Notes: generated by a model from the letters alone, not told the origin. Shown: positions 1 to 45,499, counted from the first letter of the stretch. The stretch is DNA of 45,499 nucleotides from a virus (IMGVR_UViG_3300049489_000389:1-45499), one strand, 5' to 3'. Made by a program: numbers and translations.

Positions 1-4
1 GTCA

Positions 5-42
5 GGGACCGGGCGGCATTGGGAGGGGGACCGCCCGGTCCC
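5..42 (-). terminator. Strong hairpin after the Gly-rich secreted protein gene
   Basis: A perfect 12-bp inverted repeat (arms 5-16 and 31-42, 14-nt loop) lies 8 nt beyond the stop codon of the leftward gene that ends at 50. It has no T-run, so it may only stabilise the mRNA 3' end, or it may act as a weak terminator or processing site. If the window ends are joined, the next gene in this direction starts at 45470. Confidence 0.5.
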
Positions 43-49
43 GCACGGG

Positions 50-433
50 TCAGAACTTGTTCTTGGTCTTGGCTTTCGCCTTGGCCGAAGAACCGCCGCC
101 CGTGGCCGAGCCGGAGAAGCCGCCAGCCTGACCGGCAGACGCCCCGAAGTTCGCGGTGTTCACCTTGCCCGTGGCAACGGTCGAGGTGGCCGCGCCGCCG
201 ATGCCAGCACCGCCGCCGCCGATGGACCCGGCAACGCCGACGCCCGCCGAATACTGCTTGCTGTCCACCGACGAGCCGGAAAGGGCCACGCCGTTGCCAA
301 GGGAGCCAGCGCCCCCGAGGGTGGTGCTTTCCTGCCCGGCGTTCGACCCGGCAGAGGCTTCGAGGCTGTCACCTGCCAGCGAGACGCCCGAAAGCATCAG
401 GAGCGCAGCGACAGAAGAGAGAAGGGTTTTCAT
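50..433 (-). CDS. Exported Gly/Ser/Ala-rich small protein
   Basis: This 127-residue protein begins MKTLLSSVAALLMLSGVSLAG, a clear Sec signal peptide (positive n-region, hydrophobic core, cleavage near SLAG). The rest is low-complexity Gly, Ala, Ser and Thr with GGGGAG-type runs and a basic tail (KAKAKTKNKF). The likely destination is the periplasm or outer envelope. The start at 433 follows an AAGGA ribosome site. It is the last gene of the leftward operon before the hairpin at 5-42. I do not recognise a family. Other exported proteins with Gly/Ala-rich stretches occur at 44784-45470 and 21307-21543. Possible roles include envelope modification, superinfection exclusion or lysis, but none is shown by the sequence. 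Confidence 0.7.
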   Translation of the reverse strand: MKTLLSSVAALLMLSGVSLAGDSLEASAGSNAGQESTTLGGAGSLGNGVALSGSSVDSKQYSAGVGVAGSIGGGGAGIGGAATSTVATGKVNTANFGASAGQAGGFSGSATGGGSSAKAKAKTKNKF

Positions 434-496
434 GGTGGGGGTCCTTGCTGTTGTGGGAAGGGTCGGGATTGGTCTCGGCCCCGGGCTTTCACGCTG

Positions 497-1675
497 TCAC
501 GACCCCGTGAGTTCGTCAATGGGAGAGGACGCGAACTCGTCCCGCCCGGAGAGGCTCTGGATGGCTGCGCGGGGGTCCATGTCCGGGACCAGCGTGGTCC
601 CCGAGGAAGAGGCATCCACCAGCCTCCGCTCGACCAAATCCTCGTAGAGGTCCTTGTCCAGCTTTTCGATCTGGGCCGGGGACCGAAGCTTGGTCTGGAA
701 CGCCTGCGGGGACCCTTGCGCGATGCTTTCCGCCGCCTTGGGGTCCGACCAGCGCCGCATGGCCCGCTTCGGAACCAGCTTCCATCCCGGGAGTTTGACC
801 CCCTTTTCGATCCGTCCCGAAGCCTCTGCGCGGACGGCTTCGATCCATTGAGCGATGACCTCTGCGTTGTTCAGGACATGCGCCAGTTCTGCCGGCGTGA
901 AGGTCATCGGGTCCGGGGGGACATGGGAGAAGTCGGTGCGCGCGGCCTGCTTGGCCAGTTCGTGGAGCGCCGGGCAATCCACCTTGGCCGGGCAGAAGCG
1001 GCAATGGTCCCCGGTCATCAGGGGCGGAGCCGACCCGAAGAGTGCGTCCACCCCGGGCTTCAGGACTTCGTTGGCCCAGATCATCAGGTCCAGCCCGGTC
1101 AGGGCGCTGATCTTCACGGGGTCCCGGTCCTGCCCCCGGGGCTGAATGATGACCAGCACGACGTTGGTGGGTGTGAACCCGAGTTCATAGACCATCCCAA
1201 GGCCATAGGCCCGGGTCTGCGGGGTCTCCGCGCTGACGGACAGCCTCCCGTGCTTGTAGTCCACGACGTAGAGGGTGTCGGTCTTGGGGTGGTAGGCCCC
1301 GAAGTCTGCGGTCCCGAAGATGGGTTCCGGTGGGTCCCCGCCCCAGAGCGGCGCAAGGTCCACGCGGGCTTCGACCCAGACCTTCGTGGCCCCTTCCTTC
1401 AGTTCCTCGCAGAACCGGACCATCTGGTCCACGCCGTCCAGAAGGTCTTCGTCCACGGTGATTTCGTGGCCCTCTTCGGTGATGGTGTCTCCAATGTCGG
1501 GTTCGAGGACTGCGGTCCCCGCGAGACGCTCTTCGATCAGGGCATGGGCCACGGTCCCCTGCGCGGCATAGGAACTCGACGCGCCGGGGGGCTTCGTGGC
1601 CGAAAGCTTGTGCGACCCCGGGCAGGCGAGAAGCCTGCCAAGGGCGCTGGGACCGATCTTGGAATGGACGACCAT
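497..1675 (-). CDS. DUF2800 family Cas4/RecB-like nuclease
   Basis: The 392-residue protein has the DUF2800 layout: an N-terminal Cys (C18 in LLACPGSHKL), a PD-(D/E)XK core with D124 (GTADFGAY), D139 and K141 (VVDYKHG), and a C-terminal Cys cluster C225-x2-C228-x5-C234. With C18 this makes a four-cysteine set typical of Cas4/AddB-like Fe-S nucleases. The inferred role is a DNA end-processing or recombination exonuclease working with the phage replication proteins. In many phages DUF2800 genes sit with DUF2815, a family A polymerase and an SNF2 helicase; all of these are present here, but split over two strands. I chose the ATG at 1675, which overlaps the upstream stop by ATGA, over an upstream TTG at 1678. 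Confidence 0.88.
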   Translation of the reverse strand: MVVHSKIGPSALGRLLACPGSHKLSATKPPGASSSYAAQGTVAHALIEERLAGTAVLEPDIGDTITEEGHEITVDEDLLDGVDQMVRFCEELKEGATKVWVEARVDLAPLWGGDPPEPIFGTADFGAYHPKTDTLYVVDYKHGRLSVSAETPQTRAYGLGMVYELGFTPTNVVLVIIQPRGQDRDPVKISALTGLDLMIWANEVLKPGVDALFGSAPPLMTGDHCRFCPAKVDCPALHELAKQAARTDFSHVPPDPMTFTPAELAHVLNNAEVIAQWIEAVRAEASGRIEKGVKLPGWKLVPKRAMRRWSDPKAAESIAQGSPQAFQTKLRSPAQIEKLDKDLYEDLVERRLVDASSSGTTLVPDMDPRAAIQSLSGRDEFASSPIDELTGS

Positions 1676-2172
1676 CAAGCCGCCTCGCTTTCCAGTTCGA
1701 CCGCGCGGGTCAGGAGGTCATTCAGCTTCTCGTCGGGGACCTCTGCGAACTTGGCCACGCCGAACTCCTTCAGGACGCCCTTCACCTTCGTCGAGTAAGC
1801 CCCGCCCATGTTGTAGACGGTCATCAGCTTGGTGATGGCCGCGCTGCGGATCGCGTCGAAGTCGAGAGGGTGCTTCTCTTCCTCGGAGACCTTTTCTTCC
1901 TCGGGCGGAGCGGGTTCTTCAACCTCGGGTTCCTCTTCCGGCGCGGTCCCCACGATAGGCGCGGTGGGCGGGGTTTTCTTGGGACGCCCGGGCTTGCGCT
2001 TGACGGGTTCCTCTTCCGCAGCGGGAGTGGGCGTCGGGTTTTCCATCCCGGGAACCTCGTCCGGGACGGGCGCGGGCGAAGGCGCGTTCCACCAGTTGCC
2101 GGTCTCCACAAGGAAGCCCTGCATCTGCTGGACGAGTTCGGTCAGGGTTTCGCCCTCGAAGGTCAGTTTCAT
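1675..2172 (-). CDS. Acidic linker protein with AT-hook-like motif
   Basis: This 165-residue protein has three parts. An N-terminal segment (MKLTFEGETLTELVQQMQGF) resembles a small oligomerisation domain. A Pro/Glu-rich linker carries KRKPGRPKK, a typical AT-hook core (GRP flanked by basic residues). The C-terminal helical domain (about residues 110-165, ending VPDEKLNDLLTRAVELE) resembles C-terminal domains of small phage DNA-metabolism proteins. The start at ATG 2172 follows AAAAGGA; an upstream TTG at 2190 is less likely. It overlaps the DUF2800 gene by 4 nt, so it is probably its partner, perhaps bringing the nuclease to DNA. This role is inferred from the AT-hook and gene order only. Confidence 0.75.
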   Translation of the reverse strand: MKLTFEGETLTELVQQMQGFLVETGNWWNAPSPAPVPDEVPGMENPTPTPAAEEEPVKRKPGRPKKTPPTAPIVGTAPEEEPEVEEPAPPEEEKVSEEEKHPLDFDAIRSAAITKLMTVYNMGGAYSTKVKGVLKEFGVAKFAEVPDEKLNDLLTRAVELESEAA

Positions 2173-2190
2173 GGTGGTTTTCCTTTTCAA

Positions 2191-2673
2191 TCAAAGAGTT
2201 CGCTTGTTTCTGCGGGTGTTGTTGGCCTGCTCGGTCCACGTCGCCCACCGGCAGTTGCCCGGGGTGTAGTCCCCGTCGTTATCCCGTCGGTCGATGGTCA
2301 GATGGTCAGCATAGCCGTTGGCCCGCGCCCAATCCCGGAAGACCACGAAGTCTTCCCACTCCGGGCAGACCTTGATGCCCCTCGGGGCGTAATACGGGCT
2401 TGATCGGCAGCGGCCACGCATCTTTTTCCAGATGCGATGAAGCCGCGTCCCGGTCTCCCCATGGGTCAGGTTGACCGCCTTCGAGAACGCTCGGCGGAAG
2501 CACCCGCAGCTTTTCGTGTTTCCCTTCCGAAGGTTGTTCCCGAAAGCGACGTGTTCGGTCCCGCAGACGCAACGGCAAAGCCATTTGCGCTGTCCCGTGG
2601 GTCCCTGCCCGACGATCCGAAGCGCGGTGGTCTGCCCGAAGGTCTGGCCGGTAATGTCAACAACCTTGCTCAA
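2191..2673 (-). CDS. HNH-type homing endonuclease-like protein
   Basis: The 160-residue protein has an N-terminal zinc-ribbon with C33, C35, C37 and C56-x-C58 (CRCVCG ... SCGC), followed by the pattern seen in many free-standing phage endonucleases: HGETGT (H71), RIWKKMRGRC, GIKVCPEW, LTIDRRDNDGDYTPGNCRW and EQANN. These match the HNH/AP2-associated homing nuclease group. It starts at a TTG (2673) that overlaps the helicase stop by TTGA, with a GGGGGAG ribosome site upstream. It lies between the SNF2 helicase and the AT-hook gene, so it may be a selfish insertion in the operon. Cutting activity is not proven. An alternative is a DNA-binding relative that has lost cleavage. Confidence 0.82.
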   Translation of the reverse strand: MSKVVDITGQTFGQTTALRIVGQGPTGQRKWLCRCVCGTEHVAFGNNLRKGNTKSCGCFRRAFSKAVNLTHGETGTRLHRIWKKMRGRCRSSPYYAPRGIKVCPEWEDFVVFRDWARANGYADHLTIDRRDNDGDYTPGNCRWATWTEQANNTRRNKRTL

Positions 2674-3944
2674 TCGAACAACTCCCCCATTTCACGGGCT
2701 TTTCGAGAGACAACCCTTTGGATAATTTCGTCCATAGTTCCCGGCAGATAGAGAAACTTCACGGTCAGATGGTTCCCCATGCCGATCCGGTGAGCGCGGC
2801 AAGCCGCTTGGTAGTTGTCGGCCATGGTCCACGAACTCTCGGCAAAGAACACCCGGTCTGCCGCCGTGATGTTCAGGGCTTCGCCGCAGGCGGTGATCTG
2901 CCCCAAAAAGACCTGACAGTCCGGGTCAGTCTGGAACATGTCCACCTGCCCCTGCGGGTTCTTGGTCCCGCCTTCGACCCGGGCGGGCTTGAAGGGGGAG
3001 AGCCTTTCCTGAAGGATGTTCCCGACCTCGGTGTGGTGGTAGAAGACGATCACCTTGCCCGGGGCGTCCAGTTCGTCGGTGACATATTCCGCCACAAAGG
3101 AGGCTTTCAGGAGACCCGTCACGCGGCGTTCGGTCGAGAGGTGGGTTTCTTCCCGGCGCAGGATGGCGATGGCGTCGTCCAGCGGAGTGTCTTCCCCGAT
3201 GCCCAGCTTGGCCATGCCCGGGACCGAAGTCACCGTGGTCCCCGTCAGTGGGTAGTCATCGAAGACCAGATCAGGGAGTTCGGACTGGACATCCTTCTTC
3301 ATGCGCCGGAGCATGAAACCCCCGCCGACCAACTTCTCGCGCAGTTCCTTCAGGTTCTTCGACCCCCGGATGACCCGGCCCCCGAAGTTGTCGGTCTGGA
3401 CCTTGCAATAGGCGTCCTCGAACTGCGGCAGCGTCATGGGCCGGCCAGATCGGTCGTGGATCAGGTCGGGACGGAGCGCCCGGAGGTGGGACCAGAGTTC
3501 GCCCGCGTGGTTGCGCGCCGGGGTCCCGGTCAGAAGCCAAACCCGGGGCTTCACCTTCTGCTTCAGGACGCGGGTGTAGATCACCCTCGTCCGGTTGGAG
3601 CCGGGGTTCTTCAGGCGGTGCGCCTCGTCGCAGATGATAAGGTCCCACTTTGTCTGGTTGAACTCGATCCGGGTCTGGGTGGCCATGCTCAGGAGGTCGT
3701 AGTTGATGATGGTGGGTTTGAAGGTCCCCGGCCACCAGCGGGACCATTCCCGGGACCAGTTCTCGAGCGCCGTCTTCGGCGCGATGATGCAGATGCGCGT
3801 GGACTTGTAGCCGCGCCCGAAGACCCGGCGCGCGGCCACGATGGCTTGGGCAGTCTTGCCCAAGCCCGGCTGGTCGGCCAGAAGCGCGGCGGGCTTCGAG
3901 GCCAGAAACTCCGCGCCTTCCTCTTGGTAGGGGAAGAGGTTCAC
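2670..3944 (-). CDS. SNF2-family DEAD/DEAH helicase
   Basis: The 424-residue protein is a compact SNF2-like superfamily 2 ATPase. Visible motifs are the Q-like NLFPYQEEGAEFL at the start, Walker A (PGLGKT, residues 26-31), motif Ia (IIAPKTALENW), DEAH (106-109), motif III (LLTGTP, about 136-141) and a C-terminal domain with VIVFYHH, FLGQITACGEALN and motif VI (QAACRAHRIGM). No nuclease domain is fused. The GTG start at 3944 overlaps the upstream stop (GTGA). Single-domain phage SNF2 helicases usually travel with DUF2800/DUF2815/polymerase modules, as here, and are thought to act in phage DNA replication or recombination. The DNA substrate cannot be read from the sequence. Confidence 0.9.
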   Translation of the reverse strand: MNLFPYQEEGAEFLASKPAALLADQPGLGKTAQAIVAARRVFGRGYKSTRICIIAPKTALENWSREWSRWWPGTFKPTIINYDLLSMATQTRIEFNQTKWDLIICDEAHRLKNPGSNRTRVIYTRVLKQKVKPRVWLLTGTPARNHAGELWSHLRALRPDLIHDRSGRPMTLPQFEDAYCKVQTDNFGGRVIRGSKNLKELREKLVGGGFMLRRMKKDVQSELPDLVFDDYPLTGTTVTSVPGMAKLGIGEDTPLDDAIAILRREETHLSTERRVTGLLKASFVAEYVTDELDAPGKVIVFYHHTEVGNILQERLSPFKPARVEGGTKNPQGQVDMFQTDPDCQVFLGQITACGEALNITAADRVFFAESSWTMADNYQAACRAHRIGMGNHLTVKFLYLPGTMDEIIQRVVSRKAREMGELFD

Positions 3945-4291
3945 GCGGTCCCCCCGCCCTCGTTCATGGTTTCGGCCTTCTCGACCTCGCGGGACAGGTT
4001 CTCGAAGAGGTCGCGGACCTCTTCTGCGAACTCGGCGCGGTGTTCGGTGGTCGCCAGAAAGTGCAGCCCGTTCACATAGAGTTGCCCCAGCCCGGTCAGC
4101 ATGAGGGCGTGAGGGTTGCAGGACCCGGGGTGCGCGCGGGACTGCTCGACGCCCCCGGCGACGAAGGACATGAGTTCCGCGACCTTCATCTTGATCTGGC
4201 CAAGGAGGGCCGTCTGAATGAAGGTCTCGTCCCCGTTCCCGGGCTTCTCGTCCACGACGATCACGTTGACGAAGGTTCTTTCTTGGCTCAC
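3941..4291 (-). CDS. Unrecognised protein between RuvC-like and SNF2 genes
   Basis: This 116-residue acidic protein begins MSQERTFVNVIVVDEKPGN from a GTG at 4291, preceded by AAAGGACCAACCC and overlapping the upstream stop by GTGA. It has no signal peptide or membrane segment. The middle (GQIKMKVAELMSFVAGGVEQ) and C-terminus (EFAEEVRDLFENLSREVEKAE) look helical, the last part possibly a coiled coil. I do not recognise a family. Tight coupling to the resolvase and helicase genes suggests a DNA-metabolism accessory role. Confidence 0.65.
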   Translation of the reverse strand: MSQERTFVNVIVVDEKPGNGDETFIQTALLGQIKMKVAELMSFVAGGVEQSRAHPGSCNPHALMLTGLGQLYVNGLHFLATTEHRAEFAEEVRDLFENLSREVEKAETMNEGGGTA

Positions 4292-4761
4292 GGGTTGGTC
4301 CTTTCGAGGGTGTGCCCATAATGGGCAATGAGGATGGCATCTGCCCGGCCTGCGTCCTTGACCCGCTTCAGGTGCGGGGTCTGCGCCGGGTAGAGTTCGA
4401 GAGCGCGGACCCGGGGGTCCCCGCGCGATTTCGTTGCCGCCTGCCACGTCTGGGGACGGACCCTGACGATCCTGACCCCCATGGCCGCGAAAGCCCCGAG
4501 GATCATCCCGTGGGCCTGCCCGAAGGTGAAGACCGAAGAGACCCCCTGCTTGGGCATGGCCGTGACCTCTTCGATGTAGGCCACGTCCACGGGCATCAGG
4601 GACCGGATCAGGTCGCCCAGAAGTTCGGGACTGATCCGGTCGCGGGTGGTCTTGCCCACGGTGATCTTGCCCGTCGGCATGTCGTGCAGGTCCGTCACCA
4701 TGCCGTCCCGCAGGACAGCGATGGCCCCCGAGGCCCCGGGGTCGATACCGGCCACGATCAA
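4288..4761 (-). CDS. RuvC-like Holliday junction resolvase
   Basis: The 157-residue protein shows the RuvC/RNase H-like fold pattern: GIDPGASGAIAV (D7), AYIEEVTAMP (E64/E65), PQTWQ near residue 104, and C-terminal KDAGRADAILIAHYG with D136 and D141. These are the four acidic metal ligands expected of RuvC-type resolvases. It would cut branched DNA made during replication or recombination before packaging. The start is a TTG at 4761 that overlaps the upstream stop; a GTG at 4755 would give nearly the same protein. The length matches phage RuvC-like enzymes. Sequence similarity to cellular RuvC seems limited to the motifs. Confidence 0.87.
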   Translation of the reverse strand: MIVAGIDPGASGAIAVLRDGMVTDLHDMPTGKITVGKTTRDRISPELLGDLIRSLMPVDVAYIEEVTAMPKQGVSSVFTFGQAHGMILGAFAAMGVRIVRVRPQTWQAATKSRGDPRVRALELYPAQTPHLKRVKDAGRADAILIAHYGHTLERTNP

Positions 4762-5138
4762 GGCTCAAGCCCCACGGGTCCTGCGGTCGTCGCGTCAACC
4801 GGGATGGCGTCTGCGGCAAGGGCCGCATAGCCCGCGATGTCCCGCCAGTGGTCAACCTCGTCGGGGTCCCCGCAGGCGATGCGGGAGAGTTTAGTGCAGA
4901 TCATGTGGATGGCCTGCTTTTGGCTGGCCGACAGTTCGGGTTCCCGGACCATGATGGTCTGGAAGAGGATTTCTGCCGTGGCCGACTGCGCGATCCAGTC
5001 CCCATGGGTGGAGCGCCGTTCGCGCAGGAGACCGCCGAGAGCGTTGTTCCGCCCGTGCAGCTTGGACGCGGCGGCGTCGAGGGCTGCGAGGTTTTCGTCC
5101 CGGCCCTTGCCGAAGTTGGGGTGCTTGGCGTTATCCAA
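4758..5138 (-). CDS. DUF6378-like phage protein
   Basis: The 126-residue protein has the pattern HGDWIAQSATAEILFQTI ... QKQAIHMICTKLSRIACGDPDEVDHWRDIAGYAALA. The KxxRI-x-GDP-x3-DHW-DIAGYA block is typical of a small phage family (DUF6378) found near DNA-metabolism genes; its biochemical role is unknown. I start it at a TTG (5138) with AAGGA 8 nt upstream, overlapping the HTH gene by 8 nt. The C-terminal tail is Pro/Ala-rich and probably not conserved. Confidence 0.72.
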   Translation of the reverse strand: MDNAKHPNFGKGRDENLAALDAAASKLHGRNNALGGLLRERRSTHGDWIAQSATAEILFQTIMVREPELSASQKQAIHMICTKLSRIACGDPDEVDHWRDIAGYAALAADAIPVDATTAGPVGLEP

Positions 5139-5364
5139 AAATCTGATCCTTCTCGTTGATGGTCCATTTGGCCGGGTCGGCCCCGGTCACGTTGATGATG
5201 GCGGCGATCCAGTCGGCGGGAATTTTCCCGCGCCGAAACCAAGCCCTGACAGCGGGCTGGGTGATTTCATGCCCGGCGGCGACCAGCTTCGCATGGAGGT
5301 CGGTCGGCCCCCCGGTCTCGCGCAGGATCAGGGGCAGGTTCCATTTGACGAGAGGGTTGGCCAC
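5131..5364 (-). CDS. Cro/YdaS-like HTH regulator
   Basis: This 77-residue protein is a small helix-turn-helix regulator. The segment LHAKLVAAGHEITQPAVRAWFRRGKIPADWIAAIINVTG matches the Cro/YdaS-type pattern (A-V-x-x-W-x-R-G-x-I-P-x-x-W). It starts at GTG 5364 and is the first gene of the leftward operon, facing the rightward promoter at 5418-5446. By position it is the likely regulator of the divergent region, which contains repeated TGACAGGT and the palindrome TTGACAGGTCAA. I see no CI-like partner or integrase, so this looks more like an early-gene switch than a lysogeny module. Confidence 0.82.
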   Translation of the reverse strand: MANPLVKWNLPLILRETGGPTDLHAKLVAAGHEITQPAVRAWFRRGKIPADWIAAIINVTGADPAKWTINEKDQIFG

Positions 5365-5394
5365 GAAAGTTTTCCTGTGCAGCGGGAGGTGTTG

Positions 5395-5446
5395 TGACAG
5401 GTTGTGCGATATTCGAGTTGACAGGTCAAGCGCAATTTGATTACAT
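5395..5446 (+). promoter_or_regulatory. Rightward early promoter with overlapping operator
   Basis: TTGACA (5418-5423), a 17-nt spacer and TTACAT (5441-5446) form a good sigma70-type promoter 42 nt before the ATG at 5488. The -35 box is inside the palindrome TTGACAGGTCAA (5418-5429), and the half-element TGACAGGT occurs at 5395-5402 and 5419-5426. This is a typical place for Cro-like repressor binding. A weaker leftward promoter (TTGCGC, 18-nt spacer, TATCGC, within 5406-5435) would drive the HTH operon. Confidence 0.65.
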
Positions 5447-5487
5447 GTTGTTACGGTTTAACGACTGGCCCAAGGAGAGAAAGCCAA

Positions 5488-5709
5488 ATGCCTGAACGAT
5501 TTCATGCGGTTGTGCCCATGACGGAGCGCCGCGAAAAACATGGGAAACCCACATGGGTCACCACCAAGAGGGGCAAGCGCCTTATGAAGATCATCGGTGA
5601 GTGCCAAGAGGCGGGCGGAACGGTTGCCGCCCGGACGTGGCACAAGGAAGACCAATCCGAGTGGATGGAGGCCGAGTGCATCTGGCCCGCGAAGGAGACC
5701 GCGCTGTGA
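5488..5709 (+). CDS. Small early protein, unknown
   Basis: This 73-residue basic protein (MPERFHAVVPMTERREKHGK...) is the first gene of the rightward early operon. I chose the ATG at 5488 because CAAGGAGAGAAAGCCAA precedes it at good spacing and the promoter lies just upstream. It has no membrane segment or recognised fold. The pattern KRLMKIIGECQEAGGTVAARTWH looks helical. Small basic proteins in this position are often host-takeover factors; that is inference. Confidence 0.6.
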   Translation: MPERFHAVVPMTERREKHGKPTWVTTKRGKRLMKIIGECQEAGGTVAARTWHKEDQSEWMEAECIWPAKETAL

Positions 5710-5924
5710 ACAAGGTCGTTTTCGTTTTCAACATCAACAGCTTGCCGCCTTTGGGAGAACCGGAAAACCCCTCGGGGTTTGTCCGCGAACTGGACGCGCT
5801 TCTGGCGCTGAAAGAGGAAGAGGTTTTCGCCGGGGCGTGTGACCCGGAGACGGCTGCTGGTCGTAGGGCGGTGTTCCGGCAAGCCCGGGAAGACTTCATC
5901 CGCGAGTTCGGGGGACCGAAATGA
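5706..5924 (+). CDS. Small acidic protein, unknown
   Basis: The 72-residue protein starts at a GTG (5706) overlapping the upstream TGA, and its own stop overlaps the next ATG by ATGA. It begins with a hydrophobic beta-like stretch (VNKVVFVFNINSLPP) followed by a charged helical part (FVRELDALLALKEEEVF ... RQAREDFIREF). I recognise no family. Translational coupling on both sides supports it as a real gene. Confidence 0.6.
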   Translation: MNKVVFVFNINSLPPLGEPENPSGFVRELDALLALKEEEVFAGACDPETAAGRRAVFRQAREDFIREFGGPK

Positions 5925-6328
5925 GCCGGTCCCTACCGAAGCCCGCCAAGGAGCCTTGCGTGACCTGCCCCTACCGCAAGGACGTGCCTTCAGGCATCTG
6001 GCACCCATCGGAGTATGCCAAGCTGCCGAAGTATGACGGGGACCTAGGGGATCAGGCCATGGCGGGGGCCATCGGCCTCTTCATGTGCCACCAGAAGGAC
6101 GGCTGCATCTGCGGCGGCTGGCTGGCCACACATGGCGCGGAGAACCTTCTCGCGCTGCGGATCGGGAAGGCAGACCCGAGCGTCTGGGACTACGCCCCGA
6201 AGACCCCGTGCTGGTCCTCGGGGGCCGAAGCCGCCGCGCATGGGATGGAGCATATCCGGGACCCGAAAGTGGCCGCACGGCGCAAGATCGCATGGCTGAC
6301 CCGCAAGCTTGGGGAGACCGGATCGTGA
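5921..6328 (+). CDS. DUF6283 family Cys-rich phage protein
   Basis: The 135-residue protein matches the DUF6283 pattern: PCVTCPYRKDVPSGIWHPSEYAKL (C-x2-C-PYR), YDGDLGDQ, LFMCHQKDGCICGGWL, and a late conserved Cys (KTPCWSSG). Several Cys and His residues suggest metal binding. The function of the family is unknown; it is common in phages of actinobacteria and proteobacteria. It is coupled by 4-nt overlaps to both neighbours in the early operon. Confidence 0.8.
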   Translation: MSRSLPKPAKEPCVTCPYRKDVPSGIWHPSEYAKLPKYDGDLGDQAMAGAIGLFMCHQKDGCICGGWLATHGAENLLALRIGKADPSVWDYAPKTPCWSSGAEAAAHGMEHIRDPKVAARRKIAWLTRKLGETGS

Positions 6329-6570
6329 ACCATAAAGCCCTTCATCGGATGCTGCTGGGGGCTATAGAGGCGCGGGGACACAAGGTCCTCGCGCTGGTCT
6401 ACGGTCGGAAACACGCGAAGGTTTCAGTGAGGCTGGCCGACGGGCGGGAGGTGAAATTACCCATACCCGGGTCCCCGTCCTGCGGGGAGCGGGTATCCCG
6501 GGACCTGCTGATGATGCACCTGCGCCGGGCCGAGCGGGGCGTGGTGGACGGTCACAGGGACCGTGATTGA
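6325..6570 (+). CDS. Small basic protein, possibly nucleic-acid binding
   Basis: The 81-residue protein starts at GTG 6325 (overlap GTGA). It contains the block ARGHKVLALVYGRKHAKV followed by LPIPGSPSCGERVSRDLL, a short alpha-beta pattern recalling HicA or dsRBD-like mini-domains of phages (a Gly-His before a basic beta-strand). No HicB-like partner is present, so a toxin-antitoxin reading is not supported. A strong hairpin follows at 6574-6595. Confidence 0.6.
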   Translation: MNHKALHRMLLGAIEARGHKVLALVYGRKHAKVSVRLADGREVKLPIPGSPSCGERVSRDLLMMHLRRAERGVVDGHRDRD

Positions 6571-6573
6571 CTT

Positions 6574-6595
6574 CCCTGCCCCAACCGGGGCAGGG
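6574..6595 (+). terminator. Hairpin between early small genes and DUF2815 gene
   Basis: A perfect 9-bp stem (arms 6574-6582 and 6587-6595, loop AACC) lies directly after the stop at 6570. No T-run follows, so it may be a partial terminator, an RNA-processing site or a stabiliser separating the small early genes from the replication genes. Confidence 0.45.
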
Positions 6596-6656
6596 TGACT
6601 ACCTGCCGGGGGTTTCCCCGCGCAGCACTCAACCAGACTGAAACAGGAGGGCCAGC

Positions 6657-7244
6657 ATGGCCAACGCGAACTTTTCCCCCATCGGGGTGATTTCCTTCCC
6701 TCACCTTTTCGTGCCGAAGGCCGCGTCCCCCGGTGGGGAAGAGCGGTTTTCCCTGACGCTGATCTTCGACGCGGCAGCGCAGAAAACCCCGGAATACAAG
6801 GCCATGAAGAAAGCCGCGATGGACGCGGCGGTGGCCAAGTGGGGGGCCAAGGCCGAAGGCATGATTAAGGCTGGCCAGATCAGGATGCCGTTCCGGGACG
6901 CGGGCGAGAAGTCTCACCTCGGAGGCTTCAAGGACGGGGACATCTTCATTTCCCCGTGGTCGAAGCAGAAGCCCGACGTTCTTGACGGGCGCTTGCAGGA
7001 CGTGGTGGCCTCGGACTGCTACCCCGGGATGCTGGGTCGGATCACCTACAACGCCTTCGCCTATGACCAGTCGGGCAACAAGGGCGTGTCCATCGGCCTG
7101 AACAACGTGCAGGTCACGTCCTTCAAGACCGAGCGGATCGACAACCGCCGCAAGGGCCGCGACGAGTTCGACGCGGTGGACGGCATGGACGAAGACGACA
7201 ACAACACCCGGGGCGGGGACGACGACGGAGAGTTTCCGTTCTGA
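6657..7244 (+). CDS. DUF2815 ssDNA-binding-like protein
   Basis: This 195-residue protein (MANANFSPIGVISFPHLFVPKAASPGGEERFSLTLIFD...) matches DUF2815, a phage OB-fold family thought to act as single-stranded DNA-binding protein. The middle carries PFRDAGEKSHLGGFKDGDIFISPWSK and YPGMLGRITYNAFAYD, both typical. The C-terminus is very acidic and ends DDDGEFPF, like the acidic protein-interaction tail of bacterial SSB (which ends DDDIPF). Start ATG 6657 follows AGGAGGG. It precedes the DNA polymerase gene, as in many phages with the DUF2800/DUF2815 module. Confidence 0.88.
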   Translation: MANANFSPIGVISFPHLFVPKAASPGGEERFSLTLIFDAAAQKTPEYKAMKKAAMDAAVAKWGAKAEGMIKAGQIRMPFRDAGEKSHLGGFKDGDIFISPWSKQKPDVLDGRLQDVVASDCYPGMLGRITYNAFAYDQSGNKGVSIGLNNVQVTSFKTERIDNRRKGRDEFDAVDGMDEDDNNTRGGDDDGEFPF

Positions 7245-7331
7245 CCCCGGCAGGGACAGTGAAGGAGAGGGCGGGACCGAAAGGTTCCGCCCTTTTCGTG
7301 AGAGACCCCGAAACCTCTTGAGGACCAACCC

Positions 7332-9311
7332 ATGGACTTGACACACATCGCGTCTCTGGACTTCGAAACGGGATCGCAAGCCGACCTGAAGAAGGTCGGA
7401 GCCTTCAACTACGCCGAACACCCTTCGACAAGGGTCATCTGCATGGCTTGGCAACTGCCCGGGGAGCCGGTGCAGGCGTGGTGGGAGGGCCAGCCGATGC
7501 CCGGGGACCTCTTGGGCTGGGTGGCCTCTGGCGGGACCGTCAGCGGCTGGAACGTGACCTTCGAATGGCTGATCTGGAACCGGGTCCTGACACGGCAGTT
7601 CCCGGGCTGGAAGGCCCCGGCGCTGCGGCTGGAAGAGGTCGTGGACACCATGGCGGTCGCGGCCAACCAAGGACTGCCGCTGTCTCTGGACATGGCTGCG
7701 GGAGCCATGCCGAAGCTGGGGGTCCAGAAGGACAAGGACGGCCATGCCCTGATGCTGCGAATGAGCCGTCCCCGGACGGTCTTGGCCAGTGGGGGTCTGG
7801 AATGGTGGGACCAGACGGACCCGCTGCGCCTTGCGCGGCTGGTGAACTACTGCCGGCAGGACGTGCGGACGGAGAGGACCATTCTGGGGGCGCTGCCGCC
7901 CATGCGGGACGCGGAGCGCCGGGTCTGGCTTTGGGACGCCCGGGCCATGGACAGAGGGATCGGCTTCGACCGGAAGCTGGCCGGAGCCATGAAGGTGCTG
8001 GCGGCGGAAGAGACGGCGCGGCTGGACGAGCAGATGAAGGGGCTGACGGCGGGCGAGGTCCCCAACACCCGCGCCGTGGGCGCACTCCTGAAGTGGGTAA
8101 AGACGTTCGAGCCTCGGGTGACTTCCCTCGGGAAGGACCAACTGGCCGCGTGGATCGCCAAGACCGGGAACCCTGCGGTGCGGGCGGCTTTGTCGATCCG
8201 TCAGGAAGCCGCGAAGAGTTCGGTCGCCAAGCTGAAGTCGATGGAGGCTTGGTCGTCCAGCCCGAGAACGGGCTACCGGATGCGGGGGCTGACCACCTAC
8301 TACGGGGCCTTCAGGACCGGGCGCTGGGCGGGCCGCGGTCCCCAAGTGCAGAACTACCCGCGGGGGACCGTGAAGGACCCGGACCTGCTGGTGGATTTCA
8401 TCCTTGGAGGCGGAGACGCCGCTGGTCTGAGGATGTTCTTCGGGGTGAGTGTCCTTGAGGCCCTGAGTTCGGTCCTGCGCGGGTGTCTGGTCCCTCGCCG
8501 GGGGAAGAAACTGGCCTCGGTGGACTTCGCCCAGATCGAGGCGCGGGTGATCGCATGGCTGGCCGGGGACCGGGCGCTTCTGGATGTCTTCCTGTCGGGC
8601 AGGGATGTCTATGTGGTGGCCGCGTCCCGTATCTTCGGGGTCCCCGAGAGTGCTGTGACCAAAGCCCAGCGCCAGATCGGCAAGGTCGCGGTGCTGGCGC
8701 TGGGCTACCAAGGGGGAGCGGGCGCGTTCCTGACCATGGGGGCCAACTACGGGCTGGTCATGGCTGAAGACGAAGCCGAGCAGATCAAGCTGGACTGGCG
8801 CGAGGGCAACCCCCTGATCGTGAAGCTGTGGTGGGACGTGCAGGACGCGGCGCTGCGGGCCATGGGGAAGCCCGGCGTGGCCTTCCGGGCCGGGCGCTGC
8901 GAGTTCCTGTTCGATCCCCGGGACGGTCACCTGAAGGTGCAGCTTCCGAGCGGGCGCAAGCTGGTCTACCGGGACGCGGAGGTCCGGGTGGGCAACTTCG
9001 GGAAGGATGTGGTCAGCTATATGGGCGTGGACCAATACACGAAGCAATGGACCCGGATCGACACCTACGGGGGCAAGCTGGTCGAGAACATCACGCAGGC
9101 GGTGGCGCGGGACCTGATGGCCAGTGCCTTCCTGCGGGTCTCGGAGGCTGGCCATGCGGTGCTGGTTTCGGTCCATGACGAATTGCTGGTCGAGGTGGAC
9201 GGGGAAGCCGAGTTCCGGGAGGTGGAGCGGAAGATGCTGGTCGTGCCGAAGTGGGCTGCGGGACTGCCTATCGGAGCCGACGGCTGGTTCGGGGACAGGT
9301 ATCGCAAGTGA
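7332..9311 (+). CDS. Family A DNA polymerase with 3'-5' exonuclease domain
   Basis: The 659-residue enzyme starts with an exonuclease-like domain (LDFET, D10 and E12; WNVTFEW; NYCRQDV) and ends with a family A polymerase domain. Motif A is DFAQIEAR (D398), motif B is RQIGKVAVLALGYQGG, and motif C is VHDELLVE (H615-D616-E617). It lacks a 5'-3' exonuclease domain and is shorter than cellular Pol I, typical of the phage branch linked to DUF2800/DUF2815. It is the replicative polymerase of this phage. Motif B has GY-QGG rather than the Pol I YG, which is normal in this branch. Start ATG 7332 follows TTGAGGACCAACCC. A terminator lies 155 nt downstream. Confidence 0.95.
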   Translation: MDLTHIASLDFETGSQADLKKVGAFNYAEHPSTRVICMAWQLPGEPVQAWWEGQPMPGDLLGWVASGGTVSGWNVTFEWLIWNRVLTRQFPGWKAPALRLEEVVDTMAVAANQGLPLSLDMAAGAMPKLGVQKDKDGHALMLRMSRPRTVLASGGLEWWDQTDPLRLARLVNYCRQDVRTERTILGALPPMRDAERRVWLWDARAMDRGIGFDRKLAGAMKVLAAEETARLDEQMKGLTAGEVPNTRAVGALLKWVKTFEPRVTSLGKDQLAAWIAKTGNPAVRAALSIRQEAAKSSVAKLKSMEAWSSSPRTGYRMRGLTTYYGAFRTGRWAGRGPQVQNYPRGTVKDPDLLVDFILGGGDAAGLRMFFGVSVLEALSSVLRGCLVPRRGKKLASVDFAQIEARVIAWLAGDRALLDVFLSGRDVYVVAASRIFGVPESAVTKAQRQIGKVAVLALGYQGGAGAFLTMGANYGLVMAEDEAEQIKLDWREGNPLIVKLWWDVQDAALRAMGKPGVAFRAGRCEFLFDPRDGHLKVQLPSGRKLVYRDAEVRVGNFGKDVVSYMGVDQYTKQWTRIDTYGGKLVENITQAVARDLMASAFLRVSEAGHAVLVSVHDELLVEVDGEAEFREVERKMLVVPKWAAGLPIGADGWFGDRYRK

Positions 9312-9574
9312 GGGTGAGGGGGCGCAAGGGGTCAGGCCCGAAACCCAACAGCGCAGGACCAACCGCGCTACCAGAAAAACCCGTCCCCTTGCGAGGGGCA
9401 AGATGTAGCGGGTCGAGGGGGAAGTCAAGCCGTTGCCAAGAGGTCCGTCATCCGCTTGAATAGCGAAACGCCGGAAGGGGCCTGTCCCTTCCGGCGTTTG
9501 CTGGAGCCACCCAAGAAAGTCCAACAGACCTGTGCGCCTGCCGAAAAACACCAGAGAGAAGGAGACCAACCCCG
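9312..9574. other. Intergenic region between polymerase and primase-helicase
   Basis: 263 nt without a convincing gene. It contains an imperfect stem around 9351-9376 (AGCGC ... GCGCT), a short CCCCT/AGGGG hairpin near 9390-9403, and the strong terminator at 9466-9499. No promoter of clear quality was seen before the gene at 9575. Confidence 0.5.
9466..9502 (+). terminator. Strong, probably bidirectional terminator
   Basis: A perfect 14-bp stem (arms 9466-9479 and 9486-9499, loop GCCTGT) starts with AAA and ends with TTT, so it can act on both strands. It separates the polymerase transcript from the primase-helicase gene at 9575. Confidence 0.75.
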
Positions 9575-11764
9575 ATGCCTGCCAAGGAAGATAGAGACCC
9601 CACGGGGGGCCGTCAACCGCGCAAGATCACCCTGTCGAATGAGGATTTCCTTCGGACGCTCTTTGGGAAGGACTGGCAGCGCGCCCATGTGACGGGTTTC
9701 CCGGAAGACCCCTTGTCCCTGAACGGGCTGGGGCTGCGGCACCTCTGGGGCGGAGCGGCGGCGAAGCACGGGCTGAGTTACTGTCTGCCCGGGTCCAACA
9801 ACTTCTTCACGATTTCGGTCTTCGGGGTGGACCCGAAGACGGGGAGACAGCACCGGAAGAAAGCCCTGTTCGAGCGCGCCGTCGTCGTGGTGCTGGATGA
9901 CGTGGACTGGCGGGACGCGGGGGTTGGGACTGCGGGTGCGGGCACAGCCAAGGTCTCTTCGGGGAAGGTGGCGGCGGTCCCGACGTGGGTCTTGGAGACC
10001 TCGCCGGGCAACTGTCAGGTGGGGTATCTCTTGGAAGGGCCGGAGACCCGTGGCGGAAAGGTCAACGCGCTTCTGGACGCGCTGGTGAAGTCGGGACTGG
10101 TCTCGGATGGTTCAGACCCCGGCATGAAGGGCGTTACTAGGTATGTGAGGCTTCCCGTGGGGCGGAACACGAAGGCCAAGTATGGGGCCGGGGGGTTCGA
10201 ACACCGGCTGCTGGAATGGAACCCGGGGGTGACCTATCGGCTTGAGGCGCTGGCCGCGGCCTATGGGGTCCGGGCAGAGGTGGACGCGGCCCCTGATGAT
10301 CTGGGAGCCGCCCTGTGGAACGGCCTGAACGGGTCGGGACTGGATGGCGGGGACTGGATTTGGCAGACCCTTCAGAGTGCGGGGTCGGTCCTGTCGGTGG
10401 ACGCTGCGAAGGGACTGGCGCATGTAATCTGCCCGTGGGTGTCGGAACACACGGGGGGCGACACGTCCGGGACGGCCTATCTGGGGGATGGGGCGTGGAA
10501 ATGCTACCACGGCCACTGTGAGGACCGGGACCCGGAAGAGTTCACGTCGAAGCTTCGGGCGGAGTTCCCGAAGGAAGCCCGGGCCGCGGTGGCCGGAACT
10601 TTCGGAGCGGTGGGGGGAGACGAGGGGGTCGCCCCGAGCGCGAAGGAGCGGGAAGCCCGGGAGTTGTTCGGAGACGCGGCGGTGGACGCTGCTGCGGAAG
10701 AGAAGGTCTTGGGGCCTTTCCAGAAGCGCATGGCGGGGGCCGAAGTGGTCGCGGGAGGCATGGCAGGGTTCGACCCGCTGGTCATGTCGGCCTCGGTCCT
10801 GAAGGGCTTGGTCCCCGAGGTCGGGATGGGGTTGATCTACGGCGCAACGGGGATCGGCAAGTCGTTCGTGGTCATGGACCTGTGGCTGCGGCTGGCGAAC
10901 GGGTGGGACTGGCACGGGCACCGGAACAAGGCCCGGGATGGGGACTGGATTTATGTGTCCTCGGAAGGCGGGACGGTGGAACTGAAGCGGCGTTTGGCCG
11001 GCTGGATCGGGGAGAACGGCCCCATGCCGCTGAATGTGGCCTTCTACGCCGTGTCCTTCGGGTGGGGGCTGGGGGACGCGGCGCGGGAAGAGGCCGAGAA
11101 GTTTGTCCGGTGGTGCAGGGCGAGAGGACGCCCCGTGCGCGGGGTCGTGGTGGACACGCTGAACCGCAACATGGCCGGGGACGAGAACTCGACTGGTGAA
11201 ATGACGGGTTTCATTGATTGCATGGAGGTTGTTTGGCGGTCTTTGGGGGCGGTGGTGGCGGTGGTTCACCATGAAGGCAAGGACGAGGGTCGTGGTGCGC
11301 GGGGATCGAGTGCGCTGGGCGCGGCTTCGGAGTTTGTCTGGCGGGTCTTCCGGGATCAAGGAGCCATGCGGGGCGGGGTCTTCATCGAGAAGAACCGCAG
11401 CGGACCGGACGGCCAGACCTACTGGTTCGAGTTGGACAAGCACGTCTTCGGGCAGGACGCGGATGGGGACGAGGTGTCCACCCTGATCGTGCGGAAGGCG
11501 AAGCGCGCGGGACCTACGCAGGTCATCAGCCCGAGCCGGGGCATGTCGGTCGCTCTGAAGGAAGCCTACGACGCGCTGGCCCCGGTCAACGGTTGGGTGG
11601 ACCGGGAGACCCTGATCGCGGAGGCGACCGACCGCTACAAAGCGACCGGCAGGAAGGCGACCCCCTCTGAACTGAGGCGGGAACTGGACAAGCAACTGGT
11701 CGAAAAACACGGCTGGGAGGTCGCCCCGGATGGGGTGAAATCCCCGGCGTTCGAGGAGTTTTAG
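9575..11764 (+). CDS. Bifunctional primase-helicase (RepB-like primase plus RepA-like AAA ATPase)
   Basis: The 729-residue protein joins two domains. The N-terminal part (about 60-230) resembles RepB-like primases: AVVVVLDDVD, PTWVLETSPGNCQVGYLL and GVTRYVRLPVGRNTK. A linker with Cys/His residues (CYHGHCED) follows. The C-terminal part (about 405-600) is a RepA/DnaB-like hexameric ATPase with Walker A GATGIGKS (423-430), Walker B VVVDTLNRNM, and AVVAVVHHEGKDEGRGARGSS. A small tail (about 640-729) looks like a winged helix. It would unwind DNA and prime synthesis for the polymerase upstream. The start ATG 9575 follows AGAAGGAGACCAACCCC. The repeat cluster just after the gene could be its origin. 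Confidence 0.87.
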   Translation: MPAKEDRDPTGGRQPRKITLSNEDFLRTLFGKDWQRAHVTGFPEDPLSLNGLGLRHLWGGAAAKHGLSYCLPGSNNFFTISVFGVDPKTGRQHRKKALFERAVVVVLDDVDWRDAGVGTAGAGTAKVSSGKVAAVPTWVLETSPGNCQVGYLLEGPETRGGKVNALLDALVKSGLVSDGSDPGMKGVTRYVRLPVGRNTKAKYGAGGFEHRLLEWNPGVTYRLEALAAAYGVRAEVDAAPDDLGAALWNGLNGSGLDGGDWIWQTLQSAGSVLSVDAAKGLAHVICPWVSEHTGGDTSGTAYLGDGAWKCYHGHCEDRDPEEFTSKLRAEFPKEARAAVAGTFGAVGGDEGVAPSAKEREARELFGDAAVDAAAEEKVLGPFQKRMAGAEVVAGGMAGFDPLVMSASVLKGLVPEVGMGLIYGATGIGKSFVVMDLWLRLANGWDWHGHRNKARDGDWIYVSSEGGTVELKRRLAGWIGENGPMPLNVAFYAVSFGWGLGDAAREEAEKFVRWCRARGRPVRGVVVDTLNRNMAGDENSTGEMTGFIDCMEVVWRSLGAVVAVVHHEGKDEGRGARGSSALGAASEFVWRVFRDQGAMRGGVFIEKNRSGPDGQTYWFELDKHVFGQDADGDEVSTLIVRKAKRAGPTQVISPSRGMSVALKEAYDALAPVNGWVDRETLIAEATDRYKATGRKATPSELRRELDKQLVEKHGWEVAPDGVKSPAFEEF

Positions 11765-11798
11765 TGATGACTTGTTACGAAAAGAGGGTTTTTTGGGA

Positions 11799-11885
11799 GG
11801 GTATGTAGGGTATGTAATACATAGGTTTACATACCTATGTAGGGTATGTTCCCCCCTACGGGGAACATACCCCTACCACATACCC
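11799..11885. repeat. GGGTATGT iteron-like cluster with nested inverted repeats
   Basis: GGGTATGT occurs at 11799-11806, 11808-11815 and 11842-11849, and its reverse complement ACATACCC at 11865-11872 and 11878-11885. A 9-bp inverted repeat (TACATAGGT / ACCTATGTA, about 11818-11841) and a perfect 13-bp inverted repeat (arms 11842-11854 and 11860-11872, loop CCTAC) are nested inside. The DNA is much richer in A/T than its surroundings. It starts 35 nt after the primase-helicase stop and ends 61 nt before the next gene. It may be an initiator-binding origin or an operator. Confidence 0.7.
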
Positions 11886-11946
11886 CATATGAACGACCCC
11901 CGGGGTAATTACGAAGAGAATACAAACTGTAACCAAGGAGAGACCG

Positions 11947-12186
11947 ATGCCTGACAGCCAACTCGACCGGGACCTGAGCGCCCTCGGGGTCCTCGCCCGC
12001 AAATCCGCCGACGCCGTGGAGGTGGCCCTCGCCACGCTTCCGGCTTCGCAGAGAGCCGCCCTGCGCGGGCACCTGTCTGCCGCGGTCCTGACGATCATCG
12101 CCGGGGCCTATGCCGAGGACCGCCAGAGGTATCGCAGCCTTGATCCGGCCAGCCCGCCTACGCCTGTGCCCGCGCCGTCCCTGTGA
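11947..12186 (+). CDS. Small Ala-rich helical protein, unknown
   Basis: The 79-residue protein starts at ATG 11947 after AAGGAGAGACCG, a strong ribosome site. It is mostly helical (SALGVLARKSADAVEVALATLPASQRAALRGHLSAAVLTIIAGAYAEDRQRYR) with a Pro-rich tail (PPTPVPAPSL). One moderately hydrophobic helix (HLSAAVLTIIAGAYA) is too short and polar to be a confident membrane segment. I recognise no family. It sits alone between two repeat regions. Confidence 0.6.
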   Translation: MPDSQLDRDLSALGVLARKSADAVEVALATLPASQRAALRGHLSAAVLTIIAGAYAEDRQRYRSLDPASPPTPVPAPSL

Positions 12187-12193
12187 GGACCCT

Positions 12194-12292
12194 CGGGAGG
12201 ATGGCCCGATCCGAACTGTCCGACTTGGCGTAAGGAAGCTTTCGGGGAGGATGGCCCGACCCAAACTGTCCTACTTGCGGTAAGGAAGTTTC
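12194..12292. repeat. Two tandem copies of a 50-bp repeat
   Basis: Two copies with a 50-bp period (12194-12243 and 12243-12292) differ at about seven positions. Each contains GGGAGGATGGCCCGA, then AACTGTCC, ACTTG and TAAGGAAG. Each could encode a 10-codon peptide (MARSELSDLA and MARPKLSYLR, both ending TAA), but the GGAGG abuts the ATG and the differences change amino acids, so coding is doubtful. The repeat follows the stop of the small gene at 12186 by 7 nt. Confidence 0.7.
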
Positions 12293-12623
12293 TTGATCGG
12301 GTCTTGATCCACCCGGCCCGGCCCGGTCTCTGGTCCCAGCGCCCCGCGCGCCCGGGGACCGGGACCGCGCAATTCCCCGTCCCCGGTCCCCGCAATTCCC
12401 GGCCCCCGGTCCCGGCAAAGCCAGAGACCCAGCCGATCAATCCCGGTCCCCCTGTCCCCACCCCTGTCCCCACCCTTGCCCTCGCCCCGGGCTTGTGGCC
12501 CTCAAAACGCACCCCGAAAAAATCTGGAAAAAATCCGGTCCCCCCTCTTGTGCCCGGTCCCGGTCTTCGCGTAATAGGGGGACCAGACTACCCAAGACCG
12601 AAACCGAAACCCAAGAGGACCAG
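12293..12623. other. GC-rich leader region before the AAA+/VWA operon
   Basis: 331 nt without a convincing gene. It holds CTTGATC twice (near 12292 and 12303), many GGTCCC/GGGACC elements, and two CAATTCCC blocks (12370-12398) that recall the AATT/GGTCCC pattern of 17079-17220. A possible promoter is TTGTGC, 18-nt spacer, TAATAG (about 12549-12578). The last part, CCGAAACCCAAGAGGACCAG, is the ribosome-site region of the gene at 12624. Confidence 0.45.
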
Positions 12624-14156
12624 ATGACCACCCTGACCCGTAACGACCTGAAAAACGCCCTGACCCGCGCCAACGCCGGGGATGCCATTGCTGACGCCTT
12701 CGCCGCATGGCGCGCTTCCCACGGTATCGCCCGCACCGGGGATATGACCCTTGCCCAATGGCAAGCCGCCTATGACCGTTTCATTCTTGACGGCGCGGCG
12801 GGACCCGTGGCCCCCGTGGCCAGCGAAGACCAGACCACCGAAACCCAAGAGGACCTGACCCCGATGACCGCAGAAGACCAGACCCCCGCGCCCGCCGCCC
12901 GTCCCCAAGCCCCGGACCTGTCCCGGGTCCTTGACGGCCTGTCCCTTGTCCTGTCCGACAAGGCGCTTGAACCCCTGAAGGCGGGCATTGCCGCCCTGTC
13001 CCGGGACAGTGAAGCCGCCCGCAAAGAGGCGGAACAGGCCCGGCACGAAAAGGCGCTGGCCCTGATCGACGCCGAAGCCCTTCGCGCCGTGGCCAGCGTC
13101 CCCGCCGCGCCCCAAGCCCCGGGCGCGGTCCCACATGCCCAGATCATCAAGACCCAGACCGTTTCGGACCTGATCGGGGGGAAGACCGACCTCGCCAAAT
13201 CCGTCCGGGTTGACGTGTGCGATTATCAGGACGCCCCGCGCCTTGATCCAAATTTCCAGTGGCCCGCAGAGACCCCCCACATTTTCGCCGCCATGCGGGC
13301 GGGCCTCAATGTGGCCCTCTGGGGGGCGCGCGGTGTCGGCAAGTCTTCCCTGATCCGTCAGGTTGCCGCCGTTACCCGCCGCCCGCATTTCGAAATCAGT
13401 TTCCACGCGGAAACCAGCGGGTCGGAATTGTTCGGGACCCTCGGGATTGAGGGCGACGGCATGGCATGGGTCCCGGGGGACCTCTTGACCGCCATGACCA
13501 CCCCCCACGCGGTCATTGACCTGTCGGAAATCAGCGCGTCCCGCCCTGATCTTGTCATGCAGTTGAACGCGGTTCTCGAAACCTCGGGGCGGTCCATTTT
13601 CGTGGGCGGCAAGCGGCACCACGTTCACCCTTCGGTTACGTTCTTCGCCACGTCCAACGATAACGGGTCGGGCGAAGCCGCCGCCCGATATGCCGGGGTG
13701 CGGGCGATGAATGACGCCACGCGGTCCCGGTTCATCTGGGTCGAATTGGAAACCCCTTCGGCGGCGCAATTCGCCAAGATGATCCACAAGGCTACGGGGC
13801 TTCCCCTGCCCGCCGCCGAAATGCTGGCCGGGTTTGAAAAGGCGGCGGAAACCCATGTCAGGCAAGGCAAGTGCGAAGCGACCCCCGGCCCCCGGGCATG
13901 GTATGCCTTCGCCAAGCTTTCACTCGCGGGCCTGCCCCATGAAACCGCTTTCGCCTATGCGGTTGAAAACCTCGGGACCCAAGAGGACGGCGCGGTGTGG
14001 CGGCAGGAATTCAGCGCCAATTTCCCCGGGTCGGCCTATGCCGCCGCCGTGAAGGGCAAGGCCACGCTTCAAACCCCGGTCAGCGGCGGGACGGGCTACA
14101 TTGACCCGGACGCCCCGACCCGTTCGGGCTTCACCCCGGTCCCGGATGACCTCTGA
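12624..14156 (+). CDS. cobS-like: MoxR/CobS-like AAA+ ATPase
   Basis: The 510-residue protein has a disordered Thr/Glu/Pro/Ala-rich N-terminus, a charged helical region (SEAARKEAEQARHEKALALID) and a MoxR/CobS-type AAA+ domain from about residue 215. Walker A is GARGVGKS (234-241). SELFGTLGIEGDGMAWVPGDLL is the typical MoxR beta-hairpin region. The Walker B position reads VIDLSEIS, where the expected DE appears as SE. Sensor 1 is FFATSND and the arginine-finger region is DATRSRF. The family acts as a motor for a VWA partner, here the next gene. Start ATG 12624 follows AAGAGGA. CobS in bacteria is a cobaltochelatase subunit, but no CobN is present. Confidence 0.85.
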   Translation: MTTLTRNDLKNALTRANAGDAIADAFAAWRASHGIARTGDMTLAQWQAAYDRFILDGAAGPVAPVASEDQTTETQEDLTPMTAEDQTPAPAARPQAPDLSRVLDGLSLVLSDKALEPLKAGIAALSRDSEAARKEAEQARHEKALALIDAEALRAVASVPAAPQAPGAVPHAQIIKTQTVSDLIGGKTDLAKSVRVDVCDYQDAPRLDPNFQWPAETPHIFAAMRAGLNVALWGARGVGKSSLIRQVAAVTRRPHFEISFHAETSGSELFGTLGIEGDGMAWVPGDLLTAMTTPHAVIDLSEISASRPDLVMQLNAVLETSGRSIFVGGKRHHVHPSVTFFATSNDNGSGEAAARYAGVRAMNDATRSRFIWVELETPSAAQFAKMIHKATGLPLPAAEMLAGFEKAAETHVRQGKCEATPGPRAWYAFAKLSLAGLPHETAFAYAVENLGTQEDGAVWRQEFSANFPGSAYAAAVKGKATLQTPVSGGTGYIDPDAPTRSGFTPVPDDL

Positions 14157-14255
14157 CCCGGGACCCGCACCGGGGGGCTTGACGGCCCCCCGGACCCCGT
14201 GTTAGTGGCAGGGCCACTAAAGACGAACCAATCGAAACCCAAAGGACCTAGACCC

Positions 14256-16193
14256 ATGACACAGATCAGCGCAGCACAATGGCGCGATGCCGCCGCCGCC
14301 GCTTTCGCCCGCACCCTTGCGGACCTCTTCAAGATCAAGCCCGCCAAGATCAGTCTTAGCACCCACGTCAACAGCGGGACCGCTTCGGTAGGCTGGACGC
14401 TATACCGGGGGCCTGCCGGTCAGGTTACTGGCATGGATGTGCAGCTATTCCTTCCGGCCCTCTTGCCCGGCGCGCGGTTGACCGCCCGGGACGCTGACGC
14501 GCTGGCGGGCTATTGGGTTCACGAAGCCTGCCACGTCCTTTTCACCGATTGGCATGAATGGACCCGGGCTTGCGCCCGGGGGCAGGCTTTCCGGTCCCTT
14601 GTGAACGGCATTGAGGACGTGCGGATTGAGCGGACCTTGATGGACGGGGGCAAGGTCCCCGGCGCGCGGGCGGTTCTCGAAACCACTGTTGAGCGCGCTG
14701 TCTGGACCGGCCCCGCGACCCCTGAAACCGTCAACCGCAAAGACGCCCTGCCCGCCGTGCTGGCCTATCTTGGCCGGGCGCGCTGCAACGGTTTCAACCT
14801 GTCCCTGTCGCGGGACATGTGGGACGCCCTGACCCCCGGAAACCGGGCGATTGTGGCCCGCGTTCTGGCCGCTATCCCCGGCCTCACGTCAACCGCTGAC
14901 GTGGTGGCCCTTGTCGCCCAAGTCTTCGCCAATCCGACCCAAGCCGGGCAGGACCCGAAGCCCGAAGCCCAGCCCAAAGCCCAGCCCGAAGACGGCGAAG
15001 GCGAAGGCCAGCCCGAAGACGGCGAAGGCGAAGGCCAGCCCGAAGACGGCGAAGGCGAAGGCCAGCCCGAAGACGGCGAAGGCGAAGGCGAAGGCGAAGG
15101 CGAAGGCGAAGGCGAAGGCCAGCCCGAAGACGGCGAAGGCGAAAGCGAAGGCGAAGGCGAAGGCGAAGGCGAAGGCGAAGACCTGTCCCCGGTCCCGGCC
15201 CAAGGCCAAGAGCAATCCGCGCCTCACGCCGGGCACGGGGACGCCCAGCGCCAGACCCGCGCCCTTGATGACTTCGGCACCCTGTCGGAAGCCGACGCCC
15301 TGTCGGAAGCGGAAATGTCCAAGGCGGCGCGCGACGTGGCCGCGAAGATCAATGGCGAAGACCTGTCCCCCACGGCGCAAGGGCTTCTCCTCCGGCCAAT
15401 GGCCCAGCGCGCCCTTCCCAAGGCCAGCGCCTTGATGGATGGGCGCGGGGTTGAAGCCCTGACCGAAGCCCAGAGCAACGGCGCGCTTCGGTCGGCTGTC
15501 CGTCGCCTTGTCCTGTCCCCCGAAGCCTTCGGCTGGCAACGCAACCTTGAACGCGGGCGGCTGGACCCCCGCGCTTTGCACCGGGCCAAGATCGGGGCGC
15601 GGGACGTTTACCGCCGCCCCGACCTGCAAGAGGGACACAAGGCGGCGGTGTCCCTTGTGCTGGACATGTCCGGGTCCATGGGTCGCAACGCGGTTCCGCA
15701 AGCGATCATGGCCTATCAGGTTGCGGCGGCGGTTGAAGCGGCGGGCGCGCTTGTGTCGGTCAGTGCCTTCACCGGGGGCGAAACCCTCGCCCGCGTGAAG
15801 GGCTTCGGGGAACGGGTCGCAACCGTGCAAGAGCGGTTTCTTGCCGCTGGCCACTCGCCCGGGTCTTACACGCCCTTGGCCCCGTCCATCGTGGCCACGG
15901 CGGGAAACCTTGTCCAAGCCCCGGCAACCGCCCGGGTCCTCTTCGCCCTGACCGACGGGCAAGATGATACGGGTGCGCACCGGGTCAAAGAGGCAATCAA
16001 GATCGCCCAAGCCCAAGGCGTCCTAGTGGTGGGCGTGGTCATCAATGACCGCGACGGGCGCGGCCCTGACGCCTTCGGATTTGGCCCGGCGGATGCCGCC
16101 GTTGCCTGTCGCGCGGTTGATCTTGGCCCGGCTGTCCTGACCGCGCTGGCCGGGCTTCTGGACCGCAACCGGGGCAAGCGCAAAGCCGCCTGA
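14256..16193 (+). CDS. cobT-like: CobT-like protein: HExxH domain, acidic repeat and VWA domain
   Basis: The 645-residue protein has three parts. The N-terminal domain carries HEACH (89-93), a zinc-metalloprotease HExxH motif, followed by NGIEDVRIE, whose Glu could be the third ligand as in gluzincins. A low-complexity acidic region (about 243-308) is made of GQPEDGEGE repeats. The C-terminal VWA domain has a complete MIDAS: DMSGS (470-474), a Thr in YTPLAPSI and FALTDGQDD. This architecture pairs with MoxR-type ATPases, and the AAA+ partner is directly upstream. Start ATG 14256 follows CGAAACCCAAAGGACCTAGACCC. Whether the HExxH site is catalytic is unknown. A cobalamin role is unlikely without CobN. 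Confidence 0.85.
   Translation: MTQISAAQWRDAAAAAFARTLADLFKIKPAKISLSTHVNSGTASVGWTLYRGPAGQVTGMDVQLFLPALLPGARLTARDADALAGYWVHEACHVLFTDWHEWTRACARGQAFRSLVNGIEDVRIERTLMDGGKVPGARAVLETTVERAVWTGPATPETVNRKDALPAVLAYLGRARCNGFNLSLSRDMWDALTPGNRAIVARVLAAIPGLTSTADVVALVAQVFANPTQAGQDPKPEAQPKAQPEDGEGEGQPEDGEGEGQPEDGEGEGQPEDGEGEGEGEGEGEGEGQPEDGEGESEGEGEGEGEGEDLSPVPAQGQEQSAPHAGHGDAQRQTRALDDFGTLSEADALSEAEMSKAARDVAAKINGEDLSPTAQGLLLRPMAQRALPKASALMDGRGVEALTEAQSNGALRSAVRRLVLSPEAFGWQRNLERGRLDPRALHRAKIGARDVYRRPDLQEGHKAAVSLVLDMSGSMGRNAVPQAIMAYQVAAAVEAAGALVSVSAFTGGETLARVKGFGERVATVQERFLAAGHSPGSYTPLAPSIVATAGNLVQAPATARVLFALTDGQDDTGAHRVKEAIKIAQAQGVLVVGVVINDRDGRGPDAFGFGPADAAVACRAVDLGPAVLTALAGLLDRNRGKRKAA
14982..15180 (+). repeat. 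27-bp and GGCGAA tandem repeats inside the VWA gene
   Basis: Copies of a 27-bp unit start at 14982, 15009, 15036, 15063 and 15120; after 15063 and 15120 runs of the hexamer GGCGAA (Gly-Glu) extend the array. The frame is kept, giving GQPEDGEGE-type acidic repeats. Such arrays change length easily by slippage, so the copy number may vary between isolates. Confidence 0.9.
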
Positions 16194-16218
16194 CCCGGAC
16201 CACCCCGAAACAGCCCCA

Positions 16219-16252
16219 GAGAAGCCCGCCCAGCGCGGGCTTCTCGCATTTG
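16219..16252 (+). terminator. Terminator after the AAA+/VWA operon
   Basis: A perfect 11-bp stem (GAGAAGCCCGC, arms 16219-16229 and 16235-16245, loop CCAGC) follows the stop at 16193 and is followed by GCATTTGGG. The T-run is short, but stem strength and position fit a transcription terminator. Confidence 0.7.
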
Positions 16253-16371
16253 GGCGGTCACCCTACCCCGAACCCCGGAAAGGCCCTTTCTGGCCCTTCC
16301 TACGGGCTGCACGGGCCAATCTCGCCCGGGGGGCTTGACCGCACCCCCACGCTGGGGGCATTTTCCGCCCC

Positions 16372-16866
16372 ATGGGCAAGGCAAGACCTCATTGGCGGGA
16401 ACCGCAGGAAAGCCAGCGCCGGGGGGCGGCTTCGCTGGCCAATCTTCGCCCGGTCAGCGCGGACCCTGAGAAGCTTCGCAAGCTTCCGTCCCTGTTCGGG
16501 TCGCCAACCGCCAAGCACAAGCTTTGCGGCGCGCCTTGCAAGGGGACCCAAGCCCCAGAGAAGCGCGGCAAGCCTTGCCGCCGTGTCGCGTCCTACGGGA
16601 CTGATCGTTGCGTCAAGCACGGCGCGCGGGCGCTGGCCGGGCTTCCCCCTTCGCCGCGAGAATTGGCCGTGAAAGCGGCTTTTGAAGTGCTGGAAAGCAA
16701 TCCGCCGCCGCCTGAATTGACACGGCAAGAGGCTTGGCGGCGCAACGAACAAGAGCGTAAAACGTTCGGGGACCGCCAGATAAGGCGCGCGGCCCTTGTG
16801 AAGGCTTGGATGGAGGGGGTGGAAAAAGGTCAATGGAAACAATGGCAAGCAACAATCAACCGCTAG
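16372..16866 (+). CDS. Small Cys-rich (HGGxSTG-like) protein, possibly terminase-associated
   Basis: The 164-residue protein has a putative zinc site CGAPCKGTQ ... GKPCRRVASYGTDRCVKHGA. This is the C-x-A-x-T/C ... G-x-P-C-R ... R-C-x-x-HG pattern found in small phage proteins often located near terminase genes. The C-terminal half is helical and charged (LTRQEAWRRNEQERKTFGDRQIRRAALVKAWM). The ATG at 16372 has no clear ribosome site; TTGACC at 16335-16340 could be part of a promoter. Codons are less GC-biased at the third position than in neighbouring genes. A role with terminase is only a guess from family context. Confidence 0.6.
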   Translation: MGKARPHWREPQESQRRGAASLANLRPVSADPEKLRKLPSLFGSPTAKHKLCGAPCKGTQAPEKRGKPCRRVASYGTDRCVKHGARALAGLPPSPRELAVKAAFEVLESNPPPPELTRQEAWRRNEQERKTFGDRQIRRAALVKAWMEGVEKGQWKQWQATINR

Positions 16867-17078
16867 ACGAAACACTAGACGCCCGAATTGAGGCGGCGCT
16901 TTGTGAATTAGCGTTCGATAACCAAATTCCAGCCCAATCCCGCGTCGCTGCATTGCGCGAATTGCGCCAAATCGAGGCCGAACGGAAGGACCGGGACCGT
17001 GCCAGCGCGCTAACTAGCACCACCGACCCCGGCAATTTGAAATTGGAAGACATTAACCGCGAATTGGGATTGGACTAA
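16833..17078 (+). CDS. Small helical protein, candidate small terminase subunit
   Basis: The 81-residue protein (METMASNNQPLDETLDARIEAALCELAFDNQIPAQSRVAALRELRQIEAERKDR...) overlaps the end of the upstream gene by 34 nt. The helices with IPAQSRVAALRELRQIEA and the tail LEDINRELGLD recall small terminase subunits, but the match is weak and the true large terminase gene is 5 kb away. The start could be 16833 or 16842. Its codons (GAATTA, CTAGAC, AATTTG) are unusually AT-rich for this genome. Confidence 0.5.
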   Translation: METMASNNQPLDETLDARIEAALCELAFDNQIPAQSRVAALRELRQIEAERKDRDRASALTSTTDPGNLKLEDINRELGLD

Positions 17079-17455
17079 TTACCAATTGCGGTCCCCGGTC
17101 CCGCTAATTGCGAAGACCCAGCCCCCCGGCATGGTTCCAGAGGGCGCGCTAATTGGCGCGACGGTCCCCGCTAATTGACGGTCCCCGGTCCCCGTCTTTG
17201 CGGTCCCCGGGCAGGTCGGCCCCCGCCATCCGGCCCCCGGCCACCCACCGCTCGGCCCGCGAAAATGTGGATATGGCTCACACATATCCGGGACTTTTCC
17301 CCAATGTCGTAACAATTTGAACCACTTAGCCAAAAATTTTCCCAAAATTTCCAGAGGGGGGTTAACAGAACGGGAACCCCGGGCTAAGATGGGGTCGCAA
17401 GGCGCTTGAAGCTTCCCCTCGGCGCGGGGCCGGAACCGCAAGGACCCCCTCCCCC
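17079..17455. repeat. Intergenic repeat region with GCTAATTG/GGTCCC elements, hairpin and AT-rich tract
   Basis: This 377-nt region has no convincing gene. GCTAATTG is repeated at 17103, 17148 and 17170. GGTCCC occurs six times (17090, 17097, 17163, 17180, 17187, 17202). A 7-bp hairpin (GGATATG / CATATCC, arms 17269-17275 and 17283-17289) follows, then an AT-rich tract (17304-17352) with CAAAAATTTT and CAAAATTT. Iterons, a hairpin and an AT-rich tract together fit an origin; a complex promoter or packaging site is also possible. Confidence 0.6.
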
Positions 17456-19825
17456 GTGCCGAAAGACATCACCGCCCCCCGTCGCGGCTTCTCCTTCAAG
17501 GATTTCAGCCTCTCCAAACCCAACCAGCCCCTCCCCGGAGACCGGCTGGACATGGAACTCGACCGTCTCGCCGTCAGTTTCAGCAACTTCGAAGCCTTTC
17601 TGCGGACCTCTTTCGAAGCCGACGGCACTCTGAAGGGGTCCACCGTCGAAGCCCGCAACCTGAAGCCGGGCGTTCTGGACCCCCTGACGGCCCAAGTGGA
17701 CCGGGCGGTCCAATCCGCGCTCCAAATCATCGACGCCCGGGAAAAAAGCACCCAGAACCTCGCAATCGAGGCCCGAAACGCCACTTCCGAGGCGAAAACC
17801 GCTGCCCAAGAGGCCCAACAGGCCGGGCAAGAGGCCAAAACCCTCAACCAGCAGTCCCAAGCCGCCGCACAGGCCGCAAACCAAGCCCGCGCCCGGGCCG
17901 AAGCCGCACTCGCACCCCTTTCCGTCACCCGGGCAGACACCCTGACCGCCGCGTCCAGCGCCCGGATCGCGGAAGACATGGCCTACCGCTGGGCGGAGAA
18001 GACCGACGGCCCGGTTTTCGTCCCCAACGGCGGGAACCCGGTCGATGACGGCTTTTTCTCCGCGAAATACCACGCGATCCGCGCGGGCGCTGCCTCCAAC
18101 CTCGTCGGGAGCCAGTGGCAGGAGGTCCGGGACTGGCACCACGAAATCGAGACGGTCTTCTACCCCGAGACCAAAGCCCTCCACCGGGAGTTCTTCTCGA
18201 CCTACTACGGTCCCTTCCCGACCCCGCCGACCGAAGACCCCTTCGGACAGCCCCCCACCCCCGGGGACCTCTACTTCAACACGGGCATCAACGCGATGTT
18301 CGTCTGGAACGGGTCCCTCCAACGCTGGGACACCTTCGACGGGGGCGGGACCGTCTCCACTTTCCTCGACCTGACGGACACCCCGAACGCCTACGCCGGC
18401 CAAGCCGGGAGCATGGTGGTGGTCAACCCCGCCGCCGACGGTCTCCTGTTCGAAGTCCCGTTCCGTCAGGCCCAAGCCGACGCGCGCTTCCTGAACCTCG
18501 CGGGCGGGACCCTCACGGGCTTCCTGCTTCTTCACGCCGCCCCCACCCAGCCCCTTCACGCGGCCACCAAGGGCTACGCCGACAGCCTCGACGCGGCCAC
18601 CCGTGCAGCCTTCGCCGCCGCGGACACCCAAATCCGCACCGATTTCGCCAGCGCCGACACCCAAATCCGCACCGATTTCCAAGCTGCGGACGCGGCCCTT
18701 CAGACCCAGATCAACACCCGTCTGCCCCTGAGCGGCGGCACCCTCACGGGCGCTCTCACCCTGCCCGGGGACCCCACCCAGAACCTTCAGGCTGCGCCCA
18801 AGCAGTATGTGGACACCAAGGTCGCGGCCCTCACGGGCGGGCAAGTGATCCCGTCCTCCGCCACGCCCATCGTCCTGACCGGGACCAGCTTGAACACGCT
18901 GGTCATCACCGGGACCGAAGCCCAGATCGTCACCCTGCCCAACGCAGCCAGCGCCGGGCTGGGCCGCACCTTCACCATCACCAACCTCTCCACCCTCGTC
19001 GCCACCGTGCAGGCCAACAACGGCAGCGCCATCGGCCAGCCCCTTGAGCCGGGCATGACGGCGACCTACACCTGCATCCAGTCCTCGGGCGGGGGTGCAG
19101 CCTCGTGGACCCAAAGCTTCACCGGGGCCAGCGCCCGCAGCGGGACGGGCGCAGTCCTCCACGCCGCCAACCCCGTCGTCTCCGGCGCTCTCACCCTGCC
19201 CGGGGACCCGACCCAAGCCCTCCACGCGGCCCCCAAGCAGTATGTGGACGCCAAGGTCGCGGCCATCCCCGCGCCCGTGCCCTTCGCCACCGAGGCCGAA
19301 GCCCTTGCCGGGACCCGCACCGACCGCGTGATGTCCCCGGCCCTCGTCGCCGCCCGCAGCGGGACCGAGACCATCAACACGGCGGGCCTCTCGCAAGTGG
19401 TCTTCAGCTTCCCCGAAGAGGTGAACAAGATCGCCTTCACCTTCGGCAACGTGACCTTCGACACGCCCGACGCAGGAGTGCTTCTCAGCTTCCTCTCCGC
19501 CCCGAACCAACAGCACTCGTCCCTGCGGCAAGTGCTGGGCGCGGCCTATGCCGCTCCCGTAGCCCTCACCCCCACCGTGGGCGGGGGCCTTGCCATCGAC
19601 CCCAGCGGCATCACTGGCGGGATGCTGGGCACCTACTTCCTTGAGCGCGTCCCGGGTTCGACCGTCCAGTGGATTTTGACCGGCTGGCACCGCCGGGGGA
19701 ACTCCATCATCCAACACGCGGGCGCGCGGCTGATCGTGAACGAGACGACCATGCGGCAAATCCGCTTCGTGTCCTCGCCCGGGGCCTTCGCATCCAACAA
19801 CATCGTTTCCCGGTGGAGCATCTGA
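17456..19825 (+). CDS. Tail fibre protein with repeated shaft units
   Basis: The 789-residue protein starts at GTG 17456 (AAGGA upstream). The N-terminus is followed by a long Ala/Gln-rich coiled coil (about 75-165: TSEAKTAAQEAQQAGQEAKT...). The middle holds GDLYFNTGINAMFVWNGSLQRW, a motif typical of fibre head domains. Then come repeats of the form LSGGTLTGALTLPGDPTQ ... AAPKQYVDTKVAAL, a unit common in phage fibres, present at about residues 345-385, 425-460 and 575-605. A beta-rich C-terminus follows. It would bind the host receptor. The gene lies upstream of the terminase rather than at the end of the virion block, a less common position. Confidence 0.85.
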   Translation: MPKDITAPRRGFSFKDFSLSKPNQPLPGDRLDMELDRLAVSFSNFEAFLRTSFEADGTLKGSTVEARNLKPGVLDPLTAQVDRAVQSALQIIDAREKSTQNLAIEARNATSEAKTAAQEAQQAGQEAKTLNQQSQAAAQAANQARARAEAALAPLSVTRADTLTAASSARIAEDMAYRWAEKTDGPVFVPNGGNPVDDGFFSAKYHAIRAGAASNLVGSQWQEVRDWHHEIETVFYPETKALHREFFSTYYGPFPTPPTEDPFGQPPTPGDLYFNTGINAMFVWNGSLQRWDTFDGGGTVSTFLDLTDTPNAYAGQAGSMVVVNPAADGLLFEVPFRQAQADARFLNLAGGTLTGFLLLHAAPTQPLHAATKGYADSLDAATRAAFAAADTQIRTDFASADTQIRTDFQAADAALQTQINTRLPLSGGTLTGALTLPGDPTQNLQAAPKQYVDTKVAALTGGQVIPSSATPIVLTGTSLNTLVITGTEAQIVTLPNAASAGLGRTFTITNLSTLVATVQANNGSAIGQPLEPGMTATYTCIQSSGGGAASWTQSFTGASARSGTGAVLHAANPVVSGALTLPGDPTQALHAAPKQYVDAKVAAIPAPVPFATEAEALAGTRTDRVMSPALVAARSGTETINTAGLSQVVFSFPEEVNKIAFTFGNVTFDTPDAGVLLSFLSAPNQQHSSLRQVLGAAYAAPVALTPTVGGGLAIDPSGITGGMLGTYFLERVPGSTVQWILTGWHRRGNSIIQHAGARLIVNETTMRQIRFVSSPGAFASNNIVSRWSI

Positions 19826-19826
19826 C

Positions 19827-21005
19827 ATGGCAGACAGCCGCTTCCCCAGCCCCGGGACCGACACCCGCTTCGACCCCCCGGGGACCGACACCCGGTTCTC
19901 GACGCCCGGCACCGACGCCCGGTTCCCCGCGCCCGGGCAGGACACCCGCTTCGACGGCGCGGCACCGCCGCCCGCCGACCCGCCCGTCAACACCAAGACC
20001 CCGACCCTCGCCCTGTCCCCGGACAACCAGACCCTTCTCTATGGCTCGGGCATCTGGATCGGGACGCCACCCCTGACCATCACCGCGCGCCTCTTCGTGG
20101 ACGACATCGACACGGCCCCCGCCGCCCCGTCCATGCCCGTCCTGCCCGCGTGGCAAGGCAAGGAGTGCGGCATCCGGGAAGCCGCGACCAACGCTGCCGG
20201 GGGACCCGTCTACGCCCTCTCCCCGGAGGTTCTTGTCCCTGTCCCGCCCTCCCTCGACGCGCAGGTGCAGGCCATTCTCGCGGGCCGTGAGGGCACCGTC
20301 TTCGACCTCGGGGACAACGCGACCCGCTTCACCGACAGCGCCGCGACGGTCCCCGTGACCGCCAACGGGCAGGCGGTGCAGGCCGTCAAATCCAAGTGGG
20401 GAACCCTCGCTTACACCTTCAGCACGGCGAACGTTGCAAACGCGCCGCTGGCAGAAGCCGACGCCGTTCTTTTCGACGGGGTGGATGATGTTCTTCTCGG
20501 CGGCGTCCCCAGCCGGGGCTTCCTGAACAACACCCCGGCGGTCAGCGTCGGGATCAGCTTCAAGCCCGCTACTGTCGGCACCGGCAACGGCACCCTTCTC
20601 TTCCTGTCGCGCAGCACGGGCACGGGCATCAACTGGCTCGACTTCTTGAGGTCCACCTCCACGCTGCGCTTCCTGTCCAAGCGGTCTGGGGGCGACGCGA
20701 ACGCGATTTTTACCTCGGCGGTGGGAACGCTGGCCGTGGGTCAGCAGGCTGATGCCCTTCTGGAAAGCGACTTCGCCGGGACCGGGCGGATGGAGACGTG
20801 GCTGGACGGGAACCAGCTTGCGGGTGTTGACCTTGGCGGCACCCTCGGGAACTCCGAGGCCCTGAACAGCGCAGGCACCGCGCTGGGGGCCGTCAGCGCG
20901 GCCTCGTCCCGGTTCTTTGGCAGCATCAGGAAGGTCTTCCTCGCCCGGTTCAAGCTGACCCCGGAGGAGAAGGCAACGGTTCAGGCATGGTTGGAGGAAG
21001 CGTGA
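19827..21005 (+). CDS. Tail-associated protein with LamG-like C-terminal domain
   Basis: The 392-residue protein starts one base after the fibre stop codon. The N-terminus has four short repeats (SRFPSPGTDTRFDPPGTDTRF..., about residues 4-42). A middle linker with Pro and Ala follows. The C-terminal half looks like a concanavalin/LamG-like beta sandwich: FDGVDDVLLGG, VSVGISFKPATV, LLFLSRS, METWLDGNQLAG and FGSIRKVFLARFKLTPEEKATVQAWL. Such domains bind glycans, so it may be a receptor-binding accessory of the fibre. It is translationally coupled to the next gene. Confidence 0.72.
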   Translation: MADSRFPSPGTDTRFDPPGTDTRFSTPGTDARFPAPGQDTRFDGAAPPPADPPVNTKTPTLALSPDNQTLLYGSGIWIGTPPLTITARLFVDDIDTAPAAPSMPVLPAWQGKECGIREAATNAAGGPVYALSPEVLVPVPPSLDAQVQAILAGREGTVFDLGDNATRFTDSAATVPVTANGQAVQAVKSKWGTLAYTFSTANVANAPLAEADAVLFDGVDDVLLGGVPSRGFLNNTPAVSVGISFKPATVGTGNGTLLFLSRSTGTGINWLDFLRSTSTLRFLSKRSGGDANAIFTSAVGTLAVGQQADALLESDFAGTGRMETWLDGNQLAGVDLGGTLGNSEALNSAGTALGAVSAASSRFFGSIRKVFLARFKLTPEEKATVQAWLEEA

Positions 21006-21310
21006 TGGGGTTCTCGGCGATCATTCGGGCGGTATCTGCCGCCGATGCGAACGCGGCTCTTGAGGCGGCAGGCTATGGGGAGAACAACTTCTCCGTCCCC
21101 CTGATGCAGGGCGCATGGAAGGACGGCGACCCCTATGACGCCTACGGCATGAACGTGGGAGGGAACGTCCCTGACTTTCGGGACGCTGTGGCCGCAATCC
21201 CGGACGTGGACATCCGCGACACCGAACTCGGGACCGTCACCTTCGACGAACACGCCGCCGCTCTCGGTCTCGTGCGGAAGCCCCCCGAACCCGTGGAGAC
21301 CGAAGAGTGA
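21005..21310 (+). CDS. Small protein coupled to tail genes, unknown
   Basis: The 101-residue protein starts at ATG 21005 (TGATG overlap, GGAGGA upstream); an ATG at 20987 exists but lies within the previous gene without a good site. It begins MGFSAIIRAVSAADANAALEAAGYGENNFSVPL and contains AYGMNVGGNVPDFRDAVAAIPDVDIRD. The length and position resemble small fibre-associated or chaperone-like proteins of other phages, but I recognise no family. Confidence 0.6.
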   Translation: MGFSAIIRAVSAADANAALEAAGYGENNFSVPLMQGAWKDGDPYDAYGMNVGGNVPDFRDAVAAIPDVDIRDTELGTVTFDEHAAALGLVRKPPEPVETEE

Positions 21311-21543
21311 TCCGACCCGCCCTTGGCCTTCTCGCACTCGCTGCCTGCTCTCCGCCGCCGGAGCAGCCCTCCCTGCTCACCTACGGCGCGGGAACCCCGG
21401 CCTGCATCATCTTCTGCACCTCGTCCGCGATCTTCGCCGACCTCGCCGAAAGCGCCGCGATCACCAGCAACCTCGGGGACACCACGGCCACGGGCGCGCA
21501 GAGCGACGGAGGGGACGCCGGGGCCGCAGGTTTCAGCCAATGA
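21307..21543 (+). CDS. Small lipoprotein with Pro-rich start, candidate spanin or surface protein
   Basis: The 78-residue protein starts at GTG 21307 (4-nt overlap). MIRPALGLLALAAC is a lipoprotein signal with lipobox LAAC (C14). The mature part begins CSPPPEQPS and then becomes Gly/Ala/Ser-rich (TGAQSDGGDAGAAGF). A short Pro-rich outer-membrane lipoprotein fits an Rz1-like o-spanin, but no i-spanin gene overlaps it and its position in the tail block is unusual. It may instead be a superinfection-exclusion lipoprotein. Confidence 0.6.
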   Translation: MIRPALGLLALAACSPPPEQPSLLTYGAGTPACIIFCTSSAIFADLAESAAITSNLGDTTATGAQSDGGDAGAAGFSQ

Positions 21544-21610
21544 CTGCGGTCCCCGACCATGCTACCGTCTCCCGTGTTGAACCCCGCACCGAACAGAGGA
21601 AACAACCGTC

Positions 21611-22021
21611 ATGTCTCGCTTCCACCAGTGGAAAGGCCGTCTTCAGAACCAGTCGGAAGGGTATCCTTTCCTGAACGGTCCCCCGTTCAAGACGCCTGTG
21701 ACCGGGAACCCCAACACCGGGGTCTTCCCCGTCGAGGCCACTCCGGTCTTCAAGTCGGGACCGACGGTCACCGGGGCCGCGCCCTTGGGGTCCGTCCTGA
21801 CCGCAGCCGCGACCGGGGACCCGACCACCGCGGCCAAGACCTACCGCTGGTTCCGGCAGGCCGGGGCCGCTGCGCCCGTTGCGATCAGCGGGGCCACCGG
21901 GGCCACCTACACCACCGCCGCGCCCGTCGTGGCGGGCGACAAGGTGACCTGCGAAGTGACCCTGACCGCCAACGGCCTGAGCAGCAAGGCCGTCTCCAAC
22001 GCGATCACCGTGACGGCCTGA
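21611..22021 (+). CDS. Ig-like domain virion protein
   Basis: The 136-residue protein starts at ATG 21611 after AGAGGAAACAACCGTC. From about residue 50 it has a phage Ig-like pattern: PTVTGAAPLGSVLTAAATG, KTYRWFRQ, ISGATGATYTTAAPVVAGDKVTCEVTLTANG. Ig-like domains decorate capsids and tails and may bind host surface sugars. The N-terminus (MSRFHQWKGRLQNQSEGYPFLNG) may anchor it to the virion. Confidence 0.7.
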   Translation: MSRFHQWKGRLQNQSEGYPFLNGPPFKTPVTGNPNTGVFPVEATPVFKSGPTVTGAAPLGSVLTAAATGDPTTAAKTYRWFRQAGAAAPVAISGATGATYTTAAPVVAGDKVTCEVTLTANGLSSKAVSNAITVTA

Positions 22022-22023
22022 GC

Positions 22024-22305
22024 ATGGCGTTCGACCCCCTCACGCCCGCACCCCGACTGCCCGAGGACCTGACCGTGGTCCTCGGCTTCGGCCCGTCGGG
22101 ACCCGACGGGCTGGGGGCCATGCTCACGCAGTCCCCCGCGGGGGACGCGAACCATGTGTCTCTCGTCCAGAGCCGCACCCCGACCCTCTGGAACGGTCCC
22201 CAGACCCTTTCGCGGTCGGTCCATCAGCCCGTGGAATACCTCCACCCGACCCGTGCCGAGGCCGAAGCCGCAGCGTCCCTGACCATTGCCCTGACCGGGG
22301 ACTGA
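22024..22305 (+). CDS. Small protein before the large terminase, unknown
   Basis: The 93-residue protein starts at ATG 22024, two bases after the Ig-like gene, and ends 4 nt before the terminase ATG. It begins MAFDPLTPAPRLPEDLTVVLGFG, with a Gly/Pro-rich middle and a helical tail (TRAEAEAAASLTIALTG). It could be a virion or packaging accessory protein; the lack of an HTH argues against a typical small terminase. Confidence 0.55.
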   Translation: MAFDPLTPAPRLPEDLTVVLGFGPSGPDGLGAMLTQSPAGDANHVSLVQSRTPTLWNGPQTLSRSVHQPVEYLHPTRAEAEAAASLTIALTGD

Positions 22306-22309
22306 CCTC

Positions 22310-23869
22310 ATGCTTCCAGCCGAGCGCCGCAAGCAGCTTCTCCTGATCCGCCGGGCGATCCTCATGTCCCGGGAGAACCTGATCGACTATGCGCGCTACA
22401 TGCGGCCCGACCCGCAGGCCCCGTGGGACACCACCAAGTCCCTCTATGAGGTGCAGCCGCACCATGCCCTCGTGGCCCGGGAACTCGAAGCCCTCGAAAT
22501 GGGCCTCACCAAGCGCCTGATCCTGACCCTGCCGCCCCGGGCGGGCAAATCCCTTCTGGCGACCACGACCTTCATCCCGTGGTTCCTTGGCCGGAACCCC
22601 GATTGGTCCTCGATCATGGCCACCTACAACTCGACCTTCGCCGGGGACTTCGGGCGACAGGTTCGGGGCCTCTTGCAGGACCCGCGCAACGCGCAGGTCT
22701 TCCCGGGCATCCAGTTGGACCCCAAGTCCACTTCCGTCAACCGCATGAACACCACCAACGGCGGGCAGCTTACCTTCGTCGGGCGCGGCGGGTCCCTCAC
22801 GGGACGGGGCGGGCATCTTCTGGCAATCGACGACCCGATCAAGGACCGGAAAGAGGCCGACAGCCAGTTGATCCGCAACCAGATGTGGGAGTGGTTCACG
22901 CAGGTCTTCTCGACCCGGGCCATGATGGACGACGCGCGTTACCTTATCACAACCACCCGCTGGAACGCGGACGACATCGTGGGCCGGATCACCGACCCCA
23001 ACAACAGCTTCTACAACCACTCCGAGTTCCAGAAGTGGCGCGTCGTGAACATCCCGGCCTTCGCGGAAGAGAATGATCCCGTCGGGCGCAAGCCGGGCGA
23101 AGCCCTCTGGCCGAAGCGGTTCTCCGTCTCCTACCTTGCCGGCCTCCGGGACCAAGACGCACGGGGCTTCTCGGCGCTCTATCAGGGCAACCCGTCCCCC
23201 AGCACGGGCCTGTTCTTCTCGCCGTCCGACATCCGGGAATATCAGTCCATCCAGCAAATCCCGGAAGACAGCCGCTACTATGGGGCCAGCGACCACGCGA
23301 TCAGCACGATGCAATGGGCCGACAAGACCGTGCTTCTGGCCTTCTGCGTGGACCAGAACGACAACATCTGGATCAGGCCGGAAAGCCAGATTGCCAAGAT
23401 GACCTCCCCGACCCAGATCGAAGTCATGCTGGGCCTTATCAAGCGGTTCAAGCCCTTGTTCTGGTTTGCGGAAAAGGGCCACATCACCAAGTCCATCGGT
23501 CCCTTCCTCCGCAAGCGGATGCAGGAAGAGCGGGTCTTCACCAGCATCTTCGAACTTCAGCCCACGGGCGACAAGCAGGCCCGCGCGCAGTCCATCAAGG
23601 GCAAGATGGCGGCGGGGCAAGTCTACCTGCCGCAATGGGCGTCTTGGTATCCCGAGGTCAGGAACCAACTCCTGACCTTCCCGGCAGCGGCGCATGACGA
23701 CTTCGTGGACGCCCTGTCGATCATGGGTCTGGGACTGGCCCTGCAACGCGCCCCGTCCCACAAGACCGAGAAGGAAGTGGTCAAGCCGGGGACCTTCGGG
23801 TATCTCAAGGCGCAGTCTGACGCAGAACGCCGCCGGTCCCAACTCAGGACCGCATTGGAGGGCTGGTAA
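22310..23869 (+). CDS. terL: Terminase large subunit
   Basis: The 519-residue packaging motor has an N-terminal ATPase with Walker A PPRAGKS (75-81), Walker B LLAIDDP (D174-D175) and coupling motif LITTTRWN. The C-terminal nuclease has GASDHAIS (D328), FCVDQNDNIW, and AHDDFVDALSI with the late acidic ligands (about D464/D468). It cuts and pumps phage DNA into the prohead through the portal. It starts at ATG 22310 and ends by overlapping the portal ATG. The nearest relatives are terminases of P22-like and other podoviruses by motif style; I cannot assign the packaging type from sequence alone. Confidence 0.95.
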   Translation: MLPAERRKQLLLIRRAILMSRENLIDYARYMRPDPQAPWDTTKSLYEVQPHHALVARELEALEMGLTKRLILTLPPRAGKSLLATTTFIPWFLGRNPDWSSIMATYNSTFAGDFGRQVRGLLQDPRNAQVFPGIQLDPKSTSVNRMNTTNGGQLTFVGRGGSLTGRGGHLLAIDDPIKDRKEADSQLIRNQMWEWFTQVFSTRAMMDDARYLITTTRWNADDIVGRITDPNNSFYNHSEFQKWRVVNIPAFAEENDPVGRKPGEALWPKRFSVSYLAGLRDQDARGFSALYQGNPSPSTGLFFSPSDIREYQSIQQIPEDSRYYGASDHAISTMQWADKTVLLAFCVDQNDNIWIRPESQIAKMTSPTQIEVMLGLIKRFKPLFWFAEKGHITKSIGPFLRKRMQEERVFTSIFELQPTGDKQARAQSIKGKMAAGQVYLPQWASWYPEVRNQLLTFPAAAHDDFVDALSIMGLGLALQRAPSHKTEKEVVKPGTFGYLKAQSDAERRRSQLRTALEGW

Positions 23870-26082
23870 TGGAAGAGCAAACCTTCGCGCCGGGGATCAA
23901 TCCCGAGGACCCGCCGGTCCCCGATGAAGGCAGCGGCGTCAAGCGCGAGGAACCCGAAATCAGCGAGAGCCGCCGCAAGCTGGTGGCCCAATGGACGACC
24001 GAAATCAAGGCCGACAAGGAACACTGGAAGAAAGCCTTCGAGCAGATCAGGGACGACCAAGACTTCGCCCGGGGACGCCAGTGGTCGAAGTCTTGGGAAG
24101 ACGAACGCTACGTCGCCAACATCACCTTGCGGCACGTCCAGCAGCGCGTGGCCGCGCTCTATGCCCGCAACCCCCGGGCCGTCGCCAAGCGCCGCACCCG
24201 CATGATGAACACCGTCTGGGACGGGACCCTGAGCGGTGTGATGATGGCCATGCAGCAGCTTCAGCAGGCCAGCATGGTCCCCGGGATGCCCGTGGACCCG
24301 ACCGTGGTGCAGGGGCCGCTTGCGATCCTTCAGGAAGCCAAGCAGGCCGTCGAATACAAGGCGATGACGGACAAGTTCTCGCGGACCCTCGAACTGCTCT
24401 ACGACTACAACCTCGACGAACAGGCCCACTCCTTCAAAGCCATGATGAAGCTTGTCGTGCGCCGGGCGGTCACGGGCGGCGTCGGCTACGTCAAGCTGGG
24501 CTTCCAGAGGGTGATGCAGGCCCGTCCCGACAACACCACGGGCATCCCGGACATCACGGCCCAGCTTGCCAGCATCCAGCGCATTTCGTCGGACGTGGCC
24601 GACGGGACCCTGCCCAAGGACAACCCGCCTGAACTCGAACAACTCCGCCTTCAGCTTCAGTCGGTCTCCCAGCAGCAGGAGGCCGTGGTCCGCGAAGGTC
24701 TCCTGCTCGACTACCCGGAAAGCACCGCGATCCTGCCCGACCGCAAGACCCGGCAACTGAAGGAGTTTCTGGGGTCCGATCACGTCACGCAGGAATACAT
24801 GCTCTCCCCCGCCGAAATCCAAGAGATTTACGGCATCGACGTGTCCACCCGGGCCTATCGCGCCTACCGCGAGGGGACCACGACGGACCCCGGGAGCAGC
24901 CCCGTGCTGGCCGATCAGGGCATCTGGCCCGAGAACGCCAACACGTCCGACGAAGACCGCCTGACCCGGCTGGGCAAGGACATCTGCCTCGTGTGGGAGT
25001 GCTACGACCGCAAGAGCGGGCTGGTCTATGTCATTTGCGACGGCTACCCCGACTTCCTTCAGGAGCCTGCCGCGCCCGATGTCTGGACCGAGAACTTCTA
25101 CCCGTGGTTCCCGCTGGTCCTGAACGAGTGCGACCACCCCAGCCGGATTTTCCCGCCGTCGGATGTCTTCCTGATCCGGCATCAGCAGATGGAATACAAC
25201 CGCCTGCGGGAGGGCCTCCGGGAGCATCGCATCGCCAACCGTCCCGCGACCGTGGCCGGCGGCGGTCTCCTGTCCGAGAAGGACCGGGACACGATGCTGA
25301 ACCGGCCCGCGAACGCCCTGATCGAACTCGATGGTCTTCAGCCCGGGCAGAGCGTGGACCAGCTTCTCCAACCGTTCCGGCCCCCGGGCGTGGACCCCAA
25401 CCTCTACGAGGTGAACGGGGTCTTCGAGGACGTTCTCCGCACCGTGGGGACGCAGGAAGCCAACATGGGCGGGCTTTCGGGCGGGACCGCGACCGAGAGT
25501 TCCATCGCGGAAAGTTCCCGCATGTCGTCCCTCGCCTCGAACGTGGACGACCTCGACGACCTCCTGACCCGGCTGGCCCGCAACGCCGGGCAAATCCTCA
25601 TGGCAGAGGTCTCCGAAGAGACCGTGAAGGAGGTCATCGGTCCCGGGGCCGTCTGGCCCGAAATGTCCCGCATGGACCTCGCCAAGGAAATCCATCTGGA
25701 AATCGAAGCCGGTTCCGCCGGGCGTCCCAATCAGGCGCAAGAGGTCCAGAACTTCGAACGGCTGGCCCCGCTTCTCATGCAAATCCCGGGCATCAGCCCG
25801 GAACTCATGGCGAAGGAAGGCATCCGCCGTCTGGACGACAAGCTGGAACTGGAAGACCTCTACGACCCGAACCAGTTGAGCATCATGGCCATGAACCAGT
25901 TGGCCGGGCGCGGTGGCCCCGGGGGTCCCGGCGGTCCCGGCGCGGGGACCGGACCCGGTTCGGACCCGGCAGCGCAGGGGTCCCAAGGGGCTTCCAACGC
26001 GCCGCAACCGTCGGGCGGTCCCGCCGGAGCGTCCACGCAGGGGACCAACGTCGGTCCCCCTCCCGGGATGGTCCCCATGTAA
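23869..26082 (+). CDS. Portal protein
   Basis: The 737-residue protein overlaps the terminase stop (TAATG). Its charged N-terminus (ESRRKLVAQWTTEIKADKEHWKKAFEQIRDDQDFARGRQW) is followed by VANITLRHVQQRVAALYARNP, typical of large podoviral portals. A long central region has QQMEYNRLREGLREHRIANRP, and a Gly/Pro-rich C-terminal tail ends the protein. It would form the dodecameric DNA channel at the capsid vertex and bind the terminase and the adaptor. The size is that of P22/N4-type portals. Confidence 0.92.
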   Translation: MEEQTFAPGINPEDPPVPDEGSGVKREEPEISESRRKLVAQWTTEIKADKEHWKKAFEQIRDDQDFARGRQWSKSWEDERYVANITLRHVQQRVAALYARNPRAVAKRRTRMMNTVWDGTLSGVMMAMQQLQQASMVPGMPVDPTVVQGPLAILQEAKQAVEYKAMTDKFSRTLELLYDYNLDEQAHSFKAMMKLVVRRAVTGGVGYVKLGFQRVMQARPDNTTGIPDITAQLASIQRISSDVADGTLPKDNPPELEQLRLQLQSVSQQQEAVVREGLLLDYPESTAILPDRKTRQLKEFLGSDHVTQEYMLSPAEIQEIYGIDVSTRAYRAYREGTTTDPGSSPVLADQGIWPENANTSDEDRLTRLGKDICLVWECYDRKSGLVYVICDGYPDFLQEPAAPDVWTENFYPWFPLVLNECDHPSRIFPPSDVFLIRHQQMEYNRLREGLREHRIANRPATVAGGGLLSEKDRDTMLNRPANALIELDGLQPGQSVDQLLQPFRPPGVDPNLYEVNGVFEDVLRTVGTQEANMGGLSGGTATESSIAESSRMSSLASNVDDLDDLLTRLARNAGQILMAEVSEETVKEVIGPGAVWPEMSRMDLAKEIHLEIEAGSAGRPNQAQEVQNFERLAPLLMQIPGISPELMAKEGIRRLDDKLELEDLYDPNQLSIMAMNQLAGRGGPGGPGGPGAGTGPGSDPAAQGSQGASNAPQPSGGPAGASTQGTNVGPPPGMVPM

Positions 26083-26087
26083 AACCC

Positions 26088-26116
26088 TTGTCCGGGGGCC
26101 AGTCCCCGGTTACAGT
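26088..26116 (+). promoter_or_regulatory. Putative sigma70-type promoter for scaffold and capsid genes
   Basis: TTGTCC (26088-26093), a 17-nt spacer and TACAGT (26111-26116) lie between the portal stop and the scaffold start. The spacer contains a short inverted repeat (CCGGGG ... CCCCGG). High expression of capsid genes makes an internal promoter plausible. Confidence 0.5.
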
Positions 26117-26158
26117 CCGCGACATTCGACGTAAAAACAGAGAGGCACCGTCACCCTC

Positions 26159-27235
26159 ATGGCGCAAGACCAAGCCAACCCGGCTACTGCCGCCGACCAG
26201 ACCAACCCCGGGACCCCCGGGGATCAAGGCGTAATTGCGACCTCGCCCGCCGCTGACCAGACCCCTTCGGACGTAAAGACGCCTGCCGAGCCGACCTCCA
26301 TGCTGGAAGCCGTGCAGCAGGCGTTGGGGACCCCGCCCGCCCCCGACGAGAGCGAGACCGCAGAAGGTATCCCGGCGGCGGAGACGCAGCCCACGGTCCC
26401 GGCTGACGGAAAAGCGAAAAGCACGGCTGAAGGTGACGAAGGCGGCGAATTCGACCCGGCCTTTCTCCGCGAGGACCCCACCCCTGAAGAGTTGGGGAAA
26501 TACTCTCGGAAGGCCAACGCCCGCATCCGCGATCTGGTGGAGCAGCGCAACAGCGCCACCCAGCAGGCGCAGGCGGTCGCGCCGATCCTGAACTTCCTGC
26601 GGGAGAACGACATCCCGCAGCAGGACCTTGATGTCATCCTCAACCTCACGGCCCAGCTTCGGCACGGGAACTTCGCCGGGTTTCTCGAAGGGGTTCGCCC
26701 CTATGTGGAACTCGCGCGCCAGTATACCGGCCAAATCCTTCCCCCCGACCTGCAAAAGCAGGTCAAGGAGGGCTACGTCAGCCCCGAAATCGCTCGGGAA
26801 CTGGCGCAGCGCCGGGCCAATGCTCAGGTCATGCAGTCCCGCCAGCAAGCGGACACGCAAAGGACCCAGCAGGAGGTCACCCAGCTTCGTGCCAACGCCA
26901 TCCGCCAATCGGTCACTCAGTGGGAAGAGCAGACCCGCGCGCAAGACCCCGACTACGGTCTCAAGGCCGACCTCGTTCGTCGAACGGCGCAAGCCTTGAT
27001 GCAGGAACATGGCGTCCCGCAGACCCCGCAACAGGCCCTCTCCTACGTCGTCAAGGCGTATCAGGAGGTCAATGAGCAGGCGAAGCGGTTCCGTCCCGCA
27101 CCCAAGGCAACTGCCGCCGTCCCGTCGTCAACGTCTTCGGCCAGAGGAAACTCGGCCCCCGCCTCGGAAGCGAACTCGATGTTCGAGGCTGCGATGAACG
27201 GGCTTGCAGCCCACCGCAACGGGGCCATCAGGTAG
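26159..27235 (+). CDS. Scaffolding protein
   Basis: The 358-residue protein sits between portal and major capsid genes, the usual position of the scaffold. It has a disordered Ala/Pro/Thr/Asp-rich N-terminus (about 1-90), a Glu/Arg/Gln-rich helical core (YSRKANARIRDLVEQRNSATQQAQAV...; QVMQSRQQADTQRTQQEVTQLR), and a short C-terminus. It would template prohead assembly and then leave or be degraded. The start ATG 26159 follows AGAGAGG at a somewhat long spacing. Confidence 0.82.
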   Translation: MAQDQANPATAADQTNPGTPGDQGVIATSPAADQTPSDVKTPAEPTSMLEAVQQALGTPPAPDESETAEGIPAAETQPTVPADGKAKSTAEGDEGGEFDPAFLREDPTPEELGKYSRKANARIRDLVEQRNSATQQAQAVAPILNFLRENDIPQQDLDVILNLTAQLRHGNFAGFLEGVRPYVELARQYTGQILPPDLQKQVKEGYVSPEIARELAQRRANAQVMQSRQQADTQRTQQEVTQLRANAIRQSVTQWEEQTRAQDPDYGLKADLVRRTAQALMQEHGVPQTPQQALSYVVKAYQEVNEQAKRFRPAPKATAAVPSSTSSARGNSAPASEANSMFEAAMNGLAAHRNGAIR

Positions 27236-27249
27236 CGGAGACCTAGACT

Positions 27250-28299
27250 ATGGCTTTCACCCCCGGCGAACTGGCCAGCATCGCCAACGCGGCGCTGGAC
27301 TACTTCTTCGAGAAAGGGACTGCCTTCAAGCAGTCCATCGAAACCAAGCCGCTGATCGCGGCCATGGAACGCAACGCCAAGACCTTCTCTGGCGGTAAGG
27401 GCGACATTTCCATCGGGATCAAGGGCAACTACGGCGCGGGCGGGGTGGATGACACCCTCACGGGCTACACCCACAACGACAAGGTGAAGTTCTACACCCC
27501 GGCCAACATCCAGCGGGCGAAATACCCGTGGCGCGAGACCCACATCGGTCTGACGCTGACCAACACCGAACTGAAGATCGACGGTCTGTCCCTCGTGAAC
27601 ACCTCGCAAGGGATGAACACGACCGGCCACTCGGGCCGGGAAATGCACGTCCTTGTCGGCCTTCTGAACGACAAGATCGAAGACCTCGGTGAGCAGTATC
27701 TCCGGGGCCTGAATGACATGCTCTGGGGCGACGGGACCGCCGACGCTCTCGGCTTTGCCGGCATCCAGAGCATCGTGACCGACACTCCGGCCACGGGGAC
27801 CGTCGGCGGCATCGACCGCGCGGTCGATGTCTGGTGGCGCAACCGTGTCCGTCTGGGCATCGCTTCGTCCCCGGCCAACGGTGGTGTTCTGGCGCAGGCG
27901 CTTCAGAACGAGCATCGCCAGCTTGTCCGCTTCGGCGGCGCTCCGAACCTGTTCCTCGCGGGTTCCGACTTCATCAACGCGCTTGAAGTCGAAATGCGGG
28001 CGAACGGCTACTACTCGGACAGCGGCTTCACGGGCGGCGGCGACATGGGTGTCGGCAACCTCCGCATCCGGGGGACCACGATCCAGTATGACCCGTGGCT
28101 CGACAACAACGGGAAGTCGAAATACGGCTACTGGCTCGACACCAACCGCATCTTCCTGATGAAGATGCAGGGCGAGTGGCGGCGTCAGCACGACCCCGCG
28201 CGGCCCTACGACCAGTTCGTTCTCCACCGTTCGATCACCTCGACCGGGCAGGTGGTGACGAACCAGTGCAACTCGTCTGGCGTCTACTCCATCGCCTGA
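27250..28299 (+). CDS. Major capsid protein
   Basis: The 349-residue protein (MAFTPGELASIANAALDYFFEKGTAFKQSIETKPLIAAMERNAKTF...) follows the scaffold gene and has features of the N4/P22-group HK97-fold capsid proteins: early KTFSGGKGDISIGIKGNYGAG, a central YLRGLNDMLWGDGTADALGFAGI, and late QYDPWLDNNGKSKYGYWLDTNRIFL. Length and position fit. A strong hairpin follows 4 nt after its stop, as often seen after highly expressed capsid genes. Confidence 0.92.
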   Translation: MAFTPGELASIANAALDYFFEKGTAFKQSIETKPLIAAMERNAKTFSGGKGDISIGIKGNYGAGGVDDTLTGYTHNDKVKFYTPANIQRAKYPWRETHIGLTLTNTELKIDGLSLVNTSQGMNTTGHSGREMHVLVGLLNDKIEDLGEQYLRGLNDMLWGDGTADALGFAGIQSIVTDTPATGTVGGIDRAVDVWWRNRVRLGIASSPANGGVLAQALQNEHRQLVRFGGAPNLFLAGSDFINALEVEMRANGYYSDSGFTGGGDMGVGNLRIRGTTIQYDPWLDNNGKSKYGYWLDTNRIFLMKMQGEWRRQHDPARPYDQFVLHRSITSTGQVVTNQCNSSGVYSIA

Positions 28300-28302
28300 T
28301 CC

Positions 28303-28326
28303 GGCGGGGGCGGGGAAGCCCCCGCC
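28303..28326 (+). terminator. Hairpin after the major capsid gene
   Basis: A perfect 9-bp stem (GGCGGGGGC, arms 28303-28311 and 28318-28326, loop GGGGAA) lies between the capsid stop and the next ATG. It lacks a T-run, so it is probably a partial terminator or an mRNA stabiliser adjusting capsid expression. Confidence 0.6.
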
Positions 28327-28347
28327 CTCACCCACGAAAGGAAGACC

Positions 28348-28755
28348 ATGCAAAAGCAGGACCTCTGCACCGCGAACATCAGGATCAACGAATACACGGT
28401 GGTCCATCGCAGCCCCGAAAACCCCGTCTCCTACGCGGAAATCGAATACCTGCGCTTCGTGCTGGGCGAGAACGCCATCACCGACCTCGTGGTGGTCCGC
28501 AGCGAAGAGACCACGAACAACGACGTGCTTCAGGCGCTCCGCCTCAAGTTCACCCCCGGGCGTGTCGCGGAAGCTTTCCCGGGGACCCGTCCCCGTCTTC
28601 CGCTGGAAGCCCCGGGCGACGTGCCCCGCATGAACGCCGCCCGCGAACCCGAGACCCCCGCCAAGCCCAAGCCCTCGGGCAAGAAAGCTTCGGTTCTCGA
28701 CCCCGAAACCGAACCTGCGCCCATGGCCGACATCTTCGACAAGGGAGCCGCCTGA
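28348..28755 (+). CDS. Small virion protein after the capsid gene, unknown
   Basis: The 135-residue protein starts at ATG 28348 after AAAGGAAG. The N-terminal half is an ordered alpha-beta region (NIRINEYTVVHRSPENPVSYAEIEYLRFVLGENAITDLVVVRS) and the C-terminal half is Pro/Lys/Glu-rich and likely disordered. Its place between capsid and adaptor suggests a head-completion or decoration protein. The next gene overlaps its stop (TGATG). Confidence 0.65.
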   Translation: MQKQDLCTANIRINEYTVVHRSPENPVSYAEIEYLRFVLGENAITDLVVVRSEETTNNDVLQALRLKFTPGRVAEAFPGTRPRLPLEAPGDVPRMNAAREPETPAKPKPSGKKASVLDPETEPAPMADIFDKGAA

Positions 28756-29456
28756 TGGGTAGCCTGCTTCTGTCCGAAATGGTTCTCGACCTGCGGGCCG
28801 AAGCAGGCCACTCCCTCATGCTTGGTCAGGGGACCAACATGGAGGACACCCTGAAATACTACCTGCGGCGAACCCAGCGCGAACTCTACGCGGGCTTCGA
28901 CTGGCCGCAGTTCATGGCTTACGAGACCATCGCGGTCCCCGCCGGGACCCGGCTTCTCCCCAGCTTCATCAACATCGACAACGAGCAGATCAACACGCTC
29001 TGGACCCGCTCGGGGTCCAGTTGGGTCGCCCTGACCTTCGGCATCGACCCGGTGGACTTCTCGGCCTTCAACTCGGACGACGGGGCGCGGTCCAACCCGA
29101 TCCGGCGCTACCGCTACGACCCCCTGAACGCGGCGCTGGAAATCTGGCCGATCCCGAACAACGACACTGAAGTCATGGGGTTGGGCCAGATCAAGCTTCC
29201 CCCGCTGGTGGACGACAACGACAGGAGCCTTCTCGACGGGCAGATGATCGTGATGTTCGCGGCTGCGAACATCCTCGCCCGGCAGAAGAGCGAAGACGCC
29301 AGCCTCGTCCTCGGGAAGGCACAATCCTATCTGGTCGCCCTTCAGAAGCAGAACGGGTCCCAGAAGCGCGTGGCGCAGTCTATGGCGTGGTCCACGGGCG
29401 GGCGCAGGCCCCGCCCGGGTCTGGATTACATTCCCCCGTCCACCCCGAGGCCCTGA
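28755..29456 (+). CDS. Head-tail adaptor (P22 gp4 / T7 gp11-like)
   Basis: The 233-residue protein has the pattern of podoviral adaptors: an N-terminal helical bundle (LLLSEMVLDLRAEAGHSLMLGQGTNMEDTLKYYLRRTQRELYAGFDWP), the beta-rich middle (TWTRSG ... RRYRYDPLNAALEIWPIP), and a late helix (LLDGQMIVMFAAANILARQKSEDASL). It would dock under the portal and connect it to the nozzle made by the next gene. The overlap TGATG with the upstream gene supports the start. Confidence 0.8.
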   Translation: MGSLLLSEMVLDLRAEAGHSLMLGQGTNMEDTLKYYLRRTQRELYAGFDWPQFMAYETIAVPAGTRLLPSFINIDNEQINTLWTRSGSSWVALTFGIDPVDFSAFNSDDGARSNPIRRYRYDPLNAALEIWPIPNNDTEVMGLGQIKLPPLVDDNDRSLLDGQMIVMFAAANILARQKSEDASLVLGKAQSYLVALQKQNGSQKRVAQSMAWSTGGRRPRPGLDYIPPSTPRP

Positions 29457-29459
29457 GCC

Positions 29460-30875
29460 ATGCCGCTTTTCGTGACGCAGGACTTCAAGGCGGGCATCGA
29501 CACGCGCAAGAACCCGCTGACGGCCCCCGCGGGGACCCTGCGGCAACTCCTGAACTGTCACATCACGCCGGGGGGCGAAATCGAGAAGCGGCTGGCCTTC
29601 GTCGAAGCCTTCTCGGTCGCCGGGACCTTGGCCAAGAGCCTCATGCGGGTCGGCCCGATCATCTACGTCGTGGTCTCGGGGACCGCGCCCGCAGACCAGC
29701 TTTTCGGAAGCCTGACCCTGCGCTTCATCACCGCGACGGGCGTCACGGGCGAACTTCTGGATTGGGATGTCTTCGACGGGCGGCTCTACTTCACGACCAT
29801 CGACGGGACCACCGTCAAGCACTGGTATCAGACCGCCGTCGGGGCCAAGACCACCGCCGAAGTCGCGGACGGCAAAGGTCGCTTCGTGCGGACCTACCAG
29901 TCGAAGATGTATTCCTGTTCCGGTCCCAACATCTACTTCTCGACGGTCGGGAACCCCGCCAACTGGACCAACACCGCCGAAGGCGCGGGCTTCGTGAACG
30001 CGGCCACCAACGACGCCGAAGCCGTGGACCTTCAGGGCATCGAAGTCTACTACGACAAGCTGGCGTTCTTCTCGTCCCGAGCCATCCAGATTTGGTCCAT
30101 GGACCCCGACCCGGAACTGAACCGGCAGGAGCAGACCATCCGGTCCATCGGGGTCGCGGGACGTGCCACGCCGCGCCAGTATGGCGCGGGCGACGTGCTG
30201 TTCCTGTCCCCGTCGGGCATCCGGTCCCTGCAAGCCCGGGACAGTTCGAACGCGGCCAGCGTCTCCGATGTGGGGTCCTCCATCGACTTCGACATCCAGC
30301 GCAAGATCGCCAGCAGCACCGACGCCGTGCTGACCGGGACCCGGACGGTCCTCGAAGACCTGACCGGGCGCTTCTGGATGATGTTCCAAGACGAAATCTG
30401 GGTCCTGTCCCTCTTCCCCGGTCCCCAAGTCTCGGCATGGTCCCGCTACGCCCCGACCCACTCGGGGGACGTGAAGTTCACCCCGGTCGAACTCACCGAC
30501 AGCGCGGGCTACATCTGCGTCCGGGCCTCGAACGACAAGATTTACGTTCTGGGCGGGCAGAACCGCGAGACCTATGACGCCTGCACGGCAGAGGTCCAGA
30601 CCCCCTATCTGGACCTCGGCAGACCGATCACTTGGAAGCAGCTTCGCGCCCTCGACACGGCCCTGAAAGGCGTCTGGTCGGTCGAAGCGTCCTTCGACCC
30701 CGACAATGTGATGTGGGAGCAGATCGCGGTCCTCACCAAGTCCACCTACAACGACCAGTCGGTCCCCATGCAGGGGGTGACCCCGTGCGTTTCCCTTCGT
30801 CTGAAGACCAGTTCCGCCGAGCGCGCCGCACTCGCAAACCTCGCCATCCACTACGCCTTGTCGAAAGAGGACTGA
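29460..30875 (+). CDS. Tail nozzle / stabilisation protein (P22 gp10 / T7 gp12-like)
   Basis: The 471-residue beta-rich protein begins MPLFVTQDFKAGIDTRKNPLTAPAGTLRQLLNCHITPGGEIEKRLAF, the usual N-terminal pattern of nozzle proteins (start of a beta-propeller with N-x-x-x-x-x-G-G-x-x-x-K-R). Blade-like repeats follow (VTGELLDWDVFDGRLYFTTIDGTTV; NIYFSTVGNPANW; KLAFFSSRAIQIW; VLFLSPSGIRSL). It closes the tail below the adaptor. Together these two genes support a podovirus morphology. Confidence 0.8.
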   Translation: MPLFVTQDFKAGIDTRKNPLTAPAGTLRQLLNCHITPGGEIEKRLAFVEAFSVAGTLAKSLMRVGPIIYVVVSGTAPADQLFGSLTLRFITATGVTGELLDWDVFDGRLYFTTIDGTTVKHWYQTAVGAKTTAEVADGKGRFVRTYQSKMYSCSGPNIYFSTVGNPANWTNTAEGAGFVNAATNDAEAVDLQGIEVYYDKLAFFSSRAIQIWSMDPDPELNRQEQTIRSIGVAGRATPRQYGAGDVLFLSPSGIRSLQARDSSNAASVSDVGSSIDFDIQRKIASSTDAVLTGTRTVLEDLTGRFWMMFQDEIWVLSLFPGPQVSAWSRYAPTHSGDVKFTPVELTDSAGYICVRASNDKIYVLGGQNRETYDACTAEVQTPYLDLGRPITWKQLRALDTALKGVWSVEASFDPDNVMWEQIAVLTKSTYNDQSVPMQGVTPCVSLRLKTSSAERAALANLAIHYALSKED

Positions 30876-30934
30876 GCGTCTATTCTGCGCGCAAGCTTGG
30901 TCCCGGGAGTTCGGCGTCCCGTCAGGAGAGACCC

Positions 30935-31453
30935 ATGAACCAAGCCCTCGAAATCCCCCAGACCGCTGTCGAACCCGCGCAGGAGACCGAAGTCTTTCGG
31001 CACATGCGCGAAGACGACATCCCGGCGCTGGTGGCCCTCGGGCAGCAGTTCTTCGATGAAAGCGAGTTCCCCAGCTTCTCGACTTTCAGCCCGGAGAACT
31101 TCGAGCGCCTTTTGCGCGCCACCGTGGGCCACCCGCAGTTCAACACCCTGATCTTCGCCCCCGAGGGGACCCCGGAGGGGTTCCTGTCCTTCCAGCTTGA
31201 GACGGCCTACACCGTCGAGCCTCTGGCGCTGGGCTTCCTCTTCTACGTCAGTCCCGCTTACCGGAAGTCCCCGGCGGGCCGCATCCTTCAGGGCATGGCG
31301 CTTGCCCAAGCGAAAGACTGCGGGGCCGTGGCCTTCTACGGCGGCGTCATGTCGGGCATCGAAAGCGCCGAGAAAACCATGCCGAACCTCTACCGCAAAC
31401 TCGGGTTCGAAGAACTCTGGTGGGGCCGTCGCATCTTGACCAAGGAGACCTGA
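30935..31453 (+). CDS. GNAT family acetyltransferase in the virion operon
   Basis: The 172-residue protein has the GNAT fold pattern: EVFRHMREDDIPALVALGQQFFDESEF at the start, LIFAPEGTPEGFLSFQL, LALGFLFYVSPAYRKSPAGRILQGM (acetyl-CoA pyrophosphate loop region, with R-K-S-P-A-G-R replacing the usual R-x-x-G-x-G/A), and a late YRKLGFEELWWGRR. It starts at ATG 30935 after CAGGAGAG. GNAT genes at this position are known in other podoviruses; the substrate is unknown. It may modify a virion or host protein. Confidence 0.78.
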   Translation: MNQALEIPQTAVEPAQETEVFRHMREDDIPALVALGQQFFDESEFPSFSTFSPENFERLLRATVGHPQFNTLIFAPEGTPEGFLSFQLETAYTVEPLALGFLFYVSPAYRKSPAGRILQGMALAQAKDCGAVAFYGGVMSGIESAEKTMPNLYRKLGFEELWWGRRILTKET

Positions 31454-31455
31454 CC

Positions 31456-32211
31456 ATGGGGACCGACAGCAACCGCGTCCTGATCGAAATGCAGCGCAAC
31501 GAGGCGCTGAAGGCCGAACTGAAGGAAAAGCAGCGACAGGAGCGGCTGAAGTATGGCCGCGCCATGATCGAGGCGACCTTCGGGGGCGGGACCGTCGCGG
31601 GTCTCCCCGAGAAAGGAGTGCGTCAGGTCGATGTCCCCCGGCAGCGCGGGCAGGACCGAGGGTCCTCCTACGTCGAGGAATACACCATCAAGCCCGGGGG
31701 ACCGGCCAAGACCTTCACCGGCATCGGACAGGATTTCTATGACAACTATCAGAAATCGTTGAGTGATTTCTACAAGCCGAACGTCGAAGAGCAGTTTCAG
31801 GAAGCCAAGTCCCAGAACCTCTTCGATCTGGCCCGCAAGGGTCTCCTGCGGTCTTCGGTCTCCACCGACCGCGCCGGGGACCTCGTGCGGGACAAGTCTG
31901 AGGCCGACGCCAAGGTGAACTCGGAAATCGAAGGTCAGGTGACGGCGCTTCAGGGCGATGTCCGAAACGCCAAGCAGAAAGCCTACGGGCTTCTGACCAG
32001 CACCGAGGACCCGACCACGGCGGCGAACACCGCCCTGACCGAGGTGAACGCGATCCAGACCCGCAAGCCCAACTTCGACGCGCTGGGCGAACTGTTCGCC
32101 AGCGCACTGAACTCCTACTCGACCTTCCGCAACGCGCAGACCGCGCGCAGCGCACTCGCGTCGATCCCGGGCAACAACCCAAGCGCCAGTTCCGGGAGGA
32201 CCTACCAGTGA
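31456..32211 (+). CDS. Internal virion protein, coiled-coil rich
   Basis: The 251-residue protein starts at ATG 31456 after CAAGGAGACC. The N-terminal charged helix (IEMQRNEALKAELKEKQRQERLKYG) and the middle (FKPNVEEQFQEAKSQNLFDLARKGLLRSSVSTDRAGDLVRDKSEADAKV) look coiled-coil. Position after nozzle and GNAT genes and before a membrane-segment protein suggests an ejection protein of the T7 gp14-16 or P22 gp7/gp16/gp20 type, without clear sequence match. Confidence 0.68.
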   Translation: MGTDSNRVLIEMQRNEALKAELKEKQRQERLKYGRAMIEATFGGGTVAGLPEKGVRQVDVPRQRGQDRGSSYVEEYTIKPGGPAKTFTGIGQDFYDNYQKSLSDFYKPNVEEQFQEAKSQNLFDLARKGLLRSSVSTDRAGDLVRDKSEADAKVNSEIEGQVTALQGDVRNAKQKAYGLLTSTEDPTTAANTALTEVNAIQTRKPNFDALGELFASALNSYSTFRNAQTARSALASIPGNNPSASSGRTYQ

Positions 32212-33032
32212 GCAAGGTCGCCGCCCTCGGTCCCGCCTTCTGGGCCTCCCTCGCGCTGGGCGCGGGGGCCTCTCTCATTACGTCCCAAGGGATGCGCCAG
32301 ACCCAGAAGCGCAACGACGAAGCCGCCCGGCAATGGCTGGACTACCAGAACCGCCAGAAGGGGATTTTCGAAGGCAAGGAGACCGCCGCCCGGGACGCGG
32401 CCAAGGTGGCCTCGGACGAGAACCTGCGGATGCAGGGGCAGGAGAGCCGCGAAGCCGTGATCGACGCGGAAGCCGCCCGTCTCGAAGAGCAGTATGGGGC
32501 CGGGCTTCCCGCCGCAGCCCGGGACGCGGTGGCCTCTTCGCAAGAGGCCGGGCAGGATGAAGTCTTCGACAGCGAAATGGCCAAGAGCCTCGCCAAGGCG
32601 ACGGAAGACGCCCGCAGCCGCATCAAGGCCCTTGCCAAGTCCAGCGCCTATGGCGGCGGGACGCAGTTCGGCATGGGCCAGACCCTCGACCAGACCTACG
32701 GGGACGCAGCGACCGACATCGGCTTCCTCAACGACCGGCGGCGCGGGGACCAGAACACCCTTCTGCGCCACCAGCAGGTCCAGCCGGAGGTCTTCACCTA
32801 CGAAAAACCCGGGTATGTCTCGGCCATGGAAGCCGCGTCCGCGATCATCGGCGGCATGGACCCGGCGTCCCTGAGTTCCCTCTTCGGAAGCGGGAAAATG
32901 GCATCCAGCCTGATCCCGAAGGCCAACCCGCGCCTGATGGGGACCGTGGCCACCCGTGCCGCCCAGCCCACCTTCTCGTTCATCCCCTCCTACGCCATGA
33001 GCGCGGGCGGCGGGCTTCCGGGACCGCGATAG
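32208..33032 (+). CDS. Internal ejection protein with N-terminal membrane segment (gp14-like)
   Basis: The 274-residue protein starts at GTG 32208 (4-nt overlap). An N-terminal hydrophobic stretch (ALGPAFWASLALGAGASLI) is followed by a long Ala/Glu/Gln-rich helix (RNDEAARQWLDYQNRQKGIFEGKETAARDAAKVASDENLRMQGQESREAV...) and a Gly-rich end. This is the layout of T7 gp14-type pore proteins ejected from the capsid into the host outer membrane. Confidence 0.75.
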   Translation: MSKVAALGPAFWASLALGAGASLITSQGMRQTQKRNDEAARQWLDYQNRQKGIFEGKETAARDAAKVASDENLRMQGQESREAVIDAEAARLEEQYGAGLPAAARDAVASSQEAGQDEVFDSEMAKSLAKATEDARSRIKALAKSSAYGGGTQFGMGQTLDQTYGDAATDIGFLNDRRRGDQNTLLRHQQVQPEVFTYEKPGYVSAMEAASAIIGGMDPASLSSLFGSGKMASSLIPKANPRLMGTVATRAAQPTFSFIPSYAMSAGGGLPGPR

Positions 33033-33041
33033 GAGACCGCC

Positions 33042-34838
33042 ATGCCCACCTACACCATCGACATGAGCGGCCAGAACGATAGCTGGGCGAACGCGGCTTC
33101 CGCGCTGGCCAAGGCCCTCACGCCCAACTACGAGGCGCAGATGCAGGCGAAGATCGCCGCGTCCCAAGTCGCCCAGAACTATGCCGGGGCCGACGCGAAC
33201 TATGCCCTCGCCCGGGAGCGGAACGCGGGCGCGGCCCTGTCCGAGCGCGAACTGGCCACTTGGGGCCAACTGGACACCATGTTCGCCAACGAGGGCATGT
33301 CCCCCGAAGAGCGGCAGGACATCTTCGTAACCGAGTTCCTGCCCCGGCTGGGGAAGGTGGACGGCGGAAACGTCGGGGATTGGGCGCTGGCCGTCGGCGG
33401 GATGCAGGGCCTCGACGACGACCGGATGTCGGACCTTCAGACCGGCGCGGGACTGGCCTACGGGTCCACCATCGCGGGGACCCGCGAAGCCGAGCGCGGG
33501 GTCAACTCGCGGTTCCTCATGGAGCAGGCGGGCATCGGGTCCCGGGAGGAAGCCGCGCGGAACGCGGAACTCTTCCCGATCTACGATCCGGTCAAGAAAG
33601 CGCCGGCTTACGCCCCCCGGCTGGATGCCATCGGCGCGCAGCCCGTGCTTTCGGAGACCGACGCCAAGGGCCTCGCCCTGCAAGGCGGGACCATGCCCGG
33701 CCTGCCCGCAGCGGGGACCGGGGGCTTTGCCTTCGAAGGCACGTCCATGGACGCCCAAGCCGGGAACTTCGTCATCCAAGCCAACGAGAAGGTGCGCCGG
33801 GGCGAGCAACTGACCTCGCAAGAGCAGATGACCTATGACTATGCCTACACGACGCTTTTCGGCCCGAAGACCGAACTGCGGCAGGGTGTGGACGGCCAGC
33901 TTTACCCGGTGCAGGTCCAGCCCCCGGTCCCCCCGGGCTTCATGCCGCCCAGCGGTGGAGCCATTCCTGTCCGCAATCCGGTCCCGCAGGTCGGAGCGGC
34001 CCCCGCAGCGCCCGCAGGAGCGCCCACGGGAGCCTTCCCGCCCCCGCCGGGGTTTCCGCGCCCGGGACTGTCCTTCGGCCTTCCTGCGGCCTCTCTGGGG
34101 CAGTTTTCGTCCGCCCCGCGCGCTCCGGCCCCCGTAGGCCCGGGGCCTGCGCCCATGCCCGGCCCCGGTGGTGTCACCGTGGGAGCGCCCGTCAACACGG
34201 GGATCGCGCCCCGGAAAGACCCGACGGAAGCCGCCGTGCGCCAGATCACGCTGGGCGGGGCTTTCGGCGCGGGTGTGCGGGACCTTGCGCTTCTGTCGGG
34301 CTACGACCCCGCCACCGACACTTTCTTGGGGGGCGGCGAGTTCCCCAGCTACGGGACCGACGCCGCGCGCTGGATCGAAGACAACTTCGCTGGGGGCCTC
34401 GGTCGCCGCGTGGCCGGGGACTGGAACAACCGCTACCGCGCGGTGGCCTTCAACACCGTCGAACCGATCCTGCGTCTCAGGACCGGCGCTGCGGCCCCGA
34501 TCACCGAGCAAATGGCCTATGAGTATGGCCTCCTGCCGCAGTCGGGCATTTCGGACGCGGAAAACCAGTGGCGCATCCGCAAGCTGTTCGAGCATGTCCG
34601 CATCTACGAGCAGGTCGCCATTGAACTCGGCATGTCGCCCGAAGACCTCTTCGCGGCCAGTGACGAAATGATTAAGAACGACCCGCTTCTCCAAGAGGTT
34701 CGCAAACGGGCTGACGCCAAGATCGCGGCGCTGGAAGCCCAAGGTCCCGCAACCGGGACCGCCGCAGACCCGCAAGGCCGGGTCCCCATGGTAATCGAAC
34801 TGCCCGGTGGCGTCACCGCAACGGAGGTCTTTGACTGA
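33042..34838 (+). CDS. Internal virion protein with Pro-rich linker (gp15-like)
   Basis: The 598-residue protein has an N-terminal helical domain (YEAQMQAKIAASQVAQNYAGADANYALARERNAG), a central Pro/Gly/Ala-rich linker (about 295-385, many PP and PG runs) and a C-terminal helical domain (WIEDNFAGGLGRRVAGDWNNRYRAVAFNTVEPILRLRTGA; LFEHVRIYEQVAIELGMSPEDLF). It lies in the ejection-protein block and overlaps the next ATG. The role, part of the DNA-ejection conduit, is inferred from position. Confidence 0.72.
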   Translation: MPTYTIDMSGQNDSWANAASALAKALTPNYEAQMQAKIAASQVAQNYAGADANYALARERNAGAALSERELATWGQLDTMFANEGMSPEERQDIFVTEFLPRLGKVDGGNVGDWALAVGGMQGLDDDRMSDLQTGAGLAYGSTIAGTREAERGVNSRFLMEQAGIGSREEAARNAELFPIYDPVKKAPAYAPRLDAIGAQPVLSETDAKGLALQGGTMPGLPAAGTGGFAFEGTSMDAQAGNFVIQANEKVRRGEQLTSQEQMTYDYAYTTLFGPKTELRQGVDGQLYPVQVQPPVPPGFMPPSGGAIPVRNPVPQVGAAPAAPAGAPTGAFPPPPGFPRPGLSFGLPAASLGQFSSAPRAPAPVGPGPAPMPGPGGVTVGAPVNTGIAPRKDPTEAAVRQITLGGAFGAGVRDLALLSGYDPATDTFLGGGEFPSYGTDAARWIEDNFAGGLGRRVAGDWNNRYRAVAFNTVEPILRLRTGAAAPITEQMAYEYGLLPQSGISDAENQWRIRKLFEHVRIYEQVAIELGMSPEDLFAASDEMIKNDPLLQEVRKRADAKIAALEAQGPATGTAADPQGRVPMVIELPGGVTATEVFD

Positions 34839-37012
34839 TGGACCCGGACATCATCCAGCTTTCTGACGGTCGCAAGTTCAAGGTCCCGGGCTACGGGGCC
34901 TTGACCCCTGACCAGCAGGCCCAGCGGGTCGCGCAATTGGAGCGCGAAGCCCGAGTGGCCGGAGCCGCGAAACGCCTGAACGATCAGGAAGCCCAGACCG
35001 GCGTGTCCAGCATGTTGTCGGACACCGGCCTTGGCGGGACCGTGAAAAGCGCACTCCGGGGCATCGACGAAGCAGGGGACGAGTTCGCCCGCAACTTCAC
35101 CGGGGGCCTGACCGAACTGGCCGGGGCCGGGGCGTCTTACCTCAACTTCACCGACGAAGACCCGTTCGAGGGCATGGACTTTTGGGAGCGCCGGGACGCC
35201 ATCGAACTCGCGCAGGACAACGAGGCCGAAGCTTATCTTCCGGGCTGGGTGGATGACACCGCCAGCGTGGTCGGGGCGCTGGGCATGGGCGGCGGTCCCG
35301 CACTGGTCAAAAGGGTCATCCAAGGCCCCAAGGCTGCGGCCACGGTTGGCGCAACCGTAGGGGCGCTCGAAGGAGCGGGAAACTCCAACGCCCAGAACCT
35401 CTCCGACCTCTTTCAGGACGCCCTGATCGGGGGCGGCGTGGGCGGGGCCGTCGGAGCCGGGTCCGACCTTCTCCTTGACAAGGTGGTAGGCGGGACTGCG
35501 CGCAAGGTCTTTGCCGACGAAAACTCCGCGTCCCGGTTCGACGAACTTGAAGCCCTTGGCATCCCGCCTTCGGTCGGGGCCATCGGGAACCGGAACGCGG
35601 CGACGCTTGAGAACGCCTTTGCGGAAAGCCCGGTCACCGCCACGTTGGGCCGAACGATGGACGCAATCCCTCTGGTCCCCGGGCGCAGCGCCTCGGGCAA
35701 GCAGCAATTGCAGGTCGAAGCCCTTGAGCGCGCCCTTGGGGACAAGGTGACGAGCAACATGGTGGCCCCCGGGGACGCCATCGCGCAGACCGACAGCGCA
35801 CTGGCCCCTTATCTGCGGGACGTGGCGCAACAGAACGTGGATCGCGGCATCAAGGAGCGCGGCGATCTTGAGGCCGCTTTCTCCACGATGGTCCCGCCGT
35901 CCACGCCGGTCAACATCAGCAACACCCGCCGCGCCCCCGGAGAGTTCGTTCGGGGCGGGGAAAGCGCACGACTGTCCGAAGCCGCCCAAGGGGAAGTGGA
36001 CACGATCCTTCGGAACCCCCGCAAGCCCGTGGACACGGCCAAGGACGCGAAGCTGAATACCGACCTTCGGAAGATCGAAGCCGACATCGCCCGGGCAGAA
36101 GGGCAAATGTCGGCGCTGCCCCCGGGGGACCCGCAAGCCCTGCGCCTGCGGGCCACGGTGGACCGCCTGAACAAGACCCGGGAGAAAACCTTGGGCCTGA
36201 TCGACGAGAACAAGGGGCCGACGTGGCGGGCGCTGCGGCAGGAGCGGTCCTTCATCGGCAGCAACCTGACCGACGGGAGTTTTGCCCGCCTGTCCTCGCG
36301 CGACGACAACGCCCTCTATTCGGCCATCACGCGGGACCTTGAGCGCGCAGCCGCCAAAGTGGGCGGTCCCAAGGCGCGCACCAACTTCCGCAACATGACC
36401 CGCCGGGAGCGGGAAATCTATGCGTCCGAAGCCCTTATCAAGCCGCTGACCACCCAGAAGGGGGCCGCAGGCAACGTGCCCTTCCTGAAGGCGGCGATCA
36501 TCAAGGGCAACGACGCGGAATATGACGCCTTGGTCTCCCGGCTGACGCCTGAAGAAATGGGGACCTTCCGGGCCAACGCTCTGCACATGCTGGGCCGCAA
36601 CACGAAAGACGACCCCTTCGTCCCGAGCCAGTTCTCGGGCAACTGGCAGCGCATGTCCCCCGAAGCAAAGAACAAGCTGGTCCCCGACCCCCAGCAGCGG
36701 GCGCTGATCGAAGCCATTTCCGGGGTCTCCGACAGCTTCACCGCGCGGGGCATGGCGTCCAACCGCTCGAACTCGGCAAACGCCGCCGGGGTCATGGCCT
36801 TTCTTGGGGCGGCGGTGGCGAACCCTGCGAAAATCATCCCGTTCCTCGCCACGGCGGGCGGGATCGACAGGGTTGTGGTCAGCCGCGCCATGGCCGAAGC
36901 TGTTGCAGGCCGTCCGACCCAACTCGGGCAACTCGTGCGCCGGGCGACGATGAACGCAGTCGCCAGCGGAGACGCCATGGAAATCCTGTTCGGTGAAGGA
37001 GGTCAACCGTAA
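34838..37012 (+). CDS. Large internal virion protein
   Basis: The 724-residue protein begins with DIIQLSDGRKFKVPGYGALTPDQQAQRVAQLE, an N-terminal pattern seen in ejected inner-core proteins. Several hydrophobic Gly/Ala segments (DDTASVVGALGMGGGPALVKRVI; QDALIGGGVGGAVGAGSDLLLD) could insert in membranes, and a coiled coil lies at about 405-460. The C-terminus (AMAEAVAGRPTQLGQLVRRATMNAV) is helical. It overlaps the M15 peptidase start by 1 nt. No enzymatic motif is evident. Confidence 0.7.
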   Translation: MDPDIIQLSDGRKFKVPGYGALTPDQQAQRVAQLEREARVAGAAKRLNDQEAQTGVSSMLSDTGLGGTVKSALRGIDEAGDEFARNFTGGLTELAGAGASYLNFTDEDPFEGMDFWERRDAIELAQDNEAEAYLPGWVDDTASVVGALGMGGGPALVKRVIQGPKAAATVGATVGALEGAGNSNAQNLSDLFQDALIGGGVGGAVGAGSDLLLDKVVGGTARKVFADENSASRFDELEALGIPPSVGAIGNRNAATLENAFAESPVTATLGRTMDAIPLVPGRSASGKQQLQVEALERALGDKVTSNMVAPGDAIAQTDSALAPYLRDVAQQNVDRGIKERGDLEAAFSTMVPPSTPVNISNTRRAPGEFVRGGESARLSEAAQGEVDTILRNPRKPVDTAKDAKLNTDLRKIEADIARAEGQMSALPPGDPQALRLRATVDRLNKTREKTLGLIDENKGPTWRALRQERSFIGSNLTDGSFARLSSRDDNALYSAITRDLERAAAKVGGPKARTNFRNMTRREREIYASEALIKPLTTQKGAAGNVPFLKAAIIKGNDAEYDALVSRLTPEEMGTFRANALHMLGRNTKDDPFVPSQFSGNWQRMSPEAKNKLVPDPQQRALIEAISGVSDSFTARGMASNRSNSANAAGVMAFLGAAVANPAKIIPFLATAGGIDRVVVSRAMAEAVAGRPTQLGQLVRRATMNAVASGDAMEILFGEGGQP

Positions 37013-37554
37013 TGCCCGTCTACACGGTCCCCCCGATCCAGCTTGGCGAAGACCCGGTTCTCGAAGCGGCCAAGAACTTCATGAAGTCCCCGGCCTACGC
37101 CCGGCAGTTCATGGGCAACATCGACGAGGCAACGAACGCCCAGCAGCCGCCCCCGGGGATGGGCATGGCCGGTCCCGGCGGGCATCACCCCGGGGACGGC
37201 CACGACCACAGCGCGGGGATGTCGCCGGCGGCGCTGGCAGCGTTCGACAGGCTCTCGGGCTACTATCCCGACCTGAACGTGACCAGCGCCTATCGGGACC
37301 CGTCCCACAACGCCCGGGTGGGCGGGGCCAAGGGGTCCCAGCACATCCACGGCAACGCCTACGACATTTCCACGGCGGGACTGTCGCGCGAGCAGATCGG
37401 GGCGATGATCGACGCGGCGCAGATGTCGGGTTTCAACGGGATCGGGGTCTACGACAACTCCCTCCACTTCGATGTGGGTCCCGAGCGGGCTTGGGGGCCG
37501 TCCTACGGACGCGAGAGCCTTCCGGCTTGGGCGCTTCCCTACATTCCGAGGTGA
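37012..37554 (+). CDS. M15-type peptidoglycan peptidase
   Basis: The 180-residue protein has the M15A zinc-peptidase signature: VTSAYRDPSHNARVGGAKGSQHIHGNAYDIS (Zn ligands His in SQH and Asp in YDI) and a late SLHFDVG (third ligand His). It would cut peptide cross-links of peptidoglycan. The N-terminus carries a virion-type segment and a His/Gly-rich linker (GGHHPGDGHDHSAG). Its place inside the ejection block suggests a virion-associated lysin used at DNA entry; it could also be the endolysin, as no other candidate is seen in the window. Confidence 0.87.
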   Translation: MPVYTVPPIQLGEDPVLEAAKNFMKSPAYARQFMGNIDEATNAQQPPPGMGMAGPGGHHPGDGHDHSAGMSPAALAAFDRLSGYYPDLNVTSAYRDPSHNARVGGAKGSQHIHGNAYDISTAGLSREQIGAMIDAAQMSGFNGIGVYDNSLHFDVGPERAWGPSYGRESLPAWALPYIPR

Positions 37555-37558
37555 TCCG

Positions 37559-39934
37559 ATGGACCCTAAAGACAGCGAACTGGTAAGGGCGTTCCTGAAG
37601 ACCCCGCAGTCCCCGGGCAAGCCGCCCCCGGGGATGTATCCCTACGAGCCGACCACTCGGGACCGACTGCGCGCGGGCGCGCAGGGCTTGGCGTCCGTCC
37701 TGCCGTGGGTCTCGAAGTATGGCGCGCAGGACTTCGGCCAGATGATCGCGGGCAGCGAACTGGACCCCAATCAGGGGCTTTTTGGCATGGGCCTCGCGGA
37801 CTTCACGCCCGGGGTCGGGACCTACATGGGGGCCGAAGAGGGCGTGAACGCGGCCAACCGAGGTGACTGGATCGGGGCCACGGCAGGCGCTCTGGGGACC
37901 GCTGCCAGCGTGGTCCCCGTGGTGGGGCCGATGCTCTCCAAGGGGGGCCGCAAGGCCGTCTCCCGCTTCGCTGCGGACGAGTTCGGAGGCGTTCCCACGG
38001 GGAAACGCAAGCCGATGACCTCCCTTGACCTGCGGCCCGGCGGCGGGCTGTTCTACTCGCCGTCCCTTCTGGCCGCGAGCAACCTGCCGCAAGGCAAGGG
38101 GACCGCCGACCAGATGCGGGCCATGTTGATGAAAGGCGGAGCCAAAGAGGAAGAACTTCAGTGGTCGGGCTTCGACGACTGGCTGAAGGCGCAAGAGGGG
38201 ACCGTCGCTCAGGACGACATCCTTGCCTACCTCAAGGATAACACCGACAGCCCCTACAGCCGAGTGACGCAGGAAGCGACCGGGACCTCTGGCGCTGAGA
38301 CCATTTCCGATGAAGACCTCTTTGACCGCTACATTGAAGACAATCTCCCCGGGGAGATCGACTACTACCGGACGGACTATTACCCCCAGCGCCTTCGGGA
38401 CGAACACAGCCAAGTCAGCGATCTGGACGAAGACGACCTTTTGCAAGCTGCCGAGAGCATGGGCATGGAGGACGACATCCCCGGGTTTCTCCGGCGCTAC
38501 GGGGACTATTGGCTCGAAGACACGGGTGACCCGACGGCCTTCTACCGCGAAGACGAAGCCGTCGAACGGTTCTTTGGGGACCCGGAATACGAGGCCCGGG
38601 AGAGCCTGCGGGAAAACGCTCGGTATGACCTCGATCTGGACGAGTTGCGGCGGGACTATGGCGGCGGAGACGACGGCTTCGACCCCGGGGACACCGAGTT
38701 TGGAGAGTATTTTCCCACTGGCGGGACCAACTACCGGGAAAACATCGCGGTCCTTGACGAAGACCGGATCAGGGATGTCTCCCGGCTTCCCAAAGACCGG
38801 CCTTTCAACACCCCGACCCATTTCTCCGGGGCGGGCGAACTCACGCCGTTCTGGACCCGCAGCGCGGACTTCCCGAGCGACGGCGGCACGACCCGCTACG
38901 TCGGAGAGGTCCAGTCTGATTGGGGCCAGCGCGGGCAGGGTGCCAGCAACCCCAACCGGACCAAAACCTTGAACGAAGAGCGCGCTTTTGCGGGCCTGAT
39001 CGAAGATGTCGCTGCGAAGAAAGTCCGGGAGGAAGCGGCCTACGACGCGATGCCGTCGCCCTACTCGGAGACGACTAACTATCTGATTTCCAAAGCAGAA
39101 ACCCCGGACAGCAAAGTGGCCCGGGTGAAGATGGGCGCGGTTATCCCGGAAGACGAGGCTTTCGCCGCTTCCACGCTGGACCCCGGGCGCTTTGCCAACC
39201 GCTTCCTGCAAGAACGCCTTGCCATGGTCCCCGAGGGGTTCCTTGAGGATCAGGGCTTGGATTATGCGCTGGCCGGGCCGCTGCGGCCCACTTGGCGGCA
39301 CGAGAGCCAGTCTTGGTCCCCGCGCCGGGTCGAAGGCGTCCGCGAGCGGAACCTGTCTACGCTGCCGACGCTCTCTGAAACTTGGCTGCGCCAGAACCAG
39401 CCGCTCCCTGAAGGGTCCCTGCCGGGGTTTGTGCAGGACCCGCGCTATGAGGAAGCCGGGCGCTGGGTGGACGAAATGGGGACCGCCCGGGAAGAATGGC
39501 AGGACGCCTACGACAAGCTGGACACCGAGAGCCAACGCTACTCGGCAGGTCCTTATGTTCGGAAAACCGAAAATTGGGCCACGCAGGCACTCAGGAACGA
39601 ACTGGCCGACGCGATCCTTGAGGGCAAGTCCAGCCTGACCATCAACCCCGGGGACGATGATCTGGTCCGCGCGGTCTCCGGGGGCAACACCAACCCGAAG
39701 CCTTTCTACGAGGGGACCATGCCCAGCATCTTCGAGAAGATGGTCAAGGGCTACGGCGGGCAGGTCGAGAAAATTCCGGCGCGGATCAACGACACACAGC
39801 GGTTCGTCCCGGGGGTGAGGCTCACCCCGGAGTTCATCGCGGAAGTAAAGCGCAAGGGCATCCCGTTCTTCGTGGTGCCCGGGGGTGCCATGATCGGCGC
39901 TGCGGCAGGAACGGGTCAGGAAGAGGGGTTCTAG
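37559..39934 (+). CDS. Large polyvalent-type protein ejected with the DNA
   Basis: The 791-residue protein (ATG 37559) is acidic and modular. An N-terminal Gly/Ala hydrophobic hairpin (GDWIGATAGALGTAASVVPVVGPML) precedes FYSPSLLAASNLPQGKGTADQMRAML and LQWSGFDDWLKAQEGTVAQDDILAYL. Further on are YFPTGGTNYREN, YVGEVQSDWGQRGQG (about 450) and KPFYEGTMPSIFEKMVKGYG. These blocks are hallmarks of phage and plasmid polyvalent proteins that enter the cell with the DNA. The C-terminus is VPGGAMIGAAAGTGQEEGF. It is the second-last gene of the virion operon. Confidence 0.75.
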   Translation: MDPKDSELVRAFLKTPQSPGKPPPGMYPYEPTTRDRLRAGAQGLASVLPWVSKYGAQDFGQMIAGSELDPNQGLFGMGLADFTPGVGTYMGAEEGVNAANRGDWIGATAGALGTAASVVPVVGPMLSKGGRKAVSRFAADEFGGVPTGKRKPMTSLDLRPGGGLFYSPSLLAASNLPQGKGTADQMRAMLMKGGAKEEELQWSGFDDWLKAQEGTVAQDDILAYLKDNTDSPYSRVTQEATGTSGAETISDEDLFDRYIEDNLPGEIDYYRTDYYPQRLRDEHSQVSDLDEDDLLQAAESMGMEDDIPGFLRRYGDYWLEDTGDPTAFYREDEAVERFFGDPEYEARESLRENARYDLDLDELRRDYGGGDDGFDPGDTEFGEYFPTGGTNYRENIAVLDEDRIRDVSRLPKDRPFNTPTHFSGAGELTPFWTRSADFPSDGGTTRYVGEVQSDWGQRGQGASNPNRTKTLNEERAFAGLIEDVAAKKVREEAAYDAMPSPYSETTNYLISKAETPDSKVARVKMGAVIPEDEAFAASTLDPGRFANRFLQERLAMVPEGFLEDQGLDYALAGPLRPTWRHESQSWSPRRVEGVRERNLSTLPTLSETWLRQNQPLPEGSLPGFVQDPRYEEAGRWVDEMGTAREEWQDAYDKLDTESQRYSAGPYVRKTENWATQALRNELADAILEGKSSLTINPGDDDLVRAVSGGNTNPKPFYEGTMPSIFEKMVKGYGGQVEKIPARINDTQRFVPGVRLTPEFIAEVKRKGIPFFVVPGGAMIGAAAGTGQEEGF

Positions 39935-39937
39935 ACC

Positions 39938-41212
39938 ATGGCGAACCCTCTGGGGAAACTCATTGCAGAGGCGATGCAGGCCACGCTTTCGGGCGCTGGG
40001 AGAGCCGCCAAGGCCCTTCCTCCGCCGGGGGCGGCAGACCCCCGTCTGGCCTCGCCTCTGGCCACTGGCGGCGATCTGACGAAGTGGTTGACCCCTGCGG
40101 ACCCCGGCTACCTCACCACGGGCAAGCTGGCCGACACCGAAAGCTGGGACCTGAACAAGATCACGTCGCCGGCAGAGCGCCAGCCGGTCGGGACGATCAT
40201 GGACCCCAACCAGTATGGGCTTCCGGGCATCGGGGACCCGCTGAACGACGCGGTGCCCGCCAGCGGCGGCGAACTGGACCTCGGGACCCTGATCTTCAAC
40301 CTTGTGAACAAGCCCGCGCCGGAGGTCCTTGCCGTCACGCGGCTGATGGACGCCGGGCGCGGGGACCTCGTGACCCCCGAACTCTACGCCAATGCCCGGC
40401 GCATGGACCCTGACGGGCTGCGCGCGGAACTGACCTCGCGGGTCGTCCCGAACCTTATGACCAACCGCGCCCCGCTGGGCATGAGTGAACGAGTGTTCCA
40501 TTATACCGACGCCGGGCGTGGCAACTTGCCGGGGTCGCCCCCGTTCGAGCAGTTCGAACCCCGGCGCGGGGGTTTCAACCAGACCTTCGACAGCCTCGGT
40601 CCCCACGTCGGGACTTTCCACGCAGCCGACGAGCGCCGCGCCGCCAAGTCCTCTTCAGGCGTCACGGTCTACGGAGACAGCTTGCCCCCGGGCTACACCC
40701 CGGACACCCACCACAATGCTGCGCCTTACCCCATTGTCCCGAACGACGGGTCGATGATGGAACTCGCGGCCAACCTTGAAAAGCCGTTCCTCTATGGGGA
40801 CGCTGACGCTCTTGCGACCGAGTGGGGGTCCCCTCGTGCAGGACGGTGGAAACATACCCCGCACAATGACCGCTGGACCGAGACCGACATCAACAGCGCG
40901 CTTGACGAGTTCCTGACCTACGCGCCGTTCCCCGACGGAATGACTTCTCGGGAAGCGCGCATGGCCTTCCTCCGGCAGGACCTCGCCCGCCGGGGCTTCA
41001 CCCACGTCCCCTATCGGAACATGATCGAAGACGCCGGGTCCTTGTCTCACGTCATGCTGACCGACCGGCCCAAGGGGTCCGACGCGGTGCTGCGGGACCG
41101 GAACGCGGTCTTTCACCCGGCGCTGGCGCACCTCCCGAACCTCACGGCTGGGGTTGGTGGCCTGTCCCTTGGGGCGCTTCTGGCGGGGGGCCGGGAAGAG
41201 CGGGGCTTCTAG
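39938..41212 (+). CDS. Polyvalent protein with ART-like (ADP-ribosyltransferase) signature
   Basis: The 424-residue protein has, after an N-terminal virion-type half, a pattern resembling the ART-PolyVal fold: RVFHYTDAG (about 184-192, at the HGT position), FEQFEPRRGGF, GPHVGTFHAADERRAAK (at the G-x-YF-T position), MELAANLEKPFLYGDA, RQDLARRGFTHVPYRNMIEDAGSLSHVML and RNAVFHPAL. Such domains ADP-ribosylate host proteins right after infection. The His of HYTD could serve as the NAD-binding His; other catalytic residues are uncertain. The C-terminus GGLSLGALLAGGREERGF resembles that of the upstream protein. Its 3' end overlaps a minus-strand gene by 71 nt. Confidence 0.68.
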   Translation: MANPLGKLIAEAMQATLSGAGRAAKALPPPGAADPRLASPLATGGDLTKWLTPADPGYLTTGKLADTESWDLNKITSPAERQPVGTIMDPNQYGLPGIGDPLNDAVPASGGELDLGTLIFNLVNKPAPEVLAVTRLMDAGRGDLVTPELYANARRMDPDGLRAELTSRVVPNLMTNRAPLGMSERVFHYTDAGRGNLPGSPPFEQFEPRRGGFNQTFDSLGPHVGTFHAADERRAAKSSSGVTVYGDSLPPGYTPDTHHNAAPYPIVPNDGSMMELAANLEKPFLYGDADALATEWGSPRAGRWKHTPHNDRWTETDINSALDEFLTYAPFPDGMTSREARMAFLRQDLARRGFTHVPYRNMIEDAGSLSHVMLTDRPKGSDAVLRDRNAVFHPALAHLPNLTAGVGGLSLGALLAGGREERGF

Positions 41213-42062
41213 GCTTCCCCCTCGCCAAGTAGCGATGCAGCACAACCCCGTGTTCGGGGTCCCCACGCCAGAAACCGTCGATCCAGATTTTCATTTGGCC
41301 GTGGACGGGCTGGGCGTGGATCGAGGTAGGCGACGCCCGCCAGTGCCCGGAGACGAAGTGCAAGGCCCGGCCCGCGTCCCCGGTCCCTACCCCCCGGGCC
41401 AGCCCAGCCGCTACCGCCCGGGTGACGTTGACGTTGGTGATCCGCACTCCCTTGCCGAGACGGTCCAGCCGCCGCCGCATCGGGCGCGGCAGCGCCCCCG
41501 GGGACCGCGCTGCGATAGGCATGGCCATGAACTCACACGCAGCCGAAGCCATGCGGCCCAGCGCCTTGTGCCCTTGCTCCACACCTCCGGCCAAGGGCGC
41601 TCCGATCCTGAAAAGCGGTTCGGGGTAAAGCTGGTTCTGCGGCAGGCCCGGGTCGAGCCAGTCGTTGCGGTCTAGCCAGTCTATCGCGGGCTGCAAGTGC
41701 TTCGGGATACCCCCGGACGCCAGCATTTCCGCCACCTGACCCGCGCTCTCGCGCATCTGGGTCATGACGAGGTTGTGCGCCCGGATCGACAACATGCTGC
41801 ACCTGATCCCGTCGGTCCCCGCCCGTTCGAGGTAGAGCGGAATGAAGTCGTTGGGGTTGTCGAAACCCCGGAGCAGGATCGCGCACTTTTCTGCGGGGAC
41901 CAGCCCCGCAGAAAAGAGCGGCGCGTCGGCCTCCTTCGCCGCGTCGGCAAGTTCGGCCACGAAGTCAGTGACCTGCATCAGGTCGTAGACCTGCACATCC
42001 ATGCCGAGGACGCCCATCTTGGCCCAAGCCTCTAGGTCCTCGAAGTTCGCGGTGCTGCTCAT
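41142..42062 (-). CDS. Unknown protein with conserved Trp-rich C-terminal motif
   Basis: The 306-residue protein starts at ATG 42062 (ATGA overlap). The N-terminal part is helical (VYDLMQVTDFVAELADAAKEAD). Near the C-terminus is FVSGHWRASPTSIHAQPVHGQMKIWIDGFWRGDPEHG, a pattern (GHWR ... K-x-W-I ... WRGD) found in several phage and plasmid proteins of unknown function. The last residues are Pro-rich and encoded opposite the end of the polyvalent gene, so the 3' part may be poorly conserved. It is the last gene of the minus-strand operon starting at 44575. Confidence 0.65.
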   Translation of the reverse strand: MSSTANFEDLEAWAKMGVLGMDVQVYDLMQVTDFVAELADAAKEADAPLFSAGLVPAEKCAILLRGFDNPNDFIPLYLERAGTDGIRCSMLSIRAHNLVMTQMRESAGQVAEMLASGGIPKHLQPAIDWLDRNDWLDPGLPQNQLYPEPLFRIGAPLAGGVEQGHKALGRMASAACEFMAMPIAARSPGALPRPMRRRLDRLGKGVRITNVNVTRAVAAGLARGVGTGDAGRALHFVSGHWRASPTSIHAQPVHGQMKIWIDGFWRGDPEHGVVLHRYLARGKPRSPALPGPPPEAPQGTGHQPQP

Positions 42063-42535
42063 GTCGCGTCCACCTCTGCCAGAACTTTCTTGGCGGCTTC
42101 CGGGATCGCAGCCCGCAGAGCCTCGTCCGGGAACCACGCCTCCTTGGGGTCCATGCCGCACTCGAAGACCAGCCATTCCCCGTCCGACATGAAGGCGTGA
42201 GACCAGTGCCCGTCCGCTGCGCGGGTGTGGCCGGTGTGGTAGGCGTTCCAGAGGACTTCCTCCCGTTCGCGGACCAGCGCCCCTTCCAGCCGGGTCTCTC
42301 GGTCCCCGGGGGCTTCGCTCACCACCGCCCGGACCAGCGCCTCGTAGACATCCTGCGCCCGCAGCTTGGCTTCGTTTTCGCTCAGGTGGCGGCTGTTCGA
42401 AGCGTGGGCGCAAATCAACGACCACATGCCCGATGGCATCAGGGCGACCTCGCAGGTAAAGCCCAGCCCGGTCCCGACAAAGCGCCGTTCCGGGTCCAGA
42501 GTTCGCCATGCAAGGGGTTTCACGAGCAGGGTCAT
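42059..42535 (-). CDS. Unknown 158-residue protein
   Basis: I chose ATG 42535 (MTLLVKPLAWRTLDPERRFVGTGLGF) because GAAGGA precedes it, over an in-frame ATG at 42607 that would run through the terminator at 42547-42580. The protein has a helical region with KLRAQDVYEALVRAVV and a block GHWSHAFMSDGEWLVFECGMDPKEAWFPDEALRAAI. No signal peptide or membrane segment is seen. I recognise no family. Confidence 0.62.
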   Translation of the reverse strand: MTLLVKPLAWRTLDPERRFVGTGLGFTCEVALMPSGMWSLICAHASNSRHLSENEAKLRAQDVYEALVRAVVSEAPGDRETRLEGALVREREEVLWNAYHTGHTRAADGHWSHAFMSDGEWLVFECGMDPKEAWFPDEALRAAIPEAAKKVLAEVDAT

Positions 42536-42546
42536 GGGTCTTCCTT

Positions 42547-42580
42547 CAAAAGGGGACCCGCCGCCCCGAGGGGCGACGGG
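42547..42580 (-). terminator. Terminator between the TM-protein gene and the 158-residue gene
   Basis: On the minus strand an 11-bp stem with one mismatch (arms 42557-42567 and 42570-42580, 2-nt loop) is followed by CCCCTTTT, fitting a rho-independent terminator after the gene ending at 42588. The gene at 42535 then depends on readthrough or on an unseen promoter. Confidence 0.6.
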
Positions 42581-42587
42581 AGAGTGT

Positions 42588-42752
42588 TCACGGGGACCGC
42601 TTGCCAAGCTGCATCCCGAGGTAGACGCAGCCCACCAGCGCCACGTCGAACAGGAGGTCCAACATGCTCGGAAGCATGATCTGAATGAGGACCAGAATGA
42701 CCGCGAAGACCATCAGATACTCGCGGGCGTGGGCCTTCAGGAACTCCGGCAT
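42588..42752 (-). CDS. Small membrane protein, holin-like
   Basis: The 54-residue protein (MPEFLKAHAREYLMVFAVILVLIQIMLPSMLDLLFDVALVGCVYLGMQLGKRSP) has one or two hydrophobic segments separated by a short turn and a basic C-terminus, as in small holins. It overlaps the TerB-like gene by ATGA and is followed by a terminator. Holin function is a guess from size and topology. It may instead anchor the TerB-like partner to the membrane. Confidence 0.6.
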   Translation of the reverse strand: MPEFLKAHAREYLMVFAVILVLIQIMLPSMLDLLFDVALVGCVYLGMQLGKRSP

Positions 42753-43186
42753 CAGAGGTAAGCCGACAGGCTGAACCCGAGGGTCTTGCCCAGCGTGTCC
42801 AGTTCCGCCTTCTCCTTGTCCCCGATGTCCCCGTCGGCCATGGCCACGTCAATGACGATCATGTAGGCCATTTCGAGTTCGTCGGACGACCCCTTGGCCT
42901 TCATTTCCTCGACCTCCTTGCGAAGCGCCAGCCGGCCAGCCATGCCGCCCTGCGCCCGGGCGATCTGCTTGTTGACGCAGGTCTCGATCTGGGACCCGGT
43001 GAAGGCCGCAGACAGCGCCTCGTGGTTCATCAGGGCGTTCAGGACCGCCTCGACTTCGCTCTCGTCGATCTTGCCGTCCACAGAGGCCACGCGGGCCGCA
43101 GCCGCCGCGATGCCTTCAAGAAGGTCAGTCTTGCCCGAGAGTTTCTTCGCGCCCCCACCGAGGCGTTCTTTCAGCTTACCGAACAT
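42752..43186 (-). CDS. TerB-like protein
   Basis: The 144-residue protein has two TerB-type acidic repeats: AAARVASVDGKIDESEVEAVLNALM and MIVIDVAMADGDIGDKEKAELDTLGKTLG. Each has the A/D-x-DG-x-I/V-x-x-x-E pattern of the TerB all-helical metal-binding domain. A basic N-terminus (MFGKLKERLGGGAKKL) may touch the membrane. TerB proteins occur in tellurite-resistance and phage-defence contexts, and in DjlA. Start ATG 43186 follows AAAGGAGA. Neighbours are a J-domain-like protein and tiny membrane proteins. Confidence 0.82.
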   Translation of the reverse strand: MFGKLKERLGGGAKKLSGKTDLLEGIAAAAARVASVDGKIDESEVEAVLNALMNHEALSAAFTGSQIETCVNKQIARAQGGMAGRLALRKEVEEMKAKGSSDELEMAYMIVIDVAMADGDIGDKEKAELDTLGKTLGFSLSAYL

Positions 43187-43229
43187 GGTGTCTCCTTTGT
43201 TCGTTCGGGCGGATACCGCCGCCCACGGA

Positions 43230-43835
43230 TCACTTCGCCGCCGTCTCGGCCCGGCGAATGGCCAGCCCCTCGTCCCGCGCGATGTTCAGCGCCGCGAGTT
43301 CATCTTCCCGGTCCCCGACGCTGCCGGTCAGGACCATCAGCCGCACAAGGCCCTTGTGGGCCTCGCTGATTTCCTCGACCGAGGCCGACACGCTGACCCC
43401 CAAGACCACCCACCACGGGCGTCCCGTCGGCGCAGGCAGGGCCAAGAACCCGGTATAGGCCGCGTCGGTGATGGCCGCGCAGCCCCGCATTTCCGGTCCC
43501 CGCATGTCCTTGATGGAGAGACCGATGGCGCGGATGTTTTTCCAGACCCGATCATAGCTGTCGCAGGGGACGCAGACCTGTTGACCCTTGCGGGTGAAGT
43601 AGACCGCCACCCCCGGGTCTTCAGGATCGCGGGAATTGGCATAGGGGAGGCCGTCCCGGCGCAGCGGCACGTTCGTCGAGAGGACCAGCCCGGTCCCGCC
43701 CGAAAGACGGACCTCCTTGAGCAGTTCCTCCATCGCCTTGCCGGGCGTCACCATGAAGGTGCCCTCGATCCGCTTCGATGCGGGCGTCCGGGGGACATGG
43801 TGCGGCCAGCAAAGCGGAAAAGCATCTACGGTCAT
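43230..43835 (-). CDS. J-domain-like protein lacking HPD
   Basis: The 201-residue protein (MTVDAFPLCWPHHVPRTPASKRI...) matches a phage and bacterial family with an N-terminal domain (TFMVTPGKAMEELLKEVRLSGGTGLVLSTNVPLRRDGLP ... GVAVYFTRKGQQVCVPCDSYDRVWKNIRAIGLSIKDM) and a C-terminal J-like segment (WWVVLGVSVSASVEEISEAHKGLVRL). In usual members HPD-x-GG follows; here the region reads MVLTGSVGDREDELAALN, so the HPD needed to stimulate Hsp70 is absent. Start ATG 43835 overlaps the previous stop (TGATG). It may bind but not activate DnaK, or have another role. Confidence 0.75.
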   Translation of the reverse strand: MTVDAFPLCWPHHVPRTPASKRIEGTFMVTPGKAMEELLKEVRLSGGTGLVLSTNVPLRRDGLPYANSRDPEDPGVAVYFTRKGQQVCVPCDSYDRVWKNIRAIGLSIKDMRGPEMRGCAAITDAAYTGFLALPAPTGRPWWVVLGVSVSASVEEISEAHKGLVRLMVLTGSVGDREDELAALNIARDEGLAIRRAETAAK

Positions 43836-43945
43836 CACAGAAACCCCGCGAGGTAGAGAGCGCCGTAGCCCCACGGGACGACGAGCGCCGCCACGAGCAA
43901 CAGCAGCCCGAGAAGGTAGATCACCTGATCCAGCGGACTGAACAT
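43835..43945 (-). CDS. 36-residue single-pass membrane peptide
   Basis: The peptide MFSPLDQVIYLLGLLLLVAALVVPWGYGALYLAGFL is almost entirely hydrophobic. It starts at ATG 43945 and both ends overlap neighbours by TGATG, showing translational coupling. It could anchor or regulate its J-like neighbour, or disturb the membrane. Confidence 0.55.
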   Translation of the reverse strand: MFSPLDQVIYLLGLLLLVAALVVPWGYGALYLAGFL

Positions 43946-44100
43946 CACGACTTCTCCATCGCATAGGTGACGCCCGCGCCGATCAGCGCCGCGCAGAACA
44001 GGCAGAAGATGCCGAAGTGGTAGCCCCCGCCTTCGGTCGGCGGGATCAGTATGAAGGCGGTCATGGCCGAAGAGGCAACCGCAATGCAGGCATGGCTCAT
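43945..44100 (-). CDS. 51-residue membrane protein with two hydrophobic segments
   Basis: The protein MSHACIAVASSAMTAFILIPPTEGGGYHFGIFCLFCAALIGAGVTYAMEKS has two hydrophobic segments joined by a Gly-rich turn and contains three cysteines. The start at 44100 overlaps the upstream stop (TAATG). It may be a holin or antiholin, or a membrane partner of the TerB/J-like proteins. No family is recognised. Confidence 0.55.
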   Translation of the reverse strand: MSHACIAVASSAMTAFILIPPTEGGGYHFGIFCLFCAALIGAGVTYAMEKS

Positions 44101-44252
44101 TACCGCCTCGCCAGTCTGAAAGCCGCGATCCGCATGAAGGTGCTGGTTTGCAACCCTTCGGCCTTGGCCGCAGCGATCAGTTCTTCCTTCTCGGCGGGCG
44201 TCACGCAGACCTCAATGATGGCCGTGCGCTTTTCCTCTTCGGGTTTGGTCAT
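44100..44252 (-). CDS. Ribbon-helix-helix (MobC/NikA-like) protein
   Basis: The 50-residue protein (MTKPEEEKRTAIIEVCVTPAEKEELIAAAKAEGLQTSTFMRIAAFRLARR) fits the RHH pattern: a beta strand (IIEVCV), T-P-x-E-x-x-x-L helix, and G-x-x-x-S/T-x-F-x-R helix. Such proteins bind DNA as dimers and often regulate their own operon. It overlaps both neighbours by 4-5 nt. The promoter at 44600-44629 is a likely target. Confidence 0.75.
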   Translation of the reverse strand: MTKPEEEKRTAIIEVCVTPAEKEELIAAAKAEGLQTSTFMRIAAFRLARR

Positions 44253-44575
44253 TTTGCCGCCTTCCTCTTGATTTGGGGCATGATTGGCTCTGCGGCCAGA
44301 TACCGGGCGAGGTCGATCTTGCAGAGCGGGATGCTCAAAGTGGCCCGGATGCGGCGCTTCTCGGTCCCCGCAGAGACTTTCAGGACCAGTTGGTCCTTTT
44401 CAACCCACATCTGGCTGACGCGGACTTGCCCCAAGGCAGGCTCCAAGCCTGTGCCGCTGACGCGAAGGGCTGGGGTGTCTTCCCGGAGGTTTATGCGCCC
44501 GGTTTCGTGGGCAAAAGCCCAGAGAAGGGCTTCGTCCGCAAGGGAGAGTTGGGGTTCGCGCTTATACATGGTCAT
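44249..44575 (-). CDS. First gene of the right-hand minus operon, unknown
   Basis: The 108-residue protein starts at ATG 44575 (MTMYKREPQLSLADEALLWAFAHETGRINLRED) after CCCAAAAGGACC; an in-frame ATG at 44569 is also possible. It seems beta-rich in the middle (QVRVSQMWVEKDQLVLKVSAGTEKRRIRATLSIPL) with a basic C-terminus (PQIKRKAAK). I recognise no family. It is driven by the promoter 25 nt upstream. Confidence 0.62.
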   Translation of the reverse strand: MTMYKREPQLSLADEALLWAFAHETGRINLREDTPALRVSGTGLEPALGQVRVSQMWVEKDQLVLKVSAGTEKRRIRATLSIPLCKIDLARYLAAEPIMPQIKRKAAK

Positions 44576-44599
44576 GGTCCTTTTGGGTTTCGTCCCCGG

Positions 44600-44629
44600 A
44601 CCATATCCCTACCTATTACAGGGTGTCAA
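44600..44629 (-). promoter_or_regulatory. Strong sigma70-type promoter, leftward
   Basis: On the minus strand TTGACA (44629-44624), an 18-nt spacer and TATGGT (44605-44600) lie 25 nt before the ATG at 44575. It directly follows a strong terminator, so it starts a separate leftward operon. Confidence 0.72.
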
Positions 44630-44634
44630 GGGAT

Positions 44635-44659
44635 AAAAATACCCGCCCCGAAGGGCGGG
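44635..44659 (-). terminator. Rho-independent terminator with UUCG loop
   Basis: On the minus strand CCCGCCC-TTCG-GGGCGGG (arms 44659-44653 and 44648-44642) is followed by TATTTTTA, a classic terminator. It ends the transcript of the genes at 45470-44701. Just upstream is a second 8-bp hairpin (CACAAGGG / CCCTTGTG, 44669-44693). Confidence 0.9.
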
Positions 44660-44700
44660 CAAGTCAAGCACAAGGGGGCAGTAAACCCTTGTGCAGGCAG

Positions 44701-44787
44701 TCAGAAAAAGATGCGCGCGACGACGTAGCAGACGACGAAGCTGCCGACTGCCACAATCAGGAAGTCGAGGCTCTGGACCCCGGTCAC
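44701..44787 (-). CDS. 28-residue membrane peptide
   Basis: The GTG at 44787 overlaps the stop of the larger gene (GTGA). The peptide (MTGVQSLDFLIVAVGSFVVCYVVARIFF) has a single hydrophobic helix and almost no tail. Translational coupling and the terminator directly after it support it as a real small gene. The role is unknown. Confidence 0.45.
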   Translation of the reverse strand: MTGVQSLDFLIVAVGSFVVCYVVARIFF

Positions 44788-45470
44788 AGGCCGAACCTCG
44801 CCTTGCAGGCCGACAGTTCCGCCTTGCGCGCGGCTTTCGAAGTGGGCTGGAAGGTCAGGGTCTTGCCCGCGAGTTCGCACTTCGCGCCGGTCCCGGTGCC
44901 GCCCTTGGAGGACGCAGCGGTGGACGCCTTTCGCAGCTTGCGGTCCTCCTTGGTCACGCAGTCCAGCATCCCGGCCTGTTCCATCGCTTCGCAGGCTTCG
45001 GCATTGCGCCCGGCGATGACCAGTCCCGCCGCCTTGAAGGCGCGGTCATCGCCCGCCGCGACCCCGAGGACCATAAGGGAGCAGGCTTCGTCGATCCTCA
45101 TGCCGCCGACACCCGCGCCGCCGCCGATGGCGGTGATCTGGATGGTCCCGGGACTGTAGGCGCAGGGGTTGCCGCCCCCGAGAGCAAGACCGCCCAGCGC
45201 GGGCGCTTGGCGCGTCTCGTTGATGGTGGCCCCGCCGCCGAAGGCTGCGGCCCCGGTGTTGACGGCCACGTTGCTCTCGGCAACCGCGACGGCTTCAGCC
45301 GAAGCTTCAGGCTGGGACCAGTCCCGGCCTTCGGCAAAGGCGGCGTAGCCGATGCCCAGCCAGACGAGGGTCCCGATCAGGATGGCCCCGATGAAGCCGC
45401 CGTAGCTGCCCCGGCGCGTCGGGCGCTGTTCCCGCGGCGGCAGGATGGACTTGGTGTAGTCGTAATACAT
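44784..45470 (-). CDS. Membrane-anchored Gly-rich periplasmic protein
   Basis: The 228-residue protein (ATG 45470, GAAGGAGA upstream) has a cytoplasmic basic N-terminus (PPREQRPTRRGSYGG), one membrane segment (FIGAILIGTLVWLGIGYAAFA), and a periplasmic part rich in Gly/Ala (AVNTGAAAFGGGATINE; ALGGLALGGGNPC; AIGGGAGVGGMRIDEACSLMV). Then follow RNAEACEAMEQAGMLDCVTKEDRKLRK, a Ser/Gly linker and a Cys-bearing C-terminus (six Cys in all). I recognise no named family. If the window ends join, it follows the exported Gly-rich gene at 50-433. A role in the envelope, lysis or superinfection exclusion is only inference. Confidence 0.65.
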   Translation of the reverse strand: MYYDYTKSILPPREQRPTRRGSYGGFIGAILIGTLVWLGIGYAAFAEGRDWSQPEASAEAVAVAESNVAVNTGAAAFGGGATINETRQAPALGGLALGGGNPCAYSPGTIQITAIGGGAGVGGMRIDEACSLMVLGVAAGDDRAFKAAGLVIAGRNAEACEAMEQAGMLDCVTKEDRKLRKASTAASSKGGTGTGAKCELAGKTLTFQPTSKAARKAELSACKARFGL

Positions 45471-45499
45471 GGTGGTCTCCTTCGAAGGGTGGGTGGGTG

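Follow-up and report, generated by a model that had tools for sequence, protein, structure and literature searches.

A viral MoxR-type AAA+/VWA gene pair with an HExxH-containing partner and a serine in the Walker B motif

What does a gene pair resembling the CobS and CobT cobaltochelatase subunits do in a virus, and how might its motor work when the magnesium-binding aspartate of the Walker B motif is replaced? These questions are raised by a complete virus record of 45,499 bases (IMGVR_UViG_3300049489_000389:1-45499), analyzed here over its whole length and referred to as the window. The window carries phage genes for an exonuclease, a helicase, a Holliday junction resolvase, a primase-helicase, a terminase, a portal protein and a major head protein, and belongs to a distant relative of the Microcystis phage Mae-Yong1326-1 (62% identity for the major capsid protein, 48% for the portal, 48% for the terminase and 44% for the DNA polymerase). 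Phage pairs of this kind, including those whose vWA partner has a metallopeptidase domain at its N terminus, are already published (PMC7824862, PMC8651126). The new element is the Walker B serine together with an additional aspartate, Asp299, in one genome.

A conserved AAA+/VWA gene pair

The two genes adjoin on the plus strand, with a gap of 99 bp, an adjacency repeated in relatives. The upstream ORF (12624..14156, +), preceded by AGAGGACC, encodes a 510-aa AAA+ ATPase of the MoxR clade (CobS/NorQ/CbbQ-like); the downstream ORF (14256..16193, +), preceded by AAAGGACC, encodes a 645-aa CobT-like protein with a zincin-like N-terminal domain, an acidic linker and a VWA domain. Both start with ATG and are full-length, with a GC3 of 0.76-0.78, slightly under that of their neighbors. 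A 22-nt repeat (ACCGAAACCCAAGAGGACC...) is located directly 5' of both gene starts (12603-12624 and 14231-14252), and a third copy lies within the AAA+ gene (12837-12858). Two 47-nt direct repeats, 87% alike, are found at 12195-12291, between the primase-helicase and AAA+ genes. The GGTCCCCGGTCCC-type motif occurs in 7 copies in the window against 0.7 expected, and GGTCCCGGT in 14 copies against 1.1; clusters of the two occupy the gaps that flank the pair (12348-12572 and 17089-17211).

The AAA+ protein matches Pfam AAA_5 over aa 229-370 (1.9e-17; 64 bits against a cut-off of 22) and phrog_249 (3.6e-28), and the profile of its family matches the solved CobS structure (1.9e-88). Foldseek searches with its AF2 model (pLDDT 83.6) returned NorQ/CbbQ proteins at the top, the best being NorQ (TMt 0.86). 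We aligned the window protein with 78 distinct homologues from phage records, plasmid records and viral contigs. In the Walker A motif (GARGVGKS, aa 234-241; 13323..13346, +), G234, G237 and K240 are identical in all 78 homologues and G239 is kept in 77. The catalytic Glu302, the sensor 1 asparagine N345 (13653..13667, +), the arginine finger R369 (13722..13733, +) and the sensor 2 arginine R424 (13887..13898, +) are each conserved in 78/78.

The partner matches phrog_1576 (1.1e-22), whereas VWA and CobT models match it weakly: Pfam VWA stays below its cut-off (17.5 vs 23.8 bits), and the Pfam CobT model PF06213, found in 23 of 52 members of the partner family, has no match in the window protein itself. 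The partner family profile, A5, nevertheless aligns with the solved CobT 9uka_G over nearly the full length (3.5e-72). The N-terminal zincin-like domain (aa 1-230; 14256..14945, +) is confidently modeled by AF2 and contains the motif HEACH (aa 89-93; 14520..14534, +). HExxH is present in 76/78 aligned partners, the window included, and the full pattern HExxH...E...E in 74/78. Downstream, the segment NGIEDVRIE (aa 117-125; 14604..14630, +) offers E120 as a candidate third metal ligand; H89, E90, H93, E120 and D121 are identical in 57/57 rows of A5. In the model, the predicted helices 77-96 and 110-131, which follow one another, carry HExxH and E120, respectively, as expected for a gluzincin. 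The gluzincin signature, HExxH with a downstream Glu ligand, is thus seen at the level of sequence, and a search with the N-terminal domain profile gave no peptidase match in the PDB. HExxH is absent from the four cellular CobTs examined, three of them plasmid-borne and the fourth 9uka_G, which aligns over the same N-terminal domain. Given that HExxH...E is kept in the phage proteins and missing from these cellular CobTs, the N-terminal head probably binds metal. Two dnaE-linked CobT-like proteins (L004 2325-4460 and L008 2487-4415) have lost both histidines of HExxH while keeping the Glu residues and the MIDAS; proteolysis is therefore not essential everywhere.

The linker between the two folded parts of the partner (aa 245-370; 14988..15365, +) contains acidic repeats and is predicted to be disordered. 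Its pLDDT is <50 over nearly all of 246-369, D and E together make up 34% of residues, and repeats are apparent at the DNA level too. The C-terminal part comprises the finger region and VWA domain (aa 395-645; 15438..16190, +), assigned from the Foldseek match and the MIDAS columns. The MIDAS is complete, with D470/S472/S474, the Thr of GSYTPL (536-541) and D567 forming the DxSxS...T...D pattern. The VWA region is confidently modeled, and its best Foldseek match is the NorD VWA domain in the NorQ-NorD complex (3.7e-12).

An earlier note, made from the sequence, had described a MoxR/CobS-class ATPase with intact Walker A, sensor and arginine residues and a VWA partner joining HEACH, an acidic repeat and a complete MIDAS. 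This observation on the pair is confirmed, far above chance, by the AAA_5 match, the NorQ/CbbQ and NorD folds and the conservation of the motifs; the interpretation given with it is borne out in part. The same note made the protease idea depend on a nearby third ligand, for which the invariant E120 on the adjoining predicted helix is a candidate. The search that it proposed for phage genomes with the same pair recovered many: the pair is widespread, and almost every viral locus retrieved has the AAA+ and VWA genes next to each other.

The serine in the Walker B motif

The Walker B motif reads VIDLSE (aa 297-302; 13512..13529, +), with S301 in the Asp column, E302 kept and an extra acidic residue, D299. 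Among the 78 distinct homologues, column 301 holds Asp in 76, Asn in one (L006), Glu in one (L036) and Ser in none, and column 299, two residues 5' of it, is never acidic (0/78), so that both residues are unique to the window, one metagenomic genome for which no close relative was found. The replacement of the Mg-binding Asp by Ser, singled out in the earlier note, thus stands. Were the conserved Asp to align elsewhere, the claim would fall; D299 is present, but E302 and the segment after it, which align gap-free in the close clade, set the register of the motif, so that an alignment slip is ruled out and D299 is no misaligned Asp. A single base-call error is likewise ruled out, because the Ser301 codon TCG (13524-13526), at least two changes away from Asp, differs from GAC and GAT at all three positions. 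A frameshift in the AAA+ gene can also be dismissed, the ORF being intact. Despite the missing Walker B Asp, we assign the protein as a variant inside the MoxR family, because the profile and every other motif hold.

The phage group containing the nearest partner sequence (L083) has, in L011, a canonical LDEIS Walker B motif. The AAA+ end branch of the window is 2.71, compared to a median of 0.2 and to 1.26 for the related L011, and the partner branch is 1.65 compared to 1.52 for L083, with the caveat that estimates this long are unsure. The two other homologues without Asp at this position (L006 3322-4365 with Asn, L036 1-855 with Glu) are also on long branches. Protein-pattern scans with both window proteins, run to see if the Ser is shared, found no close relative in viral_contigs, and the AAA+ scan of genome_contigs found none either. 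Among the terminase and major capsid protein relatives, mostly fragments, 16 records gave no AAA+ match, the sole trace of the pair being a contig-end CobT in one record.

In P-loop NTPases, the carboxylate of Walker B forms a hydrogen bond with the Ser/Thr of Walker A, and its conservation has been called strict (PMC9599734); for this reason, Ser301 should weaken hydrolysis. The motor, with its altered magnesium-binding residue, may act slowly or through modified chemistry. This natural Walker B Asp-to-Ser change offers a way to gauge how necessary the residue is to an AAA+ motor, though in one genome only.

Gene context and alternative readings

To the 5' side of the pair is the primase-helicase gene (9575..11764, +; phrog_2850, 9e-36, and phrog_906, 2.4e-24), which adjoins the pair in the window and in Mae-Yong1326-1, an arrangement shared by roughly a dozen related contigs. 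DNA polymerase and primase are encoded near the pair in a Cobavirinae phage, ligase and DnaE in hairong and SSU5, a sigma factor and DnaE in other loci, SSB, toprim and exonuclease in further loci, and RecT, exonuclease and RadC in another. Some homologues are on records filed as plasmids, of which some may be phage-plasmids. The pair also adjoins a 789-aa ORF (17456-19825) with weak tail-fibre/hyaluronidase-like matches and no Pfam match; a relative of this ORF is beside the pair in ~20 related contigs, where a short segment of the ORF's sequence is conserved in the neighbors of the pair. Taken together, the context leans toward replication and recombination more than toward virion assembly, with the reservation that the annotated contexts are those of top-hit loci and not a random sample.

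Several readings of the pair's function have to be weighed against this evidence. Because the pair borders ORF 17456, a late function is conceivable. For the same architecture in the group 2.2 jumbo phages, a role in virion assembly has been proposed after the example of the MoxR-vWA system of the ATV tail (PMC7824862), and the virion suggestion of the earlier note corresponds to this proposal; the pair would then be a chaperone that remodels, and perhaps cleaves, head or tail proteins as particles form. ATV ORF892 is among the weaker viral fold matches. The annotated neighbors at the examined loci, however, are replication and recombination genes, and homologues also occur on the plasmid-filed records, so that we regard a role in virion assembly as rather unlikely. 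Far less credit can be given to cobaltochelatase subunits that recruit a host CobN and boost cobalamin supply. Both proteins are homologous to CobS and CobT, and such a role has been put forward for archaeal tailed viruses (PMC8651126), but CobN (PF02514) is encoded in none of 34 records (the window and 33 related records), which makes a cobaltochelatase role unlikely, as the earlier note had concluded from the window. In addition, the NCBIfam equivalog models score far under their cut-offs (CobS, 47.1 vs 558.55 bits; CobT, 31.4 vs 759.05), neither the window nor its ~50-kb relatives contain a ribonucleotide reductase scoring above the cut-off, no Rfam riboswitch or other family reaches threshold, and the HExxH motif sets the phage protein apart from the four cellular CobTs. 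The cobalamin or porphyrin biosynthesis label usually attached to this common phage pair is thus disfavored by the phage-kept HExxH and the lack of CobN in all 34 records; the same evidence makes a protein-remodeling role with a metal-binding head testable. An anti-phage defense system was dismissed, PADLOC giving one weak match for the AAA+ protein (0.0059) and none for the partner.

The remaining readings concern the motor itself. With an AAA+ branch so far above the median, decay of the gene is conceivable: the Ser would mark lost ATPase function in a pair that is disappearing or purely structural, a reading that gains from the unique loss of a catalytic-site Asp, from the branch lengths of both proteins and from the long branches of the other non-Asp homologues. 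We consider decay improbable, given the full-length ORFs with a GC3 just under that of the neighbors, the intact remaining motor residues, the retention of HExxH, E120 and MIDAS in the partner, and the uncertainty of long-branch estimates. Full compensation, with D299 assuming the role of the lost Asp and hydrolysis proceeding normally, seems to us a little more doubtful. The co-occurrence of the unique D299 with S301 argues for it, as does the model, in which residues i and i+2 would share a face of the predicted strand 297-301, whereas by general geometry an Asp two residues back is expected to be ~6 A further from the metal. We attach a similarly small probability to the more specific proposal of either a working motor with its carboxylate shifted to D299 or an ATP-bound, barely hydrolyzing clamp, in each case with a metal-dependent protease head.

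A predicted remodeling machine and its known relatives

The reading that we prefer, at about even chances, is that of a phage MoxR AAA+/VWA remodeling machine of the CobST/NorQD type with a slowed or re-tuned ATPase. Sequence and conservation were examined directly here, as were the predicted folds, the pairing of the genes and their context; the oligomer, mechanism, metal, proteolysis, slow hydrolysis and target are inferred. The pairing, the NorQ/CbbQ and NorD folds, the CobS and CobT profiles and the intact other motor residues are evidence for a NorQD-type machine; the Ser confined to one genome, the long AAA+ branch and contexts taken from top hits are points against it. In NorQD, a finger of the VWA protein enters the hexamer pore and its N-terminal domain docks on the ring, the linker stretches as the VWA domain turns, and the MIDAS is unneeded for NorQ binding; the target enzyme is inactive with a Walker B Glu mutant of NorQ and with MIDAS mutants of NorD (PMC13036017, PMC9976466). 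By analogy with these relatives, the phage ATPase would form a hexamer that receives one VWA partner per ring, with the finger in the pore and the N-terminal domain docked on the ring. ATP-driven motion would turn the VWA domain and stretch the disordered acidic linker, and the MIDAS metal would grip an acidic residue of the target, which might be pulled open or apart. The N-terminal gluzincin-type HExxH...E site is probably metal-binding and may cut the target. With S301 but the catalytic Glu kept, the motor probably still binds ATP and assembles into a ring, and hydrolysis is probably weakened or else partly rescued by D299. On gene context, the target would more likely be a replication or recombination complex than the virion.

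Several known systems provide comparisons. The cobST pair has been described in tailed viruses whose hosts span eight orders, and its cobT gene frequently carries a peptidase annotation (PMC8651126); Mae-Yong1326-1 itself is annotated with CobS and CobT (PMC9503304). Its ORF3 and ORF4 resemble the window pair in gene order and size (508 and 644 aa vs 510 and 645 aa), and also in HExxH, MIDAS, acidic linker and the primase-helicase neighbor, but its AAA+ protein has a canonical VDE Walker B motif and is only ~30% identical to that of the window over the aligned part. The group 2.2 jumbo phages, compared by published description alone, share the architecture and pairing, with an N-terminal metallopeptidase on the vWA partner of the MoxR protein and a proposed role in virion assembly (PMC7824862); the window phage differs in its smaller size, altered Walker B motif and replication-gene neighbors. 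NorQ-NorD (9qh6, 9qhd) is alike in the AAA+ fold (TMt 0.86), gives the best VWA fold match and shares the layout of N-domain, disordered linker and VWA domain, although homology of the NorD N-terminal domain was undetected and NorD serves in iron insertion into cNOR. CobS-CobT (9ujv, 9uka) gives profile matches for both window proteins, nearly end to end in the case of CobT; in contrast to that system, the window lacks CobN, the cellular CobTs examined lack HExxH, and CobS has the canonical DE where the phage motor has Ser and Glu.
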